The notes below the pieces were generated by a model. That model made no database searches and was not told where the DNA came from. It was given only the letters and a program-made list of their open reading frames with translations. Source: Fidelibacterota bacterium (GTDB lineage: Bacteria; Fidelibacterota; Marinisomatia; SCGC-AAA003-L08; GCA-2689995). Taken from it: a stretch of DNA of 64,000 nt. How positions within the stretch are numbered: position 1 is the first letter of the stretch; every line of letters begins with the position of its first letter. Positions 1 to 64,000 of this stretch are shown piece after piece. The stretch covers positions 16,091 through 80,090 of the forward strand of contig NZIV01000070.1 in the NCBI GenBank assembly GCA_002689995.1. Direction: 5' to 3'. Position numbers and translations under genes: made by a program.

Positions 1-2
1 AT

Positions 3-398
3 ATTAAAGCAATTATAAAAAAATTAAAATTAAAATTTTACGTAAGTGTAAAACCTTTTGAGGGTAAAAGTACATGGGAGTTAGGAAAGTATAGAGTTTT
101 AAAAATATATCCCAAAAAGTGGATATTCTTTAGAAAGAAATTATGCTGTGATTTATTTGTTTATTATAAAGGTGAATATAATGGGGAAGAAGTCTATAAA
201 TATGTTGTTTGGGGTAAAAATGCATTTCATAAAAAGGAGTATTTTGTAAAGACCAAATTAATAGATTTTTATGATAAAATAATTAATATTCCAAATAATT
301 CTGAATCTTTTCTAGAAGTCAAATATGGAAAGGATTGGAATATCCCAAAAGAAATATGGAACGTTGCATTAGATGACGGGTCAATTGTTAGGTCTTAA
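3..398 (+). CDS. LicD-family protein, C-terminal part (5' end outside window)
   Basis: This partial reading frame is open from the window edge and is not in the ORF track. Its 131 visible residues end with 'PNNSESFLEVKYGKDWNIP', preceded by 'IDFYD'. This is the typical C-terminus of LicD/fukutin-type nucleotidyltransferase-fold proteins (pattern V/IPxxxxxxLxxxYGxDWxxP). Family members add phosphocholine or related phospho-substituents to cell-surface glycans. The catalytic N-terminus lies outside the window, so activity cannot be judged. Its stop overlaps the start of the next gene by 26 bases, which suggests translational coupling within the sialic-acid cluster that follows. Confidence 0.7.
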   Translation: MKAIIKKLKLKFYVSVKPFEGKSTWELGKYRVLKIYPKKWIFFRKKLCCDLFVYYKGEYNGEEVYKYVVWGKNAFHKKEYFVKTKLIDFYDKIINIPNNSESFLEVKYGKDWNIPKEIWNVALDDGSIVRS

Positions 399-996
399 TT
401 CAATTCTAATTATTGGTAATAGTCCATCAATACAAAACTTTAATCTAGGAAGTAAAATTGATCAGTTTGAGAATATCGCACGCATTAATAATTTTAAAAC
501 TGTTGGATATGAGAAGTATATTGGCTCTAAGACTTCAATATGGTCAAATGGTGCTAATCAGAATCTAATCAAAAGGACAGAGAAATTTAAAAGTACTATA
601 GTATTTATTCCGCCAAATATACTGAATGAAAAAGGGAATTTAATTCATAAAAGAATTAAAAAAAGGTTGGGTTTAATAAATAGTAATTATGATTTAATTC
701 CAATTGAAAAAATGAAATCTTATGAAAAAAAGTGTGATTGTTCTCGAATTACAACAGGAACAAATACAATATTATGGGCAATAGAAAATTTTGAAAAAGT
801 TGTAATTCATGGATTCGATTTTTTTCAAAATGGTAAAGAACATTATTTTGATGGTAAGTTAAAAAGATGGCTTTTTAATCATAAATGGATGAAGAAAGGT
901 GGAAAACATAATTTAATTCAGGAAAAAAAGTATATTGAAAAATTACTAGAAAATGGAGAAATTATTCAATTAAAGGATATGAAATTTGCTAATTGA
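373..996 (+). CDS. GT29-type sialyltransferase-like glycosyltransferase
   Basis: A 207-aa protein in which all four animal sialyltransferase motifs (family GT29) can be found. Motif L spans about residues 11-58 ('ILIIGNSPSIQNFNLG', 'ARINNF', 'GYEKYIGSKT'). Motif S spans about 126-151 ('ITTGTNTILWA', then 'VVIHGFDFF'). Motif III is 'HYFD' at 157-160. Motif VS (H-x4-E) is 'HNLIQE' at 179-184. In the family, the enzyme transfers sialic acid from CMP-sialate to a glycan. The protein is shorter than animal enzymes and lacks an N-terminal membrane anchor, so a cytosolic, glycan-cluster role is likely. It is followed directly by CMP-sialate synthetase and nonulosonate synthase genes, which could supply its donor. 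The acceptor cannot be told from sequence. The start ATG overlaps the LicD-like gene. Confidence 0.75.
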   Translation: MTGQLLGLNSILIIGNSPSIQNFNLGSKIDQFENIARINNFKTVGYEKYIGSKTSIWSNGANQNLIKRTEKFKSTIVFIPPNILNEKGNLIHKRIKKRLGLINSNYDLIPIEKMKSYEKKCDCSRITTGTNTILWAIENFEKVVIHGFDFFQNGKEHYFDGKLKRWLFNHKWMKKGGKHNLIQEKKYIEKLLENGEIIQLKDMKFAN

Positions 997-1666
997 TACA
1001 ATAGTAATTATACCAGCAAGGGGTGGAAGTAAAGGTATTCCAGGTAAAAATATCAAATTATTTAATGGTATTCCTTTAATTAATTATTCAATTAAATATG
1101 CCTTAAGTGTAATTCCTAATAACCAAATTTATATCTCTACTGATTCTGAAGAAATAAAAGATATAGTTTATGAATTTGGTGTCAAAACAATTGATCGTCC
1201 AGATGAAATTTCAGGAGATATAGCTACTACAGAAAGTGCTATATCTCATGTTCTAAGTTCTATTGATATAAAGCCAAAGAATATTGTTCTACTTCAAGCA
1301 ACAAGTCCATTACGGCCAAAGAATAGTTTAAAAACACTTATTCAATATTTTGAAGAAAATGATTTTGATTCACTTTTAACTATTAGTTCGACGCATCGTT
1401 TTTTTTGGGAATTAGATGGAAAAAATGCTTTACCGCATTATGATTTTGAAAATAGGCCTCGAAGGCAAGATATGAAGGAAGCTGAGATGAAATATATTGA
1501 AAATGGATCTGTATATATGTTTTCTTACAATCATTTTATTGAATATAATAACAGGCTTGGTGGTAAAATAGGATATTATATTTTTCCTGAAGAATGTGCA
1601 TTTGAAATAGATTCAATAAGTGATTGGATAGCACTTGAACAAATCGCAAAATTAAATAAATATTAA
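986..1666 (+). CDS. neuA: CMP-N-acylneuraminate (sialate) cytidylyltransferase
   Basis: A 226-aa enzyme expected to activate a nonulosonic acid with CTP to give the CMP-sugar donor. The N-terminal nucleotide-binding signature 'PARGGSKGIPGKN' is at residues 10-22, followed by 'LLQATSPLRP' and the 'ENGSVYMF' segment typical of NeuA-like rather than KdsB-like synthetases. Size is normal for the catalytic domain alone. The likely start is TTG at 986, because no in-frame ATG precedes the conserved N-terminus. It overlaps the end of the sialyltransferase gene by 11 bases. The substrate could be Neu5Ac, KDN or legionaminic/pseudaminic-type acids; sequence alone does not separate these. Confidence 0.85.
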   Translation: MLIDTIVIIPARGGSKGIPGKNIKLFNGIPLINYSIKYALSVIPNNQIYISTDSEEIKDIVYEFGVKTIDRPDEISGDIATTESAISHVLSSIDIKPKNIVLLQATSPLRPKNSLKTLIQYFEENDFDSLLTISSTHRFFWELDGKNALPHYDFENRPRRQDMKEAEMKYIENGSVYMFSYNHFIEYNNRLGGKIGYYIFPEECAFEIDSISDWIALEQIAKLNKY

Positions 1667-1669
1667 AAA

Positions 1670-2725
1670 ATGAAGAGAAATTTTATATTACCAAATAATA
1701 CTTTAGATAATAATTCTTCAGCATTCATAATAGCTGAAATTGGTATTAATCATCAGGGTAGCATTGATATTGCAAAAAAATTAATTTTACAGGCAAAAGA
1801 CTGTGGCGCTAATGCTGTAAAATTTCAAAAGAGGTCAATTTCTAGAATCTTAACTAAAGAAGGTTTAGAAATGCCATATAAAAATAGAAATAGTTTTGGT
1901 AAAACTTATGGAGAGCATAAATATGCTTTAGAATTATCTAAGGATGATTATAGAGAATTAAAGAAATTTACTGATAATCTTGGACTACTTTTCTCAGCTT
2001 CTGGATGGGATGAAGAAAGTATAGATTTCTTAATGGAAATTGATGTCCCATTTTTTAAAATGGCATCTGCTGATTTATCTAATTTCCCATTATTAGAGCA
2101 TACGGCTAAAACGGGAAAACCAATTATTCTCTCTACTGGTATGGCAGACATGGAATTAGTTAAAAAAGCTGTAGATTTGGTCTCAAAGTTCAATTCCAAT
2201 ATTGCAATTTTACAATGTACTTCAACTTATCCTGCTCAGTTTAATGAAATTAATTTAAATGTAATAAGAACTTACTTAGATATATTTCCTAAATATGTAA
2301 TTGGATATTCTGGGCATGAATTAGGAATTGCTATCTCAGGAGTTGCTGTTGCACTTGGTGCAAAAATTATAGAAAGACACTTTACATTAGACAGAACAAT
2401 GAAAGGTGGTGACCATGCAGCTTCATTAGAGCCACACGGTTTTTCAAAAATGGTAAGAGATATTCGTCATATAGAAGGTGCAATGGGTATTAGAGAAAAA
2501 GAATTACAAGAATCTGAAAAACCAATTTTTAAAAAATTAGCAAAAAGTATAGTAACATCTAAAAATATAAAAAAAGGTGAGAAAATTAAGTCTGATATGC
2601 TAACAACAAAAGGTCCTGGTAGTGGTATTTCTCCTACTAAGTTTAATGATATTATCGGTAAATCTTTGAATAAAGATGTCTCAATTGATGTGATAATTAA
2701 AGATGAAGATATAATTTGGAGTTAA
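1670..2725 (+). CDS. neuB: N-acylneuraminate (9-phosphate) synthase, NeuB/NANS family
   Basis: A 351-aa enzyme that condenses phosphoenolpyruvate with an N-acylmannosamine or its 6-phosphate. Visible motifs are 'IAEIGINHQG' (residues 21-30), 'VKFQKR', 'FFKMASAD', 'GYSGHELGIAIS' (around 211) and 'HAASLEP' (around 250). A C-terminal SAF/antifreeze-like domain (about 285-351) begins near 'KSIVTSKNIKKGEKI'. Segments such as 'KTYGEHKYALELS' and 'KGGDHAASLEP' resemble, from memory, the animal sialate-9-phosphate synthase (NANS) more than classical bacterial NeuB. Together with the phosphatase encoded 2 bases downstream, this suggests a 9-phosphate product. No 2-epimerase (NeuC-like) gene is in the window. 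The start is ATG, 3 bases after the neuA stop. Confidence 0.87.
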   Translation: MKRNFILPNNTLDNNSSAFIIAEIGINHQGSIDIAKKLILQAKDCGANAVKFQKRSISRILTKEGLEMPYKNRNSFGKTYGEHKYALELSKDDYRELKKFTDNLGLLFSASGWDEESIDFLMEIDVPFFKMASADLSNFPLLEHTAKTGKPIILSTGMADMELVKKAVDLVSKFNSNIAILQCTSTYPAQFNEINLNVIRTYLDIFPKYVIGYSGHELGIAISGVAVALGAKIIERHFTLDRTMKGGDHAASLEPHGFSKMVRDIRHIEGAMGIREKELQESEKPIFKKLAKSIVTSKNIKKGEKIKSDMLTTKGPGSGISPTKFNDIIGKSLNKDVSIDVIIKDEDIIWS

Positions 2726-2726
2726 T

Positions 2727-3212
2727 GTGTCAATTTCTAAAAAAGCAAAAAAAATAAAATTAATTGGTACAGATATTGATGGTGTTTGGACAAATGGTAC
2801 TATGTTTTATTCACCAAATGGTGACTATATGAAGGCTTTTTCAACTTATGATGGTATGGCCGTCGAAGTCTTAAAAGAAGCTGGTTTAGATGTTCTAATT
2901 ATGACTGGTGAAAATTCTGAAATGGTTCGTAAAAGAGCGGAAAAACTAAATATTAATAAAGTTTACCTAGGTGAGAAAGAAAAGCTTAAACGGCTAAAAT
3001 ATATTTGTTCTCGATTTGAATATGAATTAGATGAAATTGCTTATATAGGTGATGATATAAATGATTTTGAAGTTTTGAAAGTTGTTGGTTTATCTGCAAT
3101 GCCATCCTCAAGCCCAGTATTACATAAGTTCACTCCAGATATAGTTACAAATCGAGGAGGTGGTGAGGGTGCTTTTAGAGAATTTGTAGAAGAAATTTTA
3201 GCTTATCATTAA
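2727..3212 (+). CDS. C0-type HAD phosphatase (KdsC-like), probable nonulosonate-9-phosphate phosphatase
   Basis: A 161-aa capless HAD phosphatase. The nucleophile motif is 'GTDIDGVWTNG', with catalytic Asp pair 16/18. Motif II lies near 'IMTGENSE', and motif III 'YIGDDINDFE' is toward the C-terminus. KdsC enzymes usually have Arg after the motif II Gly ('TGR'); here it is Glu62, with Lys at 73. As I recall, the KDN-9-phosphate phosphatase of Bacteroides thetaiotaomicron has the same Glu/Lys pair with the same 11-residue spacing. Its position next to neuA and neuB supports dephosphorylation of a sialate-9-phosphate rather than KDO-8-phosphate. The start is GTG at 2727, one base after the neuB stop codon. 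It is the last gene of the plus-strand cluster. Confidence 0.78.
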   Translation: MSISKKAKKIKLIGTDIDGVWTNGTMFYSPNGDYMKAFSTYDGMAVEVLKEAGLDVLIMTGENSEMVRKRAEKLNINKVYLGEKEKLKRLKYICSRFEYELDEIAYIGDDINDFEVLKVVGLSAMPSSSPVLHKFTPDIVTNRGGGEGAFREFVEEILAYH

Positions 3213-3213
3213 A

Positions 3214-3390
3214 TTAATTTAACAAATACATCATCAATCCATAAACTAAAAAACTAAAAAACATCATTGCTAAAATATAAATTTGATATTTCATTTTAGT
3301 CCACCCATATTTCTTCTGACTAAATTCATGCCATAGCACTATAAAAGTCGCTAAAATTAAAATAATAAAAAACACCCATATCATATCCAT
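3214..3390 (-). CDS. small two-helix membrane protein, unknown function
   Basis: A 58-aa reading frame, too short for the ORF track. It begins MDMIWVFFIILILATFIVLW (helix 1, about residues 4-20), has a polar cytosolic-type loop 'HEFSQKKYGWTKMKYQ', and a second hydrophobic helix (about 38-56). This alternating hydrophobic/polar layout with a Lys-rich loop is what a real small membrane protein looks like. An AGGA-like ribosome binding site lies about 11 bases before the ATG. It sits downstream of the MORN_2 gene on the same strand with a 220-base gap and converges with the sialate cluster. No family was recognised. Confidence 0.5.
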   Translation of the reverse strand: MDMIWVFFIILILATFIVLWHEFSQKKYGWTKMKYQIYILAMMFFSFLVYGLMMYLLN

Positions 3391-3610
3391 GAATTTTAAT
3401 TTTCCTATTTATGTTTACTTGAATTTATTCCAAGATGATTCTCAATCTGGTTAATTTGACCTTAGTGTTTTGATTTGTGTTGTCATTTTGATAAATAAAA
3501 TTACAAAAGAACTTTCAAATTAAACAGACGAAAGTAGTTCCGATTATAAATCTAATAAAAATTAGAAGTAAATTTTGATTAAAATAAATATTAATTGAAT
3601 TAATCATTTA

Positions 3611-4237
3611 TTAATCCTCATATAATTTTTCAACCTGAACTCGTCCATCTTCTCCATACCATATCCACTCACCTACTTTTTTAGAGTCTATATATTGACC
3701 ATGAGCCAAAATTTTTCCGTTTTCATGGTATTCAACATACTTGCCTTGAATTAATCCATTTTTATAGTATTTTTTGGATTTCAAATTACCACTAGAATAA
3801 AATTCTGAACATAATCCAGTCTCATTTCCAGGTTTTGGATTACCTACAATTTGTAATGTTCCAGTCTCATTAAACCATTTTAATTGATTTTTAACTTCAC
3901 CATTAGCATATGTTACTTCAGTTTTTAAATTCCCATTTTGATAGAATTCTGTCCAAGTACCTTCTCTTTTTGAATTTTTATAATATTCTTTTTGTTTGAT
4001 TTTAGAATTATCGTGGTAATATTCCCAATAACCTGTTTTTACACCTTTATCAAAACTACCTCTTGATTTTAATGTTCCTTTTTCATGAAACGTTTTCCAG
4101 ACGCCATTTTTTTTTCCTTTAGAAACTTTTCCAATTATCATAATATTGCCATTTTTATAATTTAACTGGTGTACTCCATTTTTAAGTTTTGTTTCTTTAC
4201 TTTTTAAAAAAAAGTTTATTACATCTCCAAATCCCAT
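3611..4237 (-). CDS. MORN_2 repeat protein (YwqK-like)
   Basis: A 208-aa protein built mainly of MORN_2-type repeats with the pattern 'xGxWxxxHxxGxLKxxGxFxxGxKxGxWxxYHxN'. At least seven units are visible, for example 'GVWKTFHEKGTLKSRGSF', 'GYWEYYHDN', 'GTWTEFYQNGNLKTEV' and 'GKYVEYHENGKILAHG'. Such proteins are often labelled YwqK antitoxin-like, but no toxin partner is seen here and the repeats are generally structural. No signal peptide is apparent; the N-terminus 'MGFGDVINFFLKSKETK' is only mildly hydrophobic. The gene starts 9 bases after the stop of the selenoprotein candidate on the same strand, so the two are probably co-transcribed. Confidence 0.75.
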   Translation of the reverse strand: MGFGDVINFFLKSKETKLKNGVHQLNYKNGNIMIIGKVSKGKKNGVWKTFHEKGTLKSRGSFDKGVKTGYWEYYHDNSKIKQKEYYKNSKREGTWTEFYQNGNLKTEVTYANGEVKNQLKWFNETGTLQIVGNPKPGNETGLCSEFYSSGNLKSKKYYKNGLIQGKYVEYHENGKILAHGQYIDSKKVGEWIWYGEDGRVQVEKLYED

Positions 4238-4246
4238 TAAAGCTCC

Positions 4247-4816
4247 TCACTCGTTTATTAATTGGTCAATTGTAGAAGATATCTCTAAATAAAAATAATC
4301 ATTTTGCATGTTAGTTAAATTTTTTTTATCATACAAAAACCCAAATTTATCAATTATAAATAAATCTCTATTCATTGCATCAAATTTATCCCATGTTTTA
4401 TTCTCTGATTTATCTTTTACCCAAGGTGTAACCTTATTATCGGAAAGAATTTGATTTATAGGTAAAGAATTATTTTTACCTACTCCAATCAGGATAGTAT
4501 TTGTAAATCCAGAATCTTCGTCAATTTTTTCTTCATAAATTTCATATAATTGGCCGAACCGGTCAATACAAGTATTTCATGTTTCATTTGATGTAAAATA
4601 AATAAGAACAACTTTCCCATTATAATTCTGAGGACCAATGAGATTTCCATAAGTTGATGATATTGCATTAATATCCTGCAAAGAAAAAAACAAACTATCA
4701 CCAATTGCAAATGGAATTATTATATCCTCTTCATACTGAATGGAATCACATGAATATATGATAATAGTTAATAGGAAAATAATGATTCCATGTATAAAAG
4801 AATAAAACTTTTTCAT
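4247..4816 (-). CDS. candidate selenoprotein: thioredoxin-fold (SelP/TlpA-like) lipoprotein with UxxC redox motif
   Basis: The ORF track stops this gene at 79 aa (4577-4816). The same frame stays open for 109 more codons past a TGA at 4577-4579, giving 189 aa with the TGA at residue 80. The N-terminus is a lipoprotein signal ('IIIFLLTIIIYSC'). Then comes the thioredoxin-fold strand 'GKVVLIYFTSNET', followed by TGA-N-T-C, so the TGA falls where the first Cys of CxxC belongs and the second Cys is kept. The part after the TGA is a sensible redoxin C-terminus ('TPWVKDKSENKTWDKF', 'RDLFIIDKFGFLY'). From memory it resembles the N-terminal domain of selenoprotein P. A SECIS-like hairpin follows the TGA. 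The alternative is a Cys-to-stop nonsense mutation or sequencing error. It is co-directional with the MORN_2 gene, 9 bases apart. Confidence 0.7.
4549..4567 (-). promoter_or_regulatory. putative bacterial SECIS hairpin after the in-frame TGA
   Basis: On the minus strand, ATTGACCGGTTCGGCCAAT starts 9 bases after the TGA at 4577-4579. It folds as AUUG/CAAU, one A-C mismatch, then CCG/CGG with a GUU apical loop (or a GGUUC loop if the last G-C pair opens). The loop G lies 17-18 bases after UGA. This meets the usual bacterial SECIS description: an apical loop G among the first loop bases, roughly 16-37 bases after UGA, and a loop like the GGUC of E. coli fdhF. The fold was done by eye. Confidence 0.55.
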
Positions 4817-4850
4817 AAATTACTAAAAAATTATACCTTCAATAATATTA

Positions 4851-4887
4851 TTTAAAAAAAGTCGTTCATATGAGCAGCTTTTTTAAA
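4851..4887 (-). terminator. probable intrinsic terminator of gdhA
   Basis: Between gdhA and the lipoprotein gene, an A-tract plus G (AAAAAAG) pairs with CTTTTTT across an inner imperfect hairpin (GTTC-ATAT-GAGC). Read on the minus strand the structure ends in a run of seven T, as expected for termination of gdhA. It is close to symmetric, so it could also act on the plus strand. Confidence 0.5.
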
Positions 4888-4897
4888 TAAATATCTG

Positions 4898-6634
<1,737 letters not shown>

Positions 6635-8026
6635 ATGATAAAACTAATTTTAGTAATTATATTTAGCTTAATATTATCTCAGGAATTTATAACAGAATAT
6701 CTTGTTATTAATGAAGATACACTTGATAACTTTGTATATCAATTACCCTTATCTTTAGATAGTCCTGCACCTTTAATTGTTGTATTTCATCAATGGGGAG
6801 GTTCTGCAATATCTACAATTGGTACTGAATTTGATAACCAAGCTTTTGCTCGTGGATGGTACTTTTTATCTCCATGGGGTGGCTCTTCAAATAATTATAA
6901 TCATCAACAGGCACAATATTTATGGGAACAAGAAATATTATGGATGATGGAACGATTTAATATTGATTCTAAGAGAATTTATATGGTTGGAGGGTCAATG
7001 GGAGGTGCCTCTGGGGCAATTTATGCTAATAATCATTTAGATCCAAATAAGCCAATGGTTGCTGCAACAGCATCTGCATCTGGTATTTTAGACTGCGAAA
7101 GAAGATATTATGAAATGAATGGAAATAATAGTATGACTGAATGGTTTGGTGGATCACCTGAAGAAGTACCTTTTGAATACCATAGGAATAGTGCAGTATT
7201 TTTTGGAGATAGTAATCATAGTATGCACAAAAATCTAATTAATACACCTTTATATTTAGATTTTGGGGCGACTGAACCACATAGAGGACATGCAGAAGAC
7301 TTATATAATTTGCTTTTAGGTGAACATGATAATATGTGGATTGAAACAAGCTCATTAAATGGGCATGGATTTCCAGTAATTGATGAAGTACATGTTTGTG
7401 ATTGGTTCTCTCAATTCGAGTTAGTTACAAATCCAAATATAGTAAATGTGAATTTAGATGAACCAGGTAGAGCTTATTGGGCTGAAGCCATAAACATAGA
7501 AAACGAAAGAAATTTTATAAAATTATTTGTTGAAAAAGAATTTGAAGATTTTATGGATATTGGTTATAATAATTTCACTCGAATTGAATTAAATAATTAT
7601 GAGAATTCTGATTCATTATTATTACATATTATTGATTTCAAAGTTGATTTCTTACAAATTAATTGTAATTATGAATTAAGTAATTTAAATATTGGAATTA
7701 CTGGTCCTCTGATAAACTTTGTTGAATATTATGAAGTTTCTACTCCTGTATTAACTCAACAATTTAATGTTCAAAATGGGATAATATGGACGAATAGTGA
7801 TGATTTAGGATTTGAAGATTTTGTGAATAATTACCGTTTTTATTATTCTGTAAATGATATTAACTTTGATTTTATTTGGGATGTTACTGATATAATATTA
7901 ACTTCAAATCATATTCTTGGAAATGAAATATTAAATGAGTATCAACTGAGTTTTGCAGATTTAAATCAAGACTATTTAATTAATATAATTGATATCTTAT
8001 TTATAGTTGATTTAGTCATAAACTAG
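6635..8026 (+). CDS. secreted alpha/beta-hydrolase (PHB depolymerase/feruloyl-esterase-like) with dockerin-like tail
   Basis: A 463-aa exported protein. The signal peptide is 'MIKLILVIIFSLILSQ'. The hydrolase domain (about residues 25-270) has an oxyanion-type 'FHQWGG' (51-56), a nucleophile elbow 'GGSMGG' with Ser121, and a probable catalytic His in 'GHGFP'. This layout matches LpqC/PHB-depolymerase-like esterases, with substrate unknown. A middle beta-rich domain follows. The C-terminus carries two dockerin-like Ca-binding repeats, 'FDFIWDVTDIILTSNHIL' and 'ADLNQDYLINIIDIL', of the kind also found on the protease at 13.2-14.3 kb and the protein at 57-59 kb. The tail suggests attachment to a surface scaffold or sorting. 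It is a single gene flanked by minus-strand genes. Confidence 0.75.
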   Translation: MIKLILVIIFSLILSQEFITEYLVINEDTLDNFVYQLPLSLDSPAPLIVVFHQWGGSAISTIGTEFDNQAFARGWYFLSPWGGSSNNYNHQQAQYLWEQEILWMMERFNIDSKRIYMVGGSMGGASGAIYANNHLDPNKPMVAATASASGILDCERRYYEMNGNNSMTEWFGGSPEEVPFEYHRNSAVFFGDSNHSMHKNLINTPLYLDFGATEPHRGHAEDLYNLLLGEHDNMWIETSSLNGHGFPVIDEVHVCDWFSQFELVTNPNIVNVNLDEPGRAYWAEAINIENERNFIKLFVEKEFEDFMDIGYNNFTRIELNNYENSDSLLLHIIDFKVDFLQINCNYELSNLNIGITGPLINFVEYYEVSTPVLTQQFNVQNGIIWTNSDDLGFEDFVNNYRFYYSVNDINFDFIWDVTDIILTSNHILGNEILNEYQLSFADLNQDYLINIIDILFIVDLVIN

Positions 8027-8171
8027 AAACTTTATTAATTATAAATTTATATAATAATATAGTGCAAACTATCTGCTATGGATTATTATACCAAGAAGCT
8101 ATTTATATTTTAACTATCTGCTGACTCCTATTTAAAATTTTATTATACAAGCAAATTAATAATTATATAAT

Positions 8172-10544
8172 CTATTTTAACGTTACCTCTGTAATTCCTG
8201 CACCGCCAGAATCAGGGTGGGCATATTGAAAGCTTGCTATAAAGGATTGAGTTTTTAGATAGTTTTTTACAGCTTTTTGTAATGCACCAGTTCCTTTTCC
8301 ATGTAGAATACTAACAGTTTGTAAACCTGAAACTAAAGCTCCATCTAAAAAATCAATTAATGATTCAATACCTTCATCAATACGTTTTCCACGTATATCT
8401 AATTGTATACTTACTGGTTTAGAATAATCAATTTGAGTTATTAAATCTTCTTTTTCATCTGAAATATCATCTTTAATTGGTATAATTTGATCTTGATGTA
8501 ATCGTAGTTTTTTACCGTTAAGTTCTACTATCAATTGTCCTTTATTATTTGGTTCCTGAACAATCAAACCGTAAGCATTAAACATTGGAATTTTAATTTT
8601 CATTCCCTCAATAAGAACATTAGAATCTAATAGATTTTTTTTATATGATTTTGTTTTTTGATTTTTTTTGGATTTTCGTCTTCGCTCTGTTACTGTTCTA
8701 AGCTTTTCATCTAACTTTTGTCTAGCTCTTTTTACAGATTTAGTATTAGCTTTTTGTGATTTTATTTCATGGATTAATTTTTCAGTATCTTTTCGAGTTT
8801 CTAATATAAGTTTATGTACATCATCTAAAGCATCTTGCTCAGCAGTGTTATATTTTTGTTCCGCTTCAGACTCTAATTGTTGAATGCGTTCTTCAGCTTC
8901 ATGAATATATTTTCGTTGTTTATTTATCCTAGATTTAATTTTATGAACTTCTCTTCGTTCATGTTCAAGTTCAGTTAATAAAAACTCAACTTTCAAGGAT
9001 TTATCACCGAGGAGCTCTTTTGCTCTTTTGATGATGCTTTTATCCAACTGCATACGGGATGCAATTTCTAAAGCAAAGCTTGAACCGGGTTTCCCTAACT
9101 TAATTTCATATGTTGGCATAAGTTCTTTTTTATTAAAAATCATTCTACTATTCATAATCCCTTTGGTTTCTTGTGCCCATAATTTGAGGCGACCTAAATG
9201 AGTAGTTGCAATTAACCATGCTTTTTTATAAAGCATGTGTTCCATAATTGCTTGAGAAAGAGATGCTCCTGCATCAGGATCAGTACCTGTACCTAATTCA
9301 TCCATTAATATTAATGTATTTTCATCACATTGATCTGTAATATGTGAAATTTCATTCAAATGTGCAGAATAAGTAGATAAATCATTTTCAATAGACTGCC
9401 TATCACCAATATCTGTAAAAATTTTTGTAAATATTGGTATTTTAGCTTCATCAACAGGTATATGAAATCCACTCTGTACCATGATAGAAAAAAGTCCAAT
9501 AGTTTTGAGAACAACTGTTTTTCCTCCAGCATTTGGACCTGTAATTAATACTATTTTATTCTCAGAATTAATTGAAAAATTTAGTTTTATTACTTCTTTA
9601 TTTTGAATAATGAGTGATGGGTTTTTACCTCCCCTGATTAATATCTGATTATTATTTTGAACAAAGTTAGGTAAAATACAATCATATTTTTTTGAAAACT
9701 TTGCCATGCATGTAAACATATCAATTTGAATTAAAGATTCATATCCTTGTAAAATTAAATCTAATTCATCACGAAAAAAATCAGAAAGTTGAAGAAGTAT
9801 TTTGAATATTTCAGTTTTTCTAGCTAACTCTAGCTCAATAAGTTGATTTTTAATTTCAGTTACATCAATAGGTTCTATGTAAGTTGCTTTTCCTGAGGAT
9901 GATTGTCCAAATATTATTCCTGGTATTTTCCGTTTATGACTAGCTTTTATTGGAATTACTTTACGCTCATCCAGTAATTGGATATTATCTCCATGAAGCC
10001 AATTATTATTTTTTGCTTTTTCAAAAATTGAACTCAATTTTTTATCAATTGACATCTCTTTAGATTGAATCTTATTATAAATATGATTCAATTCAGGACT
10101 TGCATTTTTAGAGATTTGCCATTTATCATCAAATATTTTTAGTATTTTCTCTTTTCCAATTTGATTTGAATATAAGCTATTAATCTCTATTTTTAATGAA
10201 TTGAATGAGCTTTTACTTAAAGTTGATTTTAAATTAGTTGAAATTTCAAGAATTTTATATAAATTTTTAAATTGATTCTCATCTAAAGGATTTCCTTTTA
10301 TTTGTAACGTAGTAAAAATTGATTGAATTTCAGGAAATATTTCAATTGGAATAGATTCACCACTATAAAGTGATGATAGAAGGCAATCAGTTTTGTTAAG
10401 TTTATTATATATTTCTAACTTTTTAGAAGATGGGTATATTTGAAGAATTCTTTCAGTAGTTTTCTTTGAGTGAGAAAATTTTGCACATTCTTTTAAGATT
10501 TGCTTGAAATTTAAATCTATTAAAACAGATTGTTTCAACTCCAT
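8172..10544 (-). CDS. mutS2: endonuclease MutS2
   Basis: A 790-aa MutS2. The family acts in recombination suppression and in rescue of collided ribosomes, not classical mismatch repair. It lacks the MutS mismatch-recognition domain I. The ATPase carries Walker A 'GPNAGGKT', Walker B-region 'LILMDELGTGTDPDAGASL' and 'TTHLGRLK'. A charged coiled coil follows (around 'LEHERREVHKIKSRINKQRK'). A C-terminal Smr nuclease domain (about 715-790) has 'LDIRGKRIDEG' and 'ILHGKGTGAL'. Length is normal. The gene starts 6 bases after the cvpA stop, within a yqeY-cvpA-mutS2 transcription unit, an arrangement common for cvpA and mutS2 in many bacteria. Confidence 0.95.
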   Translation of the reverse strand: MELKQSVLIDLNFKQILKECAKFSHSKKTTERILQIYPSSKKLEIYNKLNKTDCLLSSLYSGESIPIEIFPEIQSIFTTLQIKGNPLDENQFKNLYKILEISTNLKSTLSKSSFNSLKIEINSLYSNQIGKEKILKIFDDKWQISKNASPELNHIYNKIQSKEMSIDKKLSSIFEKAKNNNWLHGDNIQLLDERKVIPIKASHKRKIPGIIFGQSSSGKATYIEPIDVTEIKNQLIELELARKTEIFKILLQLSDFFRDELDLILQGYESLIQIDMFTCMAKFSKKYDCILPNFVQNNNQILIRGGKNPSLIIQNKEVIKLNFSINSENKIVLITGPNAGGKTVVLKTIGLFSIMVQSGFHIPVDEAKIPIFTKIFTDIGDRQSIENDLSTYSAHLNEISHITDQCDENTLILMDELGTGTDPDAGASLSQAIMEHMLYKKAWLIATTHLGRLKLWAQETKGIMNSRMIFNKKELMPTYEIKLGKPGSSFALEIASRMQLDKSIIKRAKELLGDKSLKVEFLLTELEHERREVHKIKSRINKQRKYIHEAEERIQQLESEAEQKYNTAEQDALDDVHKLILETRKDTEKLIHEIKSQKANTKSVKRARQKLDEKLRTVTERRRKSKKNQKTKSYKKNLLDSNVLIEGMKIKIPMFNAYGLIVQEPNNKGQLIVELNGKKLRLHQDQIIPIKDDISDEKEDLITQIDYSKPVSIQLDIRGKRIDEGIESLIDFLDGALVSGLQTVSILHGKGTGALQKAVKNYLKTQSFIASFQYAHPDSGGAGITEVTLK

Positions 10545-10550
10545 ATTAAA

Positions 10551-11117
10551 TTAACTACGTGTTTTTTCAAGAAGCTCCTGAATATAATTTTCATCTGTTT
10601 TTATTTGCATTTCCTGTTGAATGTGGAACATTATTTCTTCATTAGATAGTGATTGAATTGTCCAATTTTTGAGACTATTACATATACCATATAGAATAGA
10701 TTCTTTTTTTAATTTTGCTCTTAAATCTAATGTCTCAGGAAAAGCTTCTAGAGTAAAAATAATAAGACTTGTGATAAAGAGCCCTTTTAATCCACCTAAT
10801 AACAAGCCTAAAATTTTATTTAGCCATCCAAGTAAAACCAATTTAAATAATTGGTTTATAATTTTTGCAATAATTTGAACCAAGATTACTATTATTAAAA
10901 ATATTGAAATATATGCTAAGACGTTTCTTGCGGTAGGATTCTCAATATAGGGACTAAGTAGCTCATAAGCATGTAAATGGAAAGTGTTAGCACAAATATA
11001 TCCAACAACAATACTAATAATTTGTGCAAGTTGTAAAATAAAACCTGATTTAATTCCTGTAAAAAGAAAATAAATCCAAATTAATCCAATTACTATATCG
11101 ACTGGATTTAAATTCAT
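10551..11117 (-). CDS. CvpA family membrane protein
   Basis: A 188-aa integral membrane protein with four predicted hydrophobic helices (about residues 8-25, 30-48, 62-85 and 100-125). It opens with the family-typical 'NPVDIVIGLIWIYFLFTGIKSGFI' region, of which 'DIVIGLIWIYFLFTGIKSG' is the core. 'LNKILGLLLGGLKGLFI' is the conserved third-to-fourth helix segment. CvpA proteins were named for colicin V production but have a broader envelope role that is poorly defined. Its ATG overlaps the yqeY stop by 4 bases and mutS2 follows after 6 bases, so all three are likely co-transcribed. Confidence 0.85.
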   Translation of the reverse strand: MNLNPVDIVIGLIWIYFLFTGIKSGFILQLAQIISIVVGYICANTFHLHAYELLSPYIENPTARNVLAYISIFLIIVILVQIIAKIINQLFKLVLLGWLNKILGLLLGGLKGLFITSLIIFTLEAFPETLDLRAKLKKESILYGICNSLKNWTIQSLSNEEIMFHIQQEMQIKTDENYIQELLEKTRS

Positions 11118-11554
11118 CTTTGTAAAATTTCTTTAACTATATTTGAAGCTATTTTTCCATCTCCTTTACCTGCAATTTTTGGCATTAATAAAGGCATAAC
11201 TTTGTTCATATCGGCCATAGTTATGGCTTTGCTTTCTGAAATAGTTTCTTTTACTATTTCTCTTAATTCATCATCGCTAAGCTGTTTAGGAAGATATGAA
11301 TTAACTATATTTAACTCATTCAATTCACTTTTCGCCAAATCCTCTCGACCACCATTTTTATATTGTTCGATAGAGTCTTTTATTTTTTTTGCCATACTTT
11401 GAATAAGTTTAACAGCTTCCTCATCAGAAAGTGTTTTCCCCAAATCAATTTGCTTTGCCTTTATTAATGATATCATATTGCGAATTACCTGCAGTCGTTC
11501 TTTTTCTTTCTTTTTCATAGCTACTTTCATATCAGCCATTAAATTTGATAACAT
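11114..11554 (-). CDS. yqeY: GatB/YqeY domain protein
   Basis: A 146-aa YqeY protein: an N-terminal helical part ('LMADMKVAMKKKEKERLQVIRNM') and a C-terminal GatB-tail-like domain with 'YLPKQLSDDELREIV' and 'MPLLMPKIAGKGDGKIASNIVKEIL'. The domain is shared with the tRNA-binding tail of the GatB amidotransferase subunit; the function of the free-standing protein is not settled. Here it is the first gene of the minus-strand yqeY-cvpA-mutS2 unit, divergent from a thioesterase gene 115 bases away. Confidence 0.9.
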   Translation of the reverse strand: MLSNLMADMKVAMKKKEKERLQVIRNMISLIKAKQIDLGKTLSDEEAVKLIQSMAKKIKDSIEQYKNGGREDLAKSELNELNIVNSYLPKQLSDDELREIVKETISESKAITMADMNKVMPLLMPKIAGKGDGKIASNIVKEILQR

Positions 11555-11669
11555 ATTTGATAAATCCTTTAAAAGTATATAAAAATTATAGAATTAATTT
11601 TACATCGAAATTCGTCAAAATATATCATAATTTCTACACAGTGTTTTTTATAAAAAAATAAATTTTAGA

Positions 11670-12080
11670 ATGACAAAACCAACGAATATTCAAAAAGCTC
11701 AGTTTAAATTCTTTATAAATATAGAGACAAGATGGTCAGACATGGATTGTATTGGACATATAAATAATGCAACTTTTCTAACATATATAGAAACTGCAAG
11801 AGTAAGACTTTTGGAAAATTTAGGATTTTCTTCAGTTCCAATTATTATGGCTTCAATTAAAATTGATTATGTTAATCAGTTAAAATATCCATCTGTAATT
11901 GAAATAGGGCAGAAAATTTCAAGACTAGGAAACTCTAGTTTTGATATATTAACAGGGATTTATAATAAAGAATCTGAAGATTTAATTACTATTTCTACCA
12001 CAACATTAGTTTGTTATGATTATGATTCTCAAAATTCTATAAAAGTACCAGATATGATTCGTGATTTTGCACTAGAATAG
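11670..12080 (+). CDS. hotdog-fold acyl-CoA thioesterase (YbgC/4HBT family)
   Basis: A 136-aa hotdog thioesterase. The signature 'IETRWSDMDCIGHINNATF' carries the catalytic Asp and 'GHxNN' of the 4-hydroxybenzoyl-CoA thioesterase/YbgC group, followed by the helix 'YIETARVRLLENLGF'. Expected activity is hydrolysis of acyl-CoA, chain length unknown. The protein is cytosolic and of normal size. It stands alone on the plus strand, divergent from yqeY and convergent with msrA, whose stop lies 11 bases beyond its own. Confidence 0.85.
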   Translation: MTKPTNIQKAQFKFFINIETRWSDMDCIGHINNATFLTYIETARVRLLENLGFSSVPIIMASIKIDYVNQLKYPSVIEIGQKISRLGNSSFDILTGIYNKESEDLITISTTTLVCYDYDSQNSIKVPDMIRDFALE

Positions 12081-12091
12081 TTAATTTATGA

Positions 12092-12613
12092 TTAGTGATT
12101 TTGTTGCTTTTCTTTAAATTCTTCAATTTTTGGTTTTATAACTAATCTACAATATAGCTGTTCTTTATTATTAGAATAATAATCTTGGTGATAATTTTCG
12201 GCCTCATAATAAATACCTAATTTTTCAATTTCAGTTACTACTTTATTCTTATATACCTTATTTTGTTCTAATTGTTTTTTATATGAGTTTGCTATCTGTT
12301 TTTGTTCTATACTATTATAAAAAATAGAAGATCTATATTGAGTACCTATGTCGTTACCTTGCCTATTTAAAGTAGTTGGGTCATGTGTACTCCAAAATAC
12401 TTTTAGTAATTCTTCGTAGCTTATTAAATTAGAATCAAATGTAATTTTAAGCACTTCTGCGTGACCAGTTTTACCTGAACAAACCTCTTCGTAACTTGGG
12501 TTTTTTGTGTGTCCTCCAGTATAGCCAACTGATAAATCAATAACACCATTTAATTGACTAAAAATAGCTTCTATACACCAAAAACAGCCGGCACCAAAAA
12601 CAGCAATATCCAT
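12092..12613 (-). CDS. msrA: peptide methionine (S)-S-oxide reductase
   Basis: A 173-aa MsrA that repairs methionine S-sulfoxide in proteins. The catalytic motif 'GAGCFWC' (Cys10) sits at the very N-terminus, so this is a cytosolic single-domain form. 'LSVGYTGGHTKNPSYEEVCSGKTGHAE' is the family core, of which 'GYTGGHTKNPSYEEVC' is diagnostic. 'GTQYRSSIFYN' and 'YHQDYYSNN' complete the active-site region. No MsrB domain is fused. It starts 3 bases after the SOUL lipoprotein stop, so the two are probably co-transcribed. Confidence 0.95.
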   Translation of the reverse strand: MDIAVFGAGCFWCIEAIFSQLNGVIDLSVGYTGGHTKNPSYEEVCSGKTGHAEVLKITFDSNLISYEELLKVFWSTHDPTTLNRQGNDIGTQYRSSIFYNSIEQKQIANSYKKQLEQNKVYKNKVVTEIEKLGIYYEAENYHQDYYSNNKEQLYCRLVIKPKIEEFKEKQQNH

Positions 12614-12616
12614 ATT

Positions 12617-13201
12617 CTATATATTTTTATATTTTATTTTATAAATTAATTCATTTTTTCTAAATGGAGGTATTACCCATGGAGAATTATATTGAGCTAC
12701 CATTAAATTGGAATCAACTTCTACAGAATTTTCCTTAATATAATCATTTAGCTTCTTTTTATATTTATTTATTCGATTATCACTTGCCCACATACCAAAA
12801 CTAATTGATATTGTTTTATATAAATTTAAGCTATCAATAATAACACTCTTATCTTTAGGTATAGGTAGCTCATCGATAGAATTTTTATTTAATATGAAAA
12901 ATATCATTTCATAATTCTTCTTTTGTGATTGCTTGGTGATAACCGGAGCTGTCATCGGTATTTTTTCATTATTAGAATTAGCTCCAAAAATATAATTTGC
13001 CAATACTCTAAACATTGAACTATTTCCTTGACCATTAGAGTTTGATTTAGAAGTTTTAATAATTAAATTATTATTGTACTCTCTAATTTCAATATTTTTA
13101 TCTTTTTTAATTAAGTCAAAACTTGGTTCTCGGTATTTAGATGATGAATCATAACATCCAACAATAAGTACTAATAGTAGAATTAATAAGATTTTATACA
13201 T
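12617..13201 (-). CDS. SOUL heme-binding family lipoprotein
   Basis: A 194-aa protein with a lipoprotein signal 'LILLLVLIVGC' (lipidated Cys16) followed by a SOUL/HBP domain: 'IEIREYNNNLIIKTS' at the front, 'KIPMTAPVI' in the centre, and 'YNSPWVIPPFRKNEL' near the end, where 'W..PF.RRNE' is the family hallmark. Eukaryotic members bind heme or porphyrin; the role of bacterial ones is unknown. The lipoprotein form implies location in the periplasm or outer membrane. It is upstream of msrA in the same direction, and a link to oxidative damage handling is only contextual. Confidence 0.85.
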   Translation of the reverse strand: MYKILLILLLVLIVGCYDSSSKYREPSFDLIKKDKNIEIREYNNNLIIKTSKSNSNGQGNSSMFRVLANYIFGANSNNEKIPMTAPVITKQSQKKNYEMIFFILNKNSIDELPIPKDKSVIIDSLNLYKTISISFGMWASDNRINKYKKKLNDYIKENSVEVDSNLMVAQYNSPWVIPPFRKNELIYKIKYKNI

Positions 13202-13225
13202 AATTTGATATTTAACTTTATTGAA

Positions 13226-14305
13226 CTAGTTTTGATTTGGATTTAAAACTAAATTAACTAAGTTAACGATATCAAGTACGTTTAGTATGGCATCATTATT
13301 AATATCTCCAAAAAAGATATCATTATTATTTTGTGAACTTGGGGATAAAACTAAGTTCACTAAATTTACTATATCTAGTATGTTAATGATTTCATCGTTA
13401 TTAATATCTCCAATAAGGTATTCACAACAGTCATAAGTACCATTTTCGCAGCCATCAAAGTCCTCATTATAATTAATTGCATATGAATCATTACAACCAT
13501 AATTTAAGTTTATAGGATCACCAATATAGTTAAAAAACCAGTCAAGCTGACTAAATACCTTAGCATAAACACCAGGATAACCAGCCTGTGCGCAACCATA
13601 ACCCCAACTTACAACTCCTATTAACTCAAATTCATTGTTACTATTAGTCATTATTAATGGTCCACCTGAATCTCCTTGACAGCTATCTTCTCCACCATTG
13701 GAATCGCCTGCACAAACCATATTAGAGGTTATTTCGTTATTTGAATAGTATCCACATGAATTATCTACAGGTACATCTACTTCTAATAAGATATCAGACC
13801 CCCAACCTCCTGAATAGGTAGCACCCCAGCCCATTGTAGTAGATGTCACAGGCTCATCATCATGAGAATTATTTGTAATCAATTGTATTGGTTCAAAATT
13901 AGAGTTAGATGTTAGATGCAATAGAGCATAATCGTTGTTCATAGAGCTACTATTATAGTTTGGATGGATAATGATTTGATCAACATATTTTGTTTCTGAA
14001 CCAGTTGTCCCATTTACGTTATGCAAGCCTAGTTTCACTCTGAGATTACTTGCGGATTCTCCTTGCACACAATGTGCTGCAGTAATTACCCAATCAGGTC
14101 TTACTAAAGAGCCACCACAGAAATGTCCACCCCAGTTTGATTGAATTGAGGCCATGAATGGATATTTACAATTAGGACATGCGGGGTTTACAGGATCACC
14201 TCCAACAATATATGGTGCAGGATAATCTCCTGGAAGCTTATTTAAAGCTTCTTCAGTTTCGGTAATTGAAAAAGAAACGAAAAGTATAAATAAATATAAT
14301 TTCAT
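13226..14305 (-). CDS. secreted trypsin-like (S1) serine protease with two dockerin-like repeats
   Basis: A 359-aa exported protease. After a short signal peptide ('MKLYLFILFVSFSITE') the mature N-terminus 'IVGGDPV' begins at about residue 33. The catalytic triad is present: His78 in 'ITAAHC', Asp in 'NNDYALLHL' and Ser in 'DSCQGDSGGPL'. The Asp six residues before the Ser predicts cleavage after Lys/Arg. The residue before IVGG is Tyr, not Lys/Arg, so activation would not be by a trypsin-like cut. Six or more Cys suggest disulfides. The C-terminus has two near-identical dockerin-like units, 'GDINNDEIINILDIVNLVN' and 'GDINNDAILNVLDIVNLVN'. S1 proteases of this animal-like form are uncommon in bacteria but recur in marine groups. 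Confidence 0.9.
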   Translation of the reverse strand: MKLYLFILFVSFSITETEEALNKLPGDYPAPYIVGGDPVNPACPNCKYPFMASIQSNWGGHFCGGSLVRPDWVITAAHCVQGESASNLRVKLGLHNVNGTTGSETKYVDQIIIHPNYNSSSMNNDYALLHLTSNSNFEPIQLITNNSHDDEPVTSTTMGWGATYSGGWGSDILLEVDVPVDNSCGYYSNNEITSNMVCAGDSNGGEDSCQGDSGGPLIMTNSNNEFELIGVVSWGYGCAQAGYPGVYAKVFSQLDWFFNYIGDPINLNYGCNDSYAINYNEDFDGCENGTYDCCEYLIGDINNDEIINILDIVNLVNLVLSPSSQNNNDIFFGDINNDAILNVLDIVNLVNLVLNPNQN

Positions 14306-14590
14306 CTAATACCTCATTAATTAGTTACATATATATTAAATTTGTTTATTATAAATTTCTGATTATTTTTTTATTTAGAAATGTATCAATTTAATAACTT
14401 ATTAGGTATATAAATAACTGAGTTCAACTAGATTATTTTTATTATTTAATAATTGATGTGACTGGTTATTGCTGTAGGCTGATATACTGTAAGGTTTAAA
14501 AATGAATTTATAAGATAAATCTCTCACTATTATTTTAATATATCTTGTTATAATGAGCTAAATATGATATTAAGTTGCCTAATAAAATTT

Positions 14591-15352
14591 TCAGATAATT
14601 TTAATAAAATTATCTGAATTTAATCTAAATCTTTTACCGTAGACTCCATTATTTGCTCTTTTTCCAACACTAATAACCATATTTATTTCGGCTCCATTTC
14701 CTAAGTTGAGCATTTTTTTTATTCTTTTTGAATCCATTCCCTCCATTGGGCATGTATCGTAACCATAAGCTCTAATACTTAGCATTAAATTTTGACATGC
14801 TAATGCAGTTGTTTTATGGGCCCATACACGCATATCAGATTTTGATGTTGGTTCACGAGGAATAACTTTAAATATTCCAATAAAAAAAATCAATATTTTT
14901 TTTAGTAGTCCTACTATTCCAAATAATCCTTGCGTGTATACGATTGGTACTATCTTTTTATAATATTTTACAGATATACCACTTTGATTATTAATTGAAA
15001 TAATTTTATTTCTATTTGTTTTCCAAGTGTCTATTCTTGCTACACAAACTATAAGTTCTTTAGCAGTTTTAGCTGCTGATTGATTTAAACAAAATTCCTT
15101 TAATTTTTCTTTTTTTGATTTATTTTTTACCCAATAAAATTCCCAACATTGAAGATTTGATGAAGTTGGTGCTAATAAAGATAGTTCTAAACATTGTTTT
15201 ATATCATTTGAATTTACATCTTCATCACTAAAAACGCGGACACTCCTTCTGCTCTTAACTAATTTAATAAATTCTTTTTTATCAATTTTAATTGCTGGTT
15301 CTTGATAATTATGTTTTTTTTCTTCAAGTATTGAGTTCAATTTATTATTCAT
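14591..15352 (-). CDS. nitroreductase family protein
   Basis: A 253-aa FMN-dependent nitroreductase-fold protein. The FMN-binding start of the domain is 'VKSRRSVRVFSDEDV' (about 31-46), followed by 'LAPTSSNLQCWEF' and, near the end, 'RAYGYDTCPMEGMDSKRI', all in family order. It has an unusual insert around 120-160 with a hydrophobic stretch 'LLKKILIFFIGIFKV' that could contact the membrane. The substrate cannot be predicted; family members reduce nitro compounds, quinones or flavins. It is a solitary gene with a 285-base spacer downstream in which I see no feature. Confidence 0.8.
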   Translation of the reverse strand: MNNKLNSILEEKKHNYQEPAIKIDKKEFIKLVKSRRSVRVFSDEDVNSNDIKQCLELSLLAPTSSNLQCWEFYWVKNKSKKEKLKEFCLNQSAAKTAKELIVCVARIDTWKTNRNKIISINNQSGISVKYYKKIVPIVYTQGLFGIVGLLKKILIFFIGIFKVIPREPTSKSDMRVWAHKTTALACQNLMLSIRAYGYDTCPMEGMDSKRIKKMLNLGNGAEINMVISVGKRANNGVYGKRFRLNSDNFIKII

Positions 15353-15517
15353 TTTATTTTCTAACTAACTATTTTTTCATGGTTTAAATATCTTTAATTT
15401 ATACAAATTAAATTAGAAATTTAATTACTATTAGTTATACTAAAACAAAATTATAATATTCAAATTGCTACATTTTGAAACTATTAAACTATTTTTTAAA
15501 TATTATAAAATTAATAC

Positions 15518-16645
15518 ATGATATTTAAACATTTTATGAGGAAGATGGTAGTGATTTTATTATATGTATTCTTATGTTTAGGTGGTGTTTTTATTGGTTT
15601 TTTAAATTTGAATCCACAGTTTGGCTCTAATCCAAGCTCAATTCAAAAAGAAAATTATTCTAAATATGAAAATTACTTTAATGAAAAATTCCAAAATATC
15701 GAAGAAACGATACTAGCTACTGATGATATATCGATGGCTAATTTTTTCCGTAGAGATTCAAATCGAGTGCCTCAAAAAGAAATTGATCATGATTTAATAA
15801 ATTCTAAATCATTTACTAGTTTAAAAAATAATTCAATTAGATTTGCGTGGCTTGGACACTCTGCATTTATTTTTAATATAGAGAATAAATTAATTATGCT
15901 AGATCCAATGTTAACAGAATATGCCTCTCCAATTCCAATTTCAAGTTTGAAAAGATTTGGGCCTGATCCTGAGAAAGTTCTTTCTATTAAAGATCTAGAT
16001 AGTATAGATGCAGTTATATTTTCACATGATCATTATGATCATCTAGACTATAATTCAATAAAAATATTGAAAGATAAGGTTAAGAAATATTATGTTCCTA
16101 TAGGCTTAGGTAATCATCTTTCAGATTGGGGAGTTAATTCAAAACTTATAACAGAATTAAATTGGAACGAAAAAAGTAAGTATCATAATATTGAAATAGT
16201 ATGTTTGCCATCGAGACATTTTTCAGGTAGAGGTCCCTTTAACAGAAATAGTACTCTTTGGGCGTCTTGGGCTATACTAAGTGAAGATGGTAAAGTCTAT
16301 TTTAGTGGCGATAGTGGATATGGAAAACACTTTAAAGATATAGGACAAAAATATGGACCATTTGATATTGTTTTAATTGATAGCGGGCAATATAATAAAG
16401 CATGGAAACATTCTCATATGTTTCCAAATGAAGCTGTCTTAGCAGCTAAAGATTTAAAGGCTAAATATTTTATGCCAATACATTGGGGAGCATTTGTTTT
16501 ATCCACACATGAATGGGATGAGCCAGTCAATGAGTCAGTTCTTTATGCAAAAAGATTTAATCAAAGAATTATAACTCCAAAAATTGGACAAGTTTTGGAG
16601 TTAAGTAAGATAAATAAAAAATTAATTAGTTGGTGGGATAATTAA
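15518..16645 (+). CDS. membrane-anchored metallo-beta-lactamase-fold hydrolase (NAPE-PLD/UlaG-like)
   Basis: A 375-aa protein with an N-terminal membrane anchor or signal ('VVILLYVFLCLGGVFIGFL', about residues 11-29) and an MBL-fold domain. Metal ligands appear in 'FSHDHYDHLD', with further ligands in 'LPSRHFSG', 'YFSGDSGYG' and 'PIHWGAF'. The order and the 'RFAWLGHSAFIFN' start match the N-acylphosphatidylethanolamine phospholipase D/RomA-type branch. A lipid or phosphodiester substrate is possible but unproven. It is followed 53 bases later by the NAD(P)-binding gene, with a weak terminator-like hairpin between. Confidence 0.8.
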   Translation: MIFKHFMRKMVVILLYVFLCLGGVFIGFLNLNPQFGSNPSSIQKENYSKYENYFNEKFQNIEETILATDDISMANFFRRDSNRVPQKEIDHDLINSKSFTSLKNNSIRFAWLGHSAFIFNIENKLIMLDPMLTEYASPIPISSLKRFGPDPEKVLSIKDLDSIDAVIFSHDHYDHLDYNSIKILKDKVKKYYVPIGLGNHLSDWGVNSKLITELNWNEKSKYHNIEIVCLPSRHFSGRGPFNRNSTLWASWAILSEDGKVYFSGDSGYGKHFKDIGQKYGPFDIVLIDSGQYNKAWKHSHMFPNEAVLAAKDLKAKYFMPIHWGAFVLSTHEWDEPVNESVLYAKRFNQRIITPKIGQVLELSKINKKLISWWDN

Positions 16646-16654
16646 TCTTAAAGC

Positions 16655-16675
16655 TTTGATTTAAATCAAATTTTT
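16655..16675 (+). terminator. weak intrinsic terminator after the MBL-fold gene
   Basis: TTTGAT-TTAA-ATCAAA is a perfect 6-bp inverted repeat followed directly by TTTTT. The stem is AT-rich and weak, so termination may be partial. Confidence 0.35.
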
Positions 16676-16697
16676 ATTAAAAATCGAAGAAAAAATA

Positions 16698-17381
16698 ATG
16701 TTAAAAAAAGCTATTATAATTGGTGGAACCGGAGCAACAGGTAGTCAGCTAGTAAAAAAAATATTACTAAGTGATAATTGGGGAAAAGTCACAACGATAG
16801 GAAGAAAACCCGTATTAAATGGTAGAAAACATGCAAAGCTAAATGATATAGTGCTTGATAACTTTAAAAGTCTTGATACAACTAAAGGACTTTGGGCAGG
16901 TCACGATGTTTTTTTTAATTGCATTGGAACAACTATAAAAAAAGTAGAAAATCCAAAAGAATTTAAAAATGTTGAAGTTGGGATTTCTGAAATTGCTGCG
17001 AAATTAGCCTCAGAAGAAAAAGTTAAAAATGCTTCAATAATTTCAGCAAGTGGTGCAAATAAAAATCAATGGTCAAAAGATTGGATTCATCCATTATTCT
17101 ATTTAAAAATTATGGGTCAAAAAGAACAAACAGTTTTAACAAAAAGATTTGAATCTACATCAATTTTTAGACCTGGAATGTTAGTAAGATTATCAAACAA
17201 TCAGCAGTCAATTATAGATATTTTTCTGACAAAAAGTGGCTTGGGCTTACCTGTTGATTCACTAGCTTCTGCTATGATATATAACCAAGAAATTTTAAAT
17301 TCTCACAAAGATTTTATAATTAATAAATCAAATACTTTTACTGGGAATAAGGTTATAAAAGCAATTTTAAAAAAAAGATAA
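16698..17381 (+). CDS. NAD(P)-binding Rossmann protein (HTATIP2/atypical SDR-like)
   Basis: A 227-aa cytosolic protein with N-terminal dinucleotide-binding 'IIGGTGATGSQLVKKIL' (about 7-24), 'VTTIGRKP' after the second strand, and 'IISASGANKN' then 'FESTSIFRPGML'. This is the layout of HTATIP2-like atypical short-chain dehydrogenases. No canonical YxxxK pair is evident: 'FYLKIMGQKEQ' has a Lys in the position where such proteins carry K-x-x-x-E. The substrate is unknown. The gene ends directly against a decayed reading frame that begins at its stop codon. Confidence 0.75.
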   Translation: MLKKAIIIGGTGATGSQLVKKILLSDNWGKVTTIGRKPVLNGRKHAKLNDIVLDNFKSLDTTKGLWAGHDVFFNCIGTTIKKVENPKEFKNVEVGISEIAAKLASEEKVKNASIISASGANKNQWSKDWIHPLFYLKIMGQKEQTVLTKRFESTSIFRPGMLVRLSNNQQSIIDIFLTKSGLGLPVDSLASAMIYNQEILNSHKDFIINKSNTFTGNKVIKAILKKR

Positions 17382-17817
17382 ACAATTTAAAGATATTGAT
17401 AATCTAATTGTTTTACCACATCCTGCAGATTATAAGATTGCTAAAAGATATAATGGAGTGATACCAAATAAAGATCAAAATATAAACCAAATTATATATT
17501 TATCAGATTTAGTTATTAGTGATGTTTCATCTATATTAGCTGAAGTATGCTTGCTAGAAAAGCTAGTGTTTCAGATAATATTGGATATAAATGCTGGATG
17601 TTTTTCTCAAAAAGATAAAAGTAAAAACGAATCATGGATAAGTTAGGAAAGAATCAAGGCTCAAACTTTATTTGATAGAGAGTCTCAATCATTTAAAATT
17701 CTATACATAGATGAAGATTGGTTACTAGGATATTTGTGCAAATCAAATAAAATTTATGATACTATACAATTAGTATTAAAAGAGATAAAAAGATATGAAC
17801 AAAATAGAAAATATTGA
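17380..17817 (+). pseudogene. remnant of a CDP-glycerol glycerophosphotransferase-like protein
   Basis: A coding-like frame runs from just after the previous gene's stop to TGA at 17815. It reads 'NLIVLPHPADYKIAKRY', then 'SDLVISDVSSILAEVCLLEK' and 'FQIILDIN', resembling the C-terminal half of CDP-glycerol glycerophosphotransferase or related polymer transferases. There is no start or N-terminal half, and an in-frame TAG at about 17644 splits it ('SKNESWIS' stop 'ERIKAQTLFD'). The part after the TAG is still coding-like, so decay looks recent. The ORF track shows only the 62-aa centre. A functional truncated protein seems unlikely. Confidence 0.6.
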
Positions 17818-17949
17818 GCAAAACAATCTTGATGGAAATCTGATGGGAATATATCTCATAGAATGGTAATAATTAAAGAAGAGTTTTTAACATCTGGTAA
17901 ACGTTCTCAATTATGAAATATTTAAAAGATTATAGGGTATAATAAAATA

Positions 17950-18651
17950 ATGAATTACGACAAGGCATATGTAATTGGCTCTAAAGAAATATCAAGAAAG
18001 AGGCTAGATAAATTTTTTAAAAGAAATATTTTAAAGAATAAGGAAGTTGAGGTTTGGCCAGCAATAAATGGAATGAGTGTTGATATTAAAAAATATCAAA
18101 ACTTAAATTATTTATCTAAGAATTTTAAAAAAAATAAACCAGGTAGCTTAGGGTGTCTTTTAAGCCATCTTACTTTATGGAATCATTGTTTACTGGATGA
18201 TAGCTGTGATATTGCTCTAATTTTGGAAGATGATGTAATATTAAATAAGAATTTTGATGATTTACTTTCACATATTGATACTTCTTCTCTGCCATCTGAT
18301 TGGACCATATTACGCTTATCATACAAAGGTCTTACAGGTAAAAAAATATCTAATGACATCATTAAACCTCATTGTGTAAAAAAGAAAGGTGTAAATGCAG
18401 GTAGTTGGTGTTATTTGCTTAATTCTCACAATGCAGAAATTCTAATAAACTCTATAATACCTTATGAAAATAAAAATTCAATGGATGTAATTCTAAGAAA
18501 TAATATTAAAGAAATTAATATGTACTTCACAACCACAAAGCTTGCCATACATCCAGAAAAAAAATATTCACCTAGAAAAGATTTTAATAATAATAACAAA
18601 TCTTTCTGGAAAAATGTTAAATTTAAATTAAGAAAGTACTTATATCATTAA
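17950..18651 (+). CDS. glycosyltransferase family 25 protein (LPS galactosyltransferase-like)
   Basis: A 233-aa cytosolic glycosyltransferase. 'KPGSLGCLLSHLTLWNHCL' (about 62-80) and the metal-binding 'ALILEDDVIL' (about 89-98) are the two hallmark motifs of GT25 enzymes, and 'GSWCYLLNSHNAEIL' matches the later conserved part. Family members add galactose or other hexoses to lipooligosaccharide. Donor and acceptor are not predictable. It lies beside a broken glycerophosphotransferase-like gene and degenerate DNA, so it may be a survivor of an older surface-glycan locus. The basic C-terminus 'FWKNVKFKLRKYLYH' may contact the membrane. Confidence 0.82.
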   Translation: MNYDKAYVIGSKEISRKRLDKFFKRNILKNKEVEVWPAINGMSVDIKKYQNLNYLSKNFKKNKPGSLGCLLSHLTLWNHCLLDDSCDIALILEDDVILNKNFDDLLSHIDTSSLPSDWTILRLSYKGLTGKKISNDIIKPHCVKKKGVNAGSWCYLLNSHNAEILINSIIPYENKNSMDVILRNNIKEINMYFTTTKLAIHPEKKYSPRKDFNNNNKSFWKNVKFKLRKYLYH

Positions 18652-19084
18652 TATCTCAATTTTATATTTAAGATTAAGTTAGAAAAAAGATAGAATAATA
18701 TAACAAGATAGAAATTAGATTTTAACTAAAAAGAGGTTTGTAATCACATAAATTAATACAATAAGAACTAAAATGAATGATAGTTTATTATTAACTATTA
18801 TATATATACAATAGGTCCTTTTTTTATTGAAGTTTTATGTGTGAAGTTCGTTACTGGCGCATCCTTAGAGCTTACAACTATTGATGCATTAGTTGAGTCA
18901 GCGATAAATGTAATATAGCTTTATGTGCTTCACAGAATATATTAAAAGTATTATAAAAAAATATTAATGTTTATCAAATCTGCAGATATTAAATTATTTT
19001 CCTGTTTATGAAAAATATAAATATTTGAGCATTTTAGAAAAAGAAGTCGTGACTTCTCAACTCTGAAAAGAAATAATAAAATAA
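18652..19084. other. 433-base non-coding, possibly degenerate region
   Basis: No intact gene is visible. One plus-strand stretch at about 18812-18915 reads as coding-like peptide ('KFVTGASLELTTIDALVES') and then hits a stop. It may be a gene relic, but I cannot assign it. No tRNA, terminator or repeat was recognised. Confidence 0.4.
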
Positions 19085-19432
19085 TTATTGATATATGGTT
19101 TTTTTTCGATTTTTTTTCTTTTCTGAATTATGTTTTTTATTTGATAAACGTTTTTCCACAGATTCTTTAGTTGGTTTGGTTCTTAACCTATTAGGAGGTT
19201 TATAGTTATATTTTTCTAAACGAGATCGAAGTTCTTTAATACATTTTATTTTATTTAAATATTGGCTTCTTTCATCTTGACACATTGCCTGTATTCCGGA
19301 ATCAATATGTGTTATACGCACTGCTGATTCTGTTTTATTTGCATGCTGTCCTCCTTTACCACTAGAGCGAAATGTTTCTATCTTACACTTTAGTAAAAGA
19401 GTCTCATCAGAATTAGGAATATTTACATACAT
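19085..19432 (-). CDS. peptide chain release factor-like protein (RF-1 domain, ArfB-like)
   Basis: A 115-aa protein with the peptidyl-hydrolysis GGQ motif in '[20 protein letters not shown]' (about 21-40), of which '[16 protein letters not shown]' is the class I release-factor core. The tail is very basic ('[17 protein letters not shown]', '[12 protein letters not shown]'). It lacks the codon-recognition domains of RF1/RF2, so it probably releases peptides from stalled ribosomes as ArfB/YaeJ does, with the basic tail entering the mRNA channel. The PrfH-type homolog is the alternative. The protein is small but complete. Confidence 0.82.
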
Positions 19433-19454
19433 ATATTTTTTGTTTTAAAAATAA

Positions 19455-19580
19455 TTATTTAGAAAATCCAAAAAAATATATTAAAGTAGGTATAATTAGC
19501 CAAAGTAGACCTTTAATAAAGAAAAATAAAAAAGTATACTTGGCTAACTTTTGTCCATATTTATTAATTATTTTTTTCAA
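19455..19580 (-). CDS. possible 41-aa single-helix membrane protein
   Basis: A short frame starts at TTG 19580 and ends at 19455, and is not in the ORF track. It has a basic amphipathic N-terminus 'KKIINKYGQKLAKYT', then one hydrophobic helix 'FLFFFIKGLLWLIIPTLIYFF' of which 'IKGLLWLIIPTLIYFFGF' is the core. An in-frame stop lies close upstream and no ATG is available. No clear ribosome binding site is seen. The layout looks like a genuine small membrane protein, but the start codon and expression are uncertain. Confidence 0.4.
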   Translation of the reverse strand: MKKIINKYGQKLAKYTFLFFFIKGLLWLIIPTLIYFFGFSK

Positions 19581-19620
19581 GTTAAATCTTTAATTGTGAT
19601 TATATTTTTAATTATAACAT

Positions 19621-20190
19621 TTATTTTGACTGAATAGTATTTAATGAAAGAATTTCTAAGGAAAAAGAGCCTTCTTGTTTATCAGAAATTTGAAAACCAA
19701 TTAGTTTAATTTTATCAATCTTTAAATTTTCATATTTTGTAATTTCTCTACCTCTGTAAAAAGGTTTAAACTTTTTTAAAGCGATTTTTTCTGTAGTTAA
19801 TTTATTTTTATTTGTTTTAAAATCTACAGAATAGTAAACTGATGAATTGTAAGTTCTTAAAATTAACTTATAGGTTTTACCATCACCCTTTATTTTTAGT
19901 TCAAATGAATCAAAACTTGGTAGATTTTTAAAGTTAAATTCTTTTCTACATGATGCAAAGCCACCATTATTTTTCAAGGAAATATTTCCTTGAAAAATTA
20001 AGTTATTTTTTTTATTAACTTCTATTGAAGAATTAGAAATACCGCCCATTACGTCATCATTAACAATAAACCAGTTTGTTTTTTTGACTTTTTCAGATGA
20101 ATTAATTATGTAATTATTATTTGAAATACCTATGTTGAGCATATTTATAAAAATTAAATATTTATACAAACTTGAGATAAAATCACTCAT
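19621..20190 (-). CDS. CIA30 (complex I intermediate-associated protein 30) domain protein
   Basis: A protein of about 189 aa if started at MSDFISS. The ORF-track start at 20265 would overlap the lpd gene by 44 bases, and the extra 25 residues look non-conserved. The CIA30/NDUFAF1 domain is clear: 'WFIVNDDVMGGISNSSI', 'NNGGFASCR', 'KIKGDGKTYKLILRT', 'PFYRGRE' and 'IGFQISDKQEGSFSLEI'. A hydrophobic N-terminus may target it to the envelope. Family members in mitochondria assist complex I assembly; bacterial ones are uncharacterised and the fold is carbohydrate-binding-like. It lies directly downstream of the pyruvate dehydrogenase genes, probably in the same transcript. Confidence 0.8.
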   Translation of the reverse strand: MSDFISSLYKYLIFINMLNIGISNNNYIINSSEKVKKTNWFIVNDDVMGGISNSSIEVNKKNNLIFQGNISLKNNGGFASCRKEFNFKNLPSFDSFELKIKGDGKTYKLILRTYNSSVYYSVDFKTNKNKLTTEKIALKKFKPFYRGREITKYENLKIDKIKLIGFQISDKQEGSFSLEILSLNTIQSK

Positions 20191-20221
20191 TTTATGATAA
20201 AATAAACTAAATTCATGTAAT

Positions 20222-21637
20222 TTATGATTTTTTTGGAATAAATAAATCTGTGATAGTACCTTCAAACGCTTCGGCGGATAAACCTATGGATTCAGAGAGT
20301 GTAGGATGAGGATGTATTGTAAGTCCAATATCTTCAGCATCTGCACCCATTTCGATTGCTAAGCATCCTTCAGAAATCATATCACCTGCATTTTGGCCAA
20401 CAATACCAATACCCAGAATTTGTTTGTTTTCAGGATTAAAAATTGTTTTTGTTAGACCTTCTGTCCTACCGTGTGCAATAGCTTTACCGCTCGCTCTCCA
20501 TGGGAATTCACCCTTTTTATAAGGGATATTTTGTTCTTTTGCTTGGGCCTCTGTTAGCCCAGCCCAAGCAATTTCAGGATCTGTAAATATAACTGCAGGG
20601 ATACATTTTGCATCATTTTTTGCTGGTAATTCAGCAATTACTTCAGCAGCAACATGGCCTTCATAAGTTGCTTTATGTGCTAGCATTGGATTCCCTATAA
20701 TATCTCCAATGGCATACACATTTGCTATTGAAGTTCGCATTTTAGAGTCTACCTTTATAAAACCATTCTCATTAACTTTTATACTGGTATTTTCTAATCC
20801 AATATTGATAGAATTTGGTTCTCGACCTACCGCGACCAGAACTTTATCAAACTTTTCTTCTGTTATTTTATTTTTTGATTCAAATGTAACATTTAAAAAA
20901 TTATTTTCTGTTTTTATGTCAATTACTTTTGTTCCAAGTTTTATAGCTTGAAATTGATTTTTAAGCCTTTTTTGTAATGGATTAACTAAATCGGAATCCG
21001 CTCCAGGCAGAAGTGTTTCTAAGAATTCAACAACTGTTACTTTTGAGCCAAGCCCATGGTACACTGTTCCCATTTCTAATCCAATATAACCACCGCCAAC
21101 AACTAATAATTTTTTAGGAATATCATTTAATTCTAATGCATTAGTTGAATCCATAATACGATCATCATCTGGAAAAATTGAAACCTTAGCAGGAGATGAT
21201 CCTGTTGCGATTATACAATTATCAAAAGTTAAATCAATTTCTTCTGATTCAGATGAGATTTTTATCTCTGAGTTAGATTGAAATTTAGCTATACCAGTAA
21301 TAACACTAACATTTCTTGCTTTAGCTAATGCTGAAATTCCTTTGTTTAATCTTGAAATAACAGATTCTTTCCACTTTCTCACACTATTTAAATCAACATT
21401 AGGTTCTGAAAATTTCACTCCCATCTTTTTTAAATCTAGTGCTTCATCCATTACTTTCGTGATGTGAAGAAGTGCTTTTGATGGAATACAACCAACATTC
21501 AAACATACACCACCTAAATTTATATTTTTATCTATTAATGTAACTTTAAATCCTAGGTCAGCGGCTCTAAATGCTGCAGCATATCCACCTGGACCTGCTC
21601 CTATAATAGCAACTTGAGTATTTAATTTTTTGGTCAT
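20222..21637 (-). CDS. lpdA: dihydrolipoyl dehydrogenase (E3 of pyruvate dehydrogenase)
   Basis: A 471-aa flavoprotein that reoxidises the lipoyl group of E2 with NAD. The FAD-binding 'AIIGAGPGGYAAAFRAADLG' starts at residue 10 and the redox disulfide is 'GGVCLNVGCIPSK' (Cys45/Cys50). The NAD-binding 'LLVVGGGYIGLEMG', the FAD motif 'NVYAIGDI' and the C-terminal His-Glu pair in 'HPHPTLSES' are all present. Its ATG shares a base with the E2 stop codon, indicating translational coupling. Its length is normal and it has no fused lipoyl domain. Confidence 0.95.
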   Translation of the reverse strand: MTKKLNTQVAIIGAGPGGYAAAFRAADLGFKVTLIDKNINLGGVCLNVGCIPSKALLHITKVMDEALDLKKMGVKFSEPNVDLNSVRKWKESVISRLNKGISALAKARNVSVITGIAKFQSNSEIKISSESEEIDLTFDNCIIATGSSPAKVSIFPDDDRIMDSTNALELNDIPKKLLVVGGGYIGLEMGTVYHGLGSKVTVVEFLETLLPGADSDLVNPLQKRLKNQFQAIKLGTKVIDIKTENNFLNVTFESKNKITEEKFDKVLVAVGREPNSINIGLENTSIKVNENGFIKVDSKMRTSIANVYAIGDIIGNPMLAHKATYEGHVAAEVIAELPAKNDAKCIPAVIFTDPEIAWAGLTEAQAKEQNIPYKKGEFPWRASGKAIAHGRTEGLTKTIFNPENKQILGIGIVGQNAGDMISEGCLAIEMGADAEDIGLTIHPHPTLSESIGLSAEAFEGTITDLFIPKKS

Positions 21638-22935
21638 TAATATAAATCCAATCCTGGGATTTTTTCTATATCAGCCATTAAACTTGAAAGAAGTTTCGTG
21701 AATCGTGCAGCATCCGCACCATCGATTACACGATGATCATAAGATAAAGATAATGGTAGAATCAATCTCGGTTTGAATTCGCTTCCATTATACACTGGTT
21801 CCCATTTAGTTCTAGATACTCCTAAAATTGCGACTTCAGGTGGATTTACAATTGGAGTAAATGCAGTTCCACTAATACCGCCTAAACTAGAAATTGTAAA
21901 ACATCCGCCTGTAAGCTCATCAGGTTTAATTTTTTTATCTTTTGCTCTAATAGATAAATCTTCAAGTTCTACAGCTATTTCTGGTATAGATTTTTTATTA
22001 ATATCACGAATAACGGGGACAATTAAGCCGTTAGGAGTATCAACAGCAATGCCAATATGGAAATATTTTTTTATAATTAAGGACTCTCCTGTAGCGTTTA
22101 AACTAGAATTAAATTCTGGAAAGTCTTTTAGTGCTTTAACTATTGCCTTCATTATAAATGGTAAATAACTCATCTTAGGACTTGATTTTGATTTAGAGTT
22201 ATTTAATAATTTCCTGAGTTTTTCTAAAGCAGTTATATCTGCTTCATCAAATTGTGTAACATGAGGAATTGTATTCCATGCAGTCTGTAAGCGTTGTCCA
22301 CTAATTTTCCGAATTTTATTTAATGTTTGATACTCTATATCACCAAATTTAGAAAAATCAGTAGATGGTAGTTGAAAGCCTATAGAAGGAGAAAAAGATT
22401 TTTCTTCATTTAATTTTGTTTTAATAAAATTTTGAACATCATCTTTAGTAATTCTTCCTTTAGCACCAGTTCCTGAAATCAATCCCAATTCACAACCCAA
22501 TTCTCTTGCAAATCTACGTACCGATGGACTAGCTGATACAGGTTTTTTTTTGGTTTGTTCTTTTTCGAGAGAATTATTAGACTTAGTCTCCAATATTTTA
22601 GAATCTATTAGCTGAGTTTTTGATTCGTCAACTTTTCTATTTTCTAATGTTTCTTTTTTTGTAGGTTCAGTCTCATTGAGTGTAGGTTCAGTCTCATTGA
22701 GTTTTTCAATTATGAAAATTTCAGTTCCAGGACTAATATTATCACCATTATTGATTAATACTTCTTTAATTACTCCGTCGACAGAAATAGGTATCTCCAT
22801 TGATGCTTTTTCAGTTTCAATAATTAAACCAATATCATCTTTGGTTACTTTATCACCAATACTTACGGAGATTTCACTAATTTCAACTTGGTCAATGCCT
22901 TCTCCAATATCAGGGAGAATAATTTTGTCACTCAT
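21637..22935 (-). CDS. aceF: dihydrolipoamide acetyltransferase (E2 of pyruvate dehydrogenase)
   Basis: A 432-aa E2 with one N-terminal lipoyl domain (lipoylated Lys43 in 'IIETEKASMEIP'). A charged linker contains a short tandem repeat ('LNETEPTLNETEPT'). A peripheral subunit-binding domain follows ('SPSVRRFARELGCELGLI', about 133-168). The C-terminal acyltransferase domain carries the catalytic 'SYDHRVIDGADAARF'. E. coli AceF has three lipoyl domains; one is common elsewhere. It transfers the acetyl group from E1 to CoA. The gene lies between E1 (100 bases upstream) and overlapping E3. Confidence 0.93.
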   Translation of the reverse strand: MSDKIILPDIGEGIDQVEISEISVSIGDKVTKDDIGLIIETEKASMEIPISVDGVIKEVLINNGDNISPGTEIFIIEKLNETEPTLNETEPTKKETLENRKVDESKTQLIDSKILETKSNNSLEKEQTKKKPVSASPSVRRFARELGCELGLISGTGAKGRITKDDVQNFIKTKLNEEKSFSPSIGFQLPSTDFSKFGDIEYQTLNKIRKISGQRLQTAWNTIPHVTQFDEADITALEKLRKLLNNSKSKSSPKMSYLPFIMKAIVKALKDFPEFNSSLNATGESLIIKKYFHIGIAVDTPNGLIVPVIRDINKKSIPEIAVELEDLSIRAKDKKIKPDELTGGCFTISSLGGISGTAFTPIVNPPEVAILGVSRTKWEPVYNGSEFKPRLILPLSLSYDHRVIDGADAARFTKLLSSLMADIEKIPGLDLY

Positions 22936-23035
22936 AATTTATTTAATTCTTAATTTAGTATAATAAAAGACTACTATAATTTAGGTGTTATTTTTCTTTC
23001 ATGTCAAAGATGATAATAAGATAAAAAAATATAAT

Positions 23036-25705
23036 CTACTGAAATAGGGGACTTACCTTATTCTGATCGATATTATATTTTTTTATAGCATTAGAAACAA
23101 GTTTGGTATCAATTTTATTTTCTCTTGCAAGAGCATCTAATGCTGAAAAAACAATATAGTACTTATCAACTTCAAAAAAACTTCTTAATCCCTCTCTAGT
23201 GTCACTTCTACCAAATCCATCAGTGCCTAAGGCTGTATAATATCTCCTTCTGATGAATGGTGCAACCTGTTCTGCAACTAGTTTCACATAGTCACAAACA
23301 GCGATTATTGGTCCATCATATTTCTCCATACATTCATAAATATATGGCATTTTATCTTCCTCTTCTGGATGCAAACGATTATATCTATATACTTCCTCAC
23401 CATTTTTACGGAGTTCATTATAACTTGTTATACTCCAGATATCTGATTCAATTTTCCAATCCTTTCGAAGAATTTCTGAAGCCTCAATGACTTCATTAAT
23501 CAGAGAACCACTACCAAATAATTGTACTCGTAAATCAGATTTACCACCTTCCTTAAATAAATACATACCTCTTATAATTCCATCTTCACATTTTTTTGGC
23601 ATTTTAGGATGTGAATAGTTTTCATTTTCAAGAGTCAAGTAGTAAATCACATCATCATTTTCTTGATACATTCTTTTTAAGCCATGTTGAATAATAATTG
23701 CAATTTCATATGCAAATGCCGGATCATAAGAAATTACATTAGGAACAACCGATGCCTGAAGCAGGCTATGACCATCCTGATGCTGCAGACCTTCACCATT
23801 AAGTGTTGTTCTGCCAGCGGTACCACCAATCAAAAACCCTCTTACTCGCATATCAGCTGCTGCCCAAATCAAATCACCAATACGCTGAAATCCAAACATT
23901 GAATAATATATAAAAAATGGAATCATATGAATATTATTTGTGCTGTGAGACATACCGGCCGCAATAAATGATGACATTGCACCTGCTTCTGTAATTCCTT
24001 CTTCAAGAATTTGACCTTGAACATCTTCTCGATAATATAAATATTGATCTGAATCAACAGGGTCATACTTTTGTCCAGCATGAGAATAAATTCCATATTG
24101 TCTAAATAAAGGTTCAATTCCGAAAGTTCTAGCTTCATCAGGGATGATTGGAACAATATTTTTACCTATATTTTTGTCTTTTAACAAACTAGCCATTAAT
24201 TTGACAAAAGCCATAGTTGTGGAGAATTCTCTATCCCCACTATCTGCTAAATGAGATTTAAGATCTACTAATTTAGGTATATTTAACTTTTCTGATATAC
24301 TTGAACGTTGAGGTAAAAAACCGCCTAAATTTTGTCTCTTGTTTTTAAGGTATTTAATTTCTTCGCTATCATCATTAGGTTTGTAAAATGGCGCATCCAC
24401 GCATTCTTCATCGGACATTGGAATATCAAACCTTGATTTGAATTGAATCAATTCTTTCTCATTTAATTTTTTTTGTTGATGAGTGATATTTCTTCCTTCA
24501 CCAGACTCTCCAAGGCCATAACCTTTAATAGTCTGAGCAAGAATTACTGTGGGTTGACCTTTGTGATTAACTGCTTCTTTGTAGGCTGCAAATATTTTAG
24601 CAGGATCATGGCCTCCCAAATTAAGGTTACTAAGATCGTCATCTGATAAGTGTTCGACCAATGGAAGTAATTCTGGATATTTACCCCAAAATTCTTTTCT
24701 AACATATTCACCGCCTTCTACTACATATTTTAACGCTTCACCATCTAGAAGTTCATTCATCCTTTTAACAAGAAGTCCTGAGCTATCTTTTTCAATAATT
24801 GAATCCCAATCGGAACCCCAAATAACTTTAATAACATTCCATCCAGCACCTCTAAAGGCACCTTCTAGTTCTTGGATTACTTTCGAATTACCTCTAACTG
24901 GTCCGTCAAGTCTTTGCAGGTTACAATTAACTACAAATATAAGATTATCTAACTTTTCTCTAGATGCTAATGTTAGGGCTCCTAAAGATTCTGGTTCATC
25001 CATCTCTCCATCACCTAAAAACGCCCATACTTTACGCTCACTTTTTTTAGTTATCTTGCGGTCACTTAAATATTGGAGGAATCGAGCTTGATAAATTGCT
25101 TGTAAAGCACAAAGACCCATTGAAACTGTAGCAAATTGCCAAAAGTTTGGCATAAGCCAAGGATGAGGATATGAAGAAAGTCCTCCTTCTTTTGCAAGCT
25201 CCTGTCTGAAATTGTGAAGTTTTTTTGAACTTATACGACCTTCTAAATAAGCACGAGCGTAAACCCCGGGAGTTACATGTCCTTGGAAGTAAACCATATC
25301 TTCGCCTTTAGGATTATCTTTGCCCTTAAAAAAATGATTAAATGCAACTTCAAGTAAGGTTGCTCCCGATGCATAAGACGAAATATGTCCACCAATCCCG
25401 TGATGTTCTTTGTTGGCTTTAACAACCATTGCCATAGCATTCCATCGAATGAGTGATTTAATTCGCCTTTCAATTTTTCTATCTCCAGGAAATTGAGTTT
25501 GCTGCGAAAGAGGGATAGTATTAACATAGTCAGTGTATGGCTTAAAGGGCATTCTCAAGCCATTTCTACGACCAAAAGAGATTATTTTTTCAATTAAAAA
25601 GTGCGCACGATCTATTCCTTCCGACTCTATAATTGATTCTATAGAATCAAGCCATTCTTGCGTCTCTTGTGGGTCTGTATCATATTCATTGTTGATAGGA
25701 TTCAT
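23036..25705 (-). CDS. aceE: pyruvate dehydrogenase E1, homodimeric type
   Basis: An 889-aa homodimeric E1 that decarboxylates pyruvate using thiamine diphosphate. The ThDP motif runs from 'FLGDGEMDEPESLGALTLA' to 'NCNLQRLDGPVRGN'. Other hallmarks are 'HGIGGHISSYAS', 'QGHVTPGVYARA', 'LEEGITEAGAMSSFIA' and 'SVVPNVISYDPAFAYE'. The size matches E. coli AceE rather than the two-subunit E1alpha/beta type. It is the first gene of the aceE-aceF-lpd unit. Its 184-base upstream spacer is divergent with the phosphofructokinase gene, so pyruvate oxidation and glycolysis may share control. Confidence 0.96.
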   Translation of the reverse strand: MNPINNEYDTDPQETQEWLDSIESIIESEGIDRAHFLIEKIISFGRRNGLRMPFKPYTDYVNTIPLSQQTQFPGDRKIERRIKSLIRWNAMAMVVKANKEHHGIGGHISSYASGATLLEVAFNHFFKGKDNPKGEDMVYFQGHVTPGVYARAYLEGRISSKKLHNFRQELAKEGGLSSYPHPWLMPNFWQFATVSMGLCALQAIYQARFLQYLSDRKITKKSERKVWAFLGDGEMDEPESLGALTLASREKLDNLIFVVNCNLQRLDGPVRGNSKVIQELEGAFRGAGWNVIKVIWGSDWDSIIEKDSSGLLVKRMNELLDGEALKYVVEGGEYVRKEFWGKYPELLPLVEHLSDDDLSNLNLGGHDPAKIFAAYKEAVNHKGQPTVILAQTIKGYGLGESGEGRNITHQQKKLNEKELIQFKSRFDIPMSDEECVDAPFYKPNDDSEEIKYLKNKRQNLGGFLPQRSSISEKLNIPKLVDLKSHLADSGDREFSTTMAFVKLMASLLKDKNIGKNIVPIIPDEARTFGIEPLFRQYGIYSHAGQKYDPVDSDQYLYYREDVQGQILEEGITEAGAMSSFIAAGMSHSTNNIHMIPFFIYYSMFGFQRIGDLIWAAADMRVRGFLIGGTAGRTTLNGEGLQHQDGHSLLQASVVPNVISYDPAFAYEIAIIIQHGLKRMYQENDDVIYYLTLENENYSHPKMPKKCEDGIIRGMYLFKEGGKSDLRVQLFGSGSLINEVIEASEILRKDWKIESDIWSITSYNELRKNGEEVYRYNRLHPEEEDKMPYIYECMEKYDGPIIAVCDYVKLVAEQVAPFIRRRYYTALGTDGFGRSDTREGLRSFFEVDKYYIVFSALDALARENKIDTKLVSNAIKKYNIDQNKVSPLFQ

Positions 25706-25889
25706 TAAAATTCCTTTTATAGCAAATTAGTTTATAATCACTTATGTAAAATTACCATGAAAAGTAAATTCTATGAAAAGAGATTAATATTTTTTATTCA
25801 AATAAAATCCTAAAAAAAACTGCATAAAACTAGGTGCAAATAGAGGTTTTAACTTAAATTTGAGACTTTAATAAAAACTAAATTTAATA

Positions 25890-27095
25890 ATGAAAATTGC
25901 CTTTTTAACAGCAGGAGGACTTGCTCCTTGTTTATCAGCCTCGATTGGAAGATTAGTTGAACAATATTACCTAAAATTCCCAGACTCAAAAATGATAGGA
26001 TATTTGAACGGTTATAAAGGATTATTAATGGGTAACTCGATTAATTTCACCGAACAGGTTAAAATTAATTCAAAAGTTTTATATAATTTTGGAGGAAGTC
26101 CAATTGGAAATAGTAGAGTAAAATTAACTAATATTGATGATTGTATCAATAATGGCTATATTAAAAGGGGTGAATTGCCCCTTGAAATAGCTGCAAAGCA
26201 GTTAGTAGATGATGAAGTCGATATTTTACACACAATTGGAGGCGATGATACAAATACAACCGCCGCTGATCTTGCAAAATATTTAGAAGAAAATAATTAC
26301 AATCTAACTGTTGTTGGTTTACCGAAAACGGTAGATAATGATGTTTACCCAATAAAACAAACACTAGGAGCTTGGACAGCCGCTGAACAAGGTGCTAGCT
26401 TTTTTAGAAATATTGCAAATGAGAACACGACAAATAGCAGAAGTCTGATTATACATGAGGTTATGGGACGAAATTGCGGCTGGCTCACTGCGGCGACTGC
26501 TTTAGAATATAAAAAGATTTTAGATGCAGAAACGTTTTTACCTGAAATTTTAATTGAAAGAGAAAGATGGGATATTGATGCAATATACATCCCTGAAATC
26601 GAGCTGAATATAGAAAAGGAAGTTTCTAGACTAAGAATGATGTTAGATAAGAAAGGTTCTGTAAATATTTTTCTAAGTGAGGGAGCCGGCCTAAAATCTA
26701 TAACTTCAGAAATGGAATCGCGAGGAGAAAAAGTTAATAAAGATGCTTTTGGACATGTAAGGCTTGATGAAATAAATCCTGGAAAGTGGTTCGCTAAGCA
26801 ATTTTCACAGAGAATTGATGCTGAAAAAACATTAGTACAGAAAAGTGGATACTATGCTAGGTCAGCAAAACCATGTGAGAAAGATTTAAAATTGATTTTT
26901 AAATCTGCAGATTTAGCACTGAAGTCAGCTGTAAAAAATCAGAGTGGAGTAGTTGGTATAGATGAGCAAAACGACAACGACCTAAGATGTATTGAGTTTG
27001 AAAGAATTAAAGGTGGAAAGCCATTTAATCCTGAAGTAGGATGGTTTCAAGAAATGTTAGTTGAAATTGGTCAACTTAGTAAAAATAAAAATTAA
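25890..27095 (+). CDS. pfp: 6-phosphofructokinase, probably pyrophosphate-dependent
   Basis: A 401-aa PFK. The substrate loop 'TIGGDDTNTTAADLAKYL' (around 115) carries GGDD instead of the GGDGS of ATP-dependent enzymes, a marker of PPi dependence. 'VVGLPKTVDNDVYP' (around 143-156) has the PKTxDND motif with the catalytic Asp, and 'HEVMGRNCGWLTAATAL' is the fructose-6-phosphate region. PPi-PFK works reversibly in glycolysis and gluconeogenesis. It is divergent from the pyruvate dehydrogenase operon. The phosphoryl donor is inferred from motif, not shown. Confidence 0.88.
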   Translation: MKIAFLTAGGLAPCLSASIGRLVEQYYLKFPDSKMIGYLNGYKGLLMGNSINFTEQVKINSKVLYNFGGSPIGNSRVKLTNIDDCINNGYIKRGELPLEIAAKQLVDDEVDILHTIGGDDTNTTAADLAKYLEENNYNLTVVGLPKTVDNDVYPIKQTLGAWTAAEQGASFFRNIANENTTNSRSLIIHEVMGRNCGWLTAATALEYKKILDAETFLPEILIERERWDIDAIYIPEIELNIEKEVSRLRMMLDKKGSVNIFLSEGAGLKSITSEMESRGEKVNKDAFGHVRLDEINPGKWFAKQFSQRIDAEKTLVQKSGYYARSAKPCEKDLKLIFKSADLALKSAVKNQSGVVGIDEQNDNDLRCIEFERIKGGKPFNPEVGWFQEMLVEIGQLSKNKN

Positions 27096-27233
27096 TACGT
27101 GAATTATCGTAATGACTTTATTAAAGTTACAAATGAAGTAGCTGTTTCTATAAAACTAATCTCGCGGGTTATTAGAGCAGATATTTGAGTAAAAGAATTG
27201 CCTTAAAATAATAATTAATAACTATTAAATGAC

Positions 27234-27249
27234 TGTGATTAGTATCACA
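27234..27249. promoter_or_regulatory. Crp/Fnr-type palindromic operator
   Basis: TGTGATTAGTATCACA is an exact TGTGA-N6-TCACA site, and the palindrome extends one base further on each side (CTGTGAT/ATCACAG). It lies 138 bases before the start of the first giant secreted protein. A TATAAA-like -10 at 27275-27280 would put the site about 45 bases before a start of transcription near 27287, close to class II activator spacing. The regulator is not in the window. Confidence 0.55.
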
Positions 27250-27386
27250 GAACAGTTTTAATAATAGATATTAGTATAAATTTTTAGCATTGAGCTTGGA
27301 AAATAAGAAGGTGATGTAATAAATTGTAATTGTTGTTTTCAGGTTTTAAAAAAAGAATGACTAGCAACACAACACAGGGGAAAAAA

Positions 27387-30300
27387 ATGATAAGATACAT
27401 CAACACAAATTTTAGAATTAAAATTACTGTAATTTTTTTAGTTTTCGTCAGTTTAGCCTACTCAGTTAATACGCCTTGCGAATTGCCTGCAGATCATATC
27501 TATCTAAATGATGGTGAAGTTTGGTACAATGTTGAGTCAGATATTGGTGGATTTCAGTTTAATATTGATAATGCAATTGTTAACAGTTCTTCAGGTGGTG
27601 ATGCTGCCTTGGCTGGTTTTGTTGTTAATGCGAGCAATACTACTGTGCTCGGATTCTCGTTTTCTGGTGCTTCTATCGATTCTGGTTGTGGAGTATTAAC
27701 AAATTTGTCTGTTTCTGGTGAGGCAACAGGTTTAAGTGGGATTGTTATGTCGAACCCCTCTGGTGTTGCATTTGATGTAGAATATTATATTATAGAAGAC
27801 GGTTGTGACGATTTAGATGAAGATGGTTTATGTGATGATGTAGATGATTGTATTGGATTTTATGACGAGTGTGGCGTTTGTAATGGTTCTGGTATACCTG
27901 AAGATAGCTGTGATTGTAATGGGAGCATAGATTTAGGCTGCGGTTGCGACGAGCCTGGTCCGACTGGCTGCGATAATCAGTGCGATTCTGTCTTAGAGAG
28001 CGATCAATGCGGTGTATGCGGAGGAGATAATAGTACTTGCGAAGATTGTTCAGGTGTTCCTAATGGTGATGCAGAAATTGATGATTGTGGTGTATGTGGT
28101 GGTGAAAACGACTGTTTGAATGATAGTCATTATAACGTTGAAATAGAAGAAACGGGTATAAGTCAATTAATTATTTTTGAAGACACAATTAATGAATTGC
28201 AGGCTGGGGATGAACTTGGAGTTTTTGATTTAGCAGGAATTTTGCCAAATTCAGATTGTGGCGATGAGTCCTATGGAGAATTATTGGTAGGTGCTGGGGT
28301 TTGGAGTAATAGTCAGCTTGAGATTATTCCTATTGGCTCATCTACGGCTCCATGTCTTGGTGGTGGAGGTGTTTTGCCTGGCTTTGTTTCAGGTAACTCG
28401 ATGGAAGTACGTATATGGAGAGATGGGGAAGAAATTATTCCACAAATTGAGTTTTCTTTCGGCGACGGAGAGTTTGGAGAATTACTACCTGATGTGATTT
28501 CATCATTAATTTTGTGTGAAGGTATTATAGATGAATGTGGTTTATGTAATGGTGATAATTCTTCTTGTACTGACTGCTTAGGTGTTGTGAATGGAGATGC
28601 TGAAGAGGATTGTTTGGGTATATGTGGCGGTGGTGCAGAATTTGATGAATGTGGTGTTTGTAGTGGCGATAATTCGTCATGTTCTGGTTGTACAGATGTT
28701 TATGCAGATAATTTTAATCAAGAGGCAATTTTAGATGATGGTTCATGTCAATTCCCACCTATTGATATTGATGAACCGGAAGAATTGGCGTTTTATGATA
28801 GTAGTGTTAATATTGATCTTCCAGGGGTGATTTTTGAAGAAGTAGAAGTGAATATTGATATACCTGCAGGTGCGTTGGATATTCCGGAAGGTACTGAAGT
28901 TACTTTGGAAGCCTCTGAAGTTTCGGAGAATCAAATTCAAGACATTATTGATAGCTCCTCGTCTGCAGAAGCTGGTTTAGAAGTGTTTGAAGGTATTTCT
29001 TTTGAGGCGACTGATGAAAATGGTGTTACTGTAGATTTATCTGAAGGAGCAACGCTAGATGTTGAGATAACGTTTGAGCCAGAACGAAATGATTATGATT
29101 TAGGTTATATATCTGAGGGTGGAGAGATTATTGCCCTAGGAGCAGATTGTGTTGATAATAGTGATGGAACGTGGACATGCAATGGTGATGGACCAGGATT
29201 TGGATCTTACATTGTCTATTCATTTGATGAATCCATTGTAATAGAGGGCTGCACTCTGGCTTTTGCATGTAATTATGATGAAGGGGCTACTTTGAATGAT
29301 GGAGGTTGTCTATATTTTGATGAATGTGGTGAGTGTGGTGGTAATAATTCTACGTGCGCAGGTTGTGATGGAGTAGCAAATAGTGGGCTAGAACTTGATG
29401 AGTGTGGAGTGTGCAATGGTCCGGATGCAAGTTTTGAATGTGAAGATGGTTCTTTTGTATGCGAATATGCAGACTGTTGTAATGGAATTCAAGGATTCTA
29501 TCCAAGTTATGGACCTGGTTGCGCATGGAACCCAATAGTCTCTACAGTTCAGTCATATATTATTTTTGATGAGATTACATTTCAGGGCGAACAGATTAGC
29601 CAAGGACTAGAGGGTGGTTCTAATGGCCAGTGCCCTGATGGTGATTGTGATATTTTAACAGCAATTTATAATGGTCAAAGTGTCGGCTGGTCTTATTGTC
29701 CAGAAATTAATAATGGTATAACAATAGCGATTGAAACAAATGATGGTACAACTGCTGGGACAGAAAATTACCCTGCTATTAATGCAGCATTTGCTCCAAT
29801 AGTTTCATTTAATTTTTATGATGCGAGTGAAAATAGGACATATTACAGCGTTGCTTCTTCTCCTTTACAAACTGGAGCAGCATATTTATTTGGGAATCTT
29901 GAAATAAATGGAGATGAAGATTACCAGAGTTGTGATGGCTTTTTATTTGGTGAAAGTACTTGTTTCGACCAAGAGCCAGGCTGTCCTTTATCTTATGATT
30001 CAAATTTTAATCCAAATGCTGGTATAGCAGATTGCAGTTATTGTAGTGTTGATTATGATTTCTGTGGTTGTACAGACCCAGAAACATCAACCTATAATTC
30101 TGAGGCTACTTTAAATGACGGTTCATGCGAATATGGATTTTCATTTACTCACCAATTAGGCTTTGGAAACAACTTAATTAGTTTCCCTGGTTATTTAGAA
30201 GACGATAGCTCTCAAAATCTCTTGGAAGGCTTAATTTTTGAAGGTCCAAATGTTGCATTTTTGCTTAGTCAGGGACTTGGCTTATTTAATACATCCGGCG

Positions 30301-31346
30301 GATGGTCTGGGAATTTAAATAATATTTCGCCAACGTCTGGCTATTGGTTGAATGTTGAAGGCTCTCATAACTGGACAATTGAGTTTAGTTCAGCATTAGA
30401 ACCATGTACATCATATGAAATTGGTTTCGGAAACAATTTATTATCATATAAATGGGGGGATGATAATGCCCTTACGCTAGAAGCACTAGGAGGTTCCAAT
30501 GAAGATGGTACGGGATTTGCTGATCAAAATTTTAATTTCATCTTAGGACAAGGCGTAGGACTGTTTAATACGGTAAATGGATGGTCTGGTAATTTAAATA
30601 CCCTTACGCAAGGTAAGGGATATTGGGTTAATATTTCAAATAGTAATATTGACTTTAGGTGGGGTTTTAGTCAATGTTCAGATGTCAATGGTTCAACTAC
30701 TACCTCAGAACCTATACTGGCAAAACAGATGCTTTCAGATTTCAAGTTCACCCAATCTACTGAGCAGGCTTTTTATTTAATAAGAAATATAAAAATTGAC
30801 GGCAATCAACCGAAAATAAATGATATAGTTTTAGCTTATAATGGTGACATCTTAGTAGGCTCCACGTATTGGGAGGGAGAATATACCGTATTGCCTGTAA
30901 TGGGTAAGGATTTTTCAGGGCAAACAAGTGGTTTTTGTGAAACTGGAGATAATATTAAATTAAAAATTTACAGGCATATTGAAGGAGATATATTAGACTT
31001 GAACGGGAAAATAGACCCATGGGATAATTTGCTAGTAACTGAAATTAATATGCTTAAAGGGCAGGATTTTCATGAAAGTCCTGTTTCTTTTAGTATTAAA
31101 AAAGCATATCCGAATCCATTTAATCCTGTGACTAATTTTAACATAAATATCCCAGTGGATGAATTTACTCATTTAGGGATATATGATGTTAAAGGGAAAT
31201 TAGTAGAAACAATTGTTAATGAAAAATTGGCTGCTGGTTCTTATCAATTTAATTGGAATGCCGAACAGAGTCCCAGCGGTTTATATTTTATCAAGGCTCA
31301 ATTTAGAAATACTATTTTGTCAGAAAAAATAATACTGGTTAAATAA
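27387..31346 (+). CDS. giant secreted multidomain protein with cohesin-like domain, Cys-rich repeats and type IX-style C-terminal domain
   Basis: A 1319-aa protein from ATG 27387, where an AGGGG ribosome binding site and a good signal peptide ('[18 protein letters not shown]') favour this over the ORF-track start at 27330. Domains in order: a cohesin-like beta domain (about 28-140, '[13 protein letters not shown]', '[11 protein letters not shown]'); a thrombospondin-3-like '[12 protein letters not shown]'; several '[13 protein letters not shown]' Cys repeats; a ZU5/GAIN-like region; '[20 protein letters not shown]' units; a YPSYGPG domain shared with the next gene; two '[13 protein letters not shown]' repeats; and a final '[13 protein letters not shown]...SEKIILVK' sorting domain. 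The C-terminal signal implies type IX-like export to the surface. Function unknown; a structural or adhesive surface role is likely. Confidence 0.8.
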
Positions 31347-31350
31347 AATT

Positions 31351-34300
31351 TTGAAAATACATAAATATATATCATTTTTTGCCGCAATATCAATTTTGAT
31401 TGGTGGTGGTTATTATCCGAGTTATGGTCCTGGATTTGAATGGAATACAATTGAATCTACGACTAATGCATTTATTATATTCGACTCAATCAATATCGAT
31501 GGAGTAGAAATTGATTCCGGTCAGGAAGGTGGTGTATCAGGGAGTTGTCCTGGGAATGATTGCGATATAGTTGGTGCAATTTACAATGGTATATGTGTTG
31601 GCTGGACTTATGCACCAGTAGTTAATGGGGGAGTGACTTTAGGTATACAGCTAAATGATGGACTTACCAGTGGTATAGAAGATTATCCACAAGTTAACGC
31701 TGCCTTTGCTCCAGTAGTAACATTTAATTTATTTGATGTTAGTGAAGGGGTTATGTTTTATAATATTGCCTCTTCACCTTTACAAGTTGGGACTGCCACT
31801 TTATTTGGTGCTTTGGAGGTTGTAGGAGATGGTGATTTTCAGAGTAGTGATGGATTTTTATTTGGAGAGCCAACAGATTTTCCTTTAGGTAATCCTGTCT
31901 GTAATGTAGTTGCTGGGCCTGATGGTTATTATGTGAATTTCACACCTTTCGGTGCTAGTGGTAACTCTTTACTGTGTGGCTATGGTGGTTGTATGGACAG
32001 CTCTGCCGATAATTACGATAGCTCTGCTGTTGAGGATGATGAGTCATGTGTTTATGCTGGATGTACCAATGAAGATGCTATAAATTATAACTTAGATGCT
32101 ACAATTGATGATGATTCTTGCGGATTTGTAGGATGCAATGATCCAACTGCAGGTAATTTTGTAGAAAATGGCCCTAATTATACTGGTCAATTATATGATT
32201 GTTCAGGAAATCCTGGAATACTAGATATGAGCTGCTGCCAGTTTATGGGATGTAATGTTGAGGGAGCCACAAACTATGTCGATACAAGTTCAGATTGCTT
32301 GGGAGAGGTAGGCGGTAATAATGACTCTTGCTGTACTTATGCTCCAACTGATATAAATACGTCGTTTATTGTGATAGAAGAAATTGTAAATTCAGAAATA
32401 TATTCAACTTCTAATTTAGAACTTTCATGGAATGAATCTGATAGCTGCCCTGAGGGTACGGAGTGGAGTTATTTAGTATGTTTAGATAATTCATCGGACT
32501 GTGATACTACATCTGCAAATTCAATTATTTATGATATTGGGTGGAATAATTCTGTTGGTTATTCAATTTTTGCATATGGTTGCGCTTTGGATATTTATGA
32601 TGAGTTGTATGGTTTTGAAGTAAGTGGTACTCTGAATTCAGATGAAAGACCAGTCCCCGAAGTACCAAATACTCTAGCTATAGTTGATGATTCGGGTGAA
32701 GGCTATGTGGAGTTGTCTTGGAATAATGCCTATCAAGCAGATTACTACAATATTGTATTTACTAATATAAATAATATGGAGGATTTAATTGAGTTTAGAG
32801 CGTCAGGCGATAGTTCTGACATAGTTATTTCAACTGAAAATGGAATGTCTTCTGCAATTTTATATCCTTTAGGTGCAGGTAAAACTTATAGTGCTAAAAT
32901 TTCATCAGTTAATTTAAATTCTTTTAATGAAGAGCAGAACTCTTCCTATAGCTTAGACACGGAGAATATTGTAGTTTTAGATTTTCCTGAAGCTCCAATA
33001 GGTGGTTTTATGGATGTTGATACGACTTCTTATCCTTATAGTATTGAGCTTTTATGGGACTCTGCTCCAAATTATGGTACATATCTTCAGGAGTGGACAT
33101 ATGAAATTTTCCAAACTGGTATAGGTTCAATTATTTCAACAACAGAGAATTCTGCGTTAGTTTCTGGTTTAAACGCTCAATCTTCATATGAATTTATAAT
33201 AACTGCTACTTCTGGATACGGACAGATTCAAGGAGCACCTTTTATTGTATCTACTACGGCTGATGGCGATGGTGCTGATTGGGGTTTTCAGGTAAAAGTA
33301 AATCATTTAGGTTATGGGTATATTCCTGTAGATGATGAAAATAATTTTTTTGGCTTTGCTGATGAGGCGACAAATTATTACGATAATAATCTAGACATTG
33401 TTGAGCCACCATCAGCGTCAGATTTTGTGAAGTTTTATTTTTTAAGAGAAGATTGGGAAGAGGATCAAATAGGGTGGGGAAGTCATTATACTCAGGAAGT
33501 AAGAAGTCGTCATGATGAAGAGTATGCTTTTGATAACTATTCAGAAGAAGATTTAGCCATTTTTAATGCACAGTTAATCTCAAATATGCCTGGTTTTGCG
33601 ACACTTGATTTTGATTTAATTAACTTCTATGGTGATGCACCAGTTAATAAAACAGATGCAAATTATTGCCCTGTATTTTTAAAATTAATAGCTTTTGATG
33701 AAATTAAATATTATAAAATTGAGGATAATACTAGAATTACAATACAGATAAATGGTTGGACTGAATATGATATGGAGTTTATTGTTGGTAATATGGTTCC
33801 GGTTGAAATTGATAATTTTATTGGAATGGCAAATAATACACAGTCAGACCCATTTAATTTACGTCCTTTCATAGATTTAAGCTGGGAGAACCATGATGAG
33901 TGTGTGTTGCATAATGACGTCGAGATTTGTAATTCAATTTCATCACGATATCCACAGACAAGTTACGTTATAGAGTTTAATGATGGTTCGGAGGATGTAG
34001 AACTTTCTACTGATATACTTTCTTATTCACATCCAGAGGTTGGAAGTTTATCTTATGAAACAGAATATAGTTTCATTTTAAGCGGTAAAAATAATTCTGG
34101 AAAAGGAGAATCATCCCAAATAAGTGTTCAAACTTTTGATAACTTGTCGCCAAATGCATACGCTGGTAGTTCTTATGATGATGAATGTGTATGGGATGAT
34201 TATGGATGTGGTAATACATATTTAACTCCTCATGACGGAAATCCAAACTCATCAAACGTAGAAGTTACTCTGAGAGGATCTGGCTTTGACCCTGAAGGTT

Positions 34301-37300
34301 TAGGTTTACGCTTTTATTGGAATCAAATTTCGGGTGATAGTATAGCTGATTTATCTGAGACTTACAGTATTCAATCATTAATAGACTCAGCAGTTCATGA
34401 GCCAACCTTTCAAGCAGGGTTGGCATTAAGTTCTCAACCTCTCGTTTATGAATTTGAGCTAGCTGTAACAGATACATTTCCAATTGGCTTGACTCAGAAT
34501 AATGGTTTTAGTGTAAATAGGGATACGGTTAAGATAACTATCTTACCTGAGAGCAATTTAAGCCCTGTTTCCTTCCTTGATGTAACTAGGACTTACAATG
34601 AAGCTGGCGATCTAGTTAAGTCTGTAGATTATATATGTATGGCTGGTGATACAATTATATATAATTTTGAAGAAAATTCTGTAATCACTAACCAAGATGA
34701 GTGCGAACAAACTGATGGTGAATGGGTTCAGCATAATGTGAATGATTTTTTAAATTGGAATTGGGAGGCTGAAAATCAAATTGGGCCGATTTGGAGAGTA
34801 CCACATGATGGTAATCCTATTACAAATTTTGCAAACATTCAATTAGTCAATAAATCGTATGACTTGGATGGTGGGGAGAGCTTTTCTGATATCAATAATA
34901 ATGGTCTATGGGACTTAGATGAGATTTATACCGATATAAATCAAAATGGCCAATACGATGAGCAATTAGATGAAATATACACTTTATGGAACAGGACGAC
35001 ACCTCCTGAAACCTATATAGATGCAAATAATAATGGGATATTCGATTATGGCGAGCCATTTAATGACTTAAATAATAATGGATATTACGATTGGTCTGAA
35101 GCAATTAACCTAGATGTCTTGACAACAAGGTCTACGCCGGGAGTAGATACTGTTCAGATTTTTATAGAAGATTCTTATGGTTATAAGGATACTTCGCAAA
35201 TGATAATATTAATTTTAGAAGAGCCTAATGAGGAACCTGTAGTAAGCATAGGTCAAGATAAGATTGTATTTATAGAGCCAGAATATGAAAGTACTTACAG
35301 TTATAAATGTGATAATCCAGAAGATGAATGCTATCCAATAATAACTGATGCTGATAATGATGTTAATAATATAGTTGATACATTAAGCATATCATGGCAT
35401 AATGGAAGTAATAATATTGAAGAAGAATTTATACTGCCTGAAGGTGACCATGAATTAACATTATGTGCTACAGATCCATATGGAGCAGAGGCATGTGACA
35501 CAAAAGTTATTACGGTATATCAAGAGCCATTGCCTGATAAGGTTAATTCTTTTAATTCATATCAGGACCTATATTATATCGAGCTTACTTGGGAAGCATC
35601 AGATTTATTAAACTTAAGTGATGAATATTCTGATTTAGGATATGATGACTCTTTATTGCAGCATATTGAAATGTACCCATATAATTTGAATGCAGCCAGA
35701 TATGAAATTTATAGGAATAATGAATTATTAAGTATAGTAAATCGTGAAACTATAGATCAGACTGAATTTAGGTATATAGATAATGGATTAAACCCATCTA
35801 CGACTTATGAATATAAAATCATACCGTTGAATAGTCATGGAAGAGCAGGAGTGCCAAGTGATGATAAAATTATTTCTACGACAGACAGGCCTACAATACG
35901 CCTAGTATCACCTAATGGGACTGAGATTTGGGCTTCTTCCTATTATGATCCAAGTTTGGGGCAGGAGATTATTAGAGCATTTCCTGTAGACTGGGAAATG
36001 ACTTCAGTACAGAATATTCAAAAAATCAATATTTATGTTTCTCATGATAATGGTCAAACGTGGGAGCAGGCAGAGAACTTTTATGAGAAAAATATTGAAG
36101 CTGTATGTTCAGATGGAGAATCTAGTAACAATGAGTGTGAGGATATAAATTTAGAGTTATACCTCAATCCAATGTCGTGCGAGGCGATGGGGCATAAATG
36201 GGTTTATGACGGCATTGATAAATGTTTTGCTCAGTTAGTAGAATTAGATAGTTATTCTGAAGATGCCTCTAATCAGGATCTCGCAGTGCAAGAATACACT
36301 CAAGATGCATATGCAATCAGCCCGCAAATAGATTTTACTTTAGACTCAGATCCCGAATTGATTTTTAATCAAGGTGATCAATACATTATTCAAGATGTAG
36401 TGGAAGATGCAACCTACATTAAAGGAGAAGGTATTGAAATTAATCATAATACACTTGTTAAAATCGTTGCATATGACAGAGGTGATTATTTTGATATCTA
36501 TAACGAAACCCCTCCAAATGGATGGAATAGTTCTGTAACAATGATAGAAGATGTCAGCGATGGTTCATTTACGCTTTCTTCAAATAAAGTGACTCGGATA
36601 TTCGATATTGGGTGGCATTTATTTGGGCCACCCGTTAAGCCGTATATCCCAAGAATGTTTGATGCGTTCCAAGAGCCACACGGGTTTGGTGATTGGGCAT
36701 ATGATTGGATTTCTTTTGCTCAAAGCGGCTCTTTTTCAGATTTATATATGCAGATGGGTAGAGGTTATTATCTAAATAATACATCTATTGGTAATCTAAC
36801 TATATATGGAGATCCTGTAATCAATTCAGATTTCCTTGAATATGATATTAGTGATATAAATAGTGGAAATTATTCAATAGCAGATATAAAATTAAATAAA
36901 GGATGGAATTTGATTTCTAATACATTAGTTCGACCGATTACAAAATATAATTTTGAGGTCATCCACTTGGAAGATAATTCAAATTATACATATGATCAAG
37001 CTGTGAGTTACGGATTTGTTCAGCCAAATATTTATGGATATGAGTCTGGCTATTATACAACAAATTCAATTTATCCATTTGAAGGTTATTTCTTACATGC
37101 GGCTCGTGGAGATATGTTGTTAAAAATTAGACCTCATGACTTTGAGCAGCTGGGTAAAGTCGTTGAGAATGATGTATGGGAGTTAGAATTAACAGCAAAA
37201 ATCGAGGATAATAATTATAGGGATAGGATTGTTGTTGGCTTAGGACAATCTTCGAAGGATGGATTTAAATATGGTGAAGATGAGGTTAAACTTCCACCTT

Positions 37301-37917
37301 TTACAGATGAAGCTGTATTAAATTTAGCTATTGAAGAAAATTTCATTGGGGAAATCGATGAAAATGGAAATATTGCAGAGTCAAATTTATATTATTCAAG
37401 TATCAAATCTATGATTAATGAACACCAAAGTCAAGTATGGAAAATTAATTTTGAAAATAATTTACCTGAATCACCGCTAGAGTTGTCATGGCATTTTGAA
37501 GAAATAAATGATGATATTGACATTAATTTATATTTTGAAGGTAAGGTTGTGAATATGAAGACTTTAAATAGCACTGTTTTAAATACATCTTCGTATGGTT
37601 CATTCATTTTAGTAGTTGGCCAAAATCCACTTGCTTCAAGTCTAGGTGTTCCATTAAGGTTTAATTTAGGTCAAGCATATCCAAATCCATTCAATCCGGT
37701 AACAAGTTTTAAAGTTGAATTAAATAATGATGGTTATGCAAATATTAATATTTACAATGTTACAGGGCAATTAATTAAAGAAATTCATAATGGCTTTATG
37801 CCTGCAGGATACCATCAATTAAGCTGGGATGCGTCATATCAAGCTTCAGGTCTTTATATTTTAAAGGTTAAGCAGGGCGATAATAATGCAACTCAAAAAT
37901 TATTATTAATAAAATAA
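31351..37917 (+). CDS. giant secreted protein with FN3-like domains, Ca-binding repeats and type IX-style C-terminal domain
   Basis: A 2188-aa protein starting at TTG 31351, 5 bases after the previous stop; the signal peptide is 'MKIHKYISFFAAISILIG'. The N-terminal YPSYGPG domain (about 20-180) is clearly homologous to an internal domain of the preceding gene. Then come 'GCTNEDAINYNLDATIDDDS' Cys units, at least four fibronectin III-like domains ('VELSWNNAYQADYYNIV', 'IELTWEASDLLNLS'), PKD-like parts, and 'DINNNGLWDLDEIYTDINQNG' acidic Ca-binding-type repeats (34880-35110). Cys-rich micro-inserts and a domain with 'IFDIGWHLFGPPVKPY' follow. The end is '[14 protein letters not shown]...ATQKLLLIK'. 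It is probably exported with, and may bind, the neighbouring giants. No catalytic motif was seen. Confidence 0.78.
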   Translation: MKIHKYISFFAAISILIGGGYYPSYGPGFEWNTIESTTNAFIIFDSINIDGVEIDSGQEGGVSGSCPGNDCDIVGAIYNGICVGWTYAPVVNGGVTLGIQLNDGLTSGIEDYPQVNAAFAPVVTFNLFDVSEGVMFYNIASSPLQVGTATLFGALEVVGDGDFQSSDGFLFGEPTDFPLGNPVCNVVAGPDGYYVNFTPFGASGNSLLCGYGGCMDSSADNYDSSAVEDDESCVYAGCTNEDAINYNLDATIDDDSCGFVGCNDPTAGNFVENGPNYTGQLYDCSGNPGILDMSCCQFMGCNVEGATNYVDTSSDCLGEVGGNNDSCCTYAPTDINTSFIVIEEIVNSEIYSTSNLELSWNESDSCPEGTEWSYLVCLDNSSDCDTTSANSIIYDIGWNNSVGYSIFAYGCALDIYDELYGFEVSGTLNSDERPVPEVPNTLAIVDDSGEGYVELSWNNAYQADYYNIVFTNINNMEDLIEFRASGDSSDIVISTENGMSSAILYPLGAGKTYSAKISSVNLNSFNEEQNSSYSLDTENIVVLDFPEAPIGGFMDVDTTSYPYSIELLWDSAPNYGTYLQEWTYEIFQTGIGSIISTTENSALVSGLNAQSSYEFIITATSGYGQIQGAPFIVSTTADGDGADWGFQVKVNHLGYGYIPVDDENNFFGFADEATNYYDNNLDIVEPPSASDFVKFYFLREDWEEDQIGWGSHYTQEVRSRHDEEYAFDNYSEEDLAIFNAQLISNMPGFATLDFDLINFYGDAPVNKTDANYCPVFLKLIAFDEIKYYKIEDNTRITIQINGWTEYDMEFIVGNMVPVEIDNFIGMANNTQSDPFNLRPFIDLSWENHDECVLHNDVEICNSISSRYPQTSYVIEFNDGSEDVELSTDILSYSHPEVGSLSYETEYSFILSGKNNSGKGESSQISVQTFDNLSPNAYAGSSYDDECVWDDYGCGNTYLTPHDGNPNSSNVEVTLRGSGFDPEGLGLRFYWNQISGDSIADLSETYSIQSLIDSAVHEPTFQAGLALSSQPLVYEFELAVTDTFPIGLTQNNGFSVNRDTVKITILPESNLSPVSFLDVTRTYNEAGDLVKSVDYICMAGDTIIYNFEENSVITNQDECEQTDGEWVQHNVNDFLNWNWEAENQIGPIWRVPHDGNPITNFANIQLVNKSYDLDGGESFSDINNNGLWDLDEIYTDINQNGQYDEQLDEIYTLWNRTTPPETYIDANNNGIFDYGEPFNDLNNNGYYDWSEAINLDVLTTRSTPGVDTVQIFIEDSYGYKDTSQMIILILEEPNEEPVVSIGQDKIVFIEPEYESTYSYKCDNPEDECYPIITDADNDVNNIVDTLSISWHNGSNNIEEEFILPEGDHELTLCATDPYGAEACDTKVITVYQEPLPDKVNSFNSYQDLYYIELTWEASDLLNLSDEYSDLGYDDSLLQHIEMYPYNLNAARYEIYRNNELLSIVNRETIDQTEFRYIDNGLNPSTTYEYKIIPLNSHGRAGVPSDDKIISTTDRPTIRLVSPNGTEIWASSYYDPSLGQEIIRAFPVDWEMTSVQNIQKINIYVSHDNGQTWEQAENFYEKNIEAVCSDGESSNNECEDINLELYLNPMSCEAMGHKWVYDGIDKCFAQLVELDSYSEDASNQDLAVQEYTQDAYAISPQIDFTLDSDPELIFNQGDQYIIQDVVEDATYIKGEGIEINHNTLVKIVAYDRGDYFDIYNETPPNGWNSSVTMIEDVSDGSFTLSSNKVTRIFDIGWHLFGPPVKPYIPRMFDAFQEPHGFGDWAYDWISFAQSGSFSDLYMQMGRGYYLNNTSIGNLTIYGDPVINSDFLEYDISDINSGNYSIADIKLNKGWNLISNTLVRPITKYNFEVIHLEDNSNYTYDQAVSYGFVQPNIYGYESGYYTTNSIYPFEGYFLHAARGDMLLKIRPHDFEQLGKVVENDVWELELTAKIEDNNYRDRIVVGLGQSSKDGFKYGEDEVKLPPFTDEAVLNLAIEENFIGEIDENGNIAESNLYYSSIKSMINEHQSQVWKINFENNLPESPLELSWHFEEINDDIDINLYFEGKVVNMKTLNSTVLNTSSYGSFILVVGQNPLASSLGVPLRFNLGQAYPNPFNPVTSFKVELNNDGYANINIYNVTGQLIKEIHNGFMPAGYHQLSWDASYQASGLYILKVKQGDNNATQKLLLIK

Positions 37918-38018
37918 TTTGTGAGGAATATCATTTTTAAAATGGACGAATTAAGTAAACATTACATATGTCAAAATTTTAATTTTAAATTAAATAATAA
38001 AAGAATTTGTTTAACATA

Positions 38019-41000
38019 ATGAAAAAAAATATTATAATTATATTATTTTTAATAGCAAGTACGATTTTGGCTCAAGAAAAATACACTCATGAGCCCACAG
38101 GACTTTATTTTTATGAAACAACGTTATATCAAAGCTTGTATATAGAATCTCTTGAAATTGACGATATTGAAGGTGTTCTAGCTGAATATAGTCTTGGATA
38201 TCAGCCCACTGGTGGAGATGTGGAGCAGATGTTAAGTCCCTTAAATCCAGGTGATGCTGATGCTATTTTTATTTTTTATAGTGATGATCAATGGTTGACA
38301 GAAGATTGTGTAGGTTGGACTTATTTTGGTAGGAATGAAAATGATCTTACAGGCTTAAGAATTTATGGTAATGATGGTTCTACTGCTGAGTCTGAAGTAA
38401 GTAATTATCCTTCAAATGGTGCTGTAGGAAATATGTTTAGATTCAAGGTATATGATGCAAATGCGAATGCATTTGGTGAAGTAGATTTACTGAGTCAAAC
38501 AGATGGTCATGTCAGTCAAAATATTCCATTAGATCAATTTTTTTATGCAAGCAATAATGTTGATGGTTTAAAATTAGAAGCTCAAAATATTTTTGGCTGT
38601 GAAGATGAAGATGCCTTCAATGAGAATCTTGATGCTACAGCTCCCTGCGCACTTTCTGATGAAGAAGATTGTCTGGATTGTGGGTATGAAGTATCAGAAT
38701 TAATATTAGAAGCATATGTAGGCAATATGATTGTAGATGGGAATGAGCCTGTTTATTGTGACTCTACAGAGCATCCACTATATAATAGTGAGTCTGGAAA
38801 TGATATAACGCTTACATGGGAGACTCCAACAACAAACCCGATAGTAACATCTGATCCAAATTTTCAGTGGATATATCGTATAGTTGTTGAATTTGAGGGT
38901 GCTCCTGCAGGTGCTATTGAGGTTGTTGATGTCAACTCATATGTGATTGAGGGAGATAACTATGATGTATCAATATGGGGATTACCAGTTGAAGTTTATG
39001 TATATGCATGGAACGGTTACAATGAGATTCAGAATCTCTATATGTCTTACTCAGGTGGTGAAAATTATGACCAAAACCAGATTCAACTACAGCTGTGTGA
39101 TGAACCACTGCCAAACCCTCCAAGCAATTTAATTCCCGTTGCAGGTGAAGGTCAGGTTTTGCTTACATGGAACCGGCCAGATAATGACCATACACAATCT
39201 TACAATTTATACAGGAACGGAGATGAGGATAATCCAATAAATATTGTATCAGAAGAATATTTAGATGATGGCTTGGAATCAGACAGAAAGTATACATATT
39301 ACGTTAAAGCTGTAAATAGTGGAGGCGTAGAAGGTGACCCTTCCCAAATAATCGAAGTTACCACTGATCCTATGAATCAAGTTCAAGATTATTATTTACG
39401 CGTTGGATTACAAAGTATTGAATTAAATTGGGAACACCCAATTCCTTACAGTGGAGATGGTTATTATAATTATACAATTTATAAATGGCCTTCAAATATA
39501 GCTGATCCAGAAAATCAATGCGAGCCGGAGAATCCACCATGTGAAGAGGAAAATATAACAGGGTATTGTAATAATAATCTAGATATATTAAATCAGGAAG
39601 AGTGTGAAGATACTGGGCGTAAATGGATATATGATAAGCAGTGTGTATCATATACATACTATTTTGAAAATGTTATTCTTGAGGATGAAACTACTACGTC
39701 GCATGTTGAGGCTTTTTGGTTTGACTCAAACGGAGATAAAGTTTTTCAATTAGATGAAGAAGTTTCTGAGTATTTTAATTGTTCTGAGCCTAACCCACAG
39801 AGTCCTATGGGTATAACTCAAAATCGTTTGGTGATTGATGATAACCTAGATGATAGTCAGTATTATTGTTTTTCTGTAGTAGCAGAACATAGTCAAGGAA
39901 AGTCTGAGCATTCTAAAATTATTTGTGGTAAACCGCAACCTTTATTTAATTGGCAAATAGATATTGATGTTGAGCTTGAAGTTTCAAATACTTATTCAGT
40001 TTATGATACCTCAAATATTATTGGTTCATCTGGTGGTAATGGCATGTGGGATCCAAATGAAAATTATACGGATGTTAATTTCAATGGAATATATGATGAA
40101 GGTGATATATTTGATATAGATGAACATGATATTGGTGCTACAGATGGATATGATCCTAGATTTGATCTACCAGAACCAATGACTCCACCGAATCAATGGG
40201 TGCAGCTTTATTTTCCCCATGAAAATGAAGGTATGTGGCAAAATAGTTTTAATTTAAATAAGTTTACACAAGATATAAGGGAATTAGAATATTACCAGAG
40301 CAATCCCAGGACCTGGCTTGGGCATATAGTCACTGATTCACCAGGAGAATTAAAGATTTCATTTGATATTAAGACTGAAATAAACGAAGATAATCCAAAC
40401 GGAAACGAAGATACATTAAAGTTCTTTACCTTTATTCGAGGAGACTTTGTTGATGACCCTATAATGGTGCTCGATAAACTTGTTATCGACGGTCATTCAG
40501 GTGTTCATATGAGTAATGGGACCTGCCCTTTAACCCTGAGCGGTACAGAGAATGAATTGTGTAATGAAACTATCGAAGAGTTATTTGTTCAGCCAATGGA
40601 TACAGTGCAATTTGCAATTACTGTAGGTTACAAACCTCCTCAGGCTCGTCAAGGGCTAGAAGCTATAGGTGATTACAGGCAGATTACAGTTTTTTGGGAT
40701 GAGCCAGATGAATGCTGTTCTACAGATGACGGAATATTTCCGCCAGAGAATTATGATATTTTCAGAAATATGTCTATCTTCGGTGAAGATACAACAAATT
40801 CTATGATAATGGATGGGCTAGAACAAGAATATTATGTTGATTTAGGTGCCGATATAAGTGTAAATGATGACTGGTTTACCAATAACGAAATAGTTGTATT
40901 CGGTTATCCTGATGATCCTAGACGATTATTGGATGAAACTGAATATTTTTATACTGTCAGGGGGAACAATGTTGCAGGTTCTGGACCTTATACTACTCAG

Positions 41001-44000
41001 ACTTCTGCAATTACAGGGGATAATAGAAGTCCAGTTGCGATAATATCACAAAGTAATGGTCTTGGATTAGATGGAAATATCATAGCAGAGGATGTTGATA
41101 CAGTATTTACTCAAATACCCCATAATGGCTTAGGAGATTTAAATCCAATTTATATTTTTTTAGACGGATCTCTATCTGAAGATTTAGATTTACCAAAAGA
41201 TGATATTGCATTTGACTGGAATCTTCTTGATGGAAATGCAAGTATTGATTTTGATAATTCTGAATCTGAATTTATTGAGATAACATTGCGAAATCAATAT
41301 GATACTGACACTAACTATTATCATTTAGAGCTAATTGTAACAGACACCTATTATAGAGGTGTTTGGGATGATGGAGAGATGAATATTCTGCAAGATCATA
41401 ATATAGTTAAAGATACAGTAGTAATTGTTGTTGCACCTGAATTAAATCAGGAACCCGTCGCAAGAATTATGATAGATTATGGTGATTATCTTGAAGATGG
41501 TTTTATTGCCAATTCAATAAATAATAGTGAACAGGAATTTGATATAGTACCGCAAGAATTTTATTCGTATTTATCAATAGATCAAGAAGTGCTTGAATAT
41601 CAACCCTTTATTTGGATACCACCACATGATGGTGATCCTAATACCGATTGGGCTTCCATTGGGCTAAGAGGTTTTGGGGAAAATATAATAGATGTTAATG
41701 AAAATGGATATATGGACCTAGATGAAAATAACCAAGAATTTGAGGATTGGGATGATCTTGATATGAATGGCAGCTGGACCTATGCATCAAAAGACGCTGA
41801 TGATTATCCAAATACAAGTTTAGCTTATTGGGGGATAGAGGGTAGTACTGCACCTTCTGGAGGTCTTCATGATACATTATACTTTGATTGGCTAATTGGA
41901 CAAAATCCAGAAACTATAATATTTGATTCTGAGCCATTGGGAGAATATAACGAAGGTGATATATACGTAGATGCTAATAATAATGGGTTTTGGGATGCTG
42001 GTGATCCATATACCTTTCAGAATTTAGAAATATATAGACAGCCAGGTATATATGATATTAGTTTAGTAGTTAGAGATGATTATTATTACAGAGATACAGC
42101 AAGCTTTAAAATTCATGTCTTACCAGAGTTTAATCAAATGCCTAATGTAAGATTGGGGAATTTTTATAATGATAGGCTTAGTTATCATCTACCTGAAGGA
42201 GAACAGACGTTCTTTATTCAGTTTCCTTTAGATACTTCAGGTTGTGTAAGTTGGTATAATAATTCTGCTTCTCCTGAAATATATGCAAATTGTGGTTATC
42301 CTTATGGGACAATTGTTAGTGAACCATTTAATGATAATGATGGCGATGGTGTTTTTAGCGATGGAGATCAATTTCTTCCAGAGCATGATCTGTTTCCAAA
42401 TGGACGCAGAGATGTTGCACTAACTACATTGTATGATTCGGATAACATTGTAGAAAATAATGGATTTTATGATACATTGTTAGTTCATGAAATTAGCGAT
42501 AATGATTTCTGGACAAATAATGATGAAGAGGTAGTATACGACCAGCTTCAACATAGGTGGTATGTTGATGGTATTTTAAGAGGTGAAGAAGCTGAGTTTG
42601 GGTATGATTTAGACATAGGAACGCATGAAATTGTTATAGAGGTAATTGATCCTTATGGAAACTTTGAGACTGAAAAAACCACTGATACAATTACAGTCTA
42701 TATTTCTATGGAACCTCCTCCAGCCCCAGTTATAGCATCCCAGGCGGAATTAACTGAAGATTTATACTATGTTGAGTTAAATTGGATGGAGTCCGAATTT
42801 AATAACGATAATGATGTTTCAGGGATTGAGGCAGATAATTGGCCATTTGGTTTTCCGCAAATAGCAGAAAATGCACACATTGCAACTGAGTATAAAATTT
42901 TCAGAAAAAGACCTAATGCACAAAATCCGATAGAGACTATCTATATGGAAGTGGCTACATTGAGTATTGATGAAGAAGATGATTATTTTTATAGTTATGC
43001 ACCTAATGAATCTTCTAGAAAGCAATTTACTTATATTGATAATGGGTTGTATCCTGGAGAAGAGTATTGCTACCAAATAAAACCTGCAAATAGTCATGGT
43101 CAATTAGCGGGGAGTATGATATGTGGAGAAACATGTGATCAAGAAGATGCAGATAATCAAACTGAATTATGCGTAGAGACTGTAGAGCAGTTTCAGATTG
43201 AATTAAGCAATTTTATTAAGCCTCATATTATAAACTCTCTTGAATATGATTCTATAGGATACAAAATAGGAAACGAAGAACTGCAAACAGATAATGCTGA
43301 TAATTCAATAAATGATATTGATTTATGTGATGTTTTTGATGGGATTTGGAATCCTGTTGATCAATCTTGCGAATTAGATCCAAGACCATTTTTAGATAGA
43401 ATAGAAGTTGCATATCAAAGTAATCAAATGAATGGTCATAGTGATTGGGTTGATTTGCCTGCATTTTTATATGAATATATTGTTGCATCAAATTCCTATG
43501 TTACGTATTTAGATATGAATAACAACTTATCTATAGAGTACATTGAAGATAAACTTATGCCTAATGGTGATATAGGTTATATTATTAATGACAATGAAGG
43601 TTATGTTCAATTATATGCCAATGATGGAGATTTGTCTAATGATTATTTATACAGTGAATATTTAGAAGATTCAAATGGCAATTTTGGTACAAATGTATAT
43701 AATGATGATATATATTTTAGATTTAGATTGTATGATCATGGTGATTTTGATGGACAGAATTGTAGTTCTATACTTGATATCGATAGTTGTTATAGTAATC
43801 CAAGTTGTAAGTGGATAGAAGAAGAGTCTATATGTGATAATTATTTCTTTGAAGTGTCTACCTTGAGTCCATTAATTATGACTTCAAATACATTGATTCA
43901 TCCGCTATGGACAGTAGACTCCGATCCATTTGAGAATAATGTTGGTGCTGCAGGTGCTAAGTTTATGTTTGGATTACCATTAAATATTGAAGAAAATATT

Positions 44001-45728
44001 TTACTTAACGAGTCATTTCTTGCGAATTTTATTGACTCAGAGATTTTAGAAGGTGAATTTAATGATGAGTGGCTGATTACTGATGATTTGGGAACTTCTG
44101 GTAATCTATTATTAACTGGGCAGGCTAATATTTTATGGCTACAATATCATAACTTATTCAAAGTAACGGGGCAGACGCTTAAGAATAAATCAATTAGTAT
44201 TACTGAGGGATGGAATTTATTGACAAACCCATTAGTTGCTAAAATTCATAAAACTTCATTGCAGTTTATTTCTGGAGAAACGATGCAGGAAATAATTTCA
44301 TGGCAAGAGGCAAAGGAAGCTGGAATAGTTTCATCTTCACTTAATACCTGGAATGCTGAAGAAAACAGATACGATGATGTTGAGATATTGGAACCTTTTA
44401 ATGGTTACTGGATTCATATCGGTGATTTAAATAATGATGGAGAAATTACTCAAAATGGTATAGATAATAATCATAGATATTATGTTTATTATGAGCCATC
44501 TAAAATGCCAACCCTAGAAGAGACAAGTGCATTAGACGTGATTGATTGGAAATTAAGATTGAATATGAAACCAAGAAGAAGTGATGGTGCATTAAGTAAT
44601 CAGTATGGTGGTGATTATATTGAGGTAGGAGTAGGTGATCCATCTATTTTTAATAATGATTTTAAATTTGGTGAAGACGAATATAATCTTAAAACTTTTC
44701 CAACGTTAACATATCCAGGAGATTTATTCATTCAAAGAGCTGATTGGGCAGATTCTCAGTTAGCGCCGGATAATTTAAGATTTTATAAGGACTTTAGGGC
44801 AATTCAATATAATTGGAATGAAATTAATATTTCCAGCGGATGTTCTCAAGAATTTGCCCAGCAGAGTCAGGAGAGTTGTGAATCTGCTGGAGAATGCTTC
44901 TGGTTGAATGATGTTCAGGAATGCGAATATAAGTATGATGGTGCATACGTATGGGAATTAACTTCTATTATTGGCAATGCTAGTAATGTTAGTGAAAATA
45001 CTACAGATGATTGGATTGTAAAATTTGAATGGAATATACAAGATGCAAACGATGCTTTAATAAATATACCTAATTTACCTGAAGATGATCCTGAGACAGT
45101 AAATACGGATGAAAGTGCTAAAATACATTTACATTACGTGAAGGTTTTAGATAGTGAATCAGGAATAGATGATGAGTATCAATATAACACCATAAAGGTA
45201 CCTATGAATATGTATCCATTGCAGGAAATTGATGCAAATGGTAATCTAACCCCTATAGAAGGAGAATGTATTACTTCCGACCCTACTGATCAAAATCTCG
45301 TATGCATAGATATTCCATATTCAGATATGCTAAAGTTAGACAACATGGGTATCGATGATGAATACACATGGAATGTAAGAATAGCCTTAGGTAAAGAGGT
45401 TAAGAGCGATACGCAATTCCTTGGAGAGGAAGAGTCGGTTACAGATTTAGGATTACCAAAGCAGTTTAATTTTGGTGATGCATACCCAAATCCATTCAAT
45501 CCAACTACAACATTTGATTTTGCATTACCTGAAGCTTCGGACGTAACTATAGAGGTATACAATGTCCTTGGTCAAAAAGTTTTAGTCCTTTTAGATAATC
45601 AATTTATAAGTGCAGGTTATCATCAGGTTATTCTTGATGGTGCAGACCTATCAAGTGGCGTTTATATAGTAACCGCACAGCTCGGAAGTAATTATAGAAA
45701 AGTAAATAAAGTTATTTTATTTAAATAA
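38019..45728 (+). CDS. giant secreted FN3/PKD-like protein with Ca-binding repeats and type IX-style C-terminal domain
   Basis: About 2569 aa when started at ATG 38019 (signal peptide 'MKKNIIIILFLIASTILAQ'); the track start at 38007 adds four residues from a TTG. The N-terminal domain ('GWTYFGRNENDLTGLRIYG') resembles that of the previous protein. Fibronectin III-like domains ('GQVLLTWNRPDNDHTQSYNL') alternate with acidic 'DVNFNGIYDEGDIFDIDE' type repeats and short Cys-rich inserts. A late domain 'SITEGWNLLTNPLVAKIHK' parallels one in the 2188-aa protein. The C-terminus is '[19 protein letters not shown]...VNKVILFK'. No enzyme motif was found. A 101-base gap upstream contains only a half Crp-like site. 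It is likely a long surface fibre or scaffold. Confidence 0.78.
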   Translation: MKKNIIIILFLIASTILAQEKYTHEPTGLYFYETTLYQSLYIESLEIDDIEGVLAEYSLGYQPTGGDVEQMLSPLNPGDADAIFIFYSDDQWLTEDCVGWTYFGRNENDLTGLRIYGNDGSTAESEVSNYPSNGAVGNMFRFKVYDANANAFGEVDLLSQTDGHVSQNIPLDQFFYASNNVDGLKLEAQNIFGCEDEDAFNENLDATAPCALSDEEDCLDCGYEVSELILEAYVGNMIVDGNEPVYCDSTEHPLYNSESGNDITLTWETPTTNPIVTSDPNFQWIYRIVVEFEGAPAGAIEVVDVNSYVIEGDNYDVSIWGLPVEVYVYAWNGYNEIQNLYMSYSGGENYDQNQIQLQLCDEPLPNPPSNLIPVAGEGQVLLTWNRPDNDHTQSYNLYRNGDEDNPINIVSEEYLDDGLESDRKYTYYVKAVNSGGVEGDPSQIIEVTTDPMNQVQDYYLRVGLQSIELNWEHPIPYSGDGYYNYTIYKWPSNIADPENQCEPENPPCEEENITGYCNNNLDILNQEECEDTGRKWIYDKQCVSYTYYFENVILEDETTTSHVEAFWFDSNGDKVFQLDEEVSEYFNCSEPNPQSPMGITQNRLVIDDNLDDSQYYCFSVVAEHSQGKSEHSKIICGKPQPLFNWQIDIDVELEVSNTYSVYDTSNIIGSSGGNGMWDPNENYTDVNFNGIYDEGDIFDIDEHDIGATDGYDPRFDLPEPMTPPNQWVQLYFPHENEGMWQNSFNLNKFTQDIRELEYYQSNPRTWLGHIVTDSPGELKISFDIKTEINEDNPNGNEDTLKFFTFIRGDFVDDPIMVLDKLVIDGHSGVHMSNGTCPLTLSGTENELCNETIEELFVQPMDTVQFAITVGYKPPQARQGLEAIGDYRQITVFWDEPDECCSTDDGIFPPENYDIFRNMSIFGEDTTNSMIMDGLEQEYYVDLGADISVNDDWFTNNEIVVFGYPDDPRRLLDETEYFYTVRGNNVAGSGPYTTQTSAITGDNRSPVAIISQSNGLGLDGNIIAEDVDTVFTQIPHNGLGDLNPIYIFLDGSLSEDLDLPKDDIAFDWNLLDGNASIDFDNSESEFIEITLRNQYDTDTNYYHLELIVTDTYYRGVWDDGEMNILQDHNIVKDTVVIVVAPELNQEPVARIMIDYGDYLEDGFIANSINNSEQEFDIVPQEFYSYLSIDQEVLEYQPFIWIPPHDGDPNTDWASIGLRGFGENIIDVNENGYMDLDENNQEFEDWDDLDMNGSWTYASKDADDYPNTSLAYWGIEGSTAPSGGLHDTLYFDWLIGQNPETIIFDSEPLGEYNEGDIYVDANNNGFWDAGDPYTFQNLEIYRQPGIYDISLVVRDDYYYRDTASFKIHVLPEFNQMPNVRLGNFYNDRLSYHLPEGEQTFFIQFPLDTSGCVSWYNNSASPEIYANCGYPYGTIVSEPFNDNDGDGVFSDGDQFLPEHDLFPNGRRDVALTTLYDSDNIVENNGFYDTLLVHEISDNDFWTNNDEEVVYDQLQHRWYVDGILRGEEAEFGYDLDIGTHEIVIEVIDPYGNFETEKTTDTITVYISMEPPPAPVIASQAELTEDLYYVELNWMESEFNNDNDVSGIEADNWPFGFPQIAENAHIATEYKIFRKRPNAQNPIETIYMEVATLSIDEEDDYFYSYAPNESSRKQFTYIDNGLYPGEEYCYQIKPANSHGQLAGSMICGETCDQEDADNQTELCVETVEQFQIELSNFIKPHIINSLEYDSIGYKIGNEELQTDNADNSINDIDLCDVFDGIWNPVDQSCELDPRPFLDRIEVAYQSNQMNGHSDWVDLPAFLYEYIVASNSYVTYLDMNNNLSIEYIEDKLMPNGDIGYIINDNEGYVQLYANDGDLSNDYLYSEYLEDSNGNFGTNVYNDDIYFRFRLYDHGDFDGQNCSSILDIDSCYSNPSCKWIEEESICDNYFFEVSTLSPLIMTSNTLIHPLWTVDSDPFENNVGAAGAKFMFGLPLNIEENILLNESFLANFIDSEILEGEFNDEWLITDDLGTSGNLLLTGQANILWLQYHNLFKVTGQTLKNKSISITEGWNLLTNPLVAKIHKTSLQFISGETMQEIISWQEAKEAGIVSSSLNTWNAEENRYDDVEILEPFNGYWIHIGDLNNDGEITQNGIDNNHRYYVYYEPSKMPTLEETSALDVIDWKLRLNMKPRRSDGALSNQYGGDYIEVGVGDPSIFNNDFKFGEDEYNLKTFPTLTYPGDLFIQRADWADSQLAPDNLRFYKDFRAIQYNWNEINISSGCSQEFAQQSQESCESAGECFWLNDVQECEYKYDGAYVWELTSIIGNASNVSENTTDDWIVKFEWNIQDANDALINIPNLPEDDPETVNTDESAKIHLHYVKVLDSESGIDDEYQYNTIKVPMNMYPLQEIDANGNLTPIEGECITSDPTDQNLVCIDIPYSDMLKLDNMGIDDEYTWNVRIALGKEVKSDTQFLGEEESVTDLGLPKQFNFGDAYPNPFNPTTTFDFALPEASDVTIEVYNVLGQKVLVLLDNQFISAGYHQVILDGADLSSGVYIVTAQLGSNYRKVNKVILFK

Positions 45729-45752
45729 AAAACTGACTGATTCGTTCCCTTT

Positions 45753-45758
45753 TATAAT
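45753..45758 (+). promoter_or_regulatory. possible -10 promoter element of the lipoprotein-TonB receptor operon
   Basis: A perfect TATAAT lies 102 bases before the lipoprotein start, within the only spacer over 100 bases ahead of this operon. No good -35 hexamer is seen at 16-18 bases upstream, so the call is tentative. Confidence 0.3.
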
Positions 45759-45860
45759 GTTGGAAAAATAAGGTCTAAATAAGTAAATTAAACACTGTAA
45801 TATTTCCTATTTCTTTAAAGTATTACATATTCTATTTTATAAAACTTAAAAAAGGGATCA

Positions 45861-47663
45861 TTGGCTTTGAAAAAGATTTTTTTTCTATTCCTCACTATAT
45901 TTTTTGTTGGCTGCGACAATGAAGTATCGGAAAATAACACAGATAGTTTACAAAACACCTTAAGCCAAGATCTTCAAGGTTATGCGGGTTCTTATGAAGA
46001 CTACTTTTTTCAATTAGATAAGAAGTTAAACATATCTTACCGTACCAATTATAATCCAGAGTACAATAACAGTGATACCTTGAATCTTCAGACATTTCCG
46101 GAGTATCTGCTCTATGTAGCTTCAAATTCAAGTGGAGATTCAACTCTATACATGTCTGAGGAGATTGATGATATTGAGTCTTTACTATTTAATTCTGAAA
46201 GCATGGAGTTTGAGGGAGTAGAAATATCTATAAATAATGATACAACTTTAGCAAGTACAGTTGTAGTATCATCTCCCAAACACAAGGACTTCAAAAACTA
46301 TGAGTGGAGCTATGAATATGGTAGGTATATAGGTTCTCAGGATATAGACCATCAAGATTGTGCTCAAAATGCATCAGAATGTATATCTGTCACTTATACA
46401 GGTGAAGGTGCGGAGTTGGGATTTGAATTTGATTCAACTTCAAATTTAATTTATGTAGAAGATCCTATTGTTTTTACAAAGATAACTTCTATTATTGATT
46501 CATTGGAGGAGGATTTTTATTCATATATTGACCTTTCTGACTATGATACGACAATTACAGAAATTTGCGAGCCTGACTCGGTAGTTATTTCTGCAGATTC
46601 TGTTAGAATTGATTGTCAGGCATTTAAAGATACGTTGATTTTTGAATATGAGGTTGGAGTTTTAGGGCTTGATTCTTCAATGTTCCTCACAGAGGTTGGT
46701 AGTAGTGGCGAATTTATTGTTGGTGAACTACCTAATAATTTATTAATAGATATTAATGGTGATACATTAACAAGTTTTATTCCTGATCAGACTTATACAC
46801 TTGAGAATGGTGAAATAATAACTCCTGTAGTAATTCAAACATATAGAGATACAGTAGTTAAGCCATATACTGACTATATGGAGAAAATCATGCTATTGGA
46901 GAATCATATAATTGATGAAATTAATGACGATAGTCATACTTATAACGTAATGAAATCAACTGTCGGTTGGCAAAATAATGGCATCAATATGAATTCAAGC
47001 GGATACTTTATATACAGAAATGAAGATCAGTTTCTTTATGAATTGATATACCCTTCATATTTTAACTATTATGGTGGAGTTTGGGATGGTGTTAATGAGG
47101 AATTTATTGATAATGGCTGGACATCACATGCAGACAATAGAGATTCAGTTTTATTCTATTTACCATTTAGAGATGGTGAAGTTGTTGAGCATGAATATAC
47201 AATATTTTTTGATGATTCTTATAATGATTCGGGGGAGTTTACTGGTAATTCTGCTGAATATTTTATAACTTCATATTATGATGTAAAATATCATGATAGT
47301 TTTGAAATTGAAAATATTTCAATTAATAATGAATTATTTGATTTAAAATCTTTTGATAATGTTTTTGAAGTCAACAAGGTCGGATCGATGACGATGATTG
47401 GTAGTGGTGTTAAATATACTGAAAAGCAAACATATTGGCTAGCTAAAAACTATGGAATTATTAAGCAATTAATTGAATACCAGTGGGGTGATTATGAAAT
47501 GGTTACGGCGCATGAATGGACAATGCAAAGGTATAATGAATCTGATTCCTCAAGCCCAGTCGTTTTAAATAGTTTAGATGAATTAGCCAATCAATTCGGG
47601 GAAGATCGTTTTATTCCTAAAAAATCTTCTGGGATTGTAAAATTTGCACCAAAATATAAATAA
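45861..47663 (+). CDS. large lipoprotein, unknown function
   Basis: A 600-aa protein with a lipoprotein signal 'KKIFFLFLTIFFVGC' (Cys18), hence anchored in an envelope membrane and probably surface or periplasmic. The start is TTG at 45861 with AGGG five bases upstream. The mature part is acidic, rich in Asp, Glu, Ser and Tyr, with no recognised domain. It contains two Cys pairs ('DCAQNASEC', 'CEPDSVVISADSVRIDC') that look like small disulfide loops. It is the first gene of a tight run with the TonB-dependent receptor 9 bases downstream, a pairing like that of substrate-binding lipoproteins with their receptors, but no SusD similarity is visible. Confidence 0.65.
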   Translation: MALKKIFFLFLTIFFVGCDNEVSENNTDSLQNTLSQDLQGYAGSYEDYFFQLDKKLNISYRTNYNPEYNNSDTLNLQTFPEYLLYVASNSSGDSTLYMSEEIDDIESLLFNSESMEFEGVEISINNDTTLASTVVVSSPKHKDFKNYEWSYEYGRYIGSQDIDHQDCAQNASECISVTYTGEGAELGFEFDSTSNLIYVEDPIVFTKITSIIDSLEEDFYSYIDLSDYDTTITEICEPDSVVISADSVRIDCQAFKDTLIFEYEVGVLGLDSSMFLTEVGSSGEFIVGELPNNLLIDINGDTLTSFIPDQTYTLENGEIITPVVIQTYRDTVVKPYTDYMEKIMLLENHIIDEINDDSHTYNVMKSTVGWQNNGINMNSSGYFIYRNEDQFLYELIYPSYFNYYGGVWDGVNEEFIDNGWTSHADNRDSVLFYLPFRDGEVVEHEYTIFFDDSYNDSGEFTGNSAEYFITSYYDVKYHDSFEIENISINNELFDLKSFDNVFEVNKVGSMTMIGSGVKYTEKQTYWLAKNYGIIKQLIEYQWGDYEMVTAHEWTMQRYNESDSSSPVVLNSLDELANQFGEDRFIPKKSSGIVKFAPKYK

Positions 47664-47672
47664 GGGTTCAAT

Positions 47673-50600
47673 ATGAAAATTTTAAAACATATTTTCACAA
47701 TTGTTTTAACTGGCTCATTGTTAATTGCCGGTACTGATGGTACAATAAGAGGTCGCATTACTGACGATAAAGGTGAAGGATTACCTGGTACTCAGGTTTA
47801 TATACCAGGAACATCTTATGGTACTATGACGGATGGTGATGGAAACTATATTCTATTAAATCTTCCAGTAGGTGAGTATGACGTAACTTTTGCTATGATT
47901 GGGTACAAGCAACATAATGTGAAAAACCTATCAGTTGTAATGGATCAGACTCAATGGCTGAATGTTAAGTTACAGGTCGAAAGTATATCAGGCGAGGAGG
48001 TTGTTGTCGAGGCCCAAAGAGATATGGTTGAGCATGATGTGACAGGTACAAAACAAACAGTATCAGGCGAAGCAATTAAGTCATTACCTTTAAAAGATGT
48101 GAGTGAATTATATTCTCTTCAGTCTGGTGTTGTAAAAGTAGAGAGTCGTCAGCAGGGGATTCCTGGACATGAAGAGCGTGGGCTAGAAGAGGTGCATGTT
48201 CGAGGAGGTCGTTCTGGCGAAATTGCTTATATGATTGATGGAATGTATATTAAAAATCCAGTCTTTGGTGGTATTGGTAATGGTACACGCTTAAATCTGT
48301 TTGCAGTAAGAGAGTTTGATTTTCAGCCTGGTGGTTTTTCTGCAGAATATGGTGATGCAATGTCAGCTGTCGCAAATTATCACACTGCTAAAGGTGGAGA
48401 TGATTTTTCATTTAAATTTAAATACGAAACAAGCGAGTTAGGTAGTGAGTATGATCGTAAAAAAGCATACAATGACTATAATTTTGGATTAGGAGGTAGA
48501 GTGCCGATTCCAGAGTCGGCTGGTAAACTTTTTTATTGGATGTCTGGTCAGATGACAAGTTCAAATTACAAAGTTTTAGAGTTTGATGATAATGTCTTTA
48601 ACGAGAATGATAAGGGTAATAGTATTAACAGAGAAAATTTAGTACAACCTTTTGATGATAAATCAAGTTTTCAAGTTTTTGGATTTGAGAATGTCAATGA
48701 TATCTTTACGAAGATTACTTATAATCCAACCAATAAAATAAGAACAAATTTTTCTTATTGGCAGGGTAATGCTCATAGGAAAAGATTTGATCCTACATAT
48801 CAATATTGGAATGAAGGTCAGAATGAATTGTTTAGAGATACAAAAAGATTTTATTTTGAGTTTAATCATTCACTATCATCTAAAACTTTTTATAATTTAA
48901 GGTTATCAAGATTTCAGCAAGATCAGTTTCAGGGAGTGCGCTGGGCTGATAGTGATGGGGACGGATATCCTGATTGGTTTGAATGGCAACATGCAGCAGG
49001 CAATAGGCCCTATTCAGATCCTTACGATGCAGATGTGGTCCCCTATGAAGTTGATAGAGGTAATATTGTTTATACAAAATATGATGACAAGAGCGGTTGG
49101 TATATGGGAGCTAAGCCAGGTAAATATGATTGGTCAACAGCGGAAGATTGGGAAGATGATAACGGTGACGGAATTTGGGAAATCGGTGAATCTTTTACTG
49201 ATTGTGATGTGAATTCTAGCGGAACTTTAATTTGTACTGAATGTCATTATAATCCTTCCTCGGAGAACTATATATGCGAAGGTTTGACTCAAGGTGATTC
49301 TGAATGGAATGGACCAACATTATTAAAAGAAGCAATACATAGAGATGGTTCAACATGGTTGCTTCCTGATATGTTTGTTAATTATAATCAGTTAAATGAT
49401 AGAGCCTACCATCAAGATGAATTAATGTATGATACATATCAATTTATGGATGAGGGTGGTAATTTAGATATTGAAGCATTTAATGATTATGTGTATAATG
49501 AGCATGGTGATAGCTTGTATTATTTTGGCTGGAATGAGTTTAAAGCATTTGGTGGTAGTGATTACTACTATAATGAATCATCTACATACACAAACGAGTT
49601 AAAGTTTGATATTACATCTCAAATAACAAATAGATGGAAGGCTAGATTAGGATTGAGTATAAAGTCTCATTTAATTGAATATTATGAGGTACAGGCTCCC
49701 TACAGAAATAATCCTATTACAGAAGATTTTTCCGAAGACTTTAAAGATTTTGGTAGTGATAGAATTTTAGCACAAGACTATACTGCTGATGAATGGCTTA
49801 GTATGACTGGCTACAGTCCTGAGGAATGGTTGAATAACAGTAGTAATGATTTAGATACTGACAATGATGGTATAAGCGATAATGAGCTTTATCAGCTTAG
49901 AACTTCTGGTAATATATTAGTTTTTCCTGACGCTGGTGAGAATAATGGTATATGGGATTATGGTGAAGATTACTTTGATTTAAATAATAATAAAGAATTT
50001 GATAGAGGTCGTGAACCCGAGGAAATTTCATTTTACTTAAATAATACAATTGAGGTACCATGGATGGTTATTAATGCTGGTGCCAGAGTTGATATCGTAA
50101 ATTACAATACAAGAATGTGGTCTGATCCAAATGGAAATATTTCACCATATACGCCATATTTTTATTTAGATGCCAATAACGATGGAAATTGGGATAAAAA
50201 AGATTTTTATGATTATGGCTGCAATGGTATACCAAATGATGGTGATTATGGTGAGGGAAATGGAAGTATGGAGTTTGATGAGAGTATTGGCTGTTTTGAA
50301 AGCTATAAAGAGCCAATTATTGAAGACTCATATAATCCTCAGGCAAATGTATTATTTGCAAATACATCCTTTTTATACAAAATAAGTCCTAGATTAGGAT
50401 TTAGTCATGTAATAACAGATAAATCAAATTTTACATTTAACTACGGTGTCTATTATCAAAATCCAATATACAGGAATGTATTCATAAATACAGGGCAGTT
50501 AGAAAATCCGAATCAAATTTTTGAGCAATCTGTACCATTGGTAGGAAATGCTGGTATGACCGCAAGTCGTTCTATTATTTACGAGTTCGGTGTTAACGTT

Positions 50601-51329
50601 CAAGTCGGTAGGAACTTTGCTTACTCAGTTATTGGTTGGGCAAAGGATATGGATCAGATGTTAACTACTGAAAGGCAAAATTTTGGCGTATTTAGTTATA
50701 ATGTCTTTAGAAACTATGATTATGGTTCAGCTAAAGGAATTGATTTAAACCTAGAGCAAAGGGGTAACTTTGTAAATACCATGTTGCAATATACATACTC
50801 GATTGCGAAAGCAAATCGTTCGTACGATTGGGAGGCTTATTCAAAAGTGACTACTGGTGAGCCTGCACCTACCCAAGAATATCTTCAGTCATACGATAGG
50901 ACTCATGATATTGCTTTAACACTATATACCGTATTGCCTTATGGGGTTAGAATGGGACTTACAGGCTTTTATCAATCAGGATATCCTTACACGCCTATAA
51001 TTTATTCTGGTAATCAGGCGGAACAGGGTGCGAAAAATTCCGAACGATCACCTTCTTATAGAGATATGAATTTGACTTTTTCTAAATACATGTCTCTTGG
51101 AAATACTAAGCTTTCTTTAGGTGCATCAATATATAACCTTCTTGATATTAAGAATGCATTAGATATTTATTATACTACTGGAGATCCTCTTGATCCAGGG
51201 CCTCAAAGTTTGGAAAATGTTGGTCTGCCAGTAGATGGTGGGACATTATCAAACTCTTATTACGATACGCCTTGGAGAATTATGCCTCCAAGACAAATTA
51301 ATTTTCACATTAAATTAGAATTTAATTAG
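47673..51329 (+). CDS. TonB-dependent outer-membrane receptor with carboxypeptidase-regulatory-like N-terminus
   Basis: A 1218-aa receptor: signal peptide, a CarboxypepD_reg-like beta domain (about 24-100, 'IRGRITDDKGEGLPGTQVYI', 'YGTMTDGDGNYILLNLPVG'), then a plug domain ('LPLKDVSELYSLQSGVVKV', 'EEVHVRGGRSGEIAYMIDG'), then a large beta-barrel ending 'RQINFHIKLEFN'. The barrel region holds inserts unusual for the family: acidic Ca-binding-type repeats ('DNNGDGIWEIGESFTDC', 'DYGEDYFDLNNNKEFDRG', 'DANNDGNWDKKDFYDYGC') and Cys-containing loops, likely in extracellular loops. This explains its length. Substrate unknown. It sits 9 bases from both neighbours, so it is co-transcribed with the lipoprotein and the 1535-aa secreted protein. 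AAGGG precedes the ATG. Confidence 0.88.
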   Translation: MKILKHIFTIVLTGSLLIAGTDGTIRGRITDDKGEGLPGTQVYIPGTSYGTMTDGDGNYILLNLPVGEYDVTFAMIGYKQHNVKNLSVVMDQTQWLNVKLQVESISGEEVVVEAQRDMVEHDVTGTKQTVSGEAIKSLPLKDVSELYSLQSGVVKVESRQQGIPGHEERGLEEVHVRGGRSGEIAYMIDGMYIKNPVFGGIGNGTRLNLFAVREFDFQPGGFSAEYGDAMSAVANYHTAKGGDDFSFKFKYETSELGSEYDRKKAYNDYNFGLGGRVPIPESAGKLFYWMSGQMTSSNYKVLEFDDNVFNENDKGNSINRENLVQPFDDKSSFQVFGFENVNDIFTKITYNPTNKIRTNFSYWQGNAHRKRFDPTYQYWNEGQNELFRDTKRFYFEFNHSLSSKTFYNLRLSRFQQDQFQGVRWADSDGDGYPDWFEWQHAAGNRPYSDPYDADVVPYEVDRGNIVYTKYDDKSGWYMGAKPGKYDWSTAEDWEDDNGDGIWEIGESFTDCDVNSSGTLICTECHYNPSSENYICEGLTQGDSEWNGPTLLKEAIHRDGSTWLLPDMFVNYNQLNDRAYHQDELMYDTYQFMDEGGNLDIEAFNDYVYNEHGDSLYYFGWNEFKAFGGSDYYYNESSTYTNELKFDITSQITNRWKARLGLSIKSHLIEYYEVQAPYRNNPITEDFSEDFKDFGSDRILAQDYTADEWLSMTGYSPEEWLNNSSNDLDTDNDGISDNELYQLRTSGNILVFPDAGENNGIWDYGEDYFDLNNNKEFDRGREPEEISFYLNNTIEVPWMVINAGARVDIVNYNTRMWSDPNGNISPYTPYFYLDANNDGNWDKKDFYDYGCNGIPNDGDYGEGNGSMEFDESIGCFESYKEPIIEDSYNPQANVLFANTSFLYKISPRLGFSHVITDKSNFTFNYGVYYQNPIYRNVFINTGQLENPNQIFEQSVPLVGNAGMTASRSIIYEFGVNVQVGRNFAYSVIGWAKDMDQMLTTERQNFGVFSYNVFRNYDYGSAKGIDLNLEQRGNFVNTMLQYTYSIAKANRSYDWEAYSKVTTGEPAPTQEYLQSYDRTHDIALTLYTVLPYGVRMGLTGFYQSGYPYTPIIYSGNQAEQGAKNSERSPSYRDMNLTFSKYMSLGNTKLSLGASIYNLLDIKNALDIYYTTGDPLDPGPQSLENVGLPVDGGTLSNSYYDTPWRIMPPRQINFHIKLEFN

Positions 51330-51338
51330 TAAACATAT

Positions 51339-54300
51339 ATGAATAAAATAATTTTGAATTTATTATTAGTTATGGTGTGTATTTCTTTAGTATTTAGTGC
51401 AGATATTGATGTACGCAATCAAGAAGATGTGTCTAGCACTACAAGTAGTTCTGCATTATCGGCATCAGGTAGTAAGCCAAATGACCCATTAATGGATAGG
51501 GCGAAGGGATATTTAACCAAGGGAAAATTTCAATCCGCAATAGGCAATTATGGTACATTTATTGATTGGGATCATAACCCGAGTGGTTTGTGGGGTGACT
51601 ATCAATATTTTCCTGCTCTAGGTTTTATGTTTGGCGTGCCAGGGTCTCACTACTCTCATTTATTAACTAATAATACGCTCGCTGAAGAAACAAGTGATTG
51701 GTATATTGTTACAAGTGCAATAGTTGGTGGTAGTCTTTATAATGTCTATAAATCTTCATTAGCCTATGATTTATGGGTTGATGGTTCAACTGAAAATTTT
51801 TCTGGTGTTCTTTTTAATATGGGTTTAGAGAGTCAAACAGCAGTTTTTAATCCAATTGTATCAATTAGTGATTCAACCTGCTCTGAGGAAGTAATTATTG
51901 CTGGCCAACTTTTTAATGGAACCCATCAGTGGGCGATATGTCAGGAAGAACAGGCTGTATATATTTCTGTTAATGAAGACGAAGATTTGTCTTTATCGAG
52001 TTCAAGAGTTGGATTTATACATCCTTGGGCAAAAAGACCGGCATATAAAAAGAGGGAATTAACCTCACCTTATAGAGATGAATATGAATATGGTAATGAT
52101 GGTGATGCTTGGACAGAAGATGATGAGTATGCTTATTATGGTGCTAATGTAGCGGAATCCTGGTTTAAAGGAGAGTTGAATACTGATTGGCAACCAAGCT
52201 GGGGGTCAAGAGGTGAAACTCATGGAACATCTATAACTGCCGGTGATATATACGGCGGTGAATATACTAGTCCTGATGATTCATATCCTATGCTTGCTAC
52301 AAGTACTTTGCCTGAGACTTGGCCAACTCATCCCGAAACCAATCTGCCTACTTGGCCTGGATGGTATGCTGAAATTTTACAAGAAGGTTCAGGAGGTGGT
52401 GTCGATGGAGTAGGTGGCACTGTCGAAGTTGGAACATTTATTTCAGACGAAGATGTATATATGGAATTTGATGATAGGTGGGCTCATCGTGGAAATCCTG
52501 TTGAACTAGGTGATGAATATCAGAATATGGGATATCCTCTGGGAATCAAAGTTAAGGCTATGGCTCATTCTTATGGTGTTGCTTTTGCAGAAGATGTTGC
52601 ATTTTTTACTGTCAAAGTAAGTAATGAAAGCGGTGATTATATTGATGAATATGGGAATTTTAAAGAAGGTATGATGATGCCTGATGGATCTAGACTTAAT
52701 AATGGTCAGGGTTTTAATTATAAAAATGCATCAATGGGTTTTTACTTCGATGTTGATTCTTATAGTGCTAATGCAGATGGTAGTTACGGTGGTCGATCAA
52801 ATGATGATGATATGATGGGATTTGATAAAGATTTTAGGTTTGCATATATTTATGATTTAGATGATAATAGCTATGGTGCGACCAATTTAGCGTATTCTGC
52901 TGTTAAATTGCTAGATACTCCTTTGTCTGCAGGCTATGTGGATACCGATGGTGATGGTGGACCAGATATATTTCCGGGGGATACATTAGGTATGACTGAT
53001 TGGCATCATTTTAGTTGGTATGCTAGACCAGGTGTTGTTGAGGCTGAGAGCAATACGACTTCTTGCTTTGCTGGGAGTGAAGGCTGTCCTGTCGCTAAAA
53101 ACAAAGAGGAAATACAGTTTAAAGTTATGTCTGGAGATACGACTAATTTGTCTGGGGAGGAGCATGATAATTATTTTCATACAGCAGATATGGATGAAGA
53201 CGATCCAACTACTTTAAATCCACATTTTGATTCAATGGATGGGCTTTTGGCGAAATATGATGAAGGATTAGATTGCGTGCTTATGATGAGTTGCGGTCCA
53301 TTTAATTTAGATGTAGGTGAGGAGGTATTTTTCTCTTTTGCAGTGATTATGGGGCAAAATTTAGATGATTTAAGAAATAATGCTACTATGGCTCAGTTGA
53401 TGTATGATGAGTCTTATCAAGGATTCTCTCCTCCAACTACCCCTGAATTATATGCCGTTGCTGGGCATGAAGAAGTTACATTGTATTGGGATAATACAGC
53501 CGAATCTTCGATAGATAGAATAACAAACTATTCAGATTTTGAGGGATATAAAATATATAAAAGTAGAGATGGTGGAAAGACATGGGGTGATAATGCCTAT
53601 GATATGATTTTTGATAGTGATGGAATACATATAGGATGGAAACCATTAGCGCAGTTCGACCTCACATATGAACAAGATATTGAAAAATACGGAAAAGATA
53701 TTAGTGGGTCAGACCCACTTGCACCATGGATTAGTTTAGGAGCTAATAGTGGAATTGTAAACACTTTCGTTGATTCTAACGTTGTAGATGGTAATGAATA
53801 TACATATTCTGTAACAGCATATGATATGGGTGTGGATGCTGACTATGTTGTTGAGTGGGAGTTCCAAGATAGTACTCTTGTATATGAATATGGTCAAGTT
53901 AGTTTGCCTGATAGCGTTGTTTATTATGTATTTGGATCTCAAATTGGTTTATTTGGAGATTCAGACCCAGATTTTCTAACTGACGTTGAAGAAAATTGTT
54001 TAGGTTTAGATTATTATCCTGATTGTGGTTCTCCTATGAACTTTAACGAATGTTGTGATACTGTAAGTACATATATAGGTACAATTGCACTAGATTCAAC
54101 CTGGGCACAGACAGGATTTTATGCCGCAGATACTATCTATAATGAGATTACTAACCCAGATCACTGGGCCAGCCCACACGGATTAGTGAGTTTAGAAACT
54201 CCAAAGGGTACGAGTTTTAGAGATAAAAACTATGTTGAAGTAACACCTGGATTTAAGCCTTCAAATGTCTCAAATCCTGATATTGATAGTGGTGATAATC

Positions 54301-55946
54301 CGTTTGAAGATTTAGTTTCTTTTGGTAATGGTGATAAGTTTTATACAATAATTAATGAAGAGACCCATTCATTTGAAGTTGATGGTGGTATAAATGATAA
54401 TTTATATAAATATGAAATTTCAGCTGATGCAATGCCAACTTCCTACCAAAAATTAAAATTAAGGAACCCGCAATTATTTGCTTATGAAGTAGAGAATACT
54501 GCTAATGGATACCAGGCAAAAGAGATGATAGAACAAATTACTAACTTATATATCTTAGAATTTGATACTACAACTATATCCTCTGATTCAATAGAAATTG
54601 ACACCTCTATTGTGATGATTGATGGAGATTACGCATACGCAGATACTTCTGTATTTGATTATCCTGGCGTTGAGATAGTTTCTAGAGATGAAAATTCAGG
54701 TAAAATTATTTATTTAGAGCCTAATTATTCTCTGAGTAACTTTCCTATTGGTTATGAAAGCGATGAAGATTTTGAGAGTAATTGGTCTGATTTTCATAAT
54801 GGCTTAATGGTTAGATTTGACAATCCTCCTAAGCAGGTAAGGCAATATACTCGTGCAAATAAAATAAAAGAATTGGAATATAATTTATCCGGAGATGGTG
54901 ATTTATCATGCGTAGAGCTAGAAATGCATGCTAAAGATTATCCACAAAATGATATCCTTAAATTTTATGATTATGAGGTTGTGTTTGGAGATTCAAGTAT
55001 TGCTTACAGAGGTGGTGGAGCTTCAAATTACCAGTTCTATGTTCCAGACCCAGAAAGTAAGTGTCATAACTTGATTTCAGATAGCTGTGAATTAGAGAGT
55101 GGATGCGAGTGGATACCTCAAGATGGTTATTGCTATGAACCGAAATCAGGTTTAGGAAGATGTGAAGATCAATTAGTACCTTATGATTGGAAATATCCAT
55201 TTTCAGTTTATAATCTTGAAACAGGTGGTAAAGTATATTTAGGACCAGCTTCAAATACTTATGACCATGATAATAATCCGGATACAAGCCCAATTGAAAT
55301 TACAAGCTATGTTAGGGGGATTGAAATTCGATTTTTAGAATCTGGAGTCACGGATTCAACTTATTATCCTCATTCCCACATTGAGCAAGGTGCAACAGAT
55401 GCTTGTGGTGATTATTTGTATATGACATTTATGATGGATTTAGACTTGATATCACTGCCATATTCTGATATAAATTGTCCAAACGATCCGTGTTGCTTGG
55501 GTCAAGGTGAAACTGATTTAGATATAGAAACACCTTGGATGTATAATGAAAATGACAGAATAGAAATTACAATGAAGCGTGCTTTTGCTGATGGTGATTC
55601 TTGGATTTTAGATATGTCTGACTTTGGAAAAGCAGAACAGGTGACAAAAGAAGATTTAGAAAAAATTAAAGTAGTACCAAATCCATATATTGTCGCATCA
55701 GGAATGAATGAAACTAAATATTCAAAAAGAATGGCGTTTACTAAGTTACCTGAAAAATGTACAATTAAAATTTATACAATTTCCGGAGAACTTATTAGAG
55801 TCTTAGAGCATGATGATACATTCCTATCATCTGAGTTTTGGGATTTAAGAACAAGCAATAATCAGGAAATTTCTCCGGGTTTATATATTTTTACTGTAGA
55901 AGCTGATGGTCAGAAACATATCAGTAAGTTTGCAGTTGTTAGATAA
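51339..55946 (+). CDS. large secreted protein with C-terminal FlgD/type IX-like domain
   Basis: A 1535-aa exported protein with signal peptide 'IILNLLLVMVCISLVFSA'. The N-terminal two-thirds is a large region with many aromatic and acidic residues. Around residue 705 a fibronectin III-like domain starts ('PTTPELYAVAGHEEVTLYWD'). A Cys micro-insert occurs late ('CELESGCEWIPQDGYC'). The C-terminus 'KVVPNPYIVASGMN...ISPGLYIFTVEADGQKHIS' is an Ig-like FlgD/Por-tail variant with PNPY instead of PNPF. Similar giant proteins are often found beside TonB-dependent receptors in Neomarinimicrobiota-like genomes, as I recall, but their role is unknown. It is flanked by the receptor (9 bases) and the PorV-like gene (10 bases). 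Confidence 0.75.
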   Translation: MNKIILNLLLVMVCISLVFSADIDVRNQEDVSSTTSSSALSASGSKPNDPLMDRAKGYLTKGKFQSAIGNYGTFIDWDHNPSGLWGDYQYFPALGFMFGVPGSHYSHLLTNNTLAEETSDWYIVTSAIVGGSLYNVYKSSLAYDLWVDGSTENFSGVLFNMGLESQTAVFNPIVSISDSTCSEEVIIAGQLFNGTHQWAICQEEQAVYISVNEDEDLSLSSSRVGFIHPWAKRPAYKKRELTSPYRDEYEYGNDGDAWTEDDEYAYYGANVAESWFKGELNTDWQPSWGSRGETHGTSITAGDIYGGEYTSPDDSYPMLATSTLPETWPTHPETNLPTWPGWYAEILQEGSGGGVDGVGGTVEVGTFISDEDVYMEFDDRWAHRGNPVELGDEYQNMGYPLGIKVKAMAHSYGVAFAEDVAFFTVKVSNESGDYIDEYGNFKEGMMMPDGSRLNNGQGFNYKNASMGFYFDVDSYSANADGSYGGRSNDDDMMGFDKDFRFAYIYDLDDNSYGATNLAYSAVKLLDTPLSAGYVDTDGDGGPDIFPGDTLGMTDWHHFSWYARPGVVEAESNTTSCFAGSEGCPVAKNKEEIQFKVMSGDTTNLSGEEHDNYFHTADMDEDDPTTLNPHFDSMDGLLAKYDEGLDCVLMMSCGPFNLDVGEEVFFSFAVIMGQNLDDLRNNATMAQLMYDESYQGFSPPTTPELYAVAGHEEVTLYWDNTAESSIDRITNYSDFEGYKIYKSRDGGKTWGDNAYDMIFDSDGIHIGWKPLAQFDLTYEQDIEKYGKDISGSDPLAPWISLGANSGIVNTFVDSNVVDGNEYTYSVTAYDMGVDADYVVEWEFQDSTLVYEYGQVSLPDSVVYYVFGSQIGLFGDSDPDFLTDVEENCLGLDYYPDCGSPMNFNECCDTVSTYIGTIALDSTWAQTGFYAADTIYNEITNPDHWASPHGLVSLETPKGTSFRDKNYVEVTPGFKPSNVSNPDIDSGDNPFEDLVSFGNGDKFYTIINEETHSFEVDGGINDNLYKYEISADAMPTSYQKLKLRNPQLFAYEVENTANGYQAKEMIEQITNLYILEFDTTTISSDSIEIDTSIVMIDGDYAYADTSVFDYPGVEIVSRDENSGKIIYLEPNYSLSNFPIGYESDEDFESNWSDFHNGLMVRFDNPPKQVRQYTRANKIKELEYNLSGDGDLSCVELEMHAKDYPQNDILKFYDYEVVFGDSSIAYRGGGASNYQFYVPDPESKCHNLISDSCELESGCEWIPQDGYCYEPKSGLGRCEDQLVPYDWKYPFSVYNLETGGKVYLGPASNTYDHDNNPDTSPIEITSYVRGIEIRFLESGVTDSTYYPHSHIEQGATDACGDYLYMTFMMDLDLISLPYSDINCPNDPCCLGQGETDLDIETPWMYNENDRIEITMKRAFADGDSWILDMSDFGKAEQVTKEDLEKIKVVPNPYIVASGMNETKYSKRMAFTKLPEKCTIKIYTISGELIRVLEHDDTFLSSEFWDLRTSNNQEISPGLYIFTVEADGQKHISKFAVVR

Positions 55947-55956
55947 AGGGAATTTG

Positions 55957-56976
55957 ATGAAAAACTTAAAGAAAGTTAGTTTATTAATAATTACTTCTTG
56001 TATCATATTTGGAAATCAGCCAGATATAGTTACAAAGGAAGCCACGGCAGCATTTAATTTTCTTAAATTAGAAACAGGTATTAGGGCTGTTGGTATGGCA
56101 GGGGCGCAAGTTGCTGCTGGAATAGGAGTTGAATCAGTTCCATATAATCCCGCAAGTATAGCAAGAATTAAGCAAAGTGATGTATATATGAGTAAGACAT
56201 CATTATATAGTGTTGGCATTTCTCATCATGTTTTAGGTTTCGGTAGAAAAATGACTGCAAGTGATTTTGTTAGTGGTCATTTATTTTATTTAGATTCAGG
56301 TTTGATGGAGGAAACATCTACGGTTGAATCAGATGGTACTGGAGGCCAATTTAGAGTGTATGATTTTGCGTTAAGCTTGACTTATGCCAGAAGAATGACG
56401 GACAGATTGAATCTAGGACTGACTGTAAAAATGATACGAGAAACTTATACAAATTTTTCGATGGGGGCAGAAGCCGTAGCAATAGATATTGGCTCTGTTT
56501 TTGACACTGGGTTATGGGGTTTGATTTTAGGTATGTCTGTTAGCAATTTTGGTTCAGAGGTGAATTATTCTGGTGAATCTCTCGAGATAGATAAGGATCC
56601 AATTACAGATGAACCAATACAGTCAGTTACTAAATCTTGGCCATTACCATTAATTTTTAGAATGGGGATAAAAACTGATTTAATTGGTAAAGATAGTTAT
56701 TATATAAAAAATCAAATACATAAATTAACATTGGCTCTGGATGCCGTTGACCCAATAGATAATTTATTGATGGGAAATGTAGGTATGGAGTATTCTTGGA
56801 ATAATATAGCTTTCGTAAGAAGTGGTATGCACTTGAATCATGATACTGCAAGACTTGCATTAGGGGGAGGACTAAAATGGAATATAAGGATGTTAGTCTT
56901 AAATTTAGATTATGCCTTAGTTGATTATGGTGAATTAAATTATACTCATCAATTTGGAATGAACTTCAAATTTTAA
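55957..56976 (+). CDS. PorV/PorQ family outer-membrane protein
   Basis: A 339-aa beta-barrel protein. I start it at ATG 55957 (AAAGGGA ribosome binding site, signal peptide 'KKVSLLIITSCIIFGN') because the track start at 55906 lies inside the previous gene. The conserved N-terminal segment 'FNFLKLETGIRAVGMAGAQV' followed by 'VPYNPASIARI' is typical of PorV/PorQ and related FadL-like barrels. 'HQFGMNFKF' is a C-terminal barrel strand. In type IX secretion, PorV shuttles cargo from the translocon to the attachment complex. Its location among genes with type IX-style tails supports a cargo-specific role, though the main copy could be elsewhere. Confidence 0.8.
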   Translation: MKNLKKVSLLIITSCIIFGNQPDIVTKEATAAFNFLKLETGIRAVGMAGAQVAAGIGVESVPYNPASIARIKQSDVYMSKTSLYSVGISHHVLGFGRKMTASDFVSGHLFYLDSGLMEETSTVESDGTGGQFRVYDFALSLTYARRMTDRLNLGLTVKMIRETYTNFSMGAEAVAIDIGSVFDTGLWGLILGMSVSNFGSEVNYSGESLEIDKDPITDEPIQSVTKSWPLPLIFRMGIKTDLIGKDSYYIKNQIHKLTLALDAVDPIDNLLMGNVGMEYSWNNIAFVRSGMHLNHDTARLALGGGLKWNIRMLVLNLDYALVDYGELNYTHQFGMNFKF

Positions 56977-56997
56977 AATTAAATAAAAGGAATAAAT

Positions 56998-59220
56998 ATG
57001 AAAAAAATAATTATTTATGCGTTAATTCCTTTGGTCGGAATTCTTTCCGCAAAGGTTAAAAATACAAATAAAAAGTCAGCTCGTGCGCTTGGTGTAGAGC
57101 AGACACCTCCAGCAAACTATAACAGTAGATATGAAACTAATATCTATTATAGAGATTTTGAAGGAGATGTTAGTGATTGGATTCCTGATGCAGGCTGGAT
57201 GCACAGTGATGGGAACTCAAGTTCTCCTGATTATAGTTTTAATTCACCAAACAATGAGACTACGGATGCAGAAGGATCGGCCTTAGATTCAGCAAGAGCT
57301 TTTTGGAATATGCTTTCTCCTGATATCCAAATACCAGAAATTGCTGATAATGATGATATTTATTTTAAGTTTGATTTAAGATGTGATATGCCTGATTCTG
57401 ATGGTGACGCTGATATAGACGGTTACTTGGATGATTATTATGGTGTTTCAGTAAGGCAGATTGATGCAGTATGGCATGCATCAGATTTTAATTCGAATAA
57501 TGGAAATAGTTATTGGGCTGGAGATGAGGAAGTTGGTGGCTATTTAAATAGTTGGATTCAGTATCTAGATACACCACCTATTGATATACCTTCTACAGGT
57601 GCTGTTATGGATACAGATATGTATTGGTATATTGAAAGTGCCGCCGGTGCTGCCGGTGCTGTTCCAGACTATCCAGAAATAGATGGTTGGGATCAAGCTG
57701 TCGTGCTTGTTTCTGATGATGGTGGTTCTACCTTTAGTCCTTTATATTCAGATAATGGTTATGATTTTGAGTGTGGTTATGGCGGTGCATGGAATGGTTT
57801 AGGTTGTTTACCAGGTTGGGCTGAGCAGTCAGCTTGGCATAATGAATCATTTAATTTAAGTGCTTATTCTGGTCAAAATATAATTATAAGGTTTGCATTC
57901 CTTTCAGATCCTTGTTATGCAACGAGTGATCCAGAGTGTACTGGGCTTACATATCCTGATACAGGATTTCAAGTTGATAATATTGTAATAAGATCTGGTG
58001 ATAGTGTGCTTTTTAGTGATAATGCCGATGAAGAGCAGCAGATGGTTGCTTCAGGATTTGGTAGTTGGAACGATGTTTTTTATGATTATTGCGATCCAGA
58101 TATAGGTTCTAGACCAGGCTCATTGGATTGGCAAACTTATGAACCAGGGTTAGCATTTAATGGAAATGTAATGATGGATTTATCTGATTTCCAAGGAAAG
58201 ACAGTACGATTTAAATTTGAAACTCGCTATGATGATGATGATTATAATCCAACGCCAGAACCAGGTACAGGATTATGGGTTGATAATTTTGGGATTTATG
58301 TAAATACAATGTATGGAGCTCCTACAGGTATAACAGCTGATGGTATGGATGCTAGTGCAATGATTTCATGGAACTCAGTTGATTCAATAGCTGGTGTAAC
58401 ATATAATGTCTTTCAAGATAATGCAATTATAGCAACTGGCGTAATGGACAATTCATTCATGGCGACGGGATTAATGAATAATTCAGACTATAGTTTTGCT
58501 GTTTCATGGGTACATCCTAGTGGAGAAGAGAGTCTTCGCTCTGGAGAGGTTTCTGTAATTCCGCAAGCTGAAACAGTGATAGAATATGCATATGATGATG
58601 GTACTTCTGAAGATGGTATAAATTTTGGTTCGCAACACTCAACCGCAATTAAATTTAGTGCAACTGGAATGGTATTGAGGTTTAATTGGTATCAAATGCA
58701 AAGCGGAGGAGCTTTCCATATTAAAGTTTGGGAAGATGTTGATGGAGTTCCTGGAGGAGAAGTTTATAGCAGGATAGTCAATAATGGTTCTGTTGGATGG
58801 AATACTTATAATATTAACTCTGATGACCCAACTCTCGTTGTAACAGGCGATTTTTGGATGGGATTTTCTGAGTTTAGTACTACGAGTCCTTTTGGATTTG
58901 ATACTTCATCAGAGAATAGTACAACTATGTATCGTACTAGCCCATCTGATGCTTGGTCTCTGATATCAGACGCTGGTTATATAGGCAATGTTATGATTCA
59001 TGCAGTCATAGATACTGATTCAAATATAACATGTCCTCCTGGAGATTTAAATTTAGATGGTAGCGTAAATGTTCAGGATATTTTAGGCATGGTTAATAGT
59101 ATTTTAGGTGCTATTTTATTAACTGATGATCAGCTTTGTTCTGCAGATATGAACGGTGATGGATTTGTAAATGTTTTAGATGTTACATCGGTCGTTAATA
59201 TCATTTTAAATGGTGAATGA
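56998..59220 (+). CDS. secreted protein with MAM/immune-inhibitor-like and FN3 domains and dockerin-like tail
   Basis: A 740-aa exported protein with signal peptide 'KKIIIYALIPLVGILSA'. The first half has jelly-roll segments: 'SWIQYLDTPPIDIPSTG', 'NIIIRFAFLSDPCYATSD', then 'GFQVDNIVIRSGD'. This is the pattern of MAM- or immune-inhibitor-A-type beta domains next to peptidases, but no protease motif is present. A fibronectin III domain (about 440-520, 'ASAMISWNSVDSIAGVTYNV') follows, then a beta domain. Two dockerin-like repeats end the protein ('GDLNLDGSVNVQDILGMVN', 'ADMNGDGFVNVLDVTSVVN'). It has no PNPF tail. It is the last gene before a strong terminator. Confidence 0.75.
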   Translation: MKKIIIYALIPLVGILSAKVKNTNKKSARALGVEQTPPANYNSRYETNIYYRDFEGDVSDWIPDAGWMHSDGNSSSPDYSFNSPNNETTDAEGSALDSARAFWNMLSPDIQIPEIADNDDIYFKFDLRCDMPDSDGDADIDGYLDDYYGVSVRQIDAVWHASDFNSNNGNSYWAGDEEVGGYLNSWIQYLDTPPIDIPSTGAVMDTDMYWYIESAAGAAGAVPDYPEIDGWDQAVVLVSDDGGSTFSPLYSDNGYDFECGYGGAWNGLGCLPGWAEQSAWHNESFNLSAYSGQNIIIRFAFLSDPCYATSDPECTGLTYPDTGFQVDNIVIRSGDSVLFSDNADEEQQMVASGFGSWNDVFYDYCDPDIGSRPGSLDWQTYEPGLAFNGNVMMDLSDFQGKTVRFKFETRYDDDDYNPTPEPGTGLWVDNFGIYVNTMYGAPTGITADGMDASAMISWNSVDSIAGVTYNVFQDNAIIATGVMDNSFMATGLMNNSDYSFAVSWVHPSGEESLRSGEVSVIPQAETVIEYAYDDGTSEDGINFGSQHSTAIKFSATGMVLRFNWYQMQSGGAFHIKVWEDVDGVPGGEVYSRIVNNGSVGWNTYNINSDDPTLVVTGDFWMGFSEFSTTSPFGFDTSSENSTTMYRTSPSDAWSLISDAGYIGNVMIHAVIDTDSNITCPPGDLNLDGSVNVQDILGMVNSILGAILLTDDQLCSADMNGDGFVNVLDVTSVVNIILNGE

Positions 59221-59250
59221 TAGTTATATATTAAAATATAATTAGTTTAT

Positions 59251-59286
59251 AACAAGGTTTCATTTATTTGAAACCTTGTTTGTTTT
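59251..59286 (+). terminator. strong intrinsic terminator
   Basis: A perfect 11-bp inverted repeat (AACAAGGTTTC / GAAACCTTGTT) with an 8-base loop is followed by TGTTTT. It ends the transcription unit running from 45.9 to 59.2 kb, and shows that the ORF-track start of the next gene (59276, inside the hairpin) is too early. Confidence 0.85.
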
Positions 59287-59290
59287 CAGG

Positions 59291-62014
59291 ATGAAATTAA
59301 ATATGTGTAAGATTATTTTGGCTTTATTGATTAGCTTAGCATTTAATAATGACTCTAGAAGCTGTGGTACTAATGCTTCTGATGATGAAATTATAGAAGC
59401 TTTATATTCCTATAAAGAAAATAAAACTCAATATTTAGAGGAAAATAGGGAGTTGTACTGGATTCCAATTCAATTTCATATTATTCAGCATGACAATGGT
59501 TCAGGAGGCTTAAACGAAATCATTTTACCTGGGGTAATTGATGATTTAAATATGGATTATATAAATGCTAATATTCGGTTTTATCAATATGATGCAGTAG
59601 ACTACATATTAAATTCTAACTTTTATAGTACAGATGGTGACTTTGAAATAAATGAATTAAGGTTAATAAATAATACTAATAATGTAATTGATATCTATGC
59701 TGTACCCAATTTAAGTTCAGATTCTGGACAATTATGTGGGAAATCATCATTCACTTGGTATGGAATTCAAGGAATTGTGATTGCCAATGATTGTTTTGAT
59801 AGATATACTATAAGTCATGAGGTTGGTCATTATTTTGATTTATTTCATCCGCACGAAGATGCTAATGGCCAAGAATATGTGAATGGAGATAATTGTATTA
59901 TTAGAGGTGATGGAATATGTGATACACCTGCAGATCCAAAATTAAATCTTGATGGGATGGTGAGTTTATGTATTTATACAGGTGTAGCTACAGATCTAAA
60001 TGGTCAGGAGTATGATGATTGTCAAGGCTATGACATTTGTGAATTATATGGAGGGCCAGATACAGGGAATATTATGTCCTATGCTCCGGATGATTGCGTT
60101 AATCATTTCTCTGTTCAGCAATATGAAAAAATTGAATATATTCTATTAAACGAGAGACCTGATTATATAAGTCATCCTGATTATGTAGAATATAATGTTG
60201 AGATTCATAGTATCTCAGATATTTATGGTGATAATGATTTAGTTATTAATCCAGGTGAAGAAATTCAATTACTTTTAAATATCAATATAAATGAATCTTG
60301 GCCAGTAAGTGCAAATGAAATTATCTTAACTTTAAATACTAATGAAGAAGGTGTAAATATTATTTCAGACCAAGTACATATACCTTACTTAAATGCTGGT
60401 GAATTTTTCTTAAATGAAGAAGAGCCATTTCAGATACAATTTAGTGCAAATGCAGAATTAAAAGACTATAATTTTAATTTAAGCATAATATATTTATCTG
60501 AAAATGGTAATAATCATGAAGCCAACTTTGACTTAGATTTAAGCGTATCACTTAATCAATTCGGATTTCCATTTGAATCTTATTCAACCATAAAATCTTC
60601 ACCTATAATTATTGATTTAGATGGTGATTTTAATAACGAAATAATCTTTGGTAGTCATGGTGGTACTGTATATATATGTGAAAGTTTAATGGATGGATGT
60701 ATTGAGTTTGCTGCTGATGGACAAATATGGAGCTCACCTGCAGTTGCTGATATAGATAATGATGGTGAATTAGAGGTAGTATTTGGTTCAATTGATAAAT
60801 GGATTTATATCTTGAATTCATTAGGTGAATTAGAAAATAAATTCTACACCGACCAGTTCTTGGTCGGTACTCCTGCTTTAGGTAATCTTGATTTAGATCC
60901 GGAATTAGAGATCGTAGTTGGAGGGTTTTCAACATCTTCAAACTTATTTGCTTTCAATCATGATTTAACATTAATAAATAATTTTCCGGTTGAAATTAAT
61001 GAGAAAATTAAAGAAGGAGTTGCATTGGCAGATGTTGATGCTGACGGTATAGATGAAATATTTTTAGGTACCGAAGACGGTAACCTTTATAAAGTAAATC
61101 ATGGGGGTGTATTATTTGATAATAATTTAATATTCACGGCAAATGATAAAATTGTATTTTCACCTATTATAGTTAAAAATGAAAATAGCTATTTAGTTGG
61201 GTTTGGTAGTGATGACGGGAACTTTTATTTACTAGATTCTGATGGGAATATTCAGTTTTCTTATTTTACGGGTGCTAAAATCAGATCTTCAGCATCAGTA
61301 ATTCAATTTAATAGTAGCATATACTTTATGTTTGGCTCAGAAGATGGTTTTTTATATTTAATTGATATAGAGGGAAACGATAGATTTGGCTGGCCTGTAT
61401 TTATCGGTGAGCCTGTAGAAAATGCACCACTATTTTTAGACTTAGAAAATGACGGAATATCTGAAATAGTAGTTGTGGCTGATAATCAAATTAGACTGCT
61501 AACTATTGAGGGAGATTTTATTGAAATAAAAATTGAAAATAATTATTCAATCACCGGGAGTCCTGTTGCAGGTGATTTAGATTTAGATGGTGACTTAGAA
61601 TTATTTGTAGGAACAAATTATGACCTAATAGGTATTGATTTAAAAATGCCCGGTAATGTTTTGAATTCTTGGTCAATGTATAGAGGCAATTTTAAACGAA
61701 CTGGCTTTATTGACTTTTCTGACTTAAATAATAAAAACCCCTCTTTTTTAAGTGAATTTGAGTCAGACTATCCATTTCCAAATCCTTTTAATGGTAAAAT
61801 TAATCTACCATTAAAAATAGACTCACCGGGCGATTATTTAATAAAGGTTTTTAATTTAAATGGAGTGCAGGTCTTGTCTGAAAAAAAGTATTTCAACTCT
61901 ATTGGGAGGTATAATTTTTTAATTGAATTCAATGATTATGTTAGCGGAGTATATTTTATTCAGTATGAGTCAAACAAAAGTATTAAAACTAGTAAGATAA
62001 TATTATTAAAATAA
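59291..62014 (+). CDS. secreted HEVGH metalloprotease with FG-GAP/VCBS-like repeats and type IX-style tail
   Basis: About 907 aa from ATG 59291, since the track start falls inside a terminator hairpin; ATG 59303 is also possible. After a signal peptide comes a metalloprotease domain with zinc motif 'ISHEVGHYFDLFHPHED' (HExxHxxxxxH form) and downstream 'NIMSYAPDDC', in which the Met fits the Met-turn of M43/pappalysin-like metzincins. Then a beta domain (about 300-420), followed by FG-GAP/VCBS-like repeats of a probable seven-bladed propeller ('PIIIDLDGDFNNEIIFGS', 'PAVADIDNDGELEVVFGS', 'VALADVDADGIDEIFLGT'). The end is 'DYPFPNPFNGKINLPLKI...TSKIILLK'. It probably digests extracellular protein while displayed on the cell surface. 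Confidence 0.85.
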   Translation: MKLNMCKIILALLISLAFNNDSRSCGTNASDDEIIEALYSYKENKTQYLEENRELYWIPIQFHIIQHDNGSGGLNEIILPGVIDDLNMDYINANIRFYQYDAVDYILNSNFYSTDGDFEINELRLINNTNNVIDIYAVPNLSSDSGQLCGKSSFTWYGIQGIVIANDCFDRYTISHEVGHYFDLFHPHEDANGQEYVNGDNCIIRGDGICDTPADPKLNLDGMVSLCIYTGVATDLNGQEYDDCQGYDICELYGGPDTGNIMSYAPDDCVNHFSVQQYEKIEYILLNERPDYISHPDYVEYNVEIHSISDIYGDNDLVINPGEEIQLLLNININESWPVSANEIILTLNTNEEGVNIISDQVHIPYLNAGEFFLNEEEPFQIQFSANAELKDYNFNLSIIYLSENGNNHEANFDLDLSVSLNQFGFPFESYSTIKSSPIIIDLDGDFNNEIIFGSHGGTVYICESLMDGCIEFAADGQIWSSPAVADIDNDGELEVVFGSIDKWIYILNSLGELENKFYTDQFLVGTPALGNLDLDPELEIVVGGFSTSSNLFAFNHDLTLINNFPVEINEKIKEGVALADVDADGIDEIFLGTEDGNLYKVNHGGVLFDNNLIFTANDKIVFSPIIVKNENSYLVGFGSDDGNFYLLDSDGNIQFSYFTGAKIRSSASVIQFNSSIYFMFGSEDGFLYLIDIEGNDRFGWPVFIGEPVENAPLFLDLENDGISEIVVVADNQIRLLTIEGDFIEIKIENNYSITGSPVAGDLDLDGDLELFVGTNYDLIGIDLKMPGNVLNSWSMYRGNFKRTGFIDFSDLNNKNPSFLSEFESDYPFPNPFNGKINLPLKIDSPGDYLIKVFNLNGVQVLSEKKYFNSIGRYNFLIEFNDYVSGVYFIQYESNKSIKTSKIILLK

Positions 62015-62036
62015 CATTGTTGTCTGATACAAGATT

Positions 62037-62055
62037 TTACAAGAAACTCTTGTAA
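62037..62055 (+). repeat. inverted repeat upstream of the BNR-like gene
   Basis: TTACAAG-AAACT-CTTGTAA is a perfect 7-bp inverted repeat with a 5-base spacer, 22 bases after the metalloprotease stop. No T-run follows, so it could be a weak hairpin, an operator or a processing site. Confidence 0.35.
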
Positions 62056-62141
62056 GGTATGTAGTAAAATTAATAAAATGAATGGTACTATTCCGTTTAA
62101 AATTTCCGATTTAAAAAAAGTAAATATAATTAGGAGAAATA

Positions 62142-64000
62142 ATGAAATTTTTCTGTAAAATTCTTACCATAGCAGCGGTTTTGTCTTTTGCGATTGGCGC
62201 TTACGCGACAAAAACTCCTGTAAAGATGAGTAAGAAAAATACAAAATACTTAAAACTGAAAAATCAAAGAGAATTCAATGAAGTCTCTTCAATAACAACA
62301 TCAGATAGTCAACCTATTTACTATCCTAAGTCAACTAGAGATGACAATTATTCATCATTTTCTTTAGTTGATTCATCAATGAACGGATATGGGTTGATAG
62401 TTGCACCGACTCGTCCATTAGATGTAACAGAGGATGGTTGGTTGATGGTTTATCGTCAGTTTGTTGAATATCCTGGAGGATTTTCTGGTCAACTTGGTTC
62501 CGCTTATTCTTCAAATGGAGAAAATTGGACTACTTATACGAATCTTAATGCTGGCGGTGCTATGACTGGTGCGGGTACTCCAATGGCTAGGTATCCAAGT
62601 GCTATCATGTCTGCAGATTATCCATATGCTATTTGGAATGAATATACTACTCAAACGGGAACTTATGGTGGGAGACCATATTATTCTTGGGATCAATTTG
62701 GTTTTGGTGGTAATTCATGGTCATATCCTGAAGACTCAGATCCATTATGGGATCCATTAAAAGATTTATGGGTAGGCTCCCCTTCTTATTCTGTTGATGA
62801 AAGTGGTATGGGTCATTTTAATATCTCTTACTCAGATTGGACTCGGACTGAAGGACCAAGGTTATTTACTTCTGAATTTGTAGACGCAAGTGGACAAATT
62901 ATTTTTGGAGCAGAAAACTTAATTTTTAATGAGCAGCAGTGGTTTGTTGGAGGAGATGATGAAGGTTCTTTTACCTCTTCTCCTGTTACAGCATTTAATG
63001 GTGCTGGTACTGGCTATGTTGCTGTTACTGCATATTGGGCAGGAGCAGATTTAGAGGCAAGTCCTTATGATAATTATCATACAATGTTTCTTAGGAAAAC
63101 AGAAGATCATGGTATGACATGGTCTGAGTCTAGTAATCATGATGGAACTCCATATTACACTGTACCTGACGATGTTATGTTGCGTTTAATGGAAAATTAT
63201 TTTGGTACTGGATATTATGATGAATGTGACTTGGTTGAGTATGTATTTAGCGGCGTATTTATGGCTTATGACTTTGACATGAAGGTGGATTCTGAAGGAA
63301 ACCCTCATTTTGTGGTAGGTGTTTTAGCTGAAGGTCCAGACCCAGTATCTGGTGATAATTATATATTCCCGGACCAAGACGGTTCTGGTTATTACTATTT
63401 TACCATAGATAAGGAAAATTTAGATGACCCTGGAACTCCTTGTGATTTAGGTAGTGAGAATTGTGTTGGTTCTACAGGGTGGAAGTTTTCAAAAGTAATG
63501 GACACTCAAGACTGTTGGGGATTTCAAACACCATCAGGTGGTTCTTATTGGCAGACTGCGTTTCCGAGTTTTGCAATTAGTGAAGAGAGTGAAGATCACA
63601 TGTGGGTTGTCTCTACATTATTTGTTCCAGGAGAGGGTAATGACCCAACACCAGAAGATCCATGTGATTACAATACAATTTATGATTTGGGTACTGAAGA
63701 TCTTGTAGTTACTAAGACCACTGATGGTGGCGACTATTGGTGGGGCTCATATAATGTTTCTTCAACACCTGCAGACCCATCTACTGAGTGGGATGATTTA
63801 GCAGAGAATAGTGCTCATGTGGGGGTCGGAGCTACAAATGATAGGGTGAATGTGGTGTATCAAATGCCAAAATGGGATTGGAATACTACAGGTGATCCAG
63901 ATGGACCAGATCACACATGTAGATTGTATGCTGGTTTTGTTGAATACACTGAGGAAGAAAAAGATTATGTTGTTGGTGATGCAAACTGTGATTCGCAGGT
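62142..64000 (+). CDS. secreted BNR/sialidase-like repeat protein with dockerin start (3' end outside window)
   Basis: This reading frame is open to the window edge and is absent from the ORF track. It has a strong AGGAG ribosome binding site, a signal peptide ('ILTIAAVLSFAIGAYA') and at least 619 codons. The mature part shows BNR-like units ('GSAYSSNGENWTTYTN', 'RKTEDHGMTWSESS', 'VTKTTDGGDYWWGS'), the S/T-x-D-x-G-x-x-W pattern of sialidase-type propellers. The catalytic residues of a true sialidase were not identified, so it may only bind. The last visible residues 'VVGDANCDSQ' look like the start of a dockerin-like repeat (GDANxD). The full C-terminus is needed to confirm. Confidence 0.75.
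   Translation, partial: MKFFCKILTIAAVLSFAIGAYATKTPVKMSKKNTKYLKLKNQREFNEVSSITTSDSQPIYYPKSTRDDNYSSFSLVDSSMNGYGLIVAPTRPLDVTEDGWLMVYRQFVEYPGGFSGQLGSAYSSNGENWTTYTNLNAGGAMTGAGTPMARYPSAIMSADYPYAIWNEYTTQTGTYGGRPYYSWDQFGFGGNSWSYPEDSDPLWDPLKDLWVGSPSYSVDESGMGHFNISYSDWTRTEGPRLFTSEFVDASGQIIFGAENLIFNEQQWFVGGDDEGSFTSSPVTAFNGAGTGYVAVTAYWAGADLEASPYDNYHTMFLRKTEDHGMTWSESSNHDGTPYYTVPDDVMLRLMENYFGTGYYDECDLVEYVFSGVFMAYDFDMKVDSEGNPHFVVGVLAEGPDPVSGDNYIFPDQDGSGYYYFTIDKENLDDPGTPCDLGSENCVGSTGWKFSKVMDTQDCWGFQTPSGGSYWQTAFPSFAISEESEDHMWVVSTLFVPGEGNDPTPEDPCDYNTIYDLGTEDLVVTKTTDGGDYWWGSYNVSSTPADPSTEWDDLAENSAHVGVGATNDRVNVVYQMPKWDWNTTGDPDGPDHTCRLYAGFVEYTEEEKDYVVGDANCDSQ

Follow-up and report, generated by a model that had tools for sequence, protein, structure and literature searches.

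A small bacterial GT29 glycosyltransferase in a nonulosonate operon, and a possible replacement of Kdo in lipopolysaccharide

The GT29 gene at the start of the window

The window, which is the whole stretch of 64,000 nucleotides analysed here, comes from contig C41 of a Fidelibacterota genome and carries the following features at its start.

1..398, + strand: 3′ part of a gene for a LicD-family phosphotransferase (whole gene C41:15430-16488, start outside the window; Pfam LicD 3.4e-12 for the whole protein)
373..996, + strand: GT29 glycosyltransferase, predicted nonulosonate transferase (207 aa, ATG start, no membrane anchor; PF00777 E 2e-16)
403..543, + strand: sialylmotif L (aa 11-57, ILIIGNS...RINNF...GSKTSIW; aligns with motif L of ST3Gal1)
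745..825, + strand: sialylmotif S (aa 125-151, RITTGTNTILWAIENFEKVVIHGFDFF, that is RITTG...VVIHGFDFF; aligns with ST3Gal1 and CstII)
841..852, + strand: sialylmotif III (aa 157-160, HYFD; opposite HHYWEN of ST3Gal1 in the alignment; no His at this place in CstII)
907..924, + strand: sialylmotif VS (aa 179-184, HNLIQE, pattern HxxxxE; its His aligned with a conserved His of ST3Gal1 and CstII)
986..1666, + strand: CMP-nonulosonate (NeuA/CMAS-like) cytidylyltransferase, 226 aa (PF02348 2e-29; best solved relative mouse CMAS, 1qwj, 3e-29)
1670..2725, + strand: NeuB-family nonulosonate synthase with a SAF domain, 351 aa (PF03102 5.8e-81, SAF 7.9e-7; alignment to 1xuu/4ipi)
2727..3212, + strand: HAD phosphatase of the Kdn-9-phosphate phosphatase type, 161 aa (NCBIfam NF058599 181.2 bits, cut-off 180)

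The GT29 reading frame overlaps the LicD gene on its 5′ side by 26 bp, and the adjacency of the two genes is kept in most related loci. A second GT29 gene (GT29b) is found on the same contig, on the reverse strand about 8 kb upstream (C41:8044-8637). When the protein of 373-996 was scanned against Pfam, PF00777 matched with 60.6 bits (cut-off 23) over profile positions 59-271 of 272, and no unrelated glycosyltransferase profile scored above GT29. The PF00777 profile search of 14 control genomes gave 0 matches.

The original prediction assigned this protein to GT29 and placed motifs L, S, III and VS in that order within 207 aa, and both statements were confirmed, the first by the PF00777 score together with the fold matches described below, the second by 30 aligned homologs of the same phylum. 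In this alignment N16, R37-N40, G51 and W57 of motif L, T127-T128-G129, H146-G147 and D149-F151 of motif S, H157-Y158 of motif III, and H179 and E184 of motif VS were invariant, so that the His and Glu of the last motif are kept in all close homologs. Such invariance indicates that the motifs are far beyond chance, and His179 is the putative catalytic base. No conserved Cys corresponding to the disulfide between motifs L and S of the animal enzymes was found among the 30 homologs. The suggestion of a small enzyme without a membrane anchor also held, as motif L begins at residue 11 of 207, and neither this protein nor the 30 homologs had an N-terminal transmembrane anchor or stem.

The AlphaFold model of the protein had a mean pLDDT of 89.4, and its top 30 fold matches in the PDB were all GT29, the best being ST3Gal1 (2wml, E 6e-8, TM 0.67). 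GT42 CstII (1ro7) is related to the protein in fold and shares with it the region of motif S and the catalytic His, but lacks the His-Tyr of motif III, and its fold match (3.8e-4) was weaker than all the GT29 matches. The family profile of the window protein, by comparison, matched ST3Gal1 (2.4e-7) and CstII (4.8e-7) about equally well, which could be taken to mean that it is a divergent, CstII-like GT42 sialyltransferase that Pfam puts in GT29. We give this reading hardly any weight, because the GT42 family (CST-I) did not appear in the Pfam scan of the protein at E up to 0.1, and the ranking of the folds and the His-Tyr of motif III, common to GT29, oppose it as well; a GT42 origin was rejected on these grounds. 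Given the near-equal profile scores, the family may stand near the base of the relationship between GT29 and GT42.

On the evidence of its sequence, the gene codes for a small bacterial protein of GT29, the family of the animal sialyltransferases. The protein shares the fold, the motifs, the His-Tyr of motif III and the His...Glu of motif VS with animal enzymes such as ST3Gal1 (2wml) and ST8Sia3 (5bo9). Unlike these, which are about 300 aa or longer and have a stem, a transmembrane helix and a disulfide, it has 207 aa and none of these elements. Bacterial GT29 proteins without a membrane anchor or the L-S disulfide were already described by Petit et al. in 2018 (PMC5811610), and those proteins are alike in having the four sialylmotifs and in coming from marine Gram-negatives. 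Their set comprised 23 sequences, mainly from alpha-proteobacteria, without operon or pathway context, whereas the present family occurs in Neomarinimicrobiota, Cloacimonadota, Fibrobacterota and others and is tied to an operon of NeuA, NeuB, HAD phosphatase and WaaA. For the question of the origin of GT29, we rely on the same published analysis (PMC5811610).

Further into the window, two secreted proteins, one esterase-like (6635-8026) and one trypsin-like (13226-14305), each end in a dockerin-like repeat (DINxDxxINIxDIxxLVxLVL), as read from the sequence. GT29-like genes were also seen in IMG/VR viral contigs (L069, L070, L072, L073, L075 and L076), where NeuA comes next and NeuB lies beyond a gap; the viral proteins have 28-34% identity to the window protein.

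The sugar pathway of the operon

That mouse CMAS is the closest solved relative of the window NeuA is in keeping with a Kdn-type supply. With PseF, NeuA scored below the cut-off, and it does not fix the substrate. Meningococcal NeuB carries Arg314 in the sequence KRPG, and this residue contacts the N-acetyl group of ManNAc. It is the residue altered in PDB entries 4ipi and 4ipj. The window NeuB has KGPG at this position, and so did all the operon NeuB proteins examined.

The phosphatase scored 181 bits as a Kdn-9-phosphate phosphatase versus 128 bits for the KdsC family, although it exceeded the cut-off of the former model by 1 bit only, and the second copy (HADb) stayed below it with 174.4 bits. 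Its closest solved relative is the 3e81 family (BT1713). Glu56 and Lys67, the residues changed in the deposited mutants 4hgq and 4hgr, are both kept in the window HAD and in those operon HADs whose motif could be read. According to PMC6200933, a 9-phosphate Kdn route is proved in B. thetaiotaomicron and Prymnesium. The Kdn pathway of B. thetaiotaomicron (BT1713 phosphatase, BT1714 synthase), as cited there, resembles the present one in the 9-phosphate route, in the specificity residues of the phosphatase and in passing the Kdn-9-phosphate phosphatase model. It differs in that the genes described here share a single operon with GT29 and WaaA, and no Kdo genes were detected in the genomes concerned.

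In a profile search of the window's genome, the ManNAc-6-phosphate epimerase NanE was not found, and a convincing NanE was present in only 1 of the 32 genomes with GT29. Judged from these sequences, the operon route is a phosphorylated, 9-phosphate nonulosonate pathway that is Kdn-type and not clearly one for Neu5Ac. The model matched by the HAD phosphatase, a NeuB without Arg314 and the missing epimerase make CMP-Kdn the likelier donor of GT29 than CMP-Neu5Ac. The idea that a sialate operon supplies the donor therefore stood only in part: a nonulosonate operon providing a CMP-activated donor is present, and the same three observations speak against its being specifically Neu5Ac.

Kdn-9-phosphate phosphatases may accept Neu5Ac-9-phosphate as well, and this leaves room for an operon that makes CMP-Neu5Ac from ManNAc-6-phosphate by the animal-like 9-phosphate route. 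GT29 would then be a terminal sialyltransferase acting on the outer core, O-antigen or capsule, and its link to WaaA would reflect general clustering of LPS genes. The best NCBIfam model for NeuB is NeuB_NnaB, mouse CMAS is nearest to NeuA, and CMP-Neu5Ac is the donor of the characterised animal GT29 enzymes, all of which agree with this scheme. It is nevertheless weakened, as a pure Neu5Ac operon, by the phosphatase model, by the lack of Arg314 in every operon NeuB and by the near absence of NanE, and we consider it unlikely.

A classical NeuB and NeuA with NeuC are encoded on contig C30 of the window's genome, indicating that another nonulosonate could be made in this genome. In this cluster (L085, 7122-10928) NeuB reads VRRPG, with the Arg kept, and a 279-aa ORF with ANGPS and GLDFDYP stretches resembles a GT42-type transferase. 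The contig, 13.8 kb long, may be a contaminant. Among related loci, a 651-aa protein of the sulfatase superfamily, possibly a phosphoethanolamine transferase, is encoded between NeuA and NeuB in L097 (4452-6404), and unassigned ORFs of the same size are found there in L098 and L099.

WaaA loci and Kdo genes across the phylum

The operon in the window has no WaaA of its own; the WaaA genes of this genome are in the second GT29 locus, about 8-9 kb upstream, and on contig C26. The second locus (L005, contig C41, 4936-8637, reverse strand) reads GT29b-NeuA-HAD-WaaA-DUF3108-like, without NeuB and with its WaaA at 5631-6863, a layout nearly identical to that of genome G172 (L109). Profile searches of the window's genome gave no KdsA, no KdsB over the cut-off and only weak matches to KdsD, while LpxC was found at C26:17334 (7.7e-87) beside the two WaaA genes. 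Because the second GT29 locus ends in WaaA and the genome has no KdsA or over-threshold KdsB, we compared genomes across the phylum.

GT29 was present in 32 of 245 genomes of Ca. Neomarinimicrobiota/Fidelibacterota, which means that it is not rare in this phylum. The picture of GT29 as a mainly eukaryotic family, given in the original prediction, needs correcting in view of this count and of the bacterial GT29 reported from Proteobacteria in 2018 (PMC5811610). The loci of the GT29 relatives were mostly from Ca. Neomarinimicrobiota (Fidelibacterota in the taxonomy of the tree), with single loci titled Cloacimonadota, Eisenbacteria, Chitinispirillum (Fibrobacterota) and Gemmatimonadetes.

KdsA (E < 1e-40) was detected in 0 of the 32 GT29 genomes versus 163 of the 213 others (Fisher 5e-18), and KdsD in 0 of 32 versus 154 of 213 (Fisher 3e-16); both tests ignore relatedness, and members of a single clade do not count as independent samples. 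LpxC was present in 32/32 and WaaA in 30/32 of the same GT29 genomes, indicating that LPS is still made. Families f28, f30 and f31 gave weaker matches to the KdsA profile (3e-33 to 2e-36), which we read as DAHP synthases: they fall well under the cut-off, and KdsA-less controls match likewise.

Gene absence was judged here by profile searches, and many of the genomes are incomplete, fragmented bins; the window's own genome has 7.3% contamination. The absence of KdsA and KdsD and their link to GT29 could thus be artefacts of incomplete or contaminated bins. This explanation is highly improbable, because among the 14 GT29 genomes that are at least 90% complete KdsA was found in none, LpxC in all and WaaA in nearly all, and because the pattern tracks whole families and the WaaA tree.

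We compared WaaA-centred regions from KdsA-less genomes (19 loci) with 20 controls, 19 of which came from genomes with KdsA and the remaining one, G115, from a genome with KdsD. A gene like that of the Kdn-9-phosphate phosphatase immediately preceded WaaA in 16 of the 19 loci without KdsA and in 0 of the 20 controls. NeuB was present in 13 of these 16 loci, NeuA usually and GT29 often. Three loci departed from this: L108, with the second WaaA copy of the window's genome; L094, whose WaaA is very divergent; and L101, from genome G195, in which KdsD and a Kdo-type WaaA are present. Viewed from the GT29 side, 21 of the 34 named loci had WaaA beside GT29, NeuA and HAD, most of them with NeuB, and many of the others stop at a contig edge. 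The order GT29-NeuA-NeuB-HAD-WaaA recurs in Cloacimonadota (L037), and Chitinispirillum (L046) has these genes next to one another in convergent orientation. As an additional observation, a gene for a 23S rRNA-intervening-sequence protein lies within the NeuB-HAD-WaaA operon of L107 (4918-5385), and ORFs of similar size are found there in L105 and L106. The confinement of the operon to KdsA-less genomes also argues against a Neu5Ac operon joined to WaaA by general clustering, which gives no account of it. Beyond what the original prediction described, GT29 stands in a setting of LPS inner-core assembly, in lineages where no Kdo pathway was detected.

The WaaA proteins of the operon formed their own clade (support 100/99), apart from the WaaA of genomes with KdsA, and the second WaaA copy of the window's genome fell within it. 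In family f18, the WaaA of G129 and G131 belonged to the operon clade and those of their family mates to the other, as expected if the gene set moves horizontally or was swapped. Common to both clades are A59, S60, G62 and E63 of the core (own numbering). The operon clade has fixed differences from the other: R129, N151 and N153 are invariant and H130 replaces Tyr. Compared with the Kdo transferase WaaA/KdtA (2xci), the operon WaaA belongs to the same family and has the conserved SxGE core; it differs in its separate clade, its fixed differences and its occurrence in genomes without KdsA and KdsD, and its donor is presumed to be a nonulosonate.

The retention of WaaA, inside the operon, could also mean that NeuB, HAD and NeuA are non-orthologous replacements of KdsA, KdsC and KdsB and still yield CMP-Kdo for a usual WaaA. 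The HAD enzyme is of the KdsC fold family, and GT29 would be a second Kdo transferase, similar to plant GT29, for which Petit et al. (PMC5811610) proposed a shift to Kdo transfer. However, the arabinose-5-phosphate isomerase KdsD was not found in the same genomes, indicating that the Kdo precursor is lacking and weakening the case for Kdo made by another route in the operon. The scores of the HAD as a Kdn-9-phosphate phosphatase and as a KdsC, its Glu56 and Lys67, and the fixed differences that set the operon WaaA apart from the Kdo-type clade point in the same direction. We therefore regard this possibility as quite improbable.

A proposed nonulosonate in place of Kdo

Kdo is regarded as the defining and nearly invariant link of lipid A to the rest of LPS. 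The substitutes for it that we met in the literature consulted were close Kdo derivatives (Kdo8N, Ko), and literature searches gave nothing relevant on Kdn or any sialic-acid-type sugar replacing Kdo, nor on sialic acid in Marinimicrobia. The occurrence of the operon only where Kdo genes were not found suggests that a nine-carbon, sialic-acid-like sugar, probably Kdn, is used for Kdo in this LPS.

If the enzymes act as their families predict, NeuB would use PEP and a hexose-6-phosphate, with Man-6-phosphate favoured, to form a nonulosonate-9-phosphate, which the HAD enzyme would dephosphorylate and NeuA would convert to the CMP-sugar. The operon-type WaaA would place the first nonulosonate residue, instead of Kdo, onto lipid A, and GT29 would add a further residue with His179 acting as the base. 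A phospho- or phosphono-substituent may come from LicD and the upstream nucleotidyltransferases. Many genomes with the NeuB-HAD-WaaA operon lack GT29, so that this gene is accessory; its presence in only part of the operon lineages, beside LicD and nucleotidyltransferases, is the reason to place it as an extension enzyme and not as the first transferase. In genome G171 (L095, 1297-3746), a PEP mutase with a cytidylyltransferase domain and a TPP enzyme are encoded between a nucleotidyltransferase and LicD, which suggests an aminoethylphosphonate-type group on the core.

We consider it probable that GT29 is a cytoplasmic transferase that uses a CMP-activated nonulosonic acid, most probably Kdn, and passes the sugar to the LPS inner core of a Kdo-less lineage. 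A Gal-terminated glycan as acceptor, as in animal GT29, is unlikely. The inner core of Loktanella consists of ulosonic acids only, with Neu linked 2->8 to Kdo (PMC3210612), and this genus is one in which Petit et al. found GT29 (PMC5811610). Such an all-ulosonate core supports an inner-core ulosonate as the acceptor of GT29. The Loktanella core is similar to the one proposed here in having inner-core ulosonates beyond that of WaaA and differs in retaining Kdo. In Acinetobacter, a separate enzyme, KdoT, adds further Kdo (PMC12856342); it likewise provides an inner-core ulosonate beyond that of WaaA, but has a GT-B fold and uses CMP-Kdo as donor.

The wider proposal is that several lineages of Neomarinimicrobiota, and probably some of Cloacimonadota and Fibrobacterota, swapped Kdo for Kdn by means of a transferable operon of NeuA, NeuB, Kdn-9-phosphate phosphatase and WaaA, with GT29 extending the core, and to this we assign an even chance. 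Such a swap would show as an exchange of gene sets that tracks the WaaA phylogeny. If true, the change from Kdo to a nonulosonate would add a new LPS chemotype, in an ocean phylum that is abundant and uncultured. Bacterial GT29, thought to be the source of the animal sialyltransferases, would gain a concrete native job and, in the case of a swap from Kdo to Kdn, a role in the assembly of the LPS core that is ancestral. With small, anchor-less enzymes, the step from the sialylation of LPS ulosonates to that of glycans would become approachable.
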